64,000 nt of DNA from Atopsyche davidsoni (Eukaryota; Arthropoda; Insecta; Trichoptera; Hydrobiosidae), in NCBI GenBank assembly GCA_022113835.1, contig JAILWY010000013.1, positions 15,300,001 through 15,364,000 on the forward strand, read 5' to 3'. Positions 1 to 64,000 of this stretch are shown here, piece after piece; position 1 is the stretch's first letter, and every line of letters begins with the position of its first letter. The translations under genes and the position numbers were made by a program. The notes under the pieces are model-generated. The model was not told the origin of the DNA. It did no database searches and saw only the letters and a list, made by a program, of their open reading frames with translations.

Positions 1-2640
1 CAAACACAATGATATATAAAAATTTTATGTGGATGGAAAATCATGACATATTTTATATATCAACAAGTTTGAATATCTTAAAATTAATCCAAAAAATGAC
101 ATAAAAACGGATACCAAAAAATAGCTTTTAGGTAAAATCAAATATGATGATGTTGTACATGAAAAGTGTTTTAGTCAGTCTTGTTTCTTTTGGGAAAAAA
201 TGAAACAAAACATGCTTAGAACACAAACATTTTTCACTCGACAATCTACTTTTATATACAGAGGTAATAAACGTACCTATTTGATTTTCGTAATTAAAGT
301 GACTTCAAGAAAAATAAAATTACACAAATTAAATATTATTTTTATCAAAGCTTTATACAAAAATAGAATTTTTTTTTTTTCAATATACACATATCTTTTT
401 AATTTGGTACAAATGAGAAACAAAAACAAAAAAATAACATATACATATCAACAAACAAACTACTAAAAGACAAAATAAAATGTGAATGGAATGTGGTTCT
501 ACTATTATCCTATCGAATTCACTGTTTTTACTTAACCATTGAGCTATTAGAGCATTACCAAGTGAATTTATTATTTTTGTTGTTGACAGGTTGAGTACAT
601 AAATAAATAATATATTTTGATTATTGGTCCAGTCAACTTTTTTAACAGTAGTATCAAAATGTTTTTAAGCTGTAAAAAGAAATATTGGATAGTCATACTG
701 GATAAATTTGTAATATTCTTATATGAGATGAAATAATTTTTGGTAATGGATTTAAATATTAAAAGATAAGATTTTTTTTAAATCCAAAAACCCTTATTAT
801 GAACAATCCAACATAATTAATAAGTGTAATACGTAAAATATGCGTTATCGCCTCTCAAGTTTTGAAAAAACCATTAATAGCAAAAATCCACGCGAATAAA
901 AATTCTCATGATCTCCAATTATTTTGGCGTACACACAGTATCGGATATATATTATATAAACAATCAGATTCGTAAATTTAAACTTTGGTGTAAATTTATG
1001 AGTCTGATATCATTGATATCAGATAACATAAAAGTCTATTATTAGTTTTATCTAGGAATAATTTCTATTGCTGAATATATCTTAAGAAATACTGAAATCA
1101 TCCAAGGCAATGCGTTCGTTGCTCTTGAACAAAAATAAACTTTTCACATAAGGCTTCCATTATTTATTGTTCATTCTCTTAGAACTTCTGAAAGTTTGCA
1201 AGTACAATTACCTTACAGTCTAATAAAGCTTTTTCAATCAATTCGAATTCAAACAAACAATGAACGAACCCGATATTCATTAACATCGAATCCTTATTAA
1301 TGTCTTGTAATATTTCTTTCAAACTGCCTTTATTTGTCCGAAATTTTTTCTGGTAATACACCAATTATTTCTACTCATTGCAGTTGACAGACTAATGGAA
1401 ACTATAAATCAAAGAAAAACTCAATGGGATACAAATCTAAGATTTTATTTAAGTTAGTTGTTTTGTATACGATAAATAATTCATATTTTTCAACGAGTCA
1501 TACAACCGAAAAATAATTCAATAAGTATGGAAAAAAACAAGCAGTTCAGAGCATTCAGAGCCAAATGCGAATTTGGCTTATATGTCTCAAACTTTTACTT
1601 TGTTGTATACAAAAATACTTCACTAAAGAGGGCCTACCTCGAAAAGATTAACGTTTTTTTATTTGAAAAGAAAATCACAACCTAAAATATTTATAGGTCT
1701 TCATAGACTCGAGTAGATACTAATAGATCTTATTATTCAATCCAACGATACAATATCCTCAAACATTTCAAGCTGAAGTTCTTTGATTGTTTTTTTTTCG
1801 AACTTAATATAAAATTTACACGCCAGAGCTTCAAGATTTTTTTCATTTCACGCAACATTTCTTTGTTGTTTCATGTTAATTTATTTTTTATTTTTAATAC
1901 ATCACAAGACGAACGTTATAAATTATAAATCGTCGCTCGAGTGTTTGACGTCAGTGGGCTCAATTAACTTTTAAATAAACATTAAATATACAGAAACCAG
2001 AGAGAAATTTTTCTCATTCAACAGAAATTAACTGTAACAAAATTAATTTATAAGGACTTTAATCAAAATTGGCTGCATTAACATTCTATTTTACTCATCA
2101 AAATTATAATGTAAAACAATAGTATTAATCACCACGTATTTAGGAAACTACAATTGTTTATTCAAGGGTCTTAATAATACTTTTTTCCGGTAACACATGT
2201 TTGTTTAAAACATACCGTTGAAATTTTTTTTGGAAATTTTGAAAAAACGCTTACAATAAAAAATATAATTTACTATGGTGATCTGAATATTTTTTAATAC
2301 ATATAAATAATTTAACGAGAAAACACATGATTTTTTATTATAAAACATGTTGGTCAACTTCATACATGTACATTCAAAATTTAGCATTAAATAAATATTA
2401 ATTAAAGTATTTTTAATAAATTTTTAGCACCAAATTTTTATAATTAAATTATATTGTTATTATAGCAAAATTTATTTAAAAAAAAACAAGAATCATAACG
2501 CTATTCAAATTCAGGCTAATCTTATGAAAAGAATCCTCTCGCGGTCGTTATTCAATAAATGTCTTATGGTAATTTTGCGAAATCTTCTACGCGAGTGGTC
2601 ATTTTGAAATAAAATGAAATTTAGACAGGAAAAAACCCAT
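1..2640. other. AT-rich non-coding stretch
   Basis: I see no gene, RNA or clear mobile element here. The short open frames are made of AT-rich low-complexity codons with no recognisable domain. One perfect CRE-like palindrome TGACGTCA lies at 1946-1953 in a slightly GC-richer patch. Confidence 0.7.
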
Positions 2641-2745
2641 CCGTCACGGATAAGCCTCCGGGATGAATATCCGGCGAATTCCCGGACTATCCGGCCAGAG
2701 CGGGCACTTAACGATTTACTTTACAGGCGGCTGAAGAAAATATAA
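2641..2745. repeat. GC-rich patch with repeated CCGG words
   Basis: This patch stands out sharply from its AT-rich surroundings. Between about 2655 and 2700 the word CCGG occurs four times at 10-16-base intervals, interleaved with GGAT/ATCC words, so the patch resembles a small degenerate tandem or palindromic repeat. No reading frame is recognisable. It could be the relic of a MITE or a short satellite. Confidence 0.35.
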
Positions 2746-3195
2746 AAGTAATCCAGACTCTCATGCGTAATTTACACCCGTTAAAATGTTAATTAGGGGT
2801 GGTTTCTCAATTTTATACAATAATTATGTTTAAAATTAGATATTTTAAAATATTTCAATGCTTGTCGTGCTTCAAAAGTCACACTGTTTTTCATAATAAG
2901 TAAAAAGAAAATGTACGATGTATTGAAATTTTTACGTGTGTCAACATTCAAGTTTTTTTTATGAATAAAAAGCACAAATAAATTTTTAATATTGTAAATT
3001 GCCGATCTTTTTTTACAATTTTATTATCTCATTAATTTGCATTTTCACCTAAAAGTAAGATTAAAAAATCCAGACCAGGAGAGCCGCTTTCATCCGTTCT
3101 GTGAAATTTATTTTTAAAGGCTGTGTTTACTTTAGGTATAAATAAATTTCCCTTAAACTAGTCCTCCGCTCCAGGGCTTAGCGTAATAAAAAAGT
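2746..3195. other. AT-rich non-coding stretch
   Basis: Nothing recognisable was found apart from poly-A/T runs. The short open frames here are AT-biased chance ORFs. Confidence 0.6.
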
Positions 3196-3530
3196 TTCCG
3201 CTATTAGCATTTTATTCGTCTATCGGTTTGGCCGTAATGGGAAATGTACGGGGTGAAGCAAGGCTTAGATTCAGCAGGGCTAAAAAGGCAGAGGGGCTCT
3301 AGGGGCAATGGAGCTTTAAGGACGGTAGGATTGAATGTACAGAGAGATTCTAAGGGCAGTGGAGCTGGAGGGTCATTTGAGTTGGAGACACCGGGGTAAG
3401 AATCATGAGGAGGCTCTAAGAGCAACGGGACTCTAAGGGCAGCGAGACTAGAGACTGTAAAAAAGACCATGGTTAAAAGGGCAACGAAGCTGGTAGTTCA
3501 AGAAACCGGATGTGGAGCAGCAATAGAGAA
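3196..3530. repeat. Degenerate purine-rich minisatellite
   Basis: The plus strand carries several imperfect copies of a phrase like CTCTAAGGGCAGTGGAGCT, near 3296, 3345, 3413 and 3432, with irregular spacing of roughly 20-70 bases. The 88-codon frame open on the minus strand (3204-3470) reads as Pro/Leu-rich repeats of the same unit. It is best explained by the repeat rather than by a gene. GC content is clearly above the flanks. Confidence 0.4.
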
Positions 3531-4249
3531 GTGTAGAAATTTGACTTATACGAACGTTACTCAGGTTTGCGAGCAGTAAAATCTTGTTTTAGCTTCATAG
3601 TTGCAAGTGTTTTTTGGGCATTATTCATTCGTCCATTATTAAAATTTTTAAGAATGAAATACATTTTGCAATAACATATAATAAAACTGATATGAAAAAA
3701 GGTTTATTTTTACTTATTTCAGTAATATCTTTATCAGTTAAAAGAGTTATAGAAGGAAAAAATTTTTTTACGAAGAAATAATAGTGAACGAAATAATGTA
3801 CTTTTGGCCAAATTTTTAAATGCAATTTTCTTTCTAATTTGAAGTATTTAATAAAAAAAAAAATTCCACGAATTTTTCTTTACTATAAGTGCTTAAAAAA
3901 ATTCCAAGCCATTAACCAAATTGATTATTCTTAGCACGAACATCAAAAAAAGAAGAAAAAAAAAAAGAGTGCGAGTTTTGCCGGTGTCAATACGGAAATA
4001 AGGGTCGAGTCACGTTGTATAAGGCAGTGAGTTTTAAGCTCGTCTGGCACGTATACACGCGCATGCGTCGGGAAAAACACAGACGGAGGATCCGCAAAAC
4101 GTTTTCCTCGTTAAAACGTCAAGAAAATCCTTTCCTGAAGATCCGTGCCGTACTACAAGCACACTCATATAATACACATATTCCTTCATAATCCACGCAA
4201 AATACACAGTGGCTCTTATGTATGTACAAAAAATAACTTATTTATGTGT
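3531..4249. other. Non-coding stretch with a CpG-richer patch
   Basis: Mostly AT-rich. From about 3970 to 4150 the sequence is CpG-richer, with ACGCGCATGCGT-like words. That is compatible with a regulatory element or an old repeat, but no gene can be read. Confidence 0.4.
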
Positions 4250-4810
4250 TTTGATGTCCAAAGAAAGTATCGGGTATTTATTAGTTCAGTAAAACAAAAA
4301 CTACTAGTAATGAAGTATTTTTTAATGTTGATTATAAGAATACAAAATGGAAAATTATTTCAAAAAGATGATGTTATGCAAAAGGTGACTGTTAAGCGCT
4401 GCTGGCACTCTTCTAATCTGAAACAAAGATTGCTGATAAAACGCTGACACATAACCCTCGATATTGCTGCCATTTTTGACCTGATGTTTTGTTTCAATTC
4501 CGTTAGGTTCATCGGATTATTCTCATAAACCCTACGTTTAAGGTATCCCTATACGAAATAGTCAAGAGGGCTAAGGTCGGGGCTTCTGAGAGGCCAGTTG
4601 ATGTTACATCTACGTGAAATGACCTTATTAGGGAATAATTCGTGAACAGCTTCAATTGATTGATTGGATGTATGGCAAGTGGTTTTGTTGGGACCGCGTT
4701 CTTGAGTTGAAATCTTGAAACTCCTGCAACTCTGGGCGCAAAAATTTTCGCAGCATATCGCAATAATAGTCACTATTCACATTTACCCGATACTCTTTTT
4801 GGACACCCTG
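4250..4810 (-). mobile_element. Tc1/mariner-like deletion derivative, copy 1
   Basis: This is a 561-bp element related to the copies at 18711 and 55352. The right end matches the family 26-bp terminal inverted repeat exactly (in the direction CAGGGTGTCCAAAAAGAGTA..., then TCGGGT). The left end is diverged but still carries GTCCAAAG and AGTATCGGGT. The right flank begins with TA, as expected for the superfamily; the left flank reads GT, so the TA duplication has decayed on that side. The interior holds only the C-terminal half of a transposase on the minus strand, as in the sister copies. Confidence 0.85.
4358..4786 (-). pseudogene. Truncated, frameshifted transposase (C-terminal half)
   Basis: The minus strand encodes the same polypeptide as the better preserved copy at 18818-19246, including an SPDLSPLDYFV-type catalytic block. 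It is broken by indels: the matching pieces fall into two overlapping frames (4509-4763 and 4549-4773). At the position of the second catalytic aspartate (FQQD in the sister copy) the reading is PNKT, with an extra base, so the aspartate codon is lost. The helix-turn-helix N-terminus and first catalytic aspartate are missing, as in all three copies. It cannot encode an active enzyme. Confidence 0.8.
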
Positions 4811-7800
4811 TAATTAGGTTAGGTTTAGGATTTATTTGGTTAAACCAATCTTTTGTTTAGGAATCGAAGGTTCTAAACAGTGTAAAATAAAATGATAAAA
4901 CTCTGCGTCTTAATGAAAAAGTAGAGTTGTACATTTATATTGATTTATGAAGGGGTTGAAACCCTTCTCACTGGTCTATATCCTATCTGTAATCTTCTTA
5001 ACCATTTACACAAAATGACACTCACTACATCCTAGGTATAAGATTTATGTATAAGCCCATAAATTAAGGTAAATTTTCAAAATGAATAAATCGAATAATA
5101 ATTCTATGATGTATAGATTTTATAGTACGCAACCATTTCGAAACTAGAAAAGCACTGGCATGCAGTAAATTTAAGACCTTAGCTTAAGAATTGAACACAT
5201 GTATATCAGAAAAAAAAAACAAAACTTACATTTGAAGATTTTTATAGAAAACAAAAATGTTATTCCTGAGGGCCTTTTAATAGTTGACTTGCAATTTTTT
5301 TTTTGCTTTTGAAATAACCAAAATTTTTAAGAACCAACAGAGAATTTATATGAATAGCTGCATTTTTTTTCAATATAAATATTTAAATATTTTCACAAGT
5401 TCTGGTGGATTTTTGGCAGAAAAATGAATGATAAAAAAAACACAAAAATAATATCTTACACAGCTGAAATAATGCTGCTTGTAAAAATATAAATAAATAA
5501 ATAAAAATTGATGTATAAAGAATACATTAATATTATATCAGATTTTGTATAAATATTTCATAAACTTGAGTTTTTAAGGGTTAATTACTACATTATCTCA
5601 ATTTGAAGTGTGCTGGTAAAACATTTTGACCTCCTACGCACCCCAGAGCAAAAAAACTTCTTGAAGTTCATACATGTTACATGTCATTTTTGTAGCAAAG
5701 ATTTAGTAATTGAACTTGGATAGTTAAAAAAAACACTATTAAAGTTTATATGTAGTCTAAGGATATTATACCAAGGAGATGACTTAATTTTGCAATAATC
5801 TAACGCCCAGGTCAGTGGAATTATTACATATTACTTAAAGTGTGTTCAAAAGCTTCACGCAAAAGTATCTCCTAAGCCAGGTGAGTTTGAGATTCCAATC
5901 ATAGGCTCGCGCTCTCCCCTCGCCACCCTCACGTTCCACAGTTATCTGTTTCGCTCTCTGCCCCGGGTTGGGATTACCCCGATGTTCCAGGCTACAGTTT
6001 ATTACCGCAAAAAACTACCCCGATCCCCACTGAAATATCAGCTGCCCAGGCTGTAAAATCACTAAAATGTTATTTGTTACATTTTTCTCACGCGCAAACC
6101 AATCAACGACTGCCTGTAAACCAAACATTATCCAAATTTACTTTTCGCTGTTTTCAGAGATGTTCATTGGAAAAAAATACTTTTTTTCTTTCTTTTTTTG
6201 TACTTTAATAATAATTTGAAACTTTGAGATAAAATATGCTTTAATAACATTAAAATAACAAATATATATTAAGGGTGGATTTCAGACTCACATATTCACG
6301 GTTATAGTGGCGCAGCGCTCTTTGACAACTGATTTGTAGATGAGCTATAATAAGAGTCGTTATATGCAAATGTGGAACTGACGTAAGAAGTTTTTAATAA
6401 ATGTAATTATTTTGAGTGAATATATAAAACACACACCTTAAAAAAACTTGTGTGATTGAAATCAATTCAATTTTTTATTTAAATAGATTTCAAATTTTTT
6501 TTGTTTAACTATTTGACTGCAATCCATATGTGATTAACTTTTAGTCAACAATAGTGTTAAATTAATAAAAAAAACATTTAACTTGTAATACAACCGTTTA
6601 TCTTTATTTTAGTACTTTATACTGTAAGCACATTTTTTAAATCTATTTTTTTTCTTATAGTTTAAGTCAAATTCAATATTTTTACGGTTGGAATGGCTCG
6701 GATATTTGAGAAAATCCTCACTCCAAGATCTGCTTAATAATAAAACCAACAGCAACGGCGGTTGTAAATCCGTATTAAGTGCTGGTCCCTTAGGAAGGCC
6801 AGGTGCTTAATATTCATTGAGTCAACTATTCAAGAACAACAATATCAGAAACAGTTTTGATTTCCCAGAGGTCTAAGCCCTTAATATAAATTTACCTATA
6901 AAACTTATTTGATTTTATACTAAGACATCGCTTATTTTTGAAAACTAAAAGGCTTTTTTGTTTTAAGTTTATTCGTTGTTTTAATTTTGCAGTAATAAAA
7001 ATTAACCAAATGTTCAAAGAACGTACAACTATTAGAAGAGTTTTAGAAATGCTGTATACTTGGATGTTATGCTGCGGTTTTTGTTGGTATCTTCAAGAAT
7101 TTAAAGATTACAAATACAATAAATTCAGCATAACACCAGAAGATACAGCATTTTTAAGCTTTCTGTTATAAATATATATTTTTTTTATTTACAGTAAGTT
7201 GAATACGTTGAATGTGAATATTAATAAAATCGATGAAAGTAGCATAGCTTAATTTATTTAACCACTCATTAAAGAAGGTCGAGTGAAAAACAGATATAAA
7301 ATTCAAGGAAACTCAGCCTCAAAATGTAGGCAAATTCTAAATTTAGATAAATAAAATATTATTCAAGCTCCGCGTTAGATTCTAACAAACCATTTGAAAA
7401 TCCAACTTTCGTAGAATTTTAAATACAGTGCGAGTACAGGAACTTTAATTATGAAGTAGATTTGCTTGAAATCCTTTCTGTAACGCGTGTTACATTTGAC
7501 GTCATCACATTAGCTACGGATTCCGGGGTTTTTAGGCTCAAAATGTTTTATAACATAATTCAGCTAATATTTTCAATAAATTATGATCAAATTTGTCCTA
7601 GAATACAATACAATTGATAAACACAAATCAAAATTAAATTAAAAACAAAAATGATCAATGGTTTTATATAATTGTACAATACATGGTTTAAAAGTGGCTG
7701 CTATATAATAAATGGTAAAACCATGTTAACGTTCATCGTTTTAATAAAAATAAAATTTTTATGTTATAAAAACAAACCATACATAAATGGTGTAAATAAA

Positions 7801-8406
7801 TGAAAAACATAAAATGTATTTTGTACACGAATGATCTCTCTTTGGAGGTCATTTACATTAAAATAATTAAACTCTTAAATTCAAAACAACCGATTTGCAC
7901 AAAAAAACATACTTTCTCACTAATATAAAAAAACAGCGTTCATAATTAAAGACCATTTCTTAGAGTATTAACGGCATCGTTATTATAATTTACGGCTTAA
8001 TAAAAACCCACGTTCGTACAATAAATACATTTTCATTAGCGAATAAACTAAGCAAATAAAAATTCGCACAGAGCGTTTAGAGGGCTAATGGCCCTCGGAG
8101 ACAGAGGTTCTGTATCCTCGTTTTTTTCCTCCGTCGTCATAACTTCCTCGCCACAATTGCACTTTCTCGTAAGTTCTGAAATAATCTTTCGTATCTTTTT
8201 TTATCGCGGCTTGCTAACGCCCAGGGATGTTCTCGAGAAAATGCCTTTTATGCTCTGTCTCAGCGGGGAGGTTTACCCCCCACTTGAGCACACTTGCTCC
8301 TGTACTTCTTAGCAGCAATAGGGATGCACAAAATCGATTTATATTTGATCGATTTAAATAAAATAGTTTGGTAATATAACCGATTTATAATCTTAAGGGT
8401 CTAAGT
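4811..8406. other. Long non-coding stretch with GC-richer islands
   Basis: No gene is supported. Three islands rise above the AT-rich background: about 5880-6060 (pyrimidine-rich, CCCCGGG), 6690-6830, and 8080-8310. They may be conserved non-coding DNA or old repeats; composition alone cannot decide. A perfect TGACGTCA lies at 7497-7504. The 74-codon frame at 8088-8312 shows no domain. Confidence 0.5.
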
Positions 8407-8738
8407 CCCATACTCGAGTTTTTTGATCATTTTCTGGATCGTTTTGCGAAAAATCGACTGCACCAATCAAACAAATTTAAATGCAAAAAGTTGGATACAT
8501 CTTTTTTTCAGAACAAAATATTTTTTTATTACGTGTAAATTTACTTTTAATATGATAAATATGTGTAAATATATGTACATTTTCCAAGAATCTTAACCAT
8601 TTAAAAGTCTTTTTTTTAATTGGAATTAAAATATTAAATATAAACCATGTGCGTCTTATAAATTTAAAAATTAAAAAAAAAAAAATCTTTAACAAACTTT
8701 GGTTTTGAAAAGTCGTCATTTTTCAACATCTTCAAGGT
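8407..8738 (+). repeat. Dispersed ~330-bp repeat, copy 1
   Basis: Starting from TCCCATACTCGAG, this stretch matches 11371-11722 in the same orientation through to GAAAAGTCGTCATTTT. Shared blocks include GCGAAAAATCGACTGCAC and GTAAATTTACTTTTAATATG. Indels separate the blocks. No ORF, TIR or tRNA-type promoter box is visible, so the class is unknown. Confidence 0.75.
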
Positions 8739-11049
8739 TTTATTTTACCCTGAAAATGGACGTTAATTAAATAATAAAAAATAGATAAATATAATTTATA
8801 GTTTTTTCAATACTCATTAAAAAAATCAACGTTCGATATATAAAAATAAAGTGACAATTAAATTAATTAAATGACACGATTTCGCCAGGTAAAACGATCC
8901 TTTTTTTGTGGCAGACGGGGGATGGACACCAAGCAAGGTTAGGTAGCAATGTAATGGATTACTCGTATTGCAGTCGCCACTTGCTTTTTTATTCACATTT
9001 TTCAATCAAATATTTAATATTAATTTTAAACTCTGACTTATTTCAATTATCTGAACAAAGATTTCGATATCAAAATTTCAGTTCCGTTACAGGGACATTT
9101 TGAGGTAGTCAGTTTATGGGTTTGAGCGAGGTCTATATTGTTTGGTACCTGTGAGCAAGCAAAGCTCTCAACGAAACAGCAAACTTTAAATATATGACTT
9201 TGTAGAGAGGGAAAGAAAAGAGCAAGTCATGCTTTTACGAAGTAAAACATTAGAGCACTCAAGAAAAAAAAAAAAGGCATAACCCTCAAGAACCAAGCTC
9301 ATAATCGATTATTCAATTATGCATATTCGATGTTACTCATCACTATTTGGTACAGTTTGTAGGGTTGTTGTGTCGGTAAGGCGCTTCTCTACTCAGGTTT
9401 TTAGAGGTTTTTAATTTAATGCCATAGCGCGACTGTCGGGAAAGTAAGGAAAATTCCCAACTTTCGCTTATGATCGTCGCTTTTATAAAAAAATTACATC
9501 GAAAGTAGGTTTTTAGTACTTTGTGTACTTATAAAAATTTACATAAAACTGTTTAGAATTATAGGATTTTGTATTTATTAAATCGTAAAAATCTAACATT
9601 TACATATTGGATTATTTTGAATAAACTCACCAAAAGATTTATTTATTGCAATTCTGTTAAATAAATACTTGATTTACTTACACGTTCTTTTGAATTTATT
9701 AATTAAATATTGAACAAATCTTTCAGTATATTTAATAAATTTACTTAAATGTATTTTAATTTAAGATTACATTTAATGTGTACGATGGGGTTGATGAATT
9801 TACATTATAATGCGTTGTGCAATTTCAGGGGGAGCTATAAGCAATTCTACATATTTCATAAAGAATGACGGTCTTAAGTAACAATGTTTATTACCATGAA
9901 ATTAATCTTAAAAATACATTAAATGATAATAACTTTTTTTATGGAACAATCAAAAAATACAAAAATATTTAAAAAATGATGTCTAGATTATTCATAAAAA
10001 CATAAAGATTCTGGTTATTAAGAAAATAATGAGATATAAAAAGAGCCTACAGTAGGTACTTGTATTATTTGGACCACAAAGTGGCATTTCTGGTTCATAT
10101 ATATTAAATACCCATCTAAGTAGGATTATAAAATTTTCATTTTGTTATATTTCTAAAAACAATATATTATGTATTTGGAGTAACATCTCAATAATTAATG
10201 AAGATTGATGGTAAATATTTTTAGAAATCACATTTGGTTATATTAACAGATTTTTAAAGTAATTGACTATCACAAGAAATGGCAAAAAATATTTGTGGTT
10301 TTTCTGTATCTAGAAATATTATGCATTTTTTTGTCACTTAACCCAAAACATGAAATTAACTGTACAATATTTTATCTTTTCACTTCGATAAATTTAAAAT
10401 TAGTTTGATGTAAAAAGGCGGATATTACAAATATCCTAGACAGGTAATTTAACCATTTTGCGATAGAGAGACTTTTTAAATACCTTATGCGTGAATGCGT
10501 TTATCCAAATCGCTGACGTCACTTGCGAAAATTACTTAACGCGTGATCGGCTTTAGTTGCCAAGTACTATGAATGCCAATAAATTTATCTAGACATGGAT
10601 TAACAATGACTTAAAATATGTTGTAGGTTTTTTTGATTTTTACGTCAATTATCACGTAAACTAACATTCATTAAATATTTTTTTATTATAATCTAAATTC
10701 AATAGTTTGTATGGTTGAATAAGGTCTCAAAAAGTTTTTATGCGATTTGACAGTATCAAATCTAACTTGTAACAAATAACAATGCCTTTGAGATTAGAAG
10801 GAGCGAAGGATCAGATCGAAGACTTTTTCCCGTTTTTTTAACGATTTATATGATTATGCATGTGCTAACTTATCACACCTAAATATTTTTTTATAAATCT
10901 AAATTTTTCACTCATCGCGGTTTTTTGTAAATATTTTAGCGAAAATCCTCGAGATTTTTTTTAAAATGTGAATCGATTACCTAAAATATTGTTAAGTTTG
11001 TAAAAAGGAATATAATTTTGATTTACTTGCTATCCATTAAACCTTAATG
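8739..11049. other. AT-rich non-coding stretch
   Basis: I see no gene. A GC-richer patch at about 9350-9480 and a perfect TGACGTCA at 10514-10521 followed by ACGCGT at about 10541 are the only notable points. Confidence 0.55.
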
Positions 11050-11088
11050 GGCACGGAGGTGGTTTTACTGCTCGCACCTCCCTGTGCC
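11050..11088. other. Short GC-rich hairpin
   Basis: GGCACGGAGGTG pairs with CACCTCCCTGTGCC across a loop of about 13 bases, giving a 12-bp stem with a two-base bulge. It sits at the edge of a CpG-richer block (11050-11200). It could fold in RNA, but no transcript or terminator signal is evident. Confidence 0.35.
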
Positions 11089-11234
11089 TAAACAATTACG
11101 CGCGTTAGTTTGCGGTCACCCTCCCGATTACTTACGACACTCGACTTTGATTAATCCTCGGCCAACACACAGCATCGCTCCTCAATGCAACCACATGCTG
11201 TTGACACTATACCATATGTAATATACCTAAAGTA

Positions 11235-11238
<4 letters not shown>

Positions 11239-11318
<80 letters not shown>

Positions 11319-11336
11319 CATATATATATACAGCAT
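11239..11336. repeat. (TA)n microsatellite
   Basis: Almost uninterrupted TA dinucleotides with a few TACA interruptions. The 63-codon minus-strand frame across it (Tyr-Ile repeats) is an artefact of the repeat. Confidence 0.95.
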
Positions 11337-11370
11337 ATACATGAGTGTCCTTTGCACAGTCTCCCTTGAT

Positions 11371-11722
11371 TCCCATACTCGAGGTTTTTTGATCACTTTC
11401 TGGTCCGCTTTGCGAAAAATCGACTGCACTAATAAAAAAAAATTAAATGCAAAAAGTAAGATACATCCCCTCTTCCGATCAAAATATATTTATATTTCTT
11501 GTAAATTTACTTTTAATATGATAAATATGTGTTTTTCCGATTGAAGTGTAGGAATTTGGAGATTCGCCGAGTCCTAAACATTTAAAAGTCTTTTTTTGAA
11601 TTGGAATTAAAAGATTAAATATAAACCCTGTGCGATTTATTATTATAAAAATAAAAAAAAATCTTTAACAAACTTTGGTTTTGAAAAGTCGTCATTTTAT
11701 CCAATTTTTCAAGTGTGGGCGA
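11371..11722 (+). repeat. Dispersed ~330-bp repeat, copy 2
   Basis: Second copy of the repeat at 8407, in the same orientation. It carries an extra stretch around 11535-11570 (GAAGTGTAGGAATTTGG...) that is not matched in copy 1. It begins just after the TA microsatellite. The class is unknown. Confidence 0.75.
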
Positions 11723-11943
11723 AATGTTTGTAATTTATTTTGCTTACGATTTAACTTAAACAGTTCATTAAAAGTAGCTTGACATCGGATGATAAAGGTT
11801 GACAAAGGCGAGAGGATAATTGCACCACCTGCGCCTCCGAGGCAGGTAAGCTGAAGGTGGAAAAACGAGATTTTCGAGACAAGAAAAATACTTCAGTTGT
11901 AGTTTAAATTCAATATTTTTTTTAAAAATGTATTTTACTGTCG

Positions 11944-11951
11944 GTCTACAG
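11944..11951. repeat. Left 8-bp target-site duplication of hAT-type MITE
   Basis: GTCTACAG directly precedes the element and is repeated exactly at 12515-12522 after it. Eight-base duplications are typical of hAT-superfamily transposition. Confidence 0.85.
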
Positions 11952-12514
11952 CAGAGGTTCCCAAAGTGGTCAATATCGACCCCCAGGGATCGATTTCGCT
12001 CTGCAAGGGGTCGATGACAGCGAATAATAAAATTGGTGGTCCACGAACTGTAAATGGGGGTCTACGAGAGTGGATCCCATTTAAGCAGGTCATCACCAAA
12101 ATGAAGACATTTCGTAAATGTCACAATGCACCGAACACAAATTGTACCTATGTACTTTGCGAAGTATTTTGTATGCTTTTAATTAATGTATTTCATTCTA
12201 TTTAAGATATTAAAATGGAATTCCACCAAGTATTCTCTGTCAAAAATATTGATCTTCTGAATGTTACTATATTTGCATTTTGTGTGTTTTTAATAAATAA
12301 AGGTACAATTAACTTTACATGTATTTTAACTTTTTAATTTTTAAACCCACTGTACAGTAAGCCGTGTGAAAGTGAGTTGTTCTATATAAGATGTCAAAAA
12401 TATGTTTGAAGGTGATTAATCTGTAAAAAATCAATATTAGCAAGGCAGGGGGTCGACAAAAAACAGGAAAACTCGACAAGGGGTCGACGGGACAAAATAG
12501 TTTGGGAAACTATG
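11952..12514 (+). mobile_element. hAT-type non-autonomous element (MITE)
   Basis: This 563-bp element is flanked by a perfect 8-bp duplication. Its ends are short imperfect inverted repeats: CAGAGGTTCCCAAAGTGG at the left, and the complement of CATAGTTTCCCAAACTA at the right. CAGNGGTTCCCAAA-type ends with 8-bp duplications are a hallmark of hAT elements. Subterminal regions carry repeated GGGGTCGA words in inverted orientation (about 11978-12015 and 12450-12490), probably transposase-binding sites. No transposase (RNase H-like/BED) sequence is present; the 79-codon frame at 11966-12205 has no domain. It would have depended on a hAT transposase supplied elsewhere. Confidence 0.85.
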
Positions 12515-12522
12515 GTCTACAG
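12515..12522. repeat. Right 8-bp target-site duplication of hAT-type MITE
   Basis: GTCTACAG, identical to 11944-11951. Confidence 0.85.
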
Positions 12523-15160
12523 TAAAAAAAAATATTTTAACTCTACAGTTAAAATATTAACAATGATTTTCGTTGTCTATAAATAACAAAACTGCACGAG
12601 TATCAAACTATCAAATACATATTATACAGTATAAGCTCAGTAGCGTTTCAAATGAGTAAATAATTCATTTTTGTAAAAGTTTTCTGAGCTCCCCACAGCT
12701 CGAGCATGTTACCTGTCGAAAAGTTACCGCCTGGTCATTTGTCTTATGAATAATTCACAGTGAAACAATTGTTCGCGGTCAAAATGTTCGCCACAAAATA
12801 ATGCACGCGTCCCTCGTACGCATTTAATTAAAATAAAATTAAGCAAAGTTTTAATAAAATTTACATCTCAACTTGTTTCAGTTTAATTTCCTATGAATCC
12901 TACATTTGGAATAGAATTGCTGTATTCAAATTCGGCTGTAAAGTAACGTTAAGCTGGATTTGGTTCAGTGCAATTAGGTATGCTTTCGTGTGATGCTGTC
13001 TGTTTATTATTGTGGAAATTTTTCGCCGTATAAATGACCCATAACTTGCAGCCAAACGCTTCCGTCTACGTATAATCACATATATTTGTCACGCGGGTAA
13101 CATAAAATAATTTAGGCTGTTTTAAGTATCAATTAAATTTGTCGTTTTTCTAAGCAATTATATTCTTGCCATTGACTTTTCACATTATTTTTCTATTTGA
13201 CTCAATACGATACACCATTGATCGCACGCTGATTATATTTACCTCCCATTAAGGTTTTTCAGGAAATCATAATAAGCCTGAATACTGTATATTTTCAGAT
13301 ATATTTGATGTTATTTGTTTTATTTTTTGAACTCAAATACAATTAAGTATTATAAAATACGCAAAGGTTTATAAGACAGAAGTAAAACTCTGTTTTTTTT
13401 ATTTTAGAAGTAAAGAATCGTGCTTTTACAAGTGTAGTCTATGTCACAAAAAAAAACTGCCATTGTATTGAAAACTTGTGCGTGTTAATATGGAGTGAGT
13501 TTTTATTTATATGAGTTTTTGATGAATAGCTAACTCAGATACTTTCAATACGATAAATTAAAAAATCAAATGTGAATTTTTATGTGCTCTGTGTTAATTC
13601 AATAAATATCTCAGTGAGTTCATAAACCTCTGAGTAGAGCTTAATGCAATGAAAACAACTTCTGTAACATCTGGGGCTCTTCTCTTGGTAATTTACTACA
13701 ATTACGTCAATTATATGCCTTTGTATTACACCCTTAAGTCGCAGAATGTAAGAAGTGCCTGGAGGAAGTAGTTTACTTAACAATTTCCGCTTATTGCGTT
13801 CAGTTTCGGGAGACCTTCCTTCAGGGAAACCTGAAAATATCCCTTCACGCTGATTCTATTAGGAGAAAAGCGCTTTCAACAATTACCACCAGCACACAAA
13901 TTCTCCGACCTCATTTCAAAAGTCCAGGATATTGTCAAACTTTATCCGAATCCCAAAATTTACTAACGAGAATCCTGTATTTAAAAATTTAATAATATGC
14001 AAAATGCTTAAACGACTTTTCCTGAAGTACACACTGATAAACAATATGTATGGACTATACACACATGTTTTCGAACCATCGTAGCGTAAATTTTCTATAC
14101 CGCAAAAGCTTTTGGTTCTTATCAGAAAATATTCTCGATCGTCATAAGCCGAAGCTTCGGTCGTAACTTAGGCATTTTCTCGAAGCTTGATTATTTTAGC
14201 GGAGGCTTTGCGAGTTTATATTTTCAGGGAAGCGTTAATTTACCAACTAACCTTCACGCGGCGTATTTTTTTGGGGAGCTCGTTCTGTTTTGTCGCCGTT
14301 TTCGTGGGGTTGGCTGTTGTCTTACGCGTCATAACGTGCCCTAACGATGTCAGCCCTGGGAGAGAGAGAGCTGTTTTTTTCCCCAGGAACAATATGCCCT
14401 CTTGTTCTGCGACAGAAATAAGTGCCCAGATGACTCAGGGATGGAAAATGACACAACCTGATTGAATTACTCGTACTTAACAAAAAACTATTTCCAAATA
14501 TTATATTTTACGTGAACGTTTCAATAATTCATTATCAAGTATATTTTTTTTAATTTACCAAAAAAACAATAGGTTTTAAAATAGAAAATTGTAAAGATTC
14601 AAGCGACTGAGCTTTTTATGTTTGTTGTTTCAATGTAAAGTATTACTCTTTTTATCAGTCTTCAGAAAATGAGGTAAAAATACGTACAACACGCAACTTT
14701 TGTTTTCCCCAGACAATTAAATCCAATTAGGATCAGCCGTATCTATAAATGGAGTTATCTTTATATTAAAACAATCTCAAATAGCCTAAGTAAAGAAACA
14801 TGATGAATACCCAAGGGTGCGCGTGATGCTCATTGTGTTCGCTTTATTTAAATAACTGAAATATAATTAAATTCAAAAGCAAAATCAGTAATAGTAAGTA
14901 ACACGGGATCTCAGTGTACTCGAGATCATGAGATAAGCTCATTGTAGACTTCAGCAAATTTACAGAAGCTGAAATAATTACGGAAGCAAACTACAAGATC
15001 TACCTTATTTAGCGGACCGATAGCGTAAGAAACCTTGTAACGAGGCAACGAAAAAATACTTAATCTGGTTATACAACCGATCGAAGTATCCGGATTCTGT
15101 GTTGTATTAATTGCATTTAATTACAACAAGTAGATATAACATGTAAAAATATTATTGTAA
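12523..15160. other. Non-coding stretch with GC-richer patches
   Basis: No gene is supported. Patches at about 13010-13090 and 14150-14465 are GC/CpG-richer. The latter leaves a 92-codon plus-strand frame open (14187-14465) with one hydrophobic segment, but the frame has no recognisable family and starts inside AT-rich DNA. I treat it as possible regulatory DNA or an old repeat. Confidence 0.4.
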
Positions 15161-15445
15161 GAAATCAGCCCTTTGTCTATTTTTTAGTATTGCATTGTGG
15201 AATTGCGTTCATGTCTGTGCAAGTCAAATAGATTCAAGTTATTTTTATACATATTAAATAAGAAAATTATGTAGAATCAAGCCCTTGTCTATGTTTTATT
15301 TTTTCTGCTAAGCTTATGTTTTATTGTTTAATCCATATGCTCTTGTCTACGTTTTATTAGGTTTTTCTTTTTAACTTGAAAACAATAACACATTGAATTA
15401 TATTTTTGTCATAGTGTGTGGAATTTAGCTTTTGTCTATTATTTG
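15161..15445. repeat. Irregular short repeat (CCCTTGTCTATGTTTTATT-like)
   Basis: A phrase close to AGCCCTTGTCTATGTTTTATT recurs four times, near 15167, 15279, 15338 and 15427, each after a similar GGAAT/AGAAT-type lead. Spacing is uneven (about 60-110 bases), so it looks like a decayed tandem array rather than a simple satellite. Confidence 0.35.
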
Positions 15446-18180
15446 AACTTATTGTACTTGTAATTTGTTCCTGTTGTTTTATGAAAAATTGTGGGCTCAA
15501 ACATAGCCTTAACAGACCAAAAGGTATGAATATATATACTTTATAAAATTATAAAACGTAATAAAATATCAAAGATATTCTACAAAACACTACGATTAAT
15601 TATGATTTCTAGATTCTGACGTTATGACACCCAAGCATAATTTTTTTCTGGGAGTAAAAATAGTGAATCATTTTTTTTGTTCATTGATTCTATCACTTTT
15701 AATATTTGGCGGATATCATATTCTTTCTAAAGAGCTGTGTTAGCTTTGAAGTAAATTCTACTTTGGAAGTTTCTGAATAGAAGATCGTACTCGATAGATG
15801 AAGTCTTTCTTTTGTTCAATACGATTGCACCAAGAAGCATGTGGAAGCAGTTTTCGATCAAATAATGCTTGCACTGCGCCGGGATTTAAACTTCTTTACT
15901 TTATTTATCATGAACTCTGCGGGTCGCGTTATATTGCCTGTAAAAATTAATTTAAATAAAGTTACTTGGTTTTTTAATGTAACGGCGAGTTTTGCTTGGT
16001 ACTGGGCTTCGAATCTAATTTTCACGAAACTCCTAAAGATTGTCTCAGTACCAAGACCACGGAAATTTTAAGAGAAAACTCAGCATTATACCCAAGAACG
16101 CAGCATTTGCAAATGCAACCGCAAAACTCTGTTCAATTACTTTAATTCTGTAATTTTTTGCATAAAATTCAGATTCTGCATATATTTTTATCTTAATATT
16201 TAATTCATAACATTGACCTATTTAAATTATGATTCAGTATTTCATAGGTATTTGTATATCTTTATTACTTCTTATACAAATTCAGATTCATTTTTATATT
16301 TAAATCAAAAATCAATATTATTTAGAGCTTTGTACAAAATATTAATCATCGATATACTTCTCTAAGATTTTAGTCATACCTTTTAATCAGAAGTTTTACA
16401 CTAGTCATATTAGAGTTTATATGATAAATAACCTAACCTTGCCGATTGAATATGTTCAACTCTAAAACTTAAACCATAATTTATTATTAAGCCCGCAAAA
16501 CTCCGAGGTCTGAAGTTGCATGCCTAACATCTGAGATATGGCCAATCGATAGGACTTCCGGTGAAACACATACGTGCAAAGTTCAAGCAAAGTATTAGCA
16601 CGCTCTTACCAAGACAAATAAGTTCCCTTCTTGCATATCAAGTATCAAAAGAAAGCTCGATACTTCAATAAAACAAGAAATAAGTTTTTATAGAACAGAT
16701 CCATTAAATCATGAATAAATTATTATGGATACACGTCAGGTGATGTTTTATAATAACGAGAGCTACCTTTTGAATGACCTGATTATATATCTTAAAGGTT
16801 GTTGATAGTATAAAATTATTATTTGAAGGTTAAATTTATGACTGAGTTTTAAAAGAATGACATGAAATGCTACATATATGGCAGCGGCGTAAATATTCTA
16901 ATCAATGAGAAAAAAATCTATATTTTCTACTATCATACTTTATTGTAATATTGACGCCTGAAAAAGTCCTTTATGATTCAGTAATATTTACAAAATATTT
17001 ACATTTATCCTTCGCTTGTAATGAAAAATGCAACTTTAATAATTGGACAGTTCTAGGTGTTAAATAAATTCATTACAGGACATTGCCTTTTCACAATTCA
17101 AAGTATTCCCTGACAATAAATTAATAAGGATAAAAAAAACCCAAAGAGCCAAAAGAAAACTTTCTGCATAAAATTATTTTCAATAAAAGCGTGCAACTTT
17201 TTTGTGAAGATGAAACTGCTTATTCTTTTATTTTCTAAACTTAACTTTAAATTATGTTTATTGAATTTTATTTAACCTGAAAAATAAGTTTTTCTTTATT
17301 TTTTTTTATTTATATTTAAGCAATATTTATTTCAGAGGTAGATTTGAAAAAAAAACATTAAATTTAAATTCAGAAAAAACAGGGCCTTTGTTAATAAAAT
17401 AAAATCGGTAGACTGTGAAATTTTGATGTGTTAAAATTAAAAAAAAAATGGACGAGCTTATATTTTTCAGGAGATTATATTTTTATTTGCCTTTAACAAA
17501 TACAATGTATTTACAGTTAATCTGCGATACACGCGAATCGTCGTGTAAATGCTTAAGAATATAAGACAGATGGAATGTTTTATATTTTTTCATCACTTCC
17601 TGTGTGAATCAATAATCTCGATATAAATAGTTTATTATAATCAATACTAAAGAGCTGAAATAAATTTTTCCTGGACTCTTAAATGCAATATTTCAACCAT
17701 CACAGACCATCTCCACTTGAGAAGCGTATATCGATTCAGATATAGTTATATTTATTTTAGATATAGTTCAAGTTCAACAAACTACAACTTCTTTTTTATT
17801 ATTAATTTTCCTATAAATATATATATATATACCATTAAAAAGCCATCAATCAAAATCCCATTTTATTCTCAACACGCATGCAAGAAGATTAAAGTTTCTT
17901 TATTATTTATATTATAAAGCATTTGGAGTTGTATTTAAAATATTCTAGACGAAAGTAATAAAAAGAACCAAAAGCAAATAATACATTATACTGTGTCTAG
18001 TAAATAGTCAAAAATTATATTCGTTTTCTGTGGAACTCATATAATCTATTGACGAAGTAGTTATATGCTAGATTTTATTTCAAGTGGTACAAAGAATAAA
18101 AATTGACTAAATAAGTATTTACTCTGACTAATCTCTATCATACTTAAAAATACTTATGACCCGTGGTTCTGACCTTTAAC
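15446..18180. other. AT-rich non-coding stretch
   Basis: I see no gene or clear element. Open frames at 15841-16071 and 17717-17917 have no recognisable motif and AT-driven composition. Confidence 0.55.
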
Positions 18181-18184
18181 TGAA

Positions 18185-18425
18185 AACCCCTTTGTGTTTT
18201 CTGTTCAACGCTGCTATCCACCAGTTTATCTTTCCCAATGCACAACAGTTCTCTACCACTCTTTCTTACCTGTCTCTCTAAAACCCAAAGCCCATCAAGG
18301 TTGCTTTACAGTTCCGTATTTTCTGACTCTCGATCGTGCTTGCGGTGCAGATAAACCAATCCAGTGCAGTCTGCCATATTTTCCTGACATACCTACGCCG
18401 ACATTCTCATACAAATAATAAAGCT
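18185..18425 (-). pseudogene. Non-LTR retrotransposon tail fragment
   Basis: On the minus strand, near 18300-18385, the reading GRLHWIG, then LHRKHDRESENTEL after a one-base shift, resembles the RLRWLGHLxRM block found near the C-terminus of many LINE polymerases. The fragment at 46227 gives a similar reading (LGHLYRMHDRYS). The shared DNA word TCGATCGTGC(A/T)TGCGGT(A/G)CAGAT links the two. The fragment is 5'-truncated and frameshifted, and no reverse-transcriptase core is present. It could instead be a repeat that carries this tail. Confidence 0.5.
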
Positions 18426-18708
18426 TATTTTTATAGGATTCTACCAAATACAACTTTTGTTTGTAGGCCCACGTATGTTTTATATACTTAAATGAAGAAA
18501 AGCATAAAGAACCTTTAATTTTTTTTGCCACGCTTGTTTCCGGAGAGTGGAAGCGCTGGATTGATGAGAGTGATTTACACTGTGCAAACGCATTTATGTG
18601 GTTTTCCTTTTGTGTATTTTTATTATATATTTCTTTAATCAACTAATAAAGAACTAAGAACGTCATAAACCAATTCTACTTCAAATTGAACAATGTTTCT
18701 GACTATAG

Positions 18709-18710
18709 TA
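18709..18710. repeat. TA target duplication, left
   Basis: TA immediately outside the left terminal repeat, matched by TA at 19271-19272. Confidence 0.8.
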
Positions 18711-19270
18711 CAGGGTGTCCAAAGAGAGTATCGGGTATTTGTTAGTTCAGTAAAACGAAAACTAATAGTAATGAAGTATTTTTTTTAATTGTTGATTATA
18801 AAACTACAAATGGAAAATTATTTTAAAGAGATGATGTTATCCAAATGGTGACCGTTACGCTGCTGGCACTCTTCTAATCTGAAACGAAGATTGCTGATAA
18901 CACGCTGACACACAGCCCTCGATATTGCTGCCATTTCTGACCTGATGTTTTGTTTCAATTCCGTTAGGTTCATCGGATTATTCTCATAAACCCTACGTTT
19001 AAGGTATCCCCATACGAAATAGTCAAGAGGGCTAAAGTCAGGGCTTCTGGGAGGCAAGTTGATGTTACCTCTACGTGAAATGACCTTATTAGGAAATAAT
19101 TCGTGAACAGCTTCAATTGATTGATTGGATGTATGGCAAGTGTCTTGTTGGAACCATGTTCTTGAGTTGAAACTTTGAAACTCCTGCAACTCTGGGCCCA
19201 AATTTTTTCGCAGCATATCGCAATAACGATCACTATTCACATTCACCCGATACTCTTTTTGGACACCCTG
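18711..19270 (-). mobile_element. Tc1/mariner-like deletion derivative, copy 2 (best preserved)
   Basis: A 560-bp element flanked by TA on both sides. Its 26-bp terminal inverted repeats differ at one position only (CAGGGTGTCCAAAGAGAGTA... at the left, CAGGGTGTCCAAAAAGAGTA... on the other strand at the right, both ending TCGGGT). Between them lies the C-terminal half of a transposase gene on the minus strand and nothing else. Its 3' untranslated side is short and ends in the left repeat. Copies at 4250 and 55352 share the same arrangement, so the 5' half of the gene was lost before the family spread. These are non-autonomous elements that relied on a full-length relative. Confidence 0.92.
18818..19246 (-). 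pseudogene. Open C-terminal transposase remnant (DDE/D family)
   Basis: A 142-codon frame is open on the minus strand. It holds a WFQQD block (second catalytic aspartate, followed by TCH), then PPRSPDFSPLDYF (third catalytic aspartate) with 39 residues between the two aspartates. This is followed by WGYLKRRVYENNP and a helical tail ending NGHHLDNIISLK. That order is typical of Tc1/mariner-superfamily transposases in insects. The paired helix-turn-helix domain and first aspartate are absent, so it cannot catalyse transposition. The first codon of the frame is GTG, inside the terminal repeat; the same frame continues upstream through the repeat (GVQKEYRV), showing that no true start is present. 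Confidence 0.85.
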
Positions 19271-20890
19271 TATATTGAAGTGGCGCTCAAAGCCATTTCG
19301 TGTGACTTGGTGACGTCACAGACGGGAATATCGTGTTTCGCGGAGAGGCTATATTGCCGTGCGTATTAGTTACCGCCAGCTGCCTTCAGCCAAACGTCTG
19401 TTTTCTGCTCTTTGTCGGTTCCTGCTGGAAATTTGTCGAGATTACACTTTGTTTGGGACCGTTATTCTCCACATTTTACTACAGAGCCTAGGGGTTTTCC
19501 ACATCATACTAAGAAGCCATATTGGAGCAAATATTAAATAACAAAATACATGTATACATACCAATATACCACAGTATTGAAACAATTGTTTTATTTTTAT
19601 TAAAAATAAAATTAAATTGAGCATTAGGCTTGACAGAAATATGTCGTTTAACTCACCAATAAAATTGTTAAAAATATGACCTACTTATGGTGGCATTGGA
19701 TAAAAAGTGTCAATCATCATAGTATATCAGCATTATTATTTATTTACTTTTGCAAATGACAACATAAGATGGTGGGCAGAAAATACATCACAACTATCTG
19801 CCAAAAGCCGCTGCCAAGCGAATATTCAATATAACATTTCTGCCAGCAACAGAGTGCTGAAATATATAATATGTGTATAATTATATATACTTAAGGCCTC
19901 CAAAATCGAATACATTGAACTAATAAACCAGTTTTGAAGTCATAAATTGGACATATTTCAGCCTATTGATAAATATTGAAACATGAATAAAAGTTCTATA
20001 AATCAAAAGAAGGGATCAATAAAAATAATGAATTGTTTTCTGAGTTTACCAATTTATTTTTCAATATATAAGACTTGATATTTGAAATTGATTTAAGTGC
20101 AATGAAACTCTATTTTATCGTAAAATACCTACATTTTATTACATCAGCGATAGCAGGCAACTTTTTCTTAGGTTGCAGTCCCTTCAAATCTAATAATACC
20201 AAAATACAAAACTCGTATAACCGGAATCGGTTTTTTCAATTTTTCTTCCAAAACCAATCCGTCGTGGTTATCAATCATTTTTCCAATCGATTTATCTATG
20301 CGTTGCCTATATTTTTATTTTACTGACATTAATGTGTAGATTACTTATTGTTGTTGCCACCTGAATTGAAAATTTTTACCGAACCATCCAATATGCTTGA
20401 AAATGCAACCGGCATATCAATATTATGAAATTTGATTTTTTTCTACAAAGATCTTGAAAAATAAAAAAAACTAAATAATTGTTAAAATCATTTCGTGTGT
20501 AAATCGGTTTTATTGTAAAATAAAAACGGATGAATAATTGAACCATTGTTAATTAGTGGTAATCGTAATTTACTTTTAAATGCTGCATTCGAATTTAATA
20601 AAGCCACGAATGGTGTCGAATTTCACACTTGCATAAAACGATTTAAATTTTCGCTCAACTATGGAGCTACGGCCTTCGAAAAGATTACGGCGCTAGACTG
20701 CGATATTCTCCACCAGGTGTAAATTTGAATTCCAACTGTGTGTTGGAAAAAAAGTCTTTCTTGTTTTTTTTTCATTTTCTATTCATATTTTTTGACGCAG
20801 TTGTATAATATAATAAAGATTTGAATTCCCAAATATTTATCTAGCACCAGATAAATTACTTGCATATAATATAATGATTCAAGCATTAGT
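19271..20890. other. Non-coding stretch
   Basis: No gene. A perfect TGACGTCA lies at 19311-19318 in a CpG-richer patch (19290-19460) just outside the transposon. The rest is AT-rich. Confidence 0.55.
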
Positions 20891-20965
20891 TCAATGACAT
20901 AGCTACAGTGGTCGAAAGGACAACTGTGAGGTTATCAAGATGTGAGTTTGAATCCCCAGAATTTT
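20891..20965 (+). repeat. tRNA-derived (Pol III-like) remnant
   Basis: An A-box-like TAGCTACAGTGG (20900-20911) and a B-box-like GAGTTTGAATCCC (20944-20956) are spaced as in tRNA genes and tRNA-derived SINEs. The acceptor ends do not pair well and no poly-A tail is obvious. It reads as a decayed SINE head or tRNA pseudogene. The B-box side resembles the tRNA-like cores at 36089 and 54612. Confidence 0.45.
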
Positions 20966-23900
20966 TCTTGATGTTTCATGAGTAAAGCGATTTTTTTTAG
21001 TATTCGATTTTATTATTCTTTGTAATTTTGCAATATATCAATACAAAGATAAGGCTTATTATGAGGCTGTTCCGATAAGTAATCTATTGAAAGTACACGA
21101 ACGTCGTAAAAATAACGTTGTTCGAAATTCCTGCAATTCTCGCTAAAGTGTATTCGTTTTTATGGTTTACCTACAATGCCTTCAAAATATAACATCTTTA
21201 TACAACGTTTTGGATCGTAAAAGATAAAATCTGATATGGCGATATAAAAGTTACACTTCTATCAGGCAATTTGCCTTTATAAAGAATGATTTATTTTTGT
21301 ATATTATGACCAAGTAATTGTGTAGACTCGTAAACTTTTTATATTTTTTCAAAGCATTGCTTATAACAAATATTTTCACGAAAATCTTTTGATAATTAAT
21401 GACTGTAGGTTATGAAATTGATTTATTCATAATATTTCGTACTTTGAAAATATTTTATTTATATTATTGGCATTTAAAAAGGTACTCAGAGATAAGGCGA
21501 TTAAATTTTAAATCCAAATAAAATATAGGAAGATTCTTATATCGTTTTCACATGTAACCTTACTTTATTGTATACAAATATTATATCATTTTTCCTGGAT
21601 ATTATGATACTTACAGCGTTATTATCTGAACTGTCTGAATGTTCATTGATTGCCAAGCTTCAGTTGAATAGATAATATTGCAGAATATAACGTAATTTAA
21701 ATTATTTCACGCATATTTAAGCAAAAAATCTTCTGCGAAAAATTTATATAGTATTTTAAAATATTTTTAACGGGTTAAAGCAAAAATAAACATCATAAAA
21801 ATTCAATTACGTAAAAGTCGTCGTTAATTATTGTATAAATTTCAGGTGCCATAGTGACAACAATAATTTGCATTAAAACCTCATCTTGTGGAGTTAAATT
21901 TTCAATTTCGGTCGAGGAAAACAAACTTTACTTACACCGCCCAAAAATGGACACATTTGCGTAAGAAAATTCAAACAAAACTTTAAAAAGAGTAATAAAG
22001 CTATATGTGAATATTAATATACATTTTAATTAATAATATTAAAATAAAATGCTCAGGCACACGTATCGCGATAAAATTTCCCAGGGAATTTAGTAAAATT
22101 TTAATAAAATTCCTGCACCATACTTGAATTTTTTCATTAAAATGATAATCACATTACACCAGAGCATCATTGATTGTAATGTGTGTTTGTTTAATAATAA
22201 TATAACAATAATATCTGAAATGGATTCCTTTTGCAATAAACTTGTTAATATGTCGGTGAGTGTCATCCCAACTGGTTAGGTAGTTATTATTTACAGATTC
22301 AATTATGTCTTATTGATAATATCCTCACGTTCATGTTTCAGTCATATAGAGAGAAGCGGTGCGATGTAATTTTTTTATAGTGAATCATAAATCAGATCCC
22401 AGGGATAAAAATAATACCATGTCAAGCCAAGCCTTACAGGTTGATGGGGCGTTATGAGTGCCTAACTGGGCAGGTGGATGCTGTAAGATGGTCTGTCAGT
22501 CAATTCAATTTATATTTTCTTATAATTCAAGCAAATGAAATTTATATACTTCAGGCATAAAATATTTGAATTGTTTCAAGGGTAAATCTATAAAAATAAA
22601 TAACAACTTTTTTATGTGCTTATCGCATAGTAAAAAAGAACTGAAAATTGTCATAGTAAAACAATCACTGTAGAATAAAATAACATTTTGTTATAAGTAT
22701 ATTTAGTTAAAGTGTAAATAAAAATAATTTGATTATTGAAATTTAAAGTTGAATTTCACGCAGTTAATAATTATTATTAAAACAAAAATACTCAAGTTAC
22801 TGCACTAACTCTGTTCAATTAAAGAGGTTTTCCTTTCTTTATCTGTTGCTATGCGTTTATAAGCAATGGTGTTTAAAAATAACAATTTAAAAAATATAAA
22901 TTTTACTCGTGAAACGTCGGATGAAATCTTCGGATGAGACGGAACTAAAAATAATTTCTAGCACAAAAACTCAAGACGTAGGTCAATCCAAGATAAAAAA
23001 GCAGCTACCATCGTTCCTCCGAGCAAACTTATTTATATTTATTATTTACAATCTCAATTCATAATTCTTGATAATAAAATGCGGTAGATCTTCTAATATT
23101 GTTAACAAATATAATATGTACGAGACTCTACAGAAGCAAGTTATGTTATTTTTGAGATATAAATATAAAATGAAAAATATGTATACCCTGTACACACTGC
23201 TGTATTATTCATGACTCATACCTCTCACTAGGATGATTGTCATTTTCTTCAAATCTTTTCCGAGTGTTTTCAGAATCCGTGATATGTATGAGAAGATTGG
23301 GTACATCACCGCACATCCTGAAACTCGTCATATGAATAAACATGCTTCGTTATTTACAAAAAAAACTCCCCATGAAGTACGTCATCAGGTGGAAGTATTG
23401 CTTTTTCATCAAAATTTTATGTTTTAATAAAAATTACTTATACAAGTGATTCAAACAAACTGAACAGTCATTTTTTGCTTTTTTTTAGGCTATAATTTTT
23501 TTTATTTGGTAATGTAATCTACATATCAGTATATAATACTTAGAGGTAAGACAGTAGAAAGCGCAGACAAAAATGATGCAGTGAGTCATAAACTAGCATA
23601 CTTAGGTCAATTTATTAAAATAGCTCACTCTATTATTATTTGATACACGATGGTATCTTTAACCTTTTGTATTTAATGATAATAATGAACTGAAATTGAA
23701 TTATCAATAGTATATTAACCTTTGATTTAGTACATTGGTCTTTTTGAACCTCGAGAGAATTCAGTTGTGTTTACAAGTCGTTTTTCTTGTTTTCATTATT
23801 TTCAGATTGATTAAGAGGTTTAAAACTAATCGTTGATTGAACTCTCCGCGCATACTGATTACTATGCAAAGTCATTAGCAGGCAACCTAATAATAGCAAT

Positions 23901-26900
23901 CTGTTTTCTGTACATCGTAACGTGCATACATTATTATTTCTCTAAGTTCTCCACATCAAGAATTAATCGTTTTTCGAGGTAGTGTTTTTGCCATTGCTAT
24001 TGTCTACAGAATGTTTTGTCATTAAATTTGATGAAGGCTTGTTAGTGAGAAATCAATGACTGTATGCGCGATGAATATTCATGGAGGAGCAGTGTGATAT
24101 ATAGGGATTGTTAAATGTGTCATATTGTTCCCTGTAGCCAATTCTTTATTTTATGTAAATTGATATTATAATAGTATATTCGTGAGGGTATTTGAGAGTT
24201 TTAATATCTCTGTATAGTAAATAGTGATCAACGTTCAAACTTGTTTATTTTGAAAAATATCAATAGACTGACAGATAAACAAATATAATATTTAAAAATA
24301 ATTCGCTTCTTAAAAAAATTTATAAAATAGCTGTCAGTTTTTTATTTACACTGAGCAAAGCCGAAAAAAAAATTATGTAATAGGTTATAAATTATTTATT
24401 TATTTCAAACAGTATGAAATACATAAAAATTAACAATTATATTCACTAGTAAATTTTATGGAAATTTTTTATCTGACATATATAATAAAATATTTACATT
24501 AGAAATATGACTCAATATTTACTGAAAATTTAAAATATTTTTATCATAAACTTTTCGTTTTATATAATTTCTCTTTCATTAATAATTTTTCTTGTAAAAG
24601 CGATAGTGTGTATTCACACGTAGTTTTCTTACAAAGAATCTAAAAAAATCACACGCCTATGTTCATTCAGAAACTAATAAAAAAATATTTATAAATTCAT
24701 ATCTTCAAAGTGTAGGCCTAATGCGGTATTACAAGAGAAGCTTTTTTGGGGGAAGGTATTGCCGAACCTCGAAGAAAACATTGAGTGGAAATTCGTATAT
24801 AATAGAATGTGACAAGTTTCGGACTCCTTGAAGAGTTCCAAGAATAATAAATTTTGAGGGATTGTTCAACCGAGCGATACCTTTGCTGACCTCCTGTTAA
24901 CAGAAAAAAACTTTTTAAAATAAATTTTTCGGGAATGTTATTTTTGGAATAAGCCGTTTTTTATGATATTGACCTTATTCACGGAATTATAACATTAACT
25001 TATTGATTTAACAACCCCGAACTAATGACTTGTAAGTGAGGTGGCAAAACTAAGGGTTATAACTGTGGATAACTCGGCTTTGTCTAGTTGCACTAGCAAA
25101 TCTATACCTATGCGAAAGCTTTTTACTAATCAAATACACATTATACTTTTTAAATCAACATCGTTCACAATTCACATAAATTTGAATATATTGGGTATAC
25201 AATACGCATAAAAGAATTCAAGATGACTTGTATTTGCAGAAATTAAAGTTTTAAATGATGTAGAAGTAGAAATAACAGAAGTTAAAAATACTTCTACTAA
25301 CATTTGATACAAACATTATCTTTTTTATTTGTGTTTGAATAGTTTCTGATAATTAATCATTAAACACTTCCAAGAAATGGAGCTGTTGATTATCAAATCA
25401 TTGTTTATAATGCAGATGGTAAAATTAAACATGATTATTTTAATAAAATAAAAATATATATTGCAAGTGAAAAATGATGTCACCATTTATCATTCTATTA
25501 CCCAGAATAAATATCAAGGCATTGTGCGTAGAGGCCATAAAGATTTATGTCAGGTCAAATATAAGTTATTGTTCTTGGGTATTGTGCCTCGTCAACGTTT
25601 CGTTGGTCTCAGGACTAGAACTTAGATCAAATCATCACATTTGACAATTTATTTCTTTAAAAAAAAAACTTTCTAACGCAGAATCCTAGAAAAAAAAACT
25701 AACGCGGCATAACACTTGTTTAATTAAAAAAAAAGGTTTTTGAATATTTTTCTTTGGCTGGGATGTTCTCAAATTACCTCAAAATCATTTTTTTTTTGTT
25801 TGGCTTGTTAAATTATTGTAAGTTATTTAAATGCGTTACGTAAGAAACTGATTGAATTTTATTCACATTTTGATGTAAATGTTTAGATAATTTGTTAAAA
25901 TATTTAAGAATGAACTCGCTCTGCTATTTAAGTGCAGGTGCATTCGTCACTCGGAATGTCATGCGTTATTGTATGAACGAACACAGAAATGCTCCCACAT
26001 TATTATCTTATTAAAGTCTGCTTAGAAATTGAAAACGTCACTTGGAGAACCAATTCTCTGACTAACCGAGCATGAAGCACTTAATTTTTAAATTCATAAC
26101 TTAATTACTGTTTGACGCGTCCAACGATGCCGGTAATAAACGTTTTACTCCTCTAGAAATAGAATGATCCCGAGGTCTTATTAAAGCCAATTTGTTCGTT
26201 TATTTAATTATCTATTTTTAAATCTCTATTAAAAATTATTATATAATTTAATAAAGCCTTACCCTGTTGCGGTCAATCTGATTAAAAGCTGTTTATTAAC
26301 TTAAGTGACTTTCATGATATATGTATTTTTAATAGTCTATATATTCAAAATATTTTTTTATAGATATTAAAATTAACCATATATTATGGTCTTAGTGAAG
26401 AATGTATAAACTACAGTAATCTGTAAGAGTGAAAATCAGGTAAGCAAAATATTCAAACCAATAAACAATGGAAAATTAGCGATTGTAGATATGTATTGAT
26501 TTAATTCCTCGGAATTTGCATTGTTTTAAACAGGTGACTGGCAAAAAACCTATTATATTTTTAATTTCTCAAAAACGATATAAACACTCGGGGCTTTTTA
26601 TTTAGTAAGCATTCTAGTATTGCACTTCACTTCACAAAATAACTAAAATATTAAAAACAACATTAAAGAAACCAATATTACTTTACAAATATTTAAGTAT
26701 TTATGAATCTACTATATACGAGTATAATTTTAATAAAGTAAGAGATAATCGGTAAACTTTGTATATGCAATTGCATATTTTTTACTTAATATTTCAATTC
26801 ACTATTTAAACATAAACGTATATGTGAATAATCAATATTGTAATTGAAATAGAGAATCCGATGTAAAGTTCATATTTGGTATATTTATATAAGAAAAAGA

Positions 26901-27900
26901 TAATATAGAGAATTATGTATATATCCAACAGATATTTTTTTATAACAAGCTGTTTCACTAACGTCATTAAGTTTACAATGTATCGAAACTACTTATTGTT
27001 TTAAAAAGCATGCTAATTATTTTAATTTTATACGGAAAATTTTTTTGAGAAATTTATCAGAAATCACAATTTTATATCATTAAATATTGATTTAAAATAA
27101 TAAAAATGATTACTCAAAAACTCATGTGATTAAATTCTCTACGCTTCAATGAACAAATAAGTAAATTTTAATGTAAACAATAAATCGATAATTGCAGAAA
27201 GTCGGCTAACATATATTTAACTACGGAAAATTTATTCAAAACGAGATACGCAATATTCATGAATAGAAGAATAAATCTAATGAACTTATTGAATATTTAC
27301 GTAAAACATACATTTTTTTAGTGAAACTAATAAAAAAGATTGTAAAATTTTATTCACTAATGACTTTTTTTCACATTGCTTGTTGACGCAAAAAATTCCT
27401 AAAAAACCCAATTTCTGAGAAGCGTAAGCTTAAAAAAATATCAAATACAGAAAAACTATTTTTTTCAATATATTTGGAATTTAAACCCACGCGTTTTACA
27501 CCGATTACTTAAAATAATATCCTACACGCAAAAGACATTTGAAAAGTGTGTATATTTTCAATATTAAATAAACATTATTATATACGTGTAATATTATGTA
27601 AAAATATAATTTATAATAAAAGTAACACAACCTTTATTCAATGTAAATAATGGCATAACATTTTATATTTTTTACGTACCTTATAGTTATTAATCATACG
27701 TTCAACACCTGCTTTGTTATCCAGAATTCACTGTAAACTATTCACATTAAAACCGAGGCGTTCTCTCGCAACACAAAGTAAAAAGATTTATTATTCTACC
27801 AGGGACAATTAACCACAGAATATTTACATAGTTTACTAAAGCACACTGTAAATAGCAATATAATGAATTGATTAATTGATCACACAACACAGTATCTATA
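20966..27900. other. Long AT-rich non-coding stretch
   Basis: Nearly 7 kb without a supportable gene, element or structured RNA. Modestly GC-richer segments (about 22380-22500, 23230-23420, 23750-24000, 25520-25630, 25930-26170) could be conserved non-coding DNA. The 64-codon frame at 23233-23427 has mixed composition but no recognised family. Confidence 0.5.
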
Positions 27901-27904
27901 ATTT

Positions 27905-28045
27905 AATGAGATTCGAGGCCTAGCGAAGTGTTTCCGGCCCGTTGCACTCCTCGTCTGACGTCTGGACCGTTGGGCGGCCCGAGGAACACTGCCTGAAGTT
28001 TCAGAGCGTATTCCGCCCTTGAGGCTTCACTCTCCCACCCACCAT
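27905..28045. other. GC-rich island of unknown role
   Basis: About 140 bp of GC-rich, CpG-containing DNA in a very AT-rich setting. One minus-strand frame stays open for about 45 codons across it, but it lacks a start, a recognisable domain or convincing splice sites on both sides. It could be a promoter or first-exon region, a conserved element, or an old repeat. Confidence 0.3.
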
Positions 28046-28348
28046 GATATATCAAAACAAAACAATTGATATAAAAAAAAAATACTTAACAGTGTATTTT
28101 GGGCACGTAAATAGTAAAACACTTACATAAAAATAATATATTGTAAATGCAATGTTGCCTGAAATATTTTTTTTGAAAAATGTGTAAGTGCATGATATAT
28201 TATTTAATTATTAATTACGCCAGTGAAATAATTTTTTTTATATGGTTGAATAATATTTTGCAGTTGTCATCACTTTTAATATTTTATAAACTTTTGCACA
28301 GCTGGTTCATACTCGTAGTACAAACTAACAGTCTAGTCTTCAGCGCCT

Positions 28349-28660
28349 TCAAAATGACTGGGTGGCTTGTGTCATCGTGGGGTTGTGTTTGGGGTTGGGG
28401 GTAGCTTTAGGCCTTTTTTTGTGGAGGCAGTCATCGAGGTTGAACTCGAAGGTGTTGATTGAGGGGTTTGGAACTAAGTGGGTGGAGATTTGGAAGGAGT
28501 GTGCGAGGTCGATGATGACCTCTTGGATCGTTTCGGTGTTGGTGTCTCTGTGGAGCTGGGCATTTTGGATGAACCTCGGGGCATTGAGTGCCTAGCGGAG
28601 GATTTTATTTTGGAGAGGCTTGTGGTTCTCAAATGGGATGTATCCTCAGATCGTCGGATC
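28349..28660 (-). pseudogene. Jockey-clade LINE ORF2 C-terminal fragment
   Basis: The minus strand reads LQNKILR, a stop, ALNAPRFIQNAQLHRDT, then ETIQEVIIDLAHSFQ, a VPNPSINTF block and CLHKKRPKAT, ending at a TGA at 28349-28351. This order (LQNK.LR, NAPRF..N..LHRD, an E.I helix, .PNP, basic RP tail) is the typical C-terminus of jockey/Juan-type LINE polymerases, which reverse-transcribe their own RNA at nicked target DNA. Only the last ~100 codons remain. One in-frame TAG and an upstream TGA show decay. No clear poly-A tail was found beyond the stop. Confidence 0.65.
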
Positions 28661-28692
28661 ACCGTCCGCAGGTATTTTCGCGGGGGCGCTAT

Positions 28693-28887
28693 TTACGGGG
28701 CGAGTAGGATTGACAGGAGCTTTGGAATCATCGCTACGATGTCCCTTATTTTCTCCTCCTTCGAATCTGGAGTCATGAGTTTCTGGAGGGCCTCCATTGC
28801 AAGCGCAATCAGGTTGTCCTGCAAAGATGGGGTGTCGGACAGTGAGGTGGGCTGGGTGGCCTCAGCGGGCTTGGCTGCTGCTATCAA
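28693..28887 (-). pseudogene. Possible LINE ORF1 C-terminal fragment
   Basis: A 64-codon GC-richer frame lies directly upstream (in transcription order) of the jockey ORF2 tail. It has an acidic/polar start and a helical end (NLIALAMEALQKLMTP, then IPKLLSILLAP). Its position and helical tail fit the end of a LINE gag-like ORF1, which would mean nearly all of ORF2 has been deleted between the two pieces. No zinc knuckle is visible, so the family assignment is inference. An unrelated GC-rich repeat is the alternative. The long plus-strand frame 28478-28900 over this region is the antisense shadow. Confidence 0.35.
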
Positions 28888-28960
28888 TAAAGTTTATTAA
28901 GTATTTACTAATAAAAGTTCATTACTCTTTGAAATGTATAAAAACCAGTTTGTAAAGTGT

Positions 28961-29245
28961 CTTCCTCAGAGAAGGTTGTCGACCATTTCATGGAGCATAT
29001 ACTCATGCTGAAGCAGTGCTCATGGTTTTCTAAGTGGAAAATAGTGTAGTGGTTCCTTCTTCACCACAATTTTATATTGGAAAGAAAAAAACTGCGTATT
29101 GCTGCTGCTCAGTAGCACTATTATATAAACCTTTCCTTACAAAGTTCTGTCAAAAAAAAAAAAAGGTACTTCCAGAGCACATCCCTCCACAATCATTCCT
29201 AGTCCACTACTCCATTACCGACCCTTCACACGCATTACTTATAAT
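28961..29245 (+). repeat. Dispersed repeat R, copy 1 (interrupted)
   Basis: The first part (28961-29058) contains GAGAAGGTTGTCGACCATTT, ATACTCATGCTGAAGCAGTG and AAAATAGTGTAGTGGTTCC. After about 130 bp of unmatched sequence the family continues at about 29187 with CCACAATCATTCCTAGTCCA up to about 29245. The same order is found uninterrupted at 41834. The family has no recognisable protein and may be the 3' part of a LINE or a SINE. Confidence 0.65.
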
Positions 29246-32200
29246 AAACACACACACGTACATACATTAAATAATCACATTTACTGTAAATAAATATACT
29301 ACATTAAATATTAATATGAGATACGTTGGAATACCCGCACACGTGTAAATAACCGTTAAACTTTTTGCCTATTGATTTGATGTGATGTTGATAAATAAAA
29401 TAAAACCAGCAATTTATGTCTTGGATTATGTGAATAGATTTTCTAAATATTTAATATTCCAAGAATGCCTCAATTTTATTGAAAATTTCATTAGAGTTGA
29501 TAAATTCATTGATCATTTCTAAATGGTATTTAAAATTCTAACAACGCTTCATGCGTGTGTCAATAAAATATATATAAATGTATGTATTTCATATACATAT
29601 TATACATTTAAAAAATTCCAAATAGATGTCAAAAATAATTTGAGTGATCTGTGTAGGATCCATAAGAAAAAAAATTGTTTTAGTCTTGTACTAAAAATGT
29701 ACATATATATGCTATGAACATTTAAAAAGAAAATTAAGTGCGAACGGTAGAAGATTAAGCCAGATTAACTAACAAGTGATTAAAATGGATGTTTGAAAAA
29801 AAGTTATAATTAAGGAGGAGTAAAGAAACGCATAAATACATTGAATTGAGTACAGTTAAGCGCATAAATTTTTTGCCCAAATAACAAGAAAGGTATCACA
29901 ATTGTTTTATCACAAGAAATTCAATTTATTTAATTGCAAATAAATATCTAATGTGACACCTACGAAAGAAATTTAAAAGGGTCATTTCAATAAAGAAGAA
30001 AACCTGAAATATGAAAATGAAGGCAATATCTTCATGGAGATGGAAATGGAAGATTCTGGAACATTAAACGATTTCTTCAGTTAAACTGAAACTCGAAAGA
30101 AGTTAAAATGCCCGGTGATTTTTCCTGCAAAATCAGATTTACTTGTATATAAAGCATTTTATAAAGGAACAATGAAATAAAAATTTATATTTTTATAATA
30201 CTATTTTTTCAGACATTCAAACCAAATCATCTGAAGGAGGATTCTGTAAAGATAGCAGTAAATGACATTGAGTGGGCATGACATTTGCATATCCGGAATA
30301 AACATTGATTACTAATAGAATATGTGAAAGAGTATTATATTTCAATGATAATGTTTTCCTAAAGGCTTTTTTCTGCAACATAGAAATTAATAAAGATATA
30401 TAAAGCGATAATGCTCTAAAGGTAGATATAAAAAAAATAATCCATGGGATACACTTTTGTTATTTCGTGTATAAAATTTAAAAAATCTAAACTAGATCCT
30501 TTGTGAAATTTATTTTACTTGGTATTTAGCAATAAGTTTGAGCTAAAAAATATATATTTTAAAAAATAATATAATATAAAAATATAACTGCTTTATAATT
30601 CAAATGGTTCGTGTATTTTTTAACAAATGGTTTTTATTATCTCTTCAAAGTGTATAAAAACTCTTTTTATAAAAACAAATCATAATTCAGGCTATTTTAA
30701 TAGAGAGATTAACTTTGTTAAATGACGTCATCGCGTTTTACAAGCGTTCATCTATTCTTTTCTTTACTTTTTTTTCATAAAGTATTTTTTGCGTTAGTTA
30801 AGAAAATTCCAATTTCCTCTCTCAAAGTCATTTTTATGTTATTCTGAATAGAAAAGTCAATAAACGCTGAATGCGACCGCCCATGACAAAACATTTTCAG
30901 TTTTTCTTAATATATTCTGATGACTGAATATTAAACGATTCGGATCATCGGTTGTAAATGGTTAAATTATACCGCATTTTATATATTTCATTTGAAAATT
31001 TAATAAAGATATAATTTAATATATTCCTAAGTAATACCAGTCTACCATTTAATGGTTTTGGAAACGTGCCAGAACTGGATGCAGTCTGCGGTGAAGAGTA
31101 AACGTATCAGAAGCGTAACTCTAAAAGATCGTAAAATACAATATAATATTTTTATGTCGATATGAAAATGACATATCAATCAATAGTTTATATTTTTATA
31201 ACAAAGAAAATTTAAGGTGCATTGATAAATTTTTAACCAAATTTCGATGTCATTTTCATAAGTAAATAAGCATAAATCTTTATCAAATAACATTTCAGTT
31301 AGCATATTATTAGAAAATTTAAGAGTTCAGAAGCCTGAAGATCAATATCAATAATATATCAAATATGATATCAATGTACTTTTTAAGATAAGTCTGATTA
31401 AAAATTGATCGTATTTATCAACTAAACCCATTATAAATTAGATATATCAGCAATTATTCAACACAACCATTATAAAATAAAGTAACTTTACTATATAGTA
31501 TTAAGTTTTGCATATGTTTCAAAGTTTAATTAATCAAGACGAATCTGAATAAGGTATTTGTATATGAAGTTATCTTCATACGAAGCAATACCAATTCCCT
31601 TTAAAAGAAGTTCATTATTTTGTAGAAGTACGTACAGTATTAAATTTCCCATTATTTGAGATAGCATAAATACCAAAAAAGCCCTTAAAAACATATAAGT
31701 TAAAATAATCCATAAAATATTTATCATTGACCGAAGTTTGGCATTCAACTATTTTGTGTTTATTTAACAATATAATGAAAGTTGTAATTATTTAGCTATT
31801 TACATGATTTATTCAATAATGCCTGCAGTGTCTGGTTCTGAAAGGTTTTTGAACTTAAAGCGGTTCTTAAAGCTACTTGAAAATTTAAGTTAAATTTTAC
31901 GCTGTTTGATGATTAGTGGTGATATATTGTTGCAGTTTTTTGGTCGGTGGTCAGTTGTGTTGAGACGTGTGTGGACTTATATTTTCTTATTAGGGTCACG
32001 GTATAGTTGGTATGAAGTGTATGAGCAGTGTGAATAACGTTCGTCTTACGCATAAACATCATGGAAAGGAATGTATCGTGACGCCATAAAAAGACGAAGC
32101 CATAAGCCAGGCTTCACAAGCAGCGATACAACTACAGAGGATGTTACTAACTACTCAGTTTTTAAACTTTTTTTGTCAATAATATTTTATAATTTATTTA

Positions 32201-35200
32201 TTTAGATTGATTAACATCACGCTGTGAAATATCCATTGGCATCCGCCAGTAATAAAATCTACTATTGATTAAATTTTCTTCGCTCATATATTTTTTAAGA
32301 TGAACTGATAACGAGACACGAAGCATCCAACGAACAATACCTATTCGACTTTATTAAAATGGGGAGCATTGCGACAAGAACTTCGCAATAAAATCAAAAG
32401 CACTCGACGAACTTCGGTCGGCACAAATCTTCTTTGAAAAATCAGACGGGATTTTATGTGAATACCTTGAACCTGAGAGATCGAGATAAAATTGTGTCTG
32501 TCTGGATATGAAATGAAATATCTCCTTCATCCCAAAAAGGTTCCATCGCAAATATATATTTCTATTATTCAATAAAAACTCTTCTGATGATACTTACAAT
32601 GACACTTTTACACAGGCTTAAATTTTCTCTGTACGCATTGGCTATCCAAAATTTACATATTTATTGTTCAAAGTGTCTATTAATTATTGTGTAAAACGCA
32701 ATAATCAGCTAGGTAACGCCAGAAGATAACAAATTGCCTGTTAAGAGTTTTTTTTAATGTTATTGGGTGGCTTTATAGTATTGATATTGCAGAATCAAAA
32801 ATTCAATAATAGTGTGCAGTATTTGAAGATTTTCGTAATATATTTAATATACATTTTACACCTTTCACCATACAGAGGAGCAGCTTTTTATTTCTCTTCA
32901 TGGCCACGGTTATAAAAATTATATGAATTCATTACATAAAATATTTCATATAATTCTCCATATTTTAAATTTTCTTCTTAAAATTTACTCTTTAAAAGTT
33001 CTTAAAATGCGAAAAAATTAATCGCTTATTTTGTAATTTTCTAGCTTCCCGGATGATTGATTATTAATATTAAATAAAATCCCAATCAGATTTTATTGTG
33101 TGTACAACATGTTTTAGATAATCGATTCATACATAAAACAACGAGAAAAGTTATTGATTTTTTTTATAAAGTGCTATAGTGGTTAAATTGAAAAAGAGCA
33201 CTTGGCCGGAAAAGACGTAGAGTGGGCTTAAATAATGTCTGTTTTGGGGTTGGGAATATTTTTTTTCTCGTCGTTATATGTGCATCAATTATTTTAATAA
33301 TTTACTAAATAAAAATAAACGCAATATTTGAAAACCACTGCTCGTTCGTTGATTTAATTCGGCGGTGAAAATCGACTTCACTGCCAAAAAGGTTTTCAAC
33401 ATCGACTTGCGGAGAGACAGTTCACTAAATATTTACATTTCTATCAAAGAAACACTAAAACATAACCCCGATTTTATGAACTTGTGTGAATGACATGTGA
33501 TGTTTCGAGCTTATAATTATTTTACATACCTATTTACATCACTTTTCGTAATCGATTTTATTGCATATTTATATCACATTTTTGAGAGTGGTGGTAATAC
33601 GAAATATGCACTGAATTATATTGATTATATTTTTTTATGTATTATTTGCCTGCCATCTAGCGTTTGTTTTTGATAACTGCTTTAAAAGTATCGGTGAATT
33701 TTGTTGCAAGCTTTAATATTATTTCGTAGATGGCACTTTCCAGTTTATATGTTCTTTTAAATAAAATAAACAATTTAATTTCCTTTCTAGCTAAGTCACA
33801 TTGAGTAAATATTTAAAATCAGCGTGTACATGGAGAGCTAAGTAAATTGTCATATGTTTATTTAAAACATATTGTAAAAATAATATTTTGTATTATACAT
33901 TTTATAGTCATACAAATTACATCATACGGTAGTAATGCTTTATGAGCACAATGAAATATAACCCACTTGAGCTACTGTGCAAGTGTTTGATGTAATTATT
34001 ATATATTTTCATAAATATAAATACTAGTATACATTAAGTAATGTGAAAAATTATGAATACTTGATTCATCTTTGTTTATCAGGTTCTATACTAACTGAGT
34101 AAACAGTTATATAATCTATTTTTTCTTGCGAGGAAACGAAAACTTTTTATACTCATTCCGAGATAGTTTACTTACACGTAGGTAACATAAATAAAACCTT
34201 GAACTTTAAATAAAAAATTGGGGCTATTTTAAAGATATCAATCATATCGTAAAAATCTTTTACGACATGGAAAGTGAGAATTGAATTAAAATCACTGAAT
34301 CAAATTTTTATCTGGATAAGAGGCAGAGCCTGAAAACAGCGTCAAGTTTTTATTTAATTTAAATATGTCAATAACTATTGAATGTCTTGACCATTACTTC
34401 TCATACGAATAATAACAAAAAACCGAGATATTCAAACTTGTAAATTTTAAATACATGCAAATACATATATCGCCTAAAAATATTTTCATGTGAAGCTGAA
34501 AAATATTTCTTGATGTTATTCCTAAACCCGGGCAAAGCAGTCAAGCGGCAGATTTTTCTTTGATCCGTATCAACATCTCCTGTCAAATCATACTTTCCGA
34601 AAGCTTCATGAATAAATTCATATTAAAAGGTAAAAAAAAGTCACCCGAATGACGTGATACATCGGTAGGGTAAGTGCAAGTATTATAGAATACAACTTTT
34701 AAAAAAATAATAAATCTAGGCTTTTTTTATATTTACATGCTATGAATGCAAACAAGTGGCAGAAATAACAAATAAATATTTTCTTGTTTTCAATCAAAGT
34801 TCCAGGGGAATATGTAATATATTTATGAAACCTAAAATTACGCTTAAAATGATTTTGAAATAAAAACACATTCTATGTATGTTTAAACTGTTTTTATTAG
34901 TACATAGCACTTTTAAAAATAAACTGTTGTATGACAATAATTTTGTTAAAACTAAAATTACTAGTAAGTTGAATAAATATTTCATTTTTAGTACAATCCT
35001 CTTGAACATTTCATTCATCTTTCCATTAGTATCACACTTTTCTACCCTTGTTTAGTATCAATAAAAAGTAGTTTATAGAGAAAACTATATTTCACGATTT
35101 ACAACGTGTTATATAATTTCACCTTGAAATGTAAAAAATACTGACATCCAAAAACAATTTTTTTATAAATTATCGATGTTTATTTTTTTATGTATCCCAC

Positions 35201-36020
35201 AACATCTGCAGTCATCCTCCAATACTTTGACGAGATGATAATCTGTACTGTAATCCTTTTAAGTATTTTAGGGTTTAGGACTAAATTCTGCTTTTTTTTA
35301 AATCACAGAAAAATATGTAAGGATAATTATTTTTTCTGAACCAATGAGTATTATTCAAATCGTTTTTTTATACAAGTTCATTGTTTGTATAATATATCTT
35401 AATTTCAGATTCACACGTGAAATGACAAGAAACTTATTTTTTTAAAATGGTAAGGTTAAATAAAACACATTGGAGGTTCGAGAAAAACATTCATTTTTTT
35501 AATTTAATGTTCATCACTTTTTACGGGTGCAATAAATTCGTATAGAATAAAAATTTGTTATTTTACATATTTTTTGGTTTTTGAAAAGAAGTTTCTCTAA
35601 AATTCAGTAAATCTGATACTACTTTTTGAAAATCTCAAAAAATGTTCCTTGGAATAATATTTAGCTGCAGGATCAATAAATTGCTAAATAAAGCGGAAGA
35701 TTCCTGAAAATGAATAAAAATGGGCCCGACATTTAAATTACGCCAATTTGCCTTATTTTTAGCTCGTTTGGTCTCCGTCGAAGAAACAATTTCATGGTCG
35801 ATTGAGATTCAAATCGACCGAATTTCTCTGAACTCGGACCTCAAATGATCTCAAAGGCCCGAAGGCTCTGTGCTGGCCTGACTTATCACAATGCAAATAC
35901 CGAGCCAGGTCTTAAGAAACCTAATGGCCTCGGTTACGAATCAATGACCAAAAAGCCAATAATGTATGCTAAATAAGAAAACCCGTATAGATTAAATTCT
36001 ACTATTATAATATACATTTA
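29246..36020. other. Long AT-rich non-coding stretch
   Basis: No gene or element can be supported over nearly 7 kb. Slightly GC-richer segments occur at about 31930-32110 (contains GGTCAGTTGTG, an arthropod initiator-like word) and 35750-35950. A perfect TGACGTCA lies at 30723-30730. Confidence 0.5.
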
Positions 36021-36287
36021 TTTATGTGATTAAGCACATTTTTTCATACATTGAAAACAATTAAAGAAAACTCTCAGAAAATATCATCGTGACTTGTGAG
36101 GGATTCGAACCCACATCCCCAAGCTTTCATGGCCGGTGCATTTATCCAACTATGCTAACGAGCCACTGCAATTTAGTGAGAATTTTTAATAATCATATTC
36201 TACATATGAACTAATACACGATGATATTTTCTGAGAGTTTTCTTTAATTGTTTTCAATGTATGAAAAAATGTGCTTAATCACATAAA
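36021..36287 (-). mobile_element. Fold-back tRNA-derived element, copy A
   Basis: Two arms of 71 bp, 36021-36091 and 36217-36287, are perfect reverse complements with no mismatch. The 125-bp spacer contains a tRNA-like sequence read on the minus strand, whose 3' end runs into the left arm. Before the tRNA part (minus-strand sense) lies a 50-bp head starting TATTAGTTCATATGTAGAAT. This resembles the left arm of copy B at 54546, so the element seems to carry both an old diverged head and a fresh perfect arm. No protein is encoded and no clear target duplication is seen. It resembles a SINE with long terminal inverted repeats; transcription would give a strong hairpin displaying a tRNA-like loop. 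Confidence 0.85.
36089..36166 (-). other. tRNA-like core of fold-back element A
   Basis: On the minus strand the sequence begins GTGGCTCGTTAGCATAGTTG and ends AAGTCAC. The acceptor ends pair 6 of 7, counting one G-U. A D-stem GCAT/ATGC encloses the A-box TAGCATAGTTGG. A short anticodon-type stem GGC/GCT encloses CATGAAA (TGA in the anticodon position), and the T-arm has the exact B-box GGTTCGAATCC. The weak anticodon stem and imperfect T-stem, plus a diverged relative at 54612, point to a SINE head rather than a working tRNA gene. Confidence 0.7.
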
Positions 36288-39200
36288 CATACTAATACCT
36301 GCATGGGTAAATAAAAACGCATTCTGATTGACATTAATCTAAATTAATATACATTTATTTGTCAAAAATTAATACCTATAGGTATAAATATACTTACTGA
36401 AACGGACCTTGAATATATTATGGTTTTGTTTTATTATATTTTAACGACACAGAAATTATTTTTAGGGGCCTGCTTAAGTAAAGACGGTGGGGTGGATACA
36501 ATAAATATTTAATAATTGTCTAAAACATAAAAATAAACATATGAGATTAATATTACGTGTAATTCGTCATTGTTTATAGTTGCTTCTCATGTTTAATTGA
36601 TACTTATTGAAATTCATATAATGTTTATGCTTAATATAGCTAAACTTTTTTTCATCCTTGATTATGTTTTTTGGAGAATTTGAATAAAATTAAATGATGT
36701 TTATACTTGGAGAATATTCTAGAAATTGGCACTTATTTATGCCTCAATTATGTTTGCTTGATTTTTAAGATTAATTGTTATTTAAATGCACTTCTAATTA
36801 ATTTTTGTATGCATGCAGAGTTTATTTTCACTAACTATTTTCGTAGTTGTAATTATACCTACTTTTTATTAAAAGAAAAAAAAATCACGAAACACTGCCG
36901 CTTTGTGAATGTGTTTTTTTTATGTTCTGCTGGATATCTTACAAAGTTAATCAGTTACGTCATTATATTCAATACAAATTATTAAGCATTCAAACATTTT
37001 TATTGCTTTATTAGCTTCTCTTGTATCAGAAAGCGCATTGTAATATTTCTAATAAAAATGATACAGCTGCCAAGATTGTTACATTATAAACACTGCGATA
37101 TTTTGTGAATCTTAAACGAATACATCGCCTCTACCTTTACAGCCTTTTCCCTTGTTGTTTCCACGAAAAAGTACACAATAATTTCTTTCTGGCAAATTTA
37201 TCGTCCCAGGAGAAACACCTCCAAGGATACGTCTGAAAAAGTTTCATAAACTATCGGAGCTTCTGCGATTCATCGTCCACTATACTAAAGTGAACGAGGA
37301 ACATGGAAAGGATTTATTTTACTTTTTTCTGAAGAGAGAAAATAATCCCATGGATAAGAGGGCGGATTGATTGGCTTCCGTTTAACCTCACTAACAGCTC
37401 TTTTCTGCCGAATTCTCCAGAAATAAGTCGACATATTGTCTGGAAAATGAACAAGGCTTATTTTATATTTCAACACTCAAATGTAGGATTTTTTTCTTTT
37501 AGTAATGCAGATTTTTTATATCTTGATAGTTAAAATATTCTTTTGTAAAGTTTATTACAGCATAAAATCTATAATTAAAATACGTCATACTTATAAAACT
37601 GCATGCATTACCTTTATGTAGTGGCCATGCGTTCATATGACATAATAAATTCCATTGTTACTACTCAACAATATGATGTTTAATACCTCGTGCTTGTAAG
37701 TATATTTGCTCACAAACCATGTGGTCTTGGGTTTGTATTCGAATAAAGCAATCTTACTATTATCAATTAGTTTTAAATGTATTTTAAAAAGGCTGATAAT
37801 TTTAATTTGAATTACCCAAAAACCTGCAAATTGTAGTTCCCGAAATATTTTCTTTGAAATGTGAATATTTTTTTTTATAACAATACAAGTGTTTTTATAT
37901 TCATAATGAGGATATATTCGCAACGAGGATATAGTTTTAAAAAAGGTAAAGAGTTTATAAGTGAAAAATATATTCGTCAATTGTAACTGAAAATACAAAT
38001 ATTTTTATTTAAAGTATTGGAATTGAATTTTACTAATTACCTTCAGGTAAAATATTGAATACATGAAAATAATAATCCTTTGAGTATCATTTTAGGATAA
38101 TAATATTTATATAATAAATCAATTGATATTTTAAGAATGCCAAACAATATTATAGAATATTTTCAGAAGAAAAAATATTAAAGCAATGTTAAAACTCGGT
38201 TTGTTAAAAACGTTTTTCTTTAATTAATAAAAACAGCAGTATGAGTTAAACGTTATTAAAATTATGATTCAGTTATTTTAATTATATATTAATTTCCTAC
38301 GATTCATTAACAGATTTTTTTTTACTTGTGCGTATTTTACACAAATATGAAAAAATGTTTATACGAATGTATTTTTATCTTTCCAATTTTTCGGCAATTT
38401 AATTTATACGCACTGTTGCAAATGAACATTTAACGCGTTAATTTTATTCAGAGATTAGAGATAGCGTTTCATATTTTTTTAGTGGGACATTAATCTAAAG
38501 ATTATAAATAACTACTACTTTTCATATTCCTGCTGATTTTTTTGTGACAAGCAGATTTTTTTTGTGTCTATTAAAGATACTTATAAGTTTAATCATACTA
38601 AAGTAATATGATCGTGTGTGTACAAAAAGTTTATTATGAATTCTACATATAACTACTTAAGAAAATGTATATTTAGATACATTATTTTGGTATGTTGTTA
38701 CGTCATTAGGTTTTTAGATTAAATAAAGATATGTATATATATATATATATAAAATGCTGTAATCATTTTAAATTATACAATATAAGTTTTTATAACATTG
38801 AGTTTTCACGTTATGAACAAGCAAGGCCCAAAATAATTATTAAAAAAGGTTTGAAAGATAGCGTTTTCTCAAAACATTATTCTGGAGTAAGTATTTTTAT
38901 AATATTTTGAAAGCTTTTTTAAAGAACTGAAGTTTTCATTATATATCAATTTAAATAATCCTCCGCTCCATTTTTTAGCACCAACATTATGTTTAATGTT
39001 ATATCCTTATAAAATAATTCACTTTAATTTTTTGATGAACTCATTATGTTACTCTAAGCGTTTTTAATTTCACAAAAAAATTTAAAGATTGTTTTTTTTA
39101 CTGTCCATTCAATATGATTGTAAGTCATCAAATCATCTTTGAATTCTCGGTAAGTTAGTGACACTAAAAATCAATTGGCATGACCACAAGTCCCAAAAAA

Positions 39201-39522
39201 TATAGGACATTTCTCATCGTTTCACGTTTACCCCATAAAAAATATATGAGAAAATTAAAGATGGGAAAAGATTTTCGTTAAATAACTCTTTTGAATTTGG
39301 CAGTACGAGTGGGCCAATTCTTTTCAACTTTGAGAAATGCATTTTATTTAATGTAATTTCATATTGCTTCGAAATGCTTGAAGATATGTGATATTTTTGG
39401 CTTTGTGATAATGCTTTAAAGATACTTGACCTTATAGCAGGTTGTTTGGCACTGCATTAGAAACAGAAATGAGTTTTATTAGGCTATATAAAACATTTGT
39501 TGAACATATAAACAACTTGTGT
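36288..39522. other. AT-rich non-coding stretch
   Basis: No gene supported. A GC-richer segment at about 37190-37460 could be conserved non-coding DNA. The 121-codon minus-strand frame at 37633-37998 is Lys/Ile/Phe-rich without motifs and is probably chance. A short (AT)n run lies near 38735. Confidence 0.5.
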
Positions 39523-39625
39523 TGATATCATATATGATATCAAACATATATATTGATATATGATATCATATATGATATCAAACATATATATTGATATATG
39601 ATATTGTGTTGATATCATATACTAT
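39523..39625. repeat. Palindromic 38-bp tandem repeat
   Basis: Two identical 38-bp units (39523-39560 and 39561-39598) are followed by a partial third. Each contains the perfect 16-bp palindrome ATATCATATATGATAT. The array could extrude as a cruciform and may have grown by replication slippage. Confidence 0.8.
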
Positions 39626-41833
39626 GCGCAAGAACTCAGATTGCAGTGAATGTGGTTTACAAAATGGTTTAGAAAAATTAATTAAATTAATGGTAAATAC
39701 ATTGATTCTCTGATAGTTGTATTTTGCATACTTTATTTAAAATACATGCATTAATGACTTATATATAGCAATGATATTTTATACTAATATCTATAATGAT
39801 AACAACTTCATATGTACCAAAAAACTTGACTTAAAATTTCATGTAATGTTTGGAAACTCGAGCTAACGCAAGTCGCTTAAATATTCAAAAAACTCTACGG
39901 CATTTATAATTTTTTTTTTTTTTTATAATTCTTAAAGAAGGATATTCTTTAATTTTTAGCTAATTCCAGGTCTGCCGTTTTTAACAAATCATCCACTTTT
40001 GCAAGGTCATGACCCTCATAAGATCGTAACAAAAATCCCAAAGGAGCCTCCGATAATTATTACATCTTAGGTAGGGGGAGTGAATCGATACATGTTTAAT
40101 TCATTTAAGGCCAACATTTTATCAGTATTACTAACATTTAAAGATTTTAAGCATTATATAGAGCTTAATAATTTTTTTTTTTGTATTCATTAGATAAAAA
40201 AAGTTATTTCAAATCAAGTTGTCAATGTGTGGTTTTAGTAGAATATCAGGTCTTCAAAAGTTTAAAGCCTTTTAATAGAGCAAATAACAATGATCATTTA
40301 TTAAAAAAAACAAATGTATTTGGGCAACATGATAACTTATAGTTTTATATGTTTTTTTAAAATGTCTTTTGAACAAAAACTTTCATAAAAGCTCAAGCAA
40401 ATCGTTTAAAATATCGAGCATTGCTTAATACTATTGAAAATAATTACTGGCGCAATTTAAATGAATGTTACTGTGTGAATTAAGTTGATTGGTTTTATTA
40501 TTTACATACTATACAATTTAAAATACCATCATGGCTAATTACAAATTACGGAAAATAAACATTGTTAATTCTACATATTTCGGAGAGTAATAATTTAATA
40601 TTCTGTCGATTCGCACTTATGATATCATCATATTGTCGCTAGTTTTGCCATTTTATACAAAAAACCAAATAAAAAATTATTTATTAGATTTTTTTGTGTA
40701 GACATACATTGTATTGAATGTCAATATAGATAATTTGTAATAATTTAATCGTTAAAAAAATCCCAGACTGCGTTCCCTCGTATTTGAAAAACCACATTTA
40801 TGTTATAATACTTTTTTTTGGTTTGACATCATAAAAGTTTCAGTAGTCGATGAATAACGTAATGCGTTAGCATGATTACACCTGTCGATACGATACATAA
40901 ACAGAAAAATATGGGGATGTTATTATTTTATACCTTTAACATAGACTTAACGAAATTATAGATACCCCCAAAATTAACAATTACAAGTAAAATATCTCTG
41001 TTTTATGATCTCTGTATCTCAATTCAATAAAGCTGCAGAGAATGGGTTATTTTTTTTTTTTAAATTATATAAATTAGCATCAAAGAGTTTGCTTGCACAA
41101 TGGATTATGATCCCAATAGTCAAAAATTTACAAAAAAAATTATTAATTTATTAATAAATTAACTAATGATACATCCCGTTTAAAAATAAGTTTGTTTGAA
41201 ATTTGTATATATATAACATTTCGATGCTTTAAATAGTTTCACTGTTGCAAACGCTCACTATGCCATTTGTTGAACTTCTCATAAGCTTTAGCACCAAATA
41301 TATTCCATACACTTTTACTCGGTATCGTCTCGCTAGTAATATTTATTTAATGTCTTATTTATGTTTCGGCAGTCGCAAATAGATGAAATTGAACTATGGC
41401 CGTCGTATTAATATACTACCAAATATTCGTGGCCTCGACTCTACGATATTTTGTCACCCAGAGGTCATAAATAGCATCGCACTGCGGCTCGTTTCAATAA
41501 TTATTCATGTGAAATAATCGAATATCAGACTATAATTGATTGCTTTAAAACTAACTATAATAGCAGTTTTCCTCGTTTGATACCAATCTGCGAATTTAAT
41601 AAAATTGATTTTGAAAAAAGTCGTACCTATGATTTTATCGATTGCAATAAATTATGTCATAATTATGGAGTCCTCCTTTTGGCAATATCTTCAAAAAGGT
41701 TTAAGTGTTAAAAAAGTTTACTCACAAAAAAAAACACCTGTAGTCCCTATTGCTGTTGTATTTTATTTAATGATGAATATTTATTAATGTAGTATTGTAT
41801 AAAGAGCATTTAAATGTAAAAAATAAACTCATA
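39626..41833. other. Non-coding stretch with a GC-richer segment
   Basis: No gene supported. About 41270-41520 is GC-richer and less repetitive, with homeodomain-type words such as GTCATAAA and ATAATTATTCATG. It could be a regulatory element, but that is only inference. Confidence 0.4.
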
Positions 41834-41990
41834 CTTCTTCTTCGGGTGCCTCACCTCATAGGAGGTTGGCAACTATATAATTGAGCATATCTTTTATGGT
41901 TTTCTTAGGGAGAATAGTGTAGTGGCACATTCTAATCCACGATCATTCCAAGTTCACTATTCCATTACTGATCCTTTACACACGCAATGG
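41834..41990 (+). repeat. Dispersed repeat R, copy 2
   Basis: Runs from CTTCTTCTTCGGGTGCCTCA through GGAGGTTGGCAAC and GAGAATAGTGTAGTGGCAC to CGATCATTCCAAGTTCACTA and CACACGCAATGG. It joins the two halves that are separated in copy 1, so it defines the continuous order of the family. No coding potential was recognised. Confidence 0.7.
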
Positions 41991-42352
41991 ACGCAACTTT
42001 AACAGAATGGAAAGAGCGAGGAGAACTCGTACATCGGTTTATAATTTAAGAATAAATATATCGTTTGATTGAACCAATAATTTGAAATGTGTTATTTTTA
42101 ATTTGATATGTAATATGTATTCTTCCTTAATACAAAATCAAAATATTTTAAAAAAACACACATTGTTTCATTTCAGCATGGTTTATCTTTTTGGATCAAT
42201 ATGACATTAATTTATATAATACGTTTTTTTTTGTTGAGGCCTGGGACCTGACATTTATGAATAAGGTAAGATAGAGTAACAAATGGATGGATGCTTTTAA
42301 TCTAACAGAAGTTGGTGGCATATTAAACCTTATCGGAGGAGTCGAACCTCAC

Positions 42353-42519
42353 CCTTATCGATCTTGTTATTCGAGGATCCTGAGTGACGGCCTTCCGATA
42401 TGCTCATCGTCATCGTCATCTTATCATACTTGCCATTCACACTCCCTGATTGATCGTTTTCATAACGTGCATCATAGAATCGTTTATATTCGGTGTGTGC
42501 ATTAGTTTTTTTGGATTTT
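42353..42519 (-). CDS. Candidate internal exon, unknown protein
   Basis: On the minus strand a 167-bp stretch lies between CTCTTAG (possible 3' splice site, just before 42519) and GTGAGG (possible 5' splice site, at 42352-42347). The frame through it is open for 55 codons with mixed, non-AT-driven composition. It starts KSKKTNAHTEYKRF and ends HSGSSNNKIDK, with an alternating Thr-Met run (KMTMTMSI) in the middle. The polar, Ser/Asn/Lys-rich content suits a disordered or cytoplasmic region. No family is recognised and no partner exon was found in the window. The long plus-strand frame over it is Ser-rich only because of the same repeat. It may instead be a repeat fragment. Confidence 0.3.
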
Positions 42520-42659
42520 CTAAGAGATGACGTTACTAGCATTGAACCGCATCAGGCTATACTTTAACATTTCATTGTGAAGAGTCATTATTGCGCTTTT
42601 GTTTTCAGTATATGTCATATCGCTGAAATGTATACAACATTTTTTTTGGAGCTCTCAAC

Positions 42660-43662
42660 ATGTCAACTTTTGTACCAACAAAACGCAATTTGCGGGAAGC
42701 TTTACTTTTCTGTTTCAATTGAAAGAAAAAACCAGCTGAAAGTCACCGATTGCTGTGTGATGTTTATGGTGAACATGCTCCATGGCAAAAAACGTGTGAG
42801 AACTGATTTCGACGCTTTACCAATGGTGATTTCGATGTAGATGACAAAACGTCCAGGCCAACCAAAATAATTCGAAGATGAAGAATTAGAGACATTGCTA
42901 GATAAAGACTCGTGTCAAACGCAAGCAAAACTCTCAGAATTATTGGGAGTTGATCGAGCAACAATTTCAAGACACATAAAAGCATTGGGAGTGATTCAAA
43001 AGCAAGGAAATTGGGTGCCACGTGAATTGAAGTCGAGAGGCGTCGAAAGGCAATTTTGTATTTCAAAAATGCTGCTTGAACGTCACAAAAAGAAGTCATT
43101 TTTGCATCGTATCATCACTGGTGATGAAAAATGAATTCAATGGAAAAAATCATGGGGTAAGCCCGGACATGCATCAACATCGACGGCCAGGCCAAATATT
43201 CATGGCGCCAAGGTAATGCTGTATAGTTGGTGGGATCAGAAGGGTGTCATCCACTATGAGCTGCTGAAACCAGGCCAAACTATCACGGGCGAGTGCTACA
43301 GACAACAATTGATGCGTTTGAAGCGAGCATTGGAAGAAAAACGGCCAGAATATGTGACCAGGCACAAGTTTGTAATTTTCCATTATGACAATGCTCGGCT
43401 ACATGTTGCTAAATCGGTTAAAACCTATTTGGAAAACAGTGGATGGGCAGTTCTGCCTCACCCGCCTTATAGCCCAGACCTTGCCCCTTCCGACTACCTC
43501 TTGTTTCAATCGATGCAGAATGGCCTTTTTGGAATATGCTTCACTTTAGAACAGGGTATCCAAAATTGGCTTGATTCTATCTTGGCTTCAAATGACGAAC
43601 AGTTCTTTTGGGATGGAATCCATAATTTTCCCGAAAGATGGAAAAAAGTATACAACATATAA
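42660..43662 (+). pseudogene. Decayed mariner transposase (cecropia/Hsmar1-like, DD34D)
   Basis: Reading from the ATG at 42660 gives an N-terminus typical of mariner (MSTFVPTKRNLREALLFCFN), with a helix-turn-helix region next. It continues with FEDEELETLL, LGVDRATISRHIKALG, GNWVPRELK, TGDEK, KPGHASTSTARPNIHGAK and WWDQKGVIHYELL to a stop at 43660-43662. The three catalytic aspartates are seen in GDEK (43123), HYDNAR (43387) and APSDY (43492). There are 34 residues between the second and third, as in mariner proper. Breaks: TGA after FCFN, TGA where Trp is expected in CENW and after GDEK, and a frameshift near 42870. The conserved WVPRELK and YSPDLAPSDY blocks match cecropia-type mariners, the group that gave human SETMAR. 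Terminal inverted repeats could not be found on either side. Confidence 0.92.
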
Positions 43663-43800
43663 AAATATTTTATTCGCGAGAAAAATCATAACACAACAAG
43701 TCTCAGGGATGCTGTTAAAATCAATGCCAACATGATTAGCCCGAATAACAAAAGAAAGCGCACCGAAAGTTTCGTCTGACAACAAAGTTGCACGTAGCGG
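43663..43800. other. 3' flank of mariner remnant
   Basis: After the stop, the frame continues briefly as mariner-like KYF residues, so the original C-terminus may have extended a little further. No inverted repeat is visible before the sequence changes character near 43760. Confidence 0.4.
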
Positions 43801-43965
43801 CGCGCCGATCCTAGCGGATAACGAATAACGAATAACGAGTAACGAATCCCCTCAGTGGGTAACGGCACGACGCCCGGAGCGGCCGTCCGACCCGCACTCG
43901 CGAGGCCTTTGTCAAGTCGAGCAAGCCGTCGGTGCACAGTGAATCGGATCTCTGAATGCATGATC
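43801..43965. repeat. GC-rich island with 7-bp tandem repeat
   Basis: Four tandem copies of ATAACGA (the last GTAACGA) occupy 43818-43845. They are followed by about 110 bp that are strikingly GC/CpG-rich, including GGAGCGGCCGTCCGACCC. This is the most GC-rich segment in the window and directly follows the mariner remnant. No gene or element class is recognised. Confidence 0.5.
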
Positions 43966-44604
43966 GTTACCAAGTGTTCAGTGATTATTTTCGATAGTAA
44001 CTTTTAAAAAAAAGTTCACATTGAATAACAGTAAAAAATGATTAAAATCGTTGCTGTGCTTCAAGCGGAAAATTCACTTTGATACTTTGAATAAGGCGGA
44101 TGAACTATTTGTTTCAGTGTCTATTTATCTAAGCTGAAAATAATAAAAAAAACATTCGTTTAGTGGTATATAAATAATGTACATTTATGCGATTAAGCTT
44201 TGCGTATTTATATCTCAGTGTGTAAAGTACAATAGTCAATTTTAAAATTGTGAAAGTGGTCTGCACTACAGAATATAAGTGTTTTTTTTTTGTTTGTTTG
44301 TGATAAGAGAACTGCATTCAATGCGGTTAAAATTGTACAATTGCATTGGTGATATGCGTGTAATGCTGAATATAATGAAATAGGTACGTATATAATAAAG
44401 CAAGAACAATTTATGATTTAAAATTGGTTTTACAAGTAACTGAGAAAATGTCAATATAAAATTGTGTTTCGTTTAACAATGAAGAATGTAATAACTCTGC
44501 TTTAAAAAAAACTTCCTCGCTGTGACTGATTTTTTTTAGCTGATGTAGCTAAAGTTTAATTTAATAAATTTCGAGTTATTTATTTATGTAAAAATATTTT
44601 TAAA
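43966..44604. other. AT-rich non-coding stretch
   Basis: Nothing recognised. Confidence 0.6.
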
Positions 44605-44740
44605 AAAACTGCGCAATTACCAAAAAAAATACACTTGTACATCTGTGACTATATATATATATATATATTATAACTATATATATTCACAGATGTACTAGTG
44701 TGTTTTATTAGAAGGATTTTTTTCGTAACTGCGCAAAATT
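44605..44740. repeat. Fold-back (palindromic) element
   Basis: Inner arms 44631-44648 and 44684-44701 match 17 of 18 as reverse complements (ACACTTGTACATCTGTGA versus ACACTAGTACATCTGTGA). Outer arms around TGCGCA (44610-44615 and 44730-44735) also pair, GCGCAATTACCAAAAAAAAT against GCGCAGTTACGAAAAAAATC, with an extra ~11 bp on the right. The centre is (TA)n. It looks like a small fold-back MITE or a hairpin-forming repeat. No duplication of the target is certain. Confidence 0.65.
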
Positions 44741-46195
44741 TATATTATATATATATGTACATACATAAATATGTTTATAAAATCTTTATTTTTAAATAAT
44801 TAAACTTCAACTTATTATACAGGAAATATTAAGACAACATTGTAGCTCAAACTATTGACCAGAGAATTAAGGTTGATTGTCCAAGATTTTCAACAAGTGG
44901 TTAATACTATCGTCTTAGCAGAAATTTAGCCGGTAATTCCATTCTATAGCAAGGGAATATCAATGTAGCATTATTCAGCTAAGTTTATTTTAATATGATT
45001 TTATGGAAATGTAAGGTTACACTTACCAGTGTAAATTTTAATCTAGTTTGAACAAGATTCTAGTTCATATATAAAAATAAAGCCATCTTGATGTAAATAT
45101 TTTAGCATTGCGTCACGGTTTTTTTTGTGTAAAATATTATAACCAAATATTTGTCTACTAAAGCAGTTTCAATGAATCATGTAAATTTATATAAAAGTAA
45201 GAAGGTGTTCAAAAGTATACATATTTTTTAAAATTTAGGGATATCTTTTACGTAAAATTCGTGAAATAGTATAAATTTTATATAAGCGCTTTATATTGTA
45301 TACACAACAGGTGATAAAAATGAAAATCGAGTATCAATACTCTTTATGAATAATGAGACGATTGCGTTGTTTGGTTGTGCATAATTTTTTTCTATTTATA
45401 CCAAGATTTTTTGTTATCAAATTAAAAATACAAAATTCTTTGACGCACGTAAATCGTTTTTCAATATGAATGAAAACATGCGGGCTTAATTTTTTCTGTT
45501 TGTTTTTATCTACGATATTTTTTTTGCTTGTATTTACACGAACCTTTTGATAAAATACGCTGAAAACGTCGTTTTAAACGTTTAATTCCATATTTGTTTA
45601 TTTATCAATTTTCGAAAATGCTTTTATAAATTATATTCCTTTCATTTTTTTTTCTATTTGATTTGACATTTTTATGATTTTTGTACGCAATATAATCAAA
45701 TTTCCAATCACCAGCTCTCGTAAGCGTCATTGTAAATAAGATCAAAGACAGGTTAGGTAAGATATATTTTATTGAAAGGTTCAACGACGGAGAATTTGAA
45801 ATCAATTAATTAATGTGAGTCAGATTAGGCAAGATGGATTTAAATATAAGACACTGGCTTCAAGCTGAGTAAAAACAGATAAACCAAATCTTAATTATTT
45901 TTGAAAAATGCTATTCATTTTGATTTCAAAGGTAGTCAAAAAAGTAACGACTTCTAATATAATCACCTTGAGGTTGTTTTAGGGACTTATTTTCAACGCT
46001 ACTAGTTATTATTCTGTGTGTAAAAAATTAGAATTCAGTTAACAAATATAGATATCCATTTTACTTGAATATTAAATGTATGGATTAAAGAATTGGATTC
46101 ATTAAACGTTTAATGATAATGATGACAAAAGCCCCATTTTCAATACTCCTGTCCTCCTTCAAGAGTCCTGGTCTCCTCCAAGGAAGTGTGTCAGT
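44741..46195. other. AT-rich non-coding stretch
   Basis: No gene or element recognised. Confidence 0.6.
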
Positions 46196-46220
46196 AGATT
46201 CCAGCTCGTAGCTGGAATCT
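46196..46220. repeat. Perfect 11-bp-arm hairpin
   Basis: AGATTCCAGCT and AGCTGGAATCT are perfect reverse complements around a CGT loop. It lies just beyond the stop of the LINE fragment (46227-46400) in the direction of its transcription, so it could be part of that element's 3' UTR. Confidence 0.45.
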
Positions 46221-46226
46221 TCTAGT

Positions 46227-46400
46227 TCATCCCGCCCAAAACGCGTCAGCTTTCTTCGCACCATCCATCATTATCATATTCAGTCTTCCCGTACTCCGAA
46301 TCTTCTCAAGGTCACTGGATATTAACCTCCTTGCTGAATATCGATCGTGCATGCGGTACAGATGACCCAAACAGCGAAGTCTACTCCTTACTCGGTCAAA
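46227..46400 (-). pseudogene. Non-LTR retrotransposon polymerase tail
   Basis: The minus strand stays open for over 50 codons: FDRVRSRLRCLGHLYRMHDR, then a stretch with SSDLEKIRSTGRLNM, MMDGAKKADAFWAG and a stop at 46227-46229. LRWLGHLYRM, then a GRPxxRWxDGVxxDA-type block, is a common C-terminal arrangement of insect LINE polymerases. Here the expected tryptophans are replaced (LRCLG, MIMMDG), a sign of decay. The reverse-transcriptase and endonuclease domains are absent (5' truncation). It is related to the fragment at 18185 by shared DNA words. Confidence 0.6.
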
Positions 46401-46617
46401 TTACTTAGTTGTCACCCTGTTGCAAATCACAAAACACAGAAGCGTAACCTTCAAATGCCGCCATCTTTTATTGGCTCATATATCTGGTTCGGGATTTTAC
46501 GTTCGGAGCTTTCATGGTCGTGTCTCAATGGGTTCCATGCTTTAGAGGTTTACTTAAACGCTGGCCTGATGTGAGTCTACTCCAGAATCTTGGATTAGAT
46601 TAATTTGAAGTTTGCAT

Positions 46618-46618
<1 letters not shown>
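46401..46618. other. Non-coding stretch
   Basis: GC content is a little above the flanks. The 75-codon plus-strand frame at 46347-46574 overlaps the LINE tail antisense and has no motif. It may be further LINE-derived DNA. Confidence 0.35.

Positions 46619-46674
<56 letters not shown>
46619..46674. repeat. (AT)n(GT)n compound microsatellite
   Basis: An AT run of about 40 bases passes directly into a GT run of about 15 bases. Confidence 0.95.
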
Positions 46675-49600
46675 TTTATGCATAACTAGCCTGTGGTAGT
46701 AGAAATGAGAATTCACCAAAAATATTTAGTAAAGGTGAAAGACATGCAATGATTAAATTGTATTTTGTGTTTTCGAGTGGAAATCTTAAACAAGATAATT
46801 TTTTACAAAAAAAAACATCACTGTTTTCTTAGATTTGTATATTTTCAAATAATAATTTTAATACTTTAATAAAAAGATAACGTTTTTTTTCATTTTATAT
46901 ATAAAAGAACTTTTTATGAGAGTAATTTAATGCTTGTGGTATTGTTAATTACAACACGTTTTTTATACATTTTTTTATGAAGAATATGAACATTCATGAT
47001 TAAAAATAATACGTTTGTATTGCAATATTAATTTCAATTAGAAAAAGTCAAGGTAGTCGTGGCTATTGATTTTCATTTTATTTTAAGAGGTGTACTCATA
47101 TAACCACAATCTTTATTAATTACATTATGAATTATATGCGGTTGTCAGTTTGCATTTATTACATGTATCGCGTTTTTCATACTTTGTGTATTTAGATATA
47201 TATATATATAAATATATATATATATAGTATATCTTGCAAAACTACATTAAAAAAATTTGAAACCTCAATTTCTTTTATCTTAGGTTTTTACGTATACCAA
47301 ATGTCATATTATATCTTGTATAAATAAAATTAAGCTTTTCTAGAGCAGGAAATAAATTTCTGCGAAAATATTACAAATATGATTAATTCGCTCAGATAAA
47401 AAGCCATTTTACTCGAATTGATATTATTTATTTGAAATAGCACAATGTTTTATTAATTGCTGGACGATTTATTCCAGTGTTTCTCATAACGACCTTTTTG
47501 TATGATTTCAAAACACTTAATATTTCTACTATGATTTTCATTAAAAAATGTAATTTTATAAAATTCTTATATATTTTATGAAGTCTGTATAAATAATCAA
47601 TTTTTTGCCAATGAATCTCTGATTTTCGCTATAATTTCATGTAAATTACAAGTAATATTGAAGAATCACTGAAAATACTAAAGTAAATATAAGAAAACGG
47701 TACATTTCCCTGGTCCTGTTTTTTTTCTCTAATAACTACAATGTTAAATTGCCAGACTTCCAGTAGTTTGATCAGCCGATTTACTTGCTCTCTCAATAGA
47801 TATTCCGCCTTGAAAAGACAAGAGCTCACAATGTTTTTTTTTATTATTGTAATAAACCAAATCATGTAGTTAAAACTCGTTTAATTGTTATATTTCAGAC
47901 TAGACGCCTATCGATTCGGCTTATCGGTAACTTTCTTAATAAATAGAAACACCCGATCTTTGTTATAATGTTATGTTTTAATTTATTTATTTTAATTTAA
48001 AAATTAAAGTGGCCGCAATATTTGTTTAAACAAGTGGGAGATGATGTATTGAATACAGATAAAAACACAAAAAAACATAATTGGACATTATCATATAAGT
48101 AACATTTTAACAAATTATATGGTGGCAAAAATGATCATATCAATTTATAATCACTTGAGATCTTATGAATGATACCGAATCAAAAAATCGTTTATTTTAT
48201 TACTAAATAATATATATTTTTAAATAAAACGATGTTGTAGTTTTTTGAAATTTTCAATTGATTCGGTTTTGAAGAAAAAATGCAGTATCGGTAAGTTCAT
48301 ACTATTTATATTGTTTAGTACGGTGAATCGAGAAGTCAACTCCAGACACTATTCTTCTGATGCTGTGAGGATATTCGCCAAGGCTATTGAATCCATCACT
48401 GACAGATGTAGCGAGTCCTTGAAATTGATCCGCGTCTCTTGAAAAGCCAAATATATCTTCGACTTGGCACTACAGTACAATAGTATTTTTTTACGTTTCC
48501 TTCCTTTTCTAAGCTATAGCTATTTTTAAATAAAAACTCCGCTGCGTATAAAACATATAAAACATTTTTATTTCTCAAAAATACCCATGTTTCAATATTA
48601 ACACAAATAAAGCACCAAACAGTCCACGAAACTTTTATTTTTAGTGTTATTTACCTTTATTTATTACTGTTCCAAAGTAAGCATTATACCGGTTTTTCAT
48701 ATTTTCACAATTAATCAAAGTTTAATTATTTATGGTTTAAAAAAAACATTTCTACCCAGTTGATATGAACGTCTTTGTAGGGCGAAAAAGTCATTGCTGT
48801 ATCAATCAAATATTTCAGGTTTGAATCATATATGAATAAATAATTCATTAAGTATTTCTGATCAAATAATATAAGATTATAAAAGTTACTTAAACATTCA
48901 ACAGGGTTCCATATTTTTATTAATCAGTTATATTTATAGATGTTTTGAAATTATATCATATGTATTTCGTAAGGTAGATTTCCCTTTTAAATATTTAGGA
49001 ATGTTTCACGCATCGGAAATCTGAAACATGTTTCTCTCTTACTTATAAACAAAACTTCTTATCCTTTGTTATGAATGCCTGAAATAGGGACGGGAAACTC
49101 GAATGATATCAAAAAACATGGAGAATTCAGTATTCACGCTTTTGTCGGCCTACCCGGAAGACTTTTAATGTACATTTGGGAATTTCGAAACTCAATAGAA
49201 AAAAACTCACATGTATCTGCTCTCGACGTCTGTTATGTATGAGGTAAGGTGGGATATTTAATATAAAATACACAATTGAGTCAATATTATCATACTCGGT
49301 TATATGAATGAAACAACTATGCAAACTTGTATTGATAATGTTAAGATTCGTACGTTTCATATTATCTATTTATAGTTCGTTACTATATCATAAATATTCT
49401 CAAATAATTGTGATTTTTTAAGTAACACTTTATTGGTATGCCATTATAAATTTTTGGTAAAATCAGCATTTATTTGTTTATGTATCGTGCTATAACTCAA
49501 AACTAACACAAAACAATTGTAAAATAAATTTATTATTTGACTGTAGTTCTGTATATTTTACCTTGTAGTCTACAAAAGAAACAGGAACACTTACATCCTA

Positions 49601-51660
49601 CGTTAAACTTCCACTGGGATTAAATGTTTTTTTTAAATATTAAAACATTTTAACTTCAGCTTAATTAAGCTTATAAGTTTATGTATGTTTTAGGGACTTC
49701 TCATGTAGATTTTTTGTGATGTGATTTTTCACGTATCAAGCTTATATTATTGCTCTGTTTAAAATATATTTTTCATTATAAATATTTTTTTAATATCATC
49801 AAATTATTGGACAAATATTTAAAGTACAAAAAAATATTTGTTATCCATAAATCTATTTAATACACCAATATAGAGAGTAAAGAAAGATTTTTATTCAATT
49901 AGTTTATATTAATTGTACACCTTGTGTATATTATATTATTATATATTCTAGAATGTCTTTTTAAAGTCAGTTTTCCAACAAAGATGTGTTCATCAGTAAG
50001 TTTTCATAATTTATGACCATACGTAAGATAAGATTTATTGTTTTTGTGTATCAACAAAATATAATACGCTCATGAATTATTAAAGTCTTAAGATAACTAA
50101 AAACACAAAAATATTTTCGTTGTACCTCTTAGTAACAGCAAAATAAATGCAAAGACGGTGCTAGAAATTAAATCAAAACAATAGAAAACAAACTATGAAA
50201 GTAAAAATATTTTTGTAATACAGTTTTATTTTGCGCATATAAATAACGACACAAAAAATATTTATTGAGTTGGTCGGGTTGAGATATAAATAAATTGAGT
50301 AGTAATAAAATCAAATTTCAATAAAATAAATATTTCAAAAATAAATAGAAACAAGGTAAAAACATAACAAAAATAAGTCCTAGAAATTTAAATCATTGAG
50401 TGATTGTTTCCCAAAAATAGTTTTTTTTTAAATTATTTTTAGTGTATTTTAATATATAAAATTACAACCCATTTTATAACAAAGTGCTCTTATATATTAT
50501 TAAATAATACTTTGACCTTTTCATGTTCAAATATTTTTTAGGATAACTTTTGATCTTGAGCTCATAAAATAAATATTATATGTAATAATTCCGAGTTAAA
50601 AATGTTTTTTTTTTATTAGTGGTGAAAATAAATGAAGAACTGGTTTTGTATTTGTATAGCAAAAAAAGTGTATTTTTATTAAAACGACCGTTGAAGCAGT
50701 CCTTTAAGAAAATATTTTTTTTATTAAAGCAAATAATGAAAGAATAGAAGGCAACACAATATTACATTCTTGTTTTTCGTAAAAGTAAATAAATATATGT
50801 TTTGATGTTTTAATCATTTAATATAAACAAAATCATGAATTGATTTCATTTATACGAAAATAAAACAAAAAACAATTAAAAAAGCACAGCTTTTAAAAAT
50901 ATATATTTTATTAATTACTTAGTAGATAAAAACAATCCATCCATATTAATTTGATATATTAATTTAATATAGCGAAATTTATAATATATTCACAAATCTC
51001 CAGGCTATTTTCATTATATTAATATAACATATTTATAAAATAAACTCAATTTCAGCTAGCACCAATCAAATACTGTAACAAATATTGTTATCTTTAATTA
51101 TTAAATTAAAGAGAAAAAAAACCTTGTTTTCAAGAATTTCAACGAAATCCAGTTAAAATTTTATTACAATATGTTGCTAGCTAAAACTTAGTTTATATTA
51201 TAAATTAGTTATATTAAGCATTTCAGGTTTTCCAACAAAGAAATACAAGAGCTCAGAAGGTACTCTTCGGTTAAAAGCACTAACAAACCCCTGTTGTGTT
51301 TTTATTAGGACCTTAAATTAGCTATTAGAACCACTACCACAGCCTTCCGCTTTATAATCCCTCACAGTGTAGGAAAAGGGAGACGCCTAAGGTAAAGAAA
51401 GATAAATACACTTTGTTACATTTATTTATAAACACAAATTTATATATAAGTAATAAAAAAAATCATAAATATTTTTGTAAGTTTTACAATGGTTTATAGA
51501 AAAAAATATACCTGTTCTTTGGTATTTTTGAAAGTTTATTGTGCATTCAATATTAAGGAATACATAAGACACAAATGAAACGAACAAAAATTTTAGATGC
51601 ATTTTATAAGAATATAAACGCTAATATTGCATTAGAATTCCCTAGTATTTAGTAGAAGCT
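46675..51660. other. Long AT-rich non-coding stretch
   Basis: Five kilobases without a supportable gene. There is a short AT microsatellite near 47196-47225. Segments at about 48300-48440 and 51230-51400 are somewhat GC-richer, with no recognised product. Confidence 0.5.
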
Positions 51661-51720
51661 CATTTCGTTTAATACCATGGTGATATAGCCGTGGAGTGTA
51701 AGTTTAAATCCCACCATTGT
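51661..51720 (+). repeat. Weak tRNA-derived remnant
   Basis: AGTTTAAATCCCACC (from 51701) resembles a decayed B-box/T-arm, preceded by TGATATAGCCGTGGAG. No convincing A-box or acceptor pairing is present. It is probably an old SINE head. Confidence 0.25.
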
Positions 51721-53707
51721 CCTTAAAAAATATGTAAAATCGAAATATTGTTTATATTTTTAGTTAAATCAAAATATTTATTATTTGAATTTTTGATTTG
51801 TAATTGAACGCGGTTACAGTGACTTGTTTGTACTGAAAATCCTAATTCACCCCCGATATTATCATTGTTTAGATCAAAGTGTCCTTTTCCATTAATTGAA
51901 ATACGTCAATATAATATACCCCCATAAACAATGAGTTCTTGTTGGTTCAGAAGTCTGAGGCAATATACATATAAATAAAGTTTCGTCATAAATTTTGATT
52001 AAATACATTTCAAATGTCTTTCCAAATATGATTTGATCGAGTATCAAACCCGCTTAATATTTGTTATGGGCATTGAATTTAGATAATCATTGTGAAGCAA
52101 ATGAATTAAGGTTATTTAATATATATATAATAGAACCACCATGTCGTTATTTTTCTCTCTCCCTTCCAGGGACTCCTTTCGTAAAATTATTTTCAAAAAA
52201 TAATAAATTTCATATACAATATTGAGTAACCACTTCTTATTTCAGTACGCTATATATATTAAAGATAACACCAGACATGTTTTTACATAATTTTTTCGAG
52301 AAAAAAAGCTGCTTTACATTATCTGTTGCTGCCACTGCTGTCACATTTGATATTTGGGGAGTTTTGCGATACAAAACTCGTAGGGACACTCTTGAAATGA
52401 GGTTTAGAAGTTTCACGGAAGCAAGCTTCTATAAACAAGTATGGTCGCTGGTCGGTGGTTAGGACCCACACATGGCCTTTTTTGGGATACGGATGGTGTA
52501 CTTCCTTGTGCTCCTTGTCTTGAAATTTTCAAAGGGTTGGGTTAACCTCCTTCAAAGACTCAGGGTAGCGAGAGACATCTTCACTAATGAATTACAATAC
52601 TGATGTGTAAATCGAAATTGACAGCGCTATCAGAACCGGGATCAACAAGACTCAAAGACAAAGAAAACTTTGAAAGAGTCATATAAGATATTATAAAAAT
52701 TACCATCGAACTATGTTTCGTATTTTTTGTTGTAAGTAAACGTATATTTAGTTTGTAAGAATTTTTGAATTGATTTGATTAGGGAAAATAAAACAGTTAG
52801 TTTTAAAACACTACCAAGGCTTATTAAATATATTTTACTCTCAACAGGATGCTGTAATTATTCTTACCATATTTTCAATAATTGGCATTATGAGGTATAA
52901 TAATTGTCATTTATACCGGTTCTCGGTCGGAGCTTTGATGTCTACCAATTAAATCCGGGGCCTGCTTTACCGCGATGGAGATAGAATTTCCTGCGGTTGG
53001 AAGGAAATCCTATTTTATTCTTGATGTGAGAAACATGCTAATTTCAGAGTGCTTAGAATTTCAAGCAGTGTTGCTGTGATTCATCAACCCAAACTATTCA
53101 AATCACATCCGATAAAGTAAAATCATCCTAAAAATAAATAGTTACGATTTTCTTAATAGTGAGTATCGTCCTCTTTCAAGGGCTTCGTAATTTTTTTTTG
53201 TGTAAGAAAAAACTCATGAATCGTAGATTCAAGTCAAGTCGCCTTTTTTATATACATATTTGAATTACTTAATGGCAGGAGACATTTGCTGAATTATTCG
53301 TATAATGCATGTGAATTGTAGGACTTAAGTTAAATTGTCGTATTATTTTTTTATGACTCCGTGTCTGATGAAGAGCTAGCAAATTATACCATGAAATTAG
53401 CATAATCGTCTCATTCCTAATTTTGTTGAAACAACTCAAAGTAGTTTTGAGCTTGTAGAATGGGTACTAAATCCAGCACCAGCCACAATTATAAATCTGC
53501 GTGTATTAATACGCTAAGTCAAATGCTGACGTCACACTCGCGATACTTCAAAACACACAATACCCAAAGGTATTCATAATAAGTGCCTATTGAGCTCGTG
53601 CTAAGTATCAGCAATCGATAAGTGCTTTGTAATGTTTCGCGACTTTATCAAAACGACTTTAGTGTGATTGGCTGCGCCCGTAAAAACTGATTTCCCTGCA
53701 AGTGTGA
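51721..53707. other. Non-coding stretch with one GC-richer region
   Basis: About 52300-52660 and 52915-53010 have higher GC content, and a 61-codon frame (52277-52462) is open, but no family is recognised. A perfect TGACGTCA lies at 53527-53534, in a context similar to that at 10514. Confidence 0.4.
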
Positions 53708-53800
53708 AGTACGCCATGTTTGTTTAGAATCGGTAGGAGCTAGCAGCTCTGGTGGAATTTGAATTTCCGATATGCTGTAACTGAAAACAGCCGTTGTATG
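53708..53800 (+). repeat. Local direct repeat, unit 1
   Basis: AGTACGCCATGTTTGTTTAG..., GGAATTTGAATT and AGCTGTAA-type words recur in the same order at 53937-54030. Identity looks moderate, so this is an old local duplication or two copies of one repeat. Confidence 0.5.
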
Positions 53801-53936
53801 CTTGGCTACGGCTTGGCTATCAAAACAGTTCGTAATTATTTACAAATATTGTTACTAAGCCGACTGTTTTTCAGATCAATTGCATATAGTTTATGTATGT
53901 GCCTATTTTATAACAAAAAAATGTACGAAAGAGTAC

Positions 53937-54030
53937 ATACGCCATGTTTGTGTAGAATCTATACGAACTAACAACTCTAACGGAATTTGAATTCTTAAAA
54001 GCTGTAATTGTAAACAACCACTATAAACAC
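53937..54030 (+). repeat. Local direct repeat, unit 2
   Basis: Diverged partner of 53708-53800, containing ATACGCCATGTTTGTGTAGA and GGAATTTGAATTCTTAAAAG. Confidence 0.5.
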
Positions 54031-54545
54031 GGCATGTATGACGTATAAACTTAATAAAACCATAGCGAATCAATATTGTTAAAAAATATTACCAAGTCAT
54101 ACCTCAAATGCATGCATTTGACTATTAAATAGTCAGGATTTAAAAATATTTATGGACTCGATTTTTTCACAATTCGAAGTTAACAAATGTCTGATACTAT
54201 TCAGTAGTCTATAAAATGAATATTTCTTAATTTTAAGTTAATCTTTTACTGAAATGTTCAATTCAATATATTTTTACTTTATACAATTTATGTTATTAAT
54301 AGCATTTTCTTTTTTAATAAATCATTTCATCTTTCTTCACCAAAACCAGCTAGGATCACTATTAGTGTAATAAATTTGTAATAAAAAATATATAACCGTC
54401 TAGTTCCTGAATCAAATGTACAACTTTTTTATAGTCTTGATAGCTTTATATTATAAATATAAGGTTTTTTTTACATATGTCGATTTTTTTATTAAACGTC
54501 AATTAGATGCGTATTTATTACCAATTACGGGTTAATTATATTATT
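54031..54545. other. AT-rich non-coding stretch
   Basis: Nothing recognised. Confidence 0.6.
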
Positions 54546-54762
54546 ACTAATATGATTAGGCACATTAGTTCATACATAGAAGATGATTTAAAGAAACTAA
54601 CCCTTGTACTAACGAATTGTTAGGATTAACGAAGGGTTAGTACACAGGCCATGTAAGCCAGGGGATGTGGGTTCAAATCCCACACAAATCACGATGATAT
54701 TTTTCTGAGAGTTTCTTTAAATCATCTTCTATGTATGAACTAATGTGCCTAATCATATTAGT
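54546..54762 (+). mobile_element. Fold-back tRNA-derived element, copy B
   Basis: Two 53-bp arms, 54546-54598 and 54710-54762, are perfect reverse complements. The 111-bp spacer contains a tRNA-like sequence on the plus strand followed by CACGATGATATTTTTCTGAG, the same tail that follows the tRNA part in copy A (36021-36287). The arms of A and B are recognisably the same family but differ at many positions and by indels, while within each copy they are identical. A smaller inverted repeat (CTAACCCTT at 54597 / AAGGGTTAG at 54632) is nested in the spacer. No protein is encoded. Confidence 0.85.
54612..54692 (+). other. tRNA-like core of fold-back element B
   Basis: The T-arm is well formed: stem GTGGG/CCCAC around TTCAAAT. 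An anticodon-type stem GGC/GCC encloses CATGTAA, with TGT in the anticodon position. The sequence ends AAATCAC, as in copy A. The D-arm and 5' acceptor strand are decayed. It is homologous to 36089-36166 on the other strand and is not a functional tRNA gene. Confidence 0.6.
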
Positions 54763-55230
54763 TTTTTTTTTAATTATCAAAATTTACACAAGTCGTAACG
54801 ATTTGTAGTAATTTAAATACAAATTTAAAATCTTTATTATTTTTACTCAAATAAAAAAAATAAACCACAAGGTGTTTTTTCTATTCAAGCGTGTTATAAC
54901 AGACAACTATTTTGACAGAATTTCGGGCATACAACACGTTTTCAGCAGTTAATTTACTTCAAGAAGTAGTTTCAGAAATCACACAGTAGCAACACTAAGC
55001 TCGTGAATAAGAGATGATGCTTCAATTTGACATGCATACTTGATCAGTGACGCAGCAGTATAGTATATCTCATGCTTCTTTTCAATGAATTGTTTGTTAT
55101 CTCTTCTATATAATGTTAATTAATAATCCTAATACATCTGTAAGCTGCCATGTGGTATCGCCAAGCGGAAGAAAAATAATTTGTGAGAAACCCTTTGTTA
55201 CGTGATGTTTTATAAATAAATCAATTGATA
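54763..55230. other. AT-rich non-coding stretch
   Basis: Nothing recognised. Confidence 0.6.
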
Positions 55231-55335
55231 TCTTCTTCAGGTGCACAGAAGGTTGGCGACCATTTCATTGAGCATATATTATACTTATGCTGAGTCAGTG
55301 TTTATGATTTTTTAAGTAGAAAATAGTGTAGTGAG
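55231..55335 (+). repeat. Dispersed repeat R, copy 3
   Basis: TCTTCTTCAGGTGCACAGAA, GGTTGGCGACCATTTCATTG, a CTTATGCTGAGTCAGTG block and AGAAAATAGTGTAGTG follow the family order. The match stops about 15 bases before the transposon at 55352 and does not clearly resume after it. Confidence 0.65.
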
Positions 55336-55351
55336 TCATCAGGTTCTTCTA

Positions 55352-55926
55352 CACGTGTGTCCAAAAAGGGTATCGGGTATTTGTTTTAGGTAGTGACCGT
55401 TATTGCGATATGCTGCAAAAATGTTTGGGCCCAGAGTTGCAGGAGTTTTAAGTTTTCAACTCAAGAGCGAGGTTTTAATAAGACGGGGCCACTTGATATA
55501 CATCCAATCAATCAATTGAAGCTGTCAACGAATCATTTCTTAATAAGGTCATTTCACGTAGAGGTAACATCAACTGGCCTCCCAGAAGCCCCGACCTTAG
55601 CCCTCTTGACTATTTCGTAAGGAGATACCTTAAAAGTAGGGTTTATGAGAATAATCCGAAGAATTTAAACAGAATTGAAACAAAACATCAGGTCAGAAAT
55701 GGCAGCAATATCGAGGGCTATGTGTCAGCGCGTTATCGGCAATCTTCGTTCCAGATTAGAAGAGTGCCAGCATCGTGTAACGGTCACCATTTGGATAACA
55801 TCATCTTTTTGAAATAATTTTCCATTATGTATTCTTATAATCAACAATAAAAAAAAAACTTGATTACAAGTAGTTTTTTTTTTTTACTGAACTAACAAAT
55901 ACCCAATACTCTCTTTGGACACCTTT
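55352..55926 (+). mobile_element. Tc1/mariner-like deletion derivative, copy 3
   Basis: This 575-bp element lies on the opposite strand from the copies at 4250 and 18711 and is flanked by TA (55350-55351 and 55927-55928). Both ends keep GTGTCCAAA and a TATCGGGT/TATTGGGT-type inner part of the terminal repeat, with the outermost bases diverged. It has the same gene-half structure: the terminal repeat passes almost directly into GACCGTTATTGCGATATGCT, equivalent to the start of the transposase remnant in copy 2. Confidence 0.85.
55391..55817 (+). pseudogene. Truncated, frameshifted transposase remnant
   Basis: The plus-strand equivalent of 18818-19246. It begins with DRYCDML-like codons and ends NGHHLDNIIFLK-like at a TAA (55815-55817). 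The QQD catalytic block is destroyed (the reading there is FNKTGP), and indels split the frame, though the SPDLSP...DYF region is still legible around 55585-55620. It is inactive. Confidence 0.75.
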
Positions 55927-55964
55927 TATATGAAGAGGGTCGTTGACATATACAGAAGAAATTA
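55927..55964 (+). repeat. Short direct repeat s1
   Basis: TATGAAGAG, TCGTTGA and ATATACAGAAGAAATTA recur in the same order at 56194-56231, on the far side of the duplicated unit that starts at 55965. Confidence 0.6.
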
Positions 55965-56187
55965 GGAATTCTCTTCTGTGTTAGCAACACTTTTGTCGAC
56001 TGTGCTACTACTCGTACTAAAGACACAATGGCATATCTGAGGCTCTACGTCCGATTCGATTGTTAACGATTTACTAATATGTATCTAAAAACATTGTTGG
56101 CTACGTAACTGCTCAAGCCAAATACTAGGTTCAGTTAGGTTTTTTATAGTTACTTTTAAATTCAAATAATACCTCTGTCAACTGTAC
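55965..56187 (+). repeat. Local ~220-bp duplication, unit 1
   Basis: Contains GCAACACTTTTGTCGACTGT, TACGTCCGATTCGATT, CTGCTCAAGCC and TACTAGGTTCA. It matches 56943-57168 in the same orientation with high but imperfect identity. Confidence 0.8.
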
Positions 56188-56193
56188 AACTTT

Positions 56194-56231
56194 TATATGA
56201 AGAGACTCGTTGATATATACAGAAGAAATTA
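56194..56231 (+). repeat. Short direct repeat s2
   Basis: Second copy of the 38-bp sequence at 55927-55964. Confidence 0.6.
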
Positions 56232-56942
56232 AACAAAAAAAAAACAAAAACAAATATTGCGCAGAACTATTAGATTAACAGTGCGAGTAGCTCTAAGTTT
56301 CCGATAAACCTGCATATCGCTTGAAACTTATCGCACAATCATATTCGCAAACTCCTAATCTCAGGTAGTTTCAGGCCAGACAGGCTTTGCCCGCATATAA
56401 ACGCTTGCCGATTGAAATCAGGCAATAAAAATGCGGCGTTCCTCTCTCCCCGGGGATTACACTAACAGTTTTACGCAAACTTCGAAGCGTCCACACAATC
56501 GCAGCCACAGAGCCCTCATTTAGAACTATAGTATTTGTTGATCCTCAACACCGACTAAGTAACACGTACAGTAAATAAATACAGATTATAAAGCGATAAT
56601 GGTTATATTTATTCTCCACAACCCACGCTCTCAAAATCAATGCTATTGACTATTTTTTTATTATTTATGTTCTGAACTCATTGTTTTGTTGCGGTATAGT
56701 GAGTCAGAATTTATATTCATAAATTAATCTTAAATTAAAAGAGTATTGTGACCGGAGGCGGTGAGGAACAATGAGCACTGTTCGCCGGTAATTGTGTTTA
56801 TTGCCATCCCCGCGCCCGCTCACCTCATCGCTCAGCGCAATTGTCCCATTATGCACAAGTGCATAAGCTGAATATAATTTCCATGGGCTTAACCCTACAA
56901 GTCTTTATAGACCCCTTAACAATACGTATGTTTTTTTTTTAT
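56232..56942. other. Non-coding spacer with two GC-rich islands
   Basis: About 56370-56530 and 56750-56850 are GC/CpG-rich. The second contains ACCGGAGGCGGTGAGG and CGCGCCCGCTCACC. They lack a readable product and may be regulatory DNA or parts of the repeat that brackets them. Confidence 0.4.
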
Positions 56943-57168
56943 AGGGATTCTTTCTGTGTTTGCAACACTTTTGTCGACTGTGCTACTACTCGTACTAAAA
57001 ACACAGTAGCATATCTGAGGCGCTACGTCCGATTCGATTTTTAACGATTTTATAATACGTAACTAAATACTTTGTTTACCATGTGACTGCTCAAGCCTAA
57101 TACTAGGTTCAATTAGGTTTTTTTTTACCGTTACTCTTAAATTCAAATAAGACCTATATCAACTGTAT
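56943..57168 (+). repeat. Local ~220-bp duplication, unit 2
   Basis: Partner of 55965-56187. A 67-codon frame (56841-57044) runs through it but is not shared with unit 1 and has no domain. Confidence 0.8.
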
Positions 57169-60100
57169 GACTGCTCTACTCACAGGCGCGTATCTTACGC
57201 TCTATGCCAGCTTAGAAGTCCTGATGTTATTATCTGTAAAGTTCTGAAGATTGTTATTGAAATCGACATTCAAATTAATAACGGATTTGGTGACACAAGA
57301 GAGGATCCTAAATCACCCTTTCTTGCTATGGCAAATTCGCCACTTAAGCCTACCTATAAGGGTTAGTTACTGGCGGCTGGTAAGTGGGAGTGATAGATAT
57401 TAAGTGGTTTGGATAGAGGCTCTTTGTTGAAAATCAGTCCAGCAGGTAGTTTCTAAAATGTATACGAAACTACATTATCGATTATCTAGTACAAATATCA
57501 TTATCGATATATACAATGCACCAATTCCTTAAAAAATAGTGATTTTAACTAGTGATATTTATTTAACTATCTTAATATTTTTATACAATGAAAACAAATT
57601 CAAATACCATTAATGTTTACAAATAGCATTCGTATTTTTATTGATTATTCTTCCAGAAAATTTAAAAAATTGCGTTGCCACAACGTTGAAGTTGATATAA
57701 ACTTTTTGATCTCATGTTTAATGTAAATATAATATTTTACTAAAGTTTTTTTTGGGAAAGAAGCACCAACATCACAAAACTAAAATAAGAATTTGAAAGT
57801 GCAGATTCGACTCATCTGTCATCTGAAGTCAAAATACAGAATTCCTATGTTGGGTGAAGTTAAAATACTTTTAGATTAATATCTCGCACCTATCTCTGTC
57901 AATTGCAGAGTTGAAAAATAAAATTGACGCGAAATAAACAAATAAATAGAAAAAATATAATCGCGTCAAATGTTTTCTGTTTGATTATATAATTATAGTT
58001 AAATTTAAAAAGTCCAAACTTTATTTTCAATGAATTTTATGATTTTACACATAATAATTATCGTTTGAAAGTCAACATTTTATAGTTTATAATTTACAGA
58101 AATACTTTAAACTGTTACCATAATAATAATATCTCATAGATACTCGTTATTGTCATTGTTGTTAGAATTTACAAATTTTATTTATAGTCTTTTGAACACA
58201 CCACTTTAAAAAAAAAATCATTTGAAGTCTGATATTGAAATATAGACAATATTTTGTTTGAAAAAGATGACGTGTTGATTCTGAAATATGTAACTTTTTG
58301 AGCATCAAAAATGAATATATCGTTCCGTGAAGACTTGTGGACCGATAAATATAAATAAATATTGAGCTGTTACCATTTTTCCTTGGAATTCGAGAGTTGA
58401 AAATATATTTGAAATCTAATATGAAGTATTTAGAAATGTTGGAAGGTTAAATCCATGACAGAAACGTAAATAGAAATCGCGTGGAGTAATAGACTGAACT
58501 CTAGAATTTTCAGTTTTATATTGTGTAGGGTATTTTAACCATTATAAGTTTTCTAACAATATTTTTGCTGTTTTACAAAAAAAAATTATATTGTATGCAA
58601 TGTTGTTTATTTATATGTTTAATCAAAAATCGGTTCTATAACGAAAAAAATTATCGATATATATTCATGTTATTTTGTGTTTACATCTGTTTCCTAAATT
58701 AAAAAATCTTTTATATGATAACCATTTCTGTTTAAAATTACTTATGTATTAAATGAACTCTAGTAACATTTGTTGGTGATTAAATGCTTATCTCAATATC
58801 GATTTTATTAATTTTTAAACCCTACCATCAGTTAATAAAATACATAACCTGAATTTTTTTTATTATTTACTTAATAAGAATACCAAAATTTGTAAGAAAT
58901 ACTTTAACAAATCTATTTTAAATAAATTTATTGTCATTTCAAAAGTTTCGCCTACGGATAAAGTTATATTTTTCCTTTTTCAATAACACTTTACGATAAA
59001 CATGTTGGAATAGAAAAGACTGTGAAATTGAAATTTACTACGCGTCATTACTTGAAATATCAAAATATATTTTGTGCAATCATTCACTTCATTTCTAATG
59101 GATAACATAGGAATGAAATAACATTCTTATAAATTTACATTTGTGAGTTTTCGTTTCAGCGAAGTCTTCCGCGGTAAAGAAAGGAGCAAATTTGCCTCCA
59201 TTTTGTAAAACTTCGCGTATAACTTTGAAAAGTTTTTTTCCTCTGATTTGTCGCTTTTTTGTGTGGCGTGATAAAAGACAAGTTTTAGGAATCACTTCCA
59301 ATTTATCTTACGAGAATTTTCTTGAAAATAAATAATTACTTTTATATACAGATTTTTTTTTAAAGCGATTGCTTGTATCTGTATCTTAAACTATAAAAAA
59401 TCAAACGCATTCACATTAGTTATTATTGTCAATATAAATCTAGTTCATCATATTTGTCTTTAATGATAAAAATTAAACCATTATGTAAAAAAGTTAAAAA
59501 AAAAAAACTGCTTCTCATATAGTGTGGCGTTATAAAAATTTGGGAAATTTAAAATTCAATGTTGAACTTTTCCCAAGCTGAACATATTATCAAAAAAGTA
59601 ATTTGTATTCAATAAAAAAATAACCAAACGATAAACCGATAATATTATTTATAAATCTATAATATTATATAAAAAAATATATTTTTTAATTCGTTTAGAG
59701 TAGTACTATCTTAATGATGTTTCTTCAAGTCACGTTTGATGGATTATCAGTGTCCCCCTTTGTTTTTTTCACGAACATAGAAACGAAGTTTCTATTTCGC
59801 CAATGCTAGACTTATAGTTTATTGTTTATTATGTGCCAGGTAAAGTCATTTGTTTCAACAAACAAAAATGTTATCAAACATTACAATAACGTTTCCTTGA
59901 AAATTTCTTAAATAGTTGTTTTTTTTTCATGTAATGATAAAATTTCATAAAAATACTATGATTTGTAAATTTCTATCAAATTGAAAATACACTGATATAT
60001 TATTTGTATGGGGTAACGAATGAAACTAAGATGGTGGTTGTTCAAGGTGTTTATTTTCCATTTTGTATGACAACCAATCTCTTTTTAACACCTCGACCAA

Positions 60101-60670
60101 AGCTTGAAAATTCAATGCGGTATTTTGTAGAAGTGATTTTCTATGCAAAGTAAAAAGTATTTGAAAGAAGCTCAAAATATGCTTTACGAAGTAAATTACG
60201 ATTTCTATGGAAGTCAAAATAAGGGGAGCTCCCTAGTTTATTTGTTTGAACGTAATAAGATTTTATTATGATTCCTTTTTTTAATAAACACGATAATCAG
60301 AATACGTTGTTATGAAGAGAAAACTCTTTGATTTTTGAAAATATTACAAATGCCTAGAACATAAGTCTTCATTCTAATACTGTTGCTTAAAAATTCACGA
60401 ATAAATTACAATAACTACTATTTACGAATGTTGACCTATTTTTTTATTAAACATATAATATATAGATAATCTATATATTAACCTATCAATAATAAAAACA
60501 CACATGGAATTCTAACCCACACATCACTGTCGCAAACTGTCGCCGCAATCTCTTGTTCTTCAATGTCTAAACTATCAAATAAGAATATAAACTATCTGAT
60601 TCTCCATGAAATAGATATATTTCTTAGAAAATAAGACTTTTTCCTACATCTGTTCAAAATATTAAATCTA
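57169..60670. other. AT-rich non-coding stretch
   Basis: No gene can be supported. A GC-richer segment at 57180-57420 and a 68-codon minus-strand frame at 59095-59301 (RGKKLFKVIREVLQNGGKFA in its middle, fairly protein-like) are the only points of note. The latter has no firm splice sites or family. Confidence 0.45.
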
Positions 60671-60745
60671 TCTTCTTCATCGGGTGCCTCTTAGAGAAGG
60701 TTGGCAACCATTTCACTGAGCATAATACTCATGCTGAGCCAGTTG
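60671..60745 (+). repeat. Dispersed repeat R, copy 4 (short)
   Basis: TCTTCTTCATCGGGTGCCTC, AGAGAAGGTTGGCAACCATT, TCACTGAGCAT and ACTCATGCTGAGCCAGT match the first half of the family. The rest is missing. Confidence 0.7.
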
Positions 60746-60879
60746 AATCTAAAACCAAATGAAATAATTTTTTTCGCACCGTACCTAAGACATATAATAA
60801 ATTCACGATGACGTATGCATAGATTGTGTACCTCTAATATGAGATTTGTTTAATTGAAAAATGAATATATATATTTGTC

Positions 60880-61058
60880 TCTAATCCCTGGGTTGTGGTC
60901 AAAGGACATTGTTTGCCGTCATATATGATTGTCGGCATCCGCTGGCAAACAGGGGTTGAATGATTTGCACAGGCTTTCGAGGACTCAAACATTGGAATGC
61001 CGCATATCTCGTCCGCCCTATTTACCACACACAACCCCTTTGTTAAAACCATAAACAC
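60880..61058 (-). other. GC-richer open-frame island, possible exon or repeat fragment
   Basis: On the minus strand a frame is open through a GC-richer island and reads GLCVVNRADEICGIPMFESS, then ACANHSTPVCQRMP and QCPLTTTQGL. It holds five cysteines, and its composition is unlike the AT-rich chance frames nearby. A possible 3' splice site (TATTTTAG) lies just upstream, but no GT donor follows before the frame turns AT-rich and stops at 60834. I do not recognise the family. It could be a terminal exon, a pseudogene or repeat DNA. Confidence 0.25.
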
Positions 61059-63400
61059 TAAAATAGGCCTCTATTTTGATTTTTTTCTGCAATTATAAAA
61101 CAGAAAAACAATACAATTGATAATAAATAGTACACTACACTCTACACTACAGTACAAACAATCGCTTGTTAAAGCTAATTGGTAACTCCCAAACGTATAT
61201 AAGAATAATTTTCTTGCAGTCTATGCCAAACGTTCATTATAAAAAGATGTTAAAAATTGTCAGAAACTCTTTCTGTTATTATGCCGACTATCTTTCTTCT
61301 GTGTTCTTATAAGGGATGTTAGTTAACGCTATTTTTTTCCTATGTAGAAAATCGATCTTTATTACATTAGACATAAGCTATTGTATTGCTATATTATACT
61401 CGAAACAATTGACATTTATATCATTGACTTTATTTGTTTTTTTCATATAAGGTCGTAATTTAAATTATATAAAGTATTGAATTACTTTAACTTGGTTACA
61501 TAGACTTGTTTTTAGAAAGATAAAATAATTACTAAGCTTGGTACTGCCTCGAATTACATTTGGTATTGAATTACCTAAAACTCCTTTCTACTTGCTTGTG
61601 TGTGCTTGATAATCCGAATCTGATTATTTTCTGCGTCTTAGAATTTACTGTTTCAATTAATTCTTCAGGGGCATGTGATGCGTAAAACAGTTTGTACCTC
61701 GTCATTATGAAAATGTTTGATTATAATTAAGGGTACGTTCAAAAAATTCATTATAGTATAATTTCTTCAGCTTTAAAACAAACAACGCACCTGAAAAACA
61801 AATATGATTTGGCTATTTACATTTACTGTCGAAATATGAATATTTTAATTTAACCGGTTTGTCAACATTTATTTTTTTATAAAAGAAATTTGCGCAATTG
61901 ATATTTTTACGTTCTACGTTTATATCTCTTAATAAAAAACAACAAAATCTCATGCATTATAAATAAACATTGTACAAGTATAATAATGTTAGTTAACACA
62001 CAAGAGCTGTGTAAGTTTACTCAGATGTACGGAAACATGAGTTTATATGACCTTACTGGTTGTTTTTAATATGTAAGGAGTATATATTTGATTAAACAAA
62101 AAAAAAAATTAAATTTGTTTTGCTTTATTCAATAAGCGTTAGATTCCACTTTCAGTTAATCTAAGATCAAAAAACTAATAAAAATTGTATTTTGGAATAA
62201 CAGGCAGCGAGCATTTGGATGCATTAAGAGACAAATTATTAGAGTTTTCTTTGTCCGTACAACCAATAAAACTGTTTTTTTTAAATATAATTAATCTTAA
62301 AAATACCATGTATACGTTTCAAGTAATTAATATTTTCACACACTCATGATACTATAAAGGATGAATTCAATATATAACATGTAACATGGGTAAAATTATT
62401 AAAAAATTCGTGTAGAAATACTACAACTCAAAAAAGTTATGCTATGGAAATACAGGATTTCATTTAAACAATTTATATCAGAGTTAGAAAAAAATATAAA
62501 TCTTGGCAGTTAAAAATACCGGGTTCCTGCTTATTATGAAGTGTTTCTTCTTTAGCATTCCGATGTTTTAGTCCTGGCAATAAAGAGATAAAAAGCGATT
62601 TAGTCCTGAAACTGAAACATTAGAATGCGTCATAACACTCAAGAACCTTATATTTTTAATAACAACCTCCGCAAAACCTAGAAACATATTATACGAGCCT
62701 GTAGTTATTTTATTGGCTTCTGATTGCGTATTTAACCAGGTTATTTATTGCCGCCTCATATGGTGCTCGAGGAGGTGACACTGCCACGTTTGCACTAGAA
62801 CCAGTTTGATACCAAAAAGCAAACCTTTTGTTGATGGGATCTTGATAATATTTATAAATATATATCGTTGTGTACGTATGAATAGCCGTAAAATATTTAA
62901 GAATTTAAGCTAAAAAAATTTTGGCCACATTAAAAATTAAGCTCGTATTAAGTGCGAGATAGTAATCGTCGCGAATAAAAGTTATTTTACATTATTTACA
63001 AAAAAGCTTAAAAATAAAGTCGCATAATTGATATCGATTAAATTAAGTAAGGATGCATAATCATTTTAAATGATTGACGACATCTGCTTTATATGTATTA
63101 TATATTTTATGTTTAATTCTCATTGTGATATCATTTACCGAGTAATAATAAATATAGTCACGTAAAACGCTTGTAGCTTACTGAGAAACCATATTGTCTG
63201 CCAATCAAACTCGGTAGACCAAAAGTGCACTTATAAAAACAAAATCATTGCTTTAAAATATTACTGTTATACATGTGATTATTTAACACTAAAAACTATG
63301 TAAATGAATAAGGTCTCATACAAAAAAAATGAGAGGTCGGTTTTTTACAAAATATGTCATTAACTTTGTATCTGAAAATTTATTTAAATATAAACAATTG
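61059..63400. other. AT-rich non-coding stretch
   Basis: No gene or element recognised. A small GC-richer patch at about 62740-62830 has no readable product. Confidence 0.55.
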
Positions 63401-63404
63401 GAAT

Positions 63405-63573
63405 TCCACACACGTGGCCACGCCACGTGACGCAAGCTCGATTGTCTTTGGAAAGTAATTTCAGAGGCCTCGTTCATAAATAATAAAAGGCAGCTGAGCA
63501 GTCAGAGGGTGATTTCACATTCCACGTGAAAAACCACGTGTAAGGTACACCGTGTAACCTGAGAATAATCCAG
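63405..63573 (+). promoter_or_regulatory. Candidate promoter and first exon with four E-boxes
   Basis: Four exact CACGTG hexamers lie at 63411, 63424, 63523 and 63535. Between the pairs is a TATA-like run CATAAATAATAAAAGG (63475-63490). About 29 bases after its start is an initiator-like GTCAGAG (A at 63504). Further on, CAG|GTAAGA (cut after 63573) matches a strong 5' splice site. Together these fit a plus-strand promoter with a short, probably non-coding first exon (about 63504-63573) whose gene would continue past the window. CACGTG is bound by bHLH factors such as CLOCK/CYCLE, MYC/MAX or MITF; which one, if any, is unknown. The arrangement could be coincidental. Confidence 0.4.
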
Positions 63574-64000
63574 GTAAGAACAAACTACCCTTACGACCAA
63601 CCTCTTTAGGAACTTATCAGTAATATCAGGAACAATTCAGAAGTTTCAAATAAATGTTTAATCGTGAAAGCCTTCCTATTGATTTACGCGAATTTATGAT
63701 AACTTGAATAAACCTTTGAGTATATTAATGAATTTCCCAAGCGATTCTTCAGAATTATATATATAGACATTTTTTTAAGAAAAGCAATCATTTATTCATT
63801 ATAATTTTACATTGATTTAATTGCTGACTCTTGAAATGTTTACTTATATAAACACATAATACGAACGTCATAACAAGCCGAAGATAAATTTTTAAAAATT
63901 ATTTTCAAATTTAATGTTTCATTTCAACATATAAGATTTCTGTCTCTCATTTAAAACACGTAAAATAAAATAGAAATTTTTGAATAATGCCTTCCAAGAA
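63574..64000. other. AT-rich flank, possibly start of an intron
   Basis: If the splice site at 63573/63574 is real, this is intron. No second exon is visible before the window ends. Confidence 0.35.

What the first reader, a model, noticed from the sequence alone, without database searches (positions are those of the whole stretch)
36021..36287. tRNA-like sequence enclosed by a perfect 71-bp inverted repeat
The arms 36021-36091 and 36217-36287 are exact reverse complements, and the 125-bp spacer carries a tRNA-like sequence with exact A- and B-box words. In AT-rich neutral DNA a perfect 71-bp repeat is either very young or maintained. Typical tRNA SINEs do not have terminal inverted repeats, and typical fold-back MITEs do not carry a Pol III promoter, so this joins two element types. 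A transcript would be a long hairpin capped by a tRNA-like domain, a possible source of small RNAs.
Basis: partly seen in the sequence, partly recalled or inferred. Interest (0 to 1): 0.8.

Follow-up and report, generated by a model that had tools for sequence, protein, structure and literature searches.

The report
Retroposon inserted as mirror-image halves
The mirror-image DNA around a tRNA-like stretch is one insertion of a common, young mobile element whose copies are laid down as two halves joined head to head, an insertion style known from Penelope-type retroelements and seen here in a very small element that carries a tRNA-like part.

Summary
Confirmed: a perfect 71-bp inverted repeat around a tRNA-like sequence. 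The SINE-plus-MITE reading is not supported: one side carries 64 further bases and a 16-bp direct repeat flanks the whole. In the 371-Mb genome this is one insertion of an abundant family with a 400-405-bp monomer (1,666 exact words of the tRNA-like part; 825 of another part). Of 45 insertions tabulated, 43 are monomer stretches joined head to head; 41 of these end near monomer base 342 on one side and 405 on the other; 42 of 45 have an exact flanking duplication of 9 bp or more, mode 12. Many are tandem arrays, one with 22 tRNA words. The arms match because both halves appear to copy one template. This is the published insertion anatomy of Penelope-like retroelements (PMC3846280, passages and Discussion). 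Best explanation: a small non-autonomous retroposon inserted by a Penelope-type machinery, with a tRNA-like domain and no hammerhead found. Membership is unproven: the genome search for the partner's endonuclease domain was sent 20 times and never answered.

The parts
36008..36023 (.). left copy of the 16-bp flanking direct repeat (target duplication; about 7 bases may be overlap with the element end)
36345..36360 (.). right copy of the 16-bp flanking direct repeat
36019..36216 (-). first half of the insertion: monomer bases 341 to 144, 100% identical to the monomer of L037
36217..36351 (+). second half: monomer bases 269 to 404, 98.5% identical
36021..36091 (.). inverted arm 1 (monomer 339-269)
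36217..36287 (.). inverted arm 2 (monomer 269-339)
36089..36164 (-). tRNA-like domain (ARAGORN Ser-TGA; Rfam 36090-36164)
36165..36216 (-). stretch J (monomer 144-195), an imperfect inverted partner of the arm stretch inside the monomer itself
36216..36217 (.). head-to-head junction, monomer 144 against 269
36288..36351 (+). tail present at this end only
54485..54596 (-). older related copy B, half with the tail end: monomer 396 to 291, 72% identical
54643..54758 (+). older related copy B, other half: monomer 222 to 336, 84% identical; perfect 53-bp arms 54546-54598/54710-54762
54631..54691 (+). decayed tRNA-like domain of copy B, 23.3 bits, below the gathering score of 29

Best explanation
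36019-36351 is one insertion of a young, abundant, non-coding retroposon with a 400-405-base monomer that holds a tRNA-like domain. It is inserted in the way of Penelope-like elements. An endonuclease cuts AT-rich DNA with a stagger of about 12 bp. Each cut end primes a copy of the element RNA: one at the 3' end (monomer 405, tail included), one about 63 bases further in (monomer 342). The copies run inward for variable lengths, often more than once through the monomer, so the template is circular or multimeric, and they are joined head to head. Their overlap is an inverted repeat that is perfect at birth because both halves copy the same template. Shown by sequence: monomer, tandem arrays, head-to-head order, two end classes, flanking duplications, agreement of the two halves. 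Inferred: RNA template, priming from both cuts, circular or multimeric template, a Penelope-type enzyme in trans, transcription from the tRNA-like promoter.
For: Monomer and arrays. 43 of 45 insertions inverted, 41 of 43 with one end in 325-352 and the other at 395 or more, 42 of 45 with an exact flanking word of 9 bp or more, 34 of 45 of them 11-14 bp. Mismatched flanks reach 9 bp in 27 of 1,806 pairs. Mixed-strand clusters always head to head: 9 of 9 (first 100 of 825 words) and 20 of 20 (first 100 of 1,666 words). Two halves agree: 0 mismatches in 23 of 31 loci; 35 of 45 departures from the monomer in one half are mirrored in the other. Target motif is alike read from both sides: base before the duplication is A in 3 of 41, base after it T in 6 of 41. 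Inner ends lie at 120-150 (28 of 86) or 210-300 (39 of 86), the edges of the predicted rod and tRNA-like part. Same anatomy published for Penelope.
Against: No partner enzyme shown: PF01541 search unanswered 20 times. No hammerhead core in the monomer and no ribozyme family in Rfam at E up to 1, although Penelope-like elements are reported to carry minimal ones (PMC7761336 passages). Not all copies are inverted: L079, L086, L091, L097, L099; of these five only L086 has a flanking word of 9 bp or more. Ends outside the two classes: L023, L037, L093. Junctions are shared by groups of 5, 3, 3 and 2 insertions, once with the ends exchanged (L019), so mirror structures are also copied as such. The 45 come from capped best-match lists that favour young copies, and the first query favours inverted ones.
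Confidence: 0.62

Rival explanations
1. A tRNA SINE moved by an ordinary LINE, with unusually frequent twin priming (inversion during target-primed reverse transcription).
For: tRNA-like domain with promoter boxes; variable duplications and fixed 3' end.
Against: Inverted in 43 of 45; second start site fixed near 342; the stretch below 342 is present in both halves, so the RNA part was copied twice; multi-unit arrays on both sides.
Confidence: 0.17
2. Penelope-type insertion, but by self-priming on an antisense RNA rather than by two primed copies (the view favoured in PMC3846280).
For: Head-to-head order; a few junctions have nearly equal inner ends, a tight fold-back: 359/359, 252/255, 321/328.
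Against: Most inner ends are far apart, as 144/269 here; both ends carry microhomology-like overlap with the duplication; tandem units on both sides.
Confidence: 0.2
3. A fold-back element whose arms are kept identical in place by template switching during DNA replication.
For: Perfect arms in two copies that differ at 13 of 52 positions; the process is documented (PMC8794818 abstract, PMC6649704 passages).
Against: Does not explain arrays, fixed end classes, flanking duplications, or a new junction in nearly every young copy.
Confidence: 0.06
4. A DNA transposon, or an integrated DNA circle with tandem units.
For: Head-to-tail arrays; inverted ends resemble fold-back transposons.
Against: Duplication length varies, ends are not matching inverted repeats (one has a tail), and a circle integrating at random would not give two fixed end classes.
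Confidence: 0.07
5. Assembly artefact at a collapsed or inverted junction.
For: Perfect arms; reads were not available.
Against: Dozens of loci on many contigs, each with its own junction and matching flanking duplication; copy B has diverged with both arms.
Confidence: 0.02

Closest known systems
Penelope-like elements with GIY-YIG endonuclease (PMC3846280: passages and whole Discussion; PMC8969392: passages)
   Same: Inverted copy mostly head to head; tail optionally on one of the inverted ends; partial tandems; short target duplications (8, 9, 10 bp reported); AT-rich targets; terminal sequences alone moved an unrelated gene in trans.
   Different: This element is a 400-405-bp non-coding monomer with a tRNA-like domain; tail about 63 bases rather than 31; no hammerhead core found; arrays of many units; partner enzyme not shown.
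Metazoan non-LTR retrozymes (PMC7761336: passages)
   Same: Small non-coding tandem units, proposed circular RNA copied by another element's reverse transcriptase.
   Different: Retrozymes are defined by hammerhead ribozymes, not found here; units of 150-300 bp; head-to-head inversion is not mentioned in the passages I saw.
tRNA-derived SINEs (general knowledge; PMC6887750 passages)
   Same: RNA-gene-derived promoter-bearing part, retroposition-like duplications.
   Different: tRNA-like part lies inside the unit, insertions are inverted and tandem, LINE tail not shown.
MER6, a mariner MITE carrying a SINE piece (PMC6887750: passages)
   Same: Precedent for a SINE part inside another element class.
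   Different: MER6 has 24-bp terminal inverted repeats and TA duplications; this element does not.
Schistosoma W-elements (PMC8490949: passages)
   Same: Satellite-like tandem units, some about 400 bp, with a proposed mobile origin.
   Different: No head-to-head insertions with end-specific tail in the passages I saw.

Membership tests
Penelope-like elements | inverted second copy, mostly head to head | tested here: met
   43 of 45; 9 of 9 and 20 of 20 mixed clusters
Penelope-like elements | tail at one of the two inverted ends only | tested here: met
   41 of 43 inverted insertions; tail is about 63 bases, 31 in the paper
Penelope-like elements | partial tandem copies | tested here: met
Penelope-like elements | short target duplication | tested here: met
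   exact word of 9 bp or more in 42 of 45, mode 12, partly lengthened by overlap with the element ends; 7 of 10 testable places
Penelope-like elements | reverse transcriptase with GIY-YIG endonuclease, own or in trans | not tested
   PF01541 search of the genome did not complete (20 tries, listed in Tried and rejected); a 405-bp unit is too short to encode it
Penelope-like elements | minimal hammerhead in the terminal repeat (commonly reported, not defining) | tested here: not met
   no CTGANGA on either strand of the monomer; no ribozyme family at E up to 1 in L037 1500-3100; genome search RF00163 uninformative, its controls were silent too
Metazoan retrozyme | hammerhead ribozyme in each unit | tested here: not met
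Metazoan retrozyme | circular RNA | not testable with these tools
   no RNA data
tRNA SINE | tRNA-derived promoter part | tested here: met
tRNA SINE | single unit in one orientation between duplications | tested here: not met
   43 of 45 inverted
tRNA SINE | 3' tail shared with a LINE | not tested
   no search for LINE tails was made
MITE / fold-back DNA transposon | inverted repeats at both termini | tested here: not met
   one end extends about 63 bases beyond the repeat
MITE / fold-back DNA transposon | target duplication of fixed length | tested here: not met
   exact words of 9 to 21 bp, blurred by overlap and, in L014, by a TA run

The most novel reading that the evidence does not exclude
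A ribozyme-free, retrozyme-like parasite: a 400-405-nt circular RNA with a tRNA-like domain is reverse transcribed from both cut ends of the target at once, from two fixed start sites about 63 bases apart, going round the circle several times, so that palindromic arrays of many units are laid down in a single step.
Probability: 0.3. Interest if true: 0.82.

Novelty: new variant of a known kind. Interest (0 to 1): 0.62.

Why it matters
How Penelope-like elements make head-to-head inserts with a tail on one end is left open in the paper I read (PMC3846280 Discussion). A tiny element with many hundreds of near-identical copies, a new junction in nearly every young one and clean flanks makes that testable by statistics: two start sites, a symmetric cut motif with a stagger of about 12 bp, stops in the structured region. 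It also shows how a small retroposon may place long perfect palindromes and satellite-like arrays in a genome in one step, and warns that perfect arms need not mean selection on a hairpin.

Tried and rejected
Rejected: SINE-MITE chimera (tail on one end, variable duplications); arms mended in place as the main cause (new junctions in near-identical copies); my own early idea that stretch J is an old arm left beside a renewed one: the monomer has J natively.

Led nowhere: arm and longer patterns had no hit in viral contigs or genome contigs; a B-box pattern hit four viral contigs and a 19-base pattern one bacterial MAG and one viral contig, none with wider similarity to the element. The mariner protein search listed 120 of 1,727 hits, those with names being ant and spider mariners; the host was not identified. 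Rfam hammerhead search of the genome found nothing, but its controls were silent too. Covariation on the monomer stem gave no support: 1 double change, 52 one-sided and 53 broken or gapped of 2,860 cells, and paired sites vary no less than unpaired ones, 1.5% against 1.1%. Monomer bases 190-268, which hold most of the tRNA-like part, vary least (21 of 3,397 cells against 96 of 5,027 in J and T, p 3e-7), but the copies are not independent. Literature searches that listed no tRNA-bearing element of this kind: (listings only, apart from the papers named); one search was on template switching. The library is open-access only, so this does not show that none is in print.

Dropped before counts: L028 and L030-L036, which repeat insertions held in L037-L046; L047-L076, which were not analysed as loci (several repeat L037, L038, L040 and L077-L089); segments at or below 90% identity or under 18 bases, so older copies such as B are not among the 45. 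One search looked at 32 loci; L041 had no testable overlap. In some searches eleven places were read, L090-L094 and L096-L100 being single-word or small clusters near the start of the lists, and L095 a mixed cluster; L096 starts too near the element for its duplication to be tested.

Full report
What was reported. A perfect 71-bp inverted repeat with a tRNA-like spacer is present at the stated coordinates; the only comparable one found in the window is its relative at 54546-54762. Missed: an exact 16-bp direct repeat brackets a longer stretch, and the relative also has perfect arms, 53 of 53, although the two copies differ at 13 of 52 arm positions, each difference being present in both arms.

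The genome. After ten unanswered tries the window's own assembly (370.7 Mb, 80 contigs) answered (113 matches, 40 of 1,165 candidates scored). It listed copies 85-96% identical over nearly the whole query and some twenty places identical over its first 196 bases. Reading ten of those places showed the real unit: a 405-bp monomer, often in head-to-tail arrays, nearly identical between loci. I number it 1-405 in the orientation of the tRNA-like part, from an arbitrary start: stretch J 144-195, tRNA-like part about 196-271, arm stretch 269-339, tail about 343-405, linker 1-143. A 28-base word of the linker occurs 825 times and a 27-base word of the tRNA-like part 1,666 times; the reversed words do not occur. 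Monomers of about 400, 403 and 405 bp exist, mostly uniform within an array.

Anatomy of an insertion. In 43 of 45 tabulated insertions a stretch of monomer on one strand meets a stretch on the other strand head to head, so that both outer ends are 3' ends. In 41 of the 43 one outer end lies at 325-352 and the other at 395 or more; the two exceptions are L023 (334/386) and L037 (309/405). An exact flanking word of 9 bp or more is found in 42 of 45, most often 12 bp; flanks of different loci reach 9 bp in 27 of 1,806 pairs. The 45 come from two capped best-match lists. As a check, word positions not chosen for inversion were taken: the first 100 of 825 linker words form 37 clusters, 9 with both orientations, all 9 head to head, 7 on one strand, 21 single; the first 100 of 1,666 tRNA words form 35 clusters, 20 with both orientations, all 20 head to head, 3 on one strand, 12 single. 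Of eleven places near the start of those lists, mostly single-word ones, eight are inverted and three are not (L091, L097, L099); the three have no duplication of 9 bp. The largest array in the lists has 10 words on one strand and 12 on the other; L077 has about 8 and 4 units.

The window copy is a small case: monomer 341 to 144 on the minus strand at 36019-36216, then 269 to 404 on the plus strand at 36217-36351, between copies of TAATATACATTTATTT. The perfect repeat is the part that both halves contain. In other insertions the halves also agree: no mismatch in 23 of 31 testable loci, and 35 of 45 departures from the monomer in one half are mirrored in the other; some of the remainder lie at the junction edge, where alignment is uncertain.

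How it most likely works. Variable duplications, a nearly fixed 3' end that overlaps the target, and new junctions in nearly every young copy (25 distinct in 26 insertions at 99% or more; 10 distinct in 17 below that) point to reverse transcription at the target. The target motif is alike from both sides: A in 3 of 41 before the duplication, T in 6 of 41 after it. This suggests that one endonuclease cuts both strands and that each end primes a copy, one at base 405 and one near 342. Inner ends gather at 120-150 (28 of 86) and 210-300 (39 of 86), the edges of the region predicted to fold into a rod with the tRNA-like part at its tip, as if the enzyme stopped there. Tandem units on both sides need a circular or multimeric template. 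These steps are inference.

Comparison. The Penelope paper describes this anatomy: inverted copies mostly head to head, a 31-bp tail optionally on one of the inverted ends, partial tandems, duplications of 8 to 10 bp, AT-rich targets, and movement of an unrelated gene by the terminal sequences (PMC3846280; passages, whole Discussion). Its authors favour self-priming on an antisense template and leave the cycle open. Here the inner ends are often far apart, as 144 and 269, which fits two separate copies better than a tight fold-back, though some are close (359/359, 252/255, 321/328). Animal retrozymes are tandem, small and non-coding, but defined by a hammerhead (PMC7761336 passages), not found in this monomer. 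Arm mending by template switching is documented (PMC8794818 abstract; PMC6649704 passages) but does not explain arrays, tails and new junctions. A SINE piece inside a MITE has a precedent, MER6 (PMC6887750 passages), with features that this element lacks.

What speaks against. The search for a Penelope-type endonuclease domain in this genome did not complete, so no partner is shown. Penelope-like elements are said to carry minimal hammerheads; none was found. Some junctions are shared by several insertions, once with the ends exchanged (L019), so mirror structures are also copied whole. Non-inverted copies exist. The part of the monomer with the tRNA-like domain varies least, which fits a promoter but is not proof; a Pol III transcript would probably stop at the TTTT just after it, so the template RNA may arise otherwise. 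I therefore say that it works like a Penelope-type insertion and do not file it as a proven member.

Verdict. It is a new variant of a known kind: a very small, abundant, tRNA-bearing retroposon with Penelope-type insertion anatomy.

Noticed in passing
G000:C1:12837110-12845848: Palindromic array with 10 exact tRNA words on one strand and 12 on the other, about 405 bp apart.
   Followed up: partly
G000:C1:16521016-16527073: Palindromic array of the 400-bp monomer variant, 6 and 10 tRNA words.
   Followed up: no
L018 1501-2323 and L096 27-717: Insertions with an extra strand switch or a repeated 341-405 tail, suggesting template jumps.
   Followed up: no
L093 633-1354: Inverted insertion whose outer end is at monomer 190 instead of 342, with an exact 15-bp flanking word.
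   Followed up: no
42871-43659: Mariner transposase remnant in two adjacent open stretches (Transposase_1, E 5.4e-24; HTH_24).
   Followed up: partly
4255-4812, 18714-19272 and 55357-55923: Three copies of one repeat, 87-92% identical; the open stretches at 18821-19315 minus and 55497-55814 plus look transposase-like by eye but have no Pfam match.
   Followed up: partly
44577-44771: Imperfect self-complementary stretch, about 70%, unrelated in sequence to the finding.
   Followed up: no
39523-39604: 38-bp unit repeated 2.2 times at 100%, itself partly palindromic.
   Followed up: no
8406-8736 and 11371-11713: Direct repeat pair, 81% identical.
   Followed up: no
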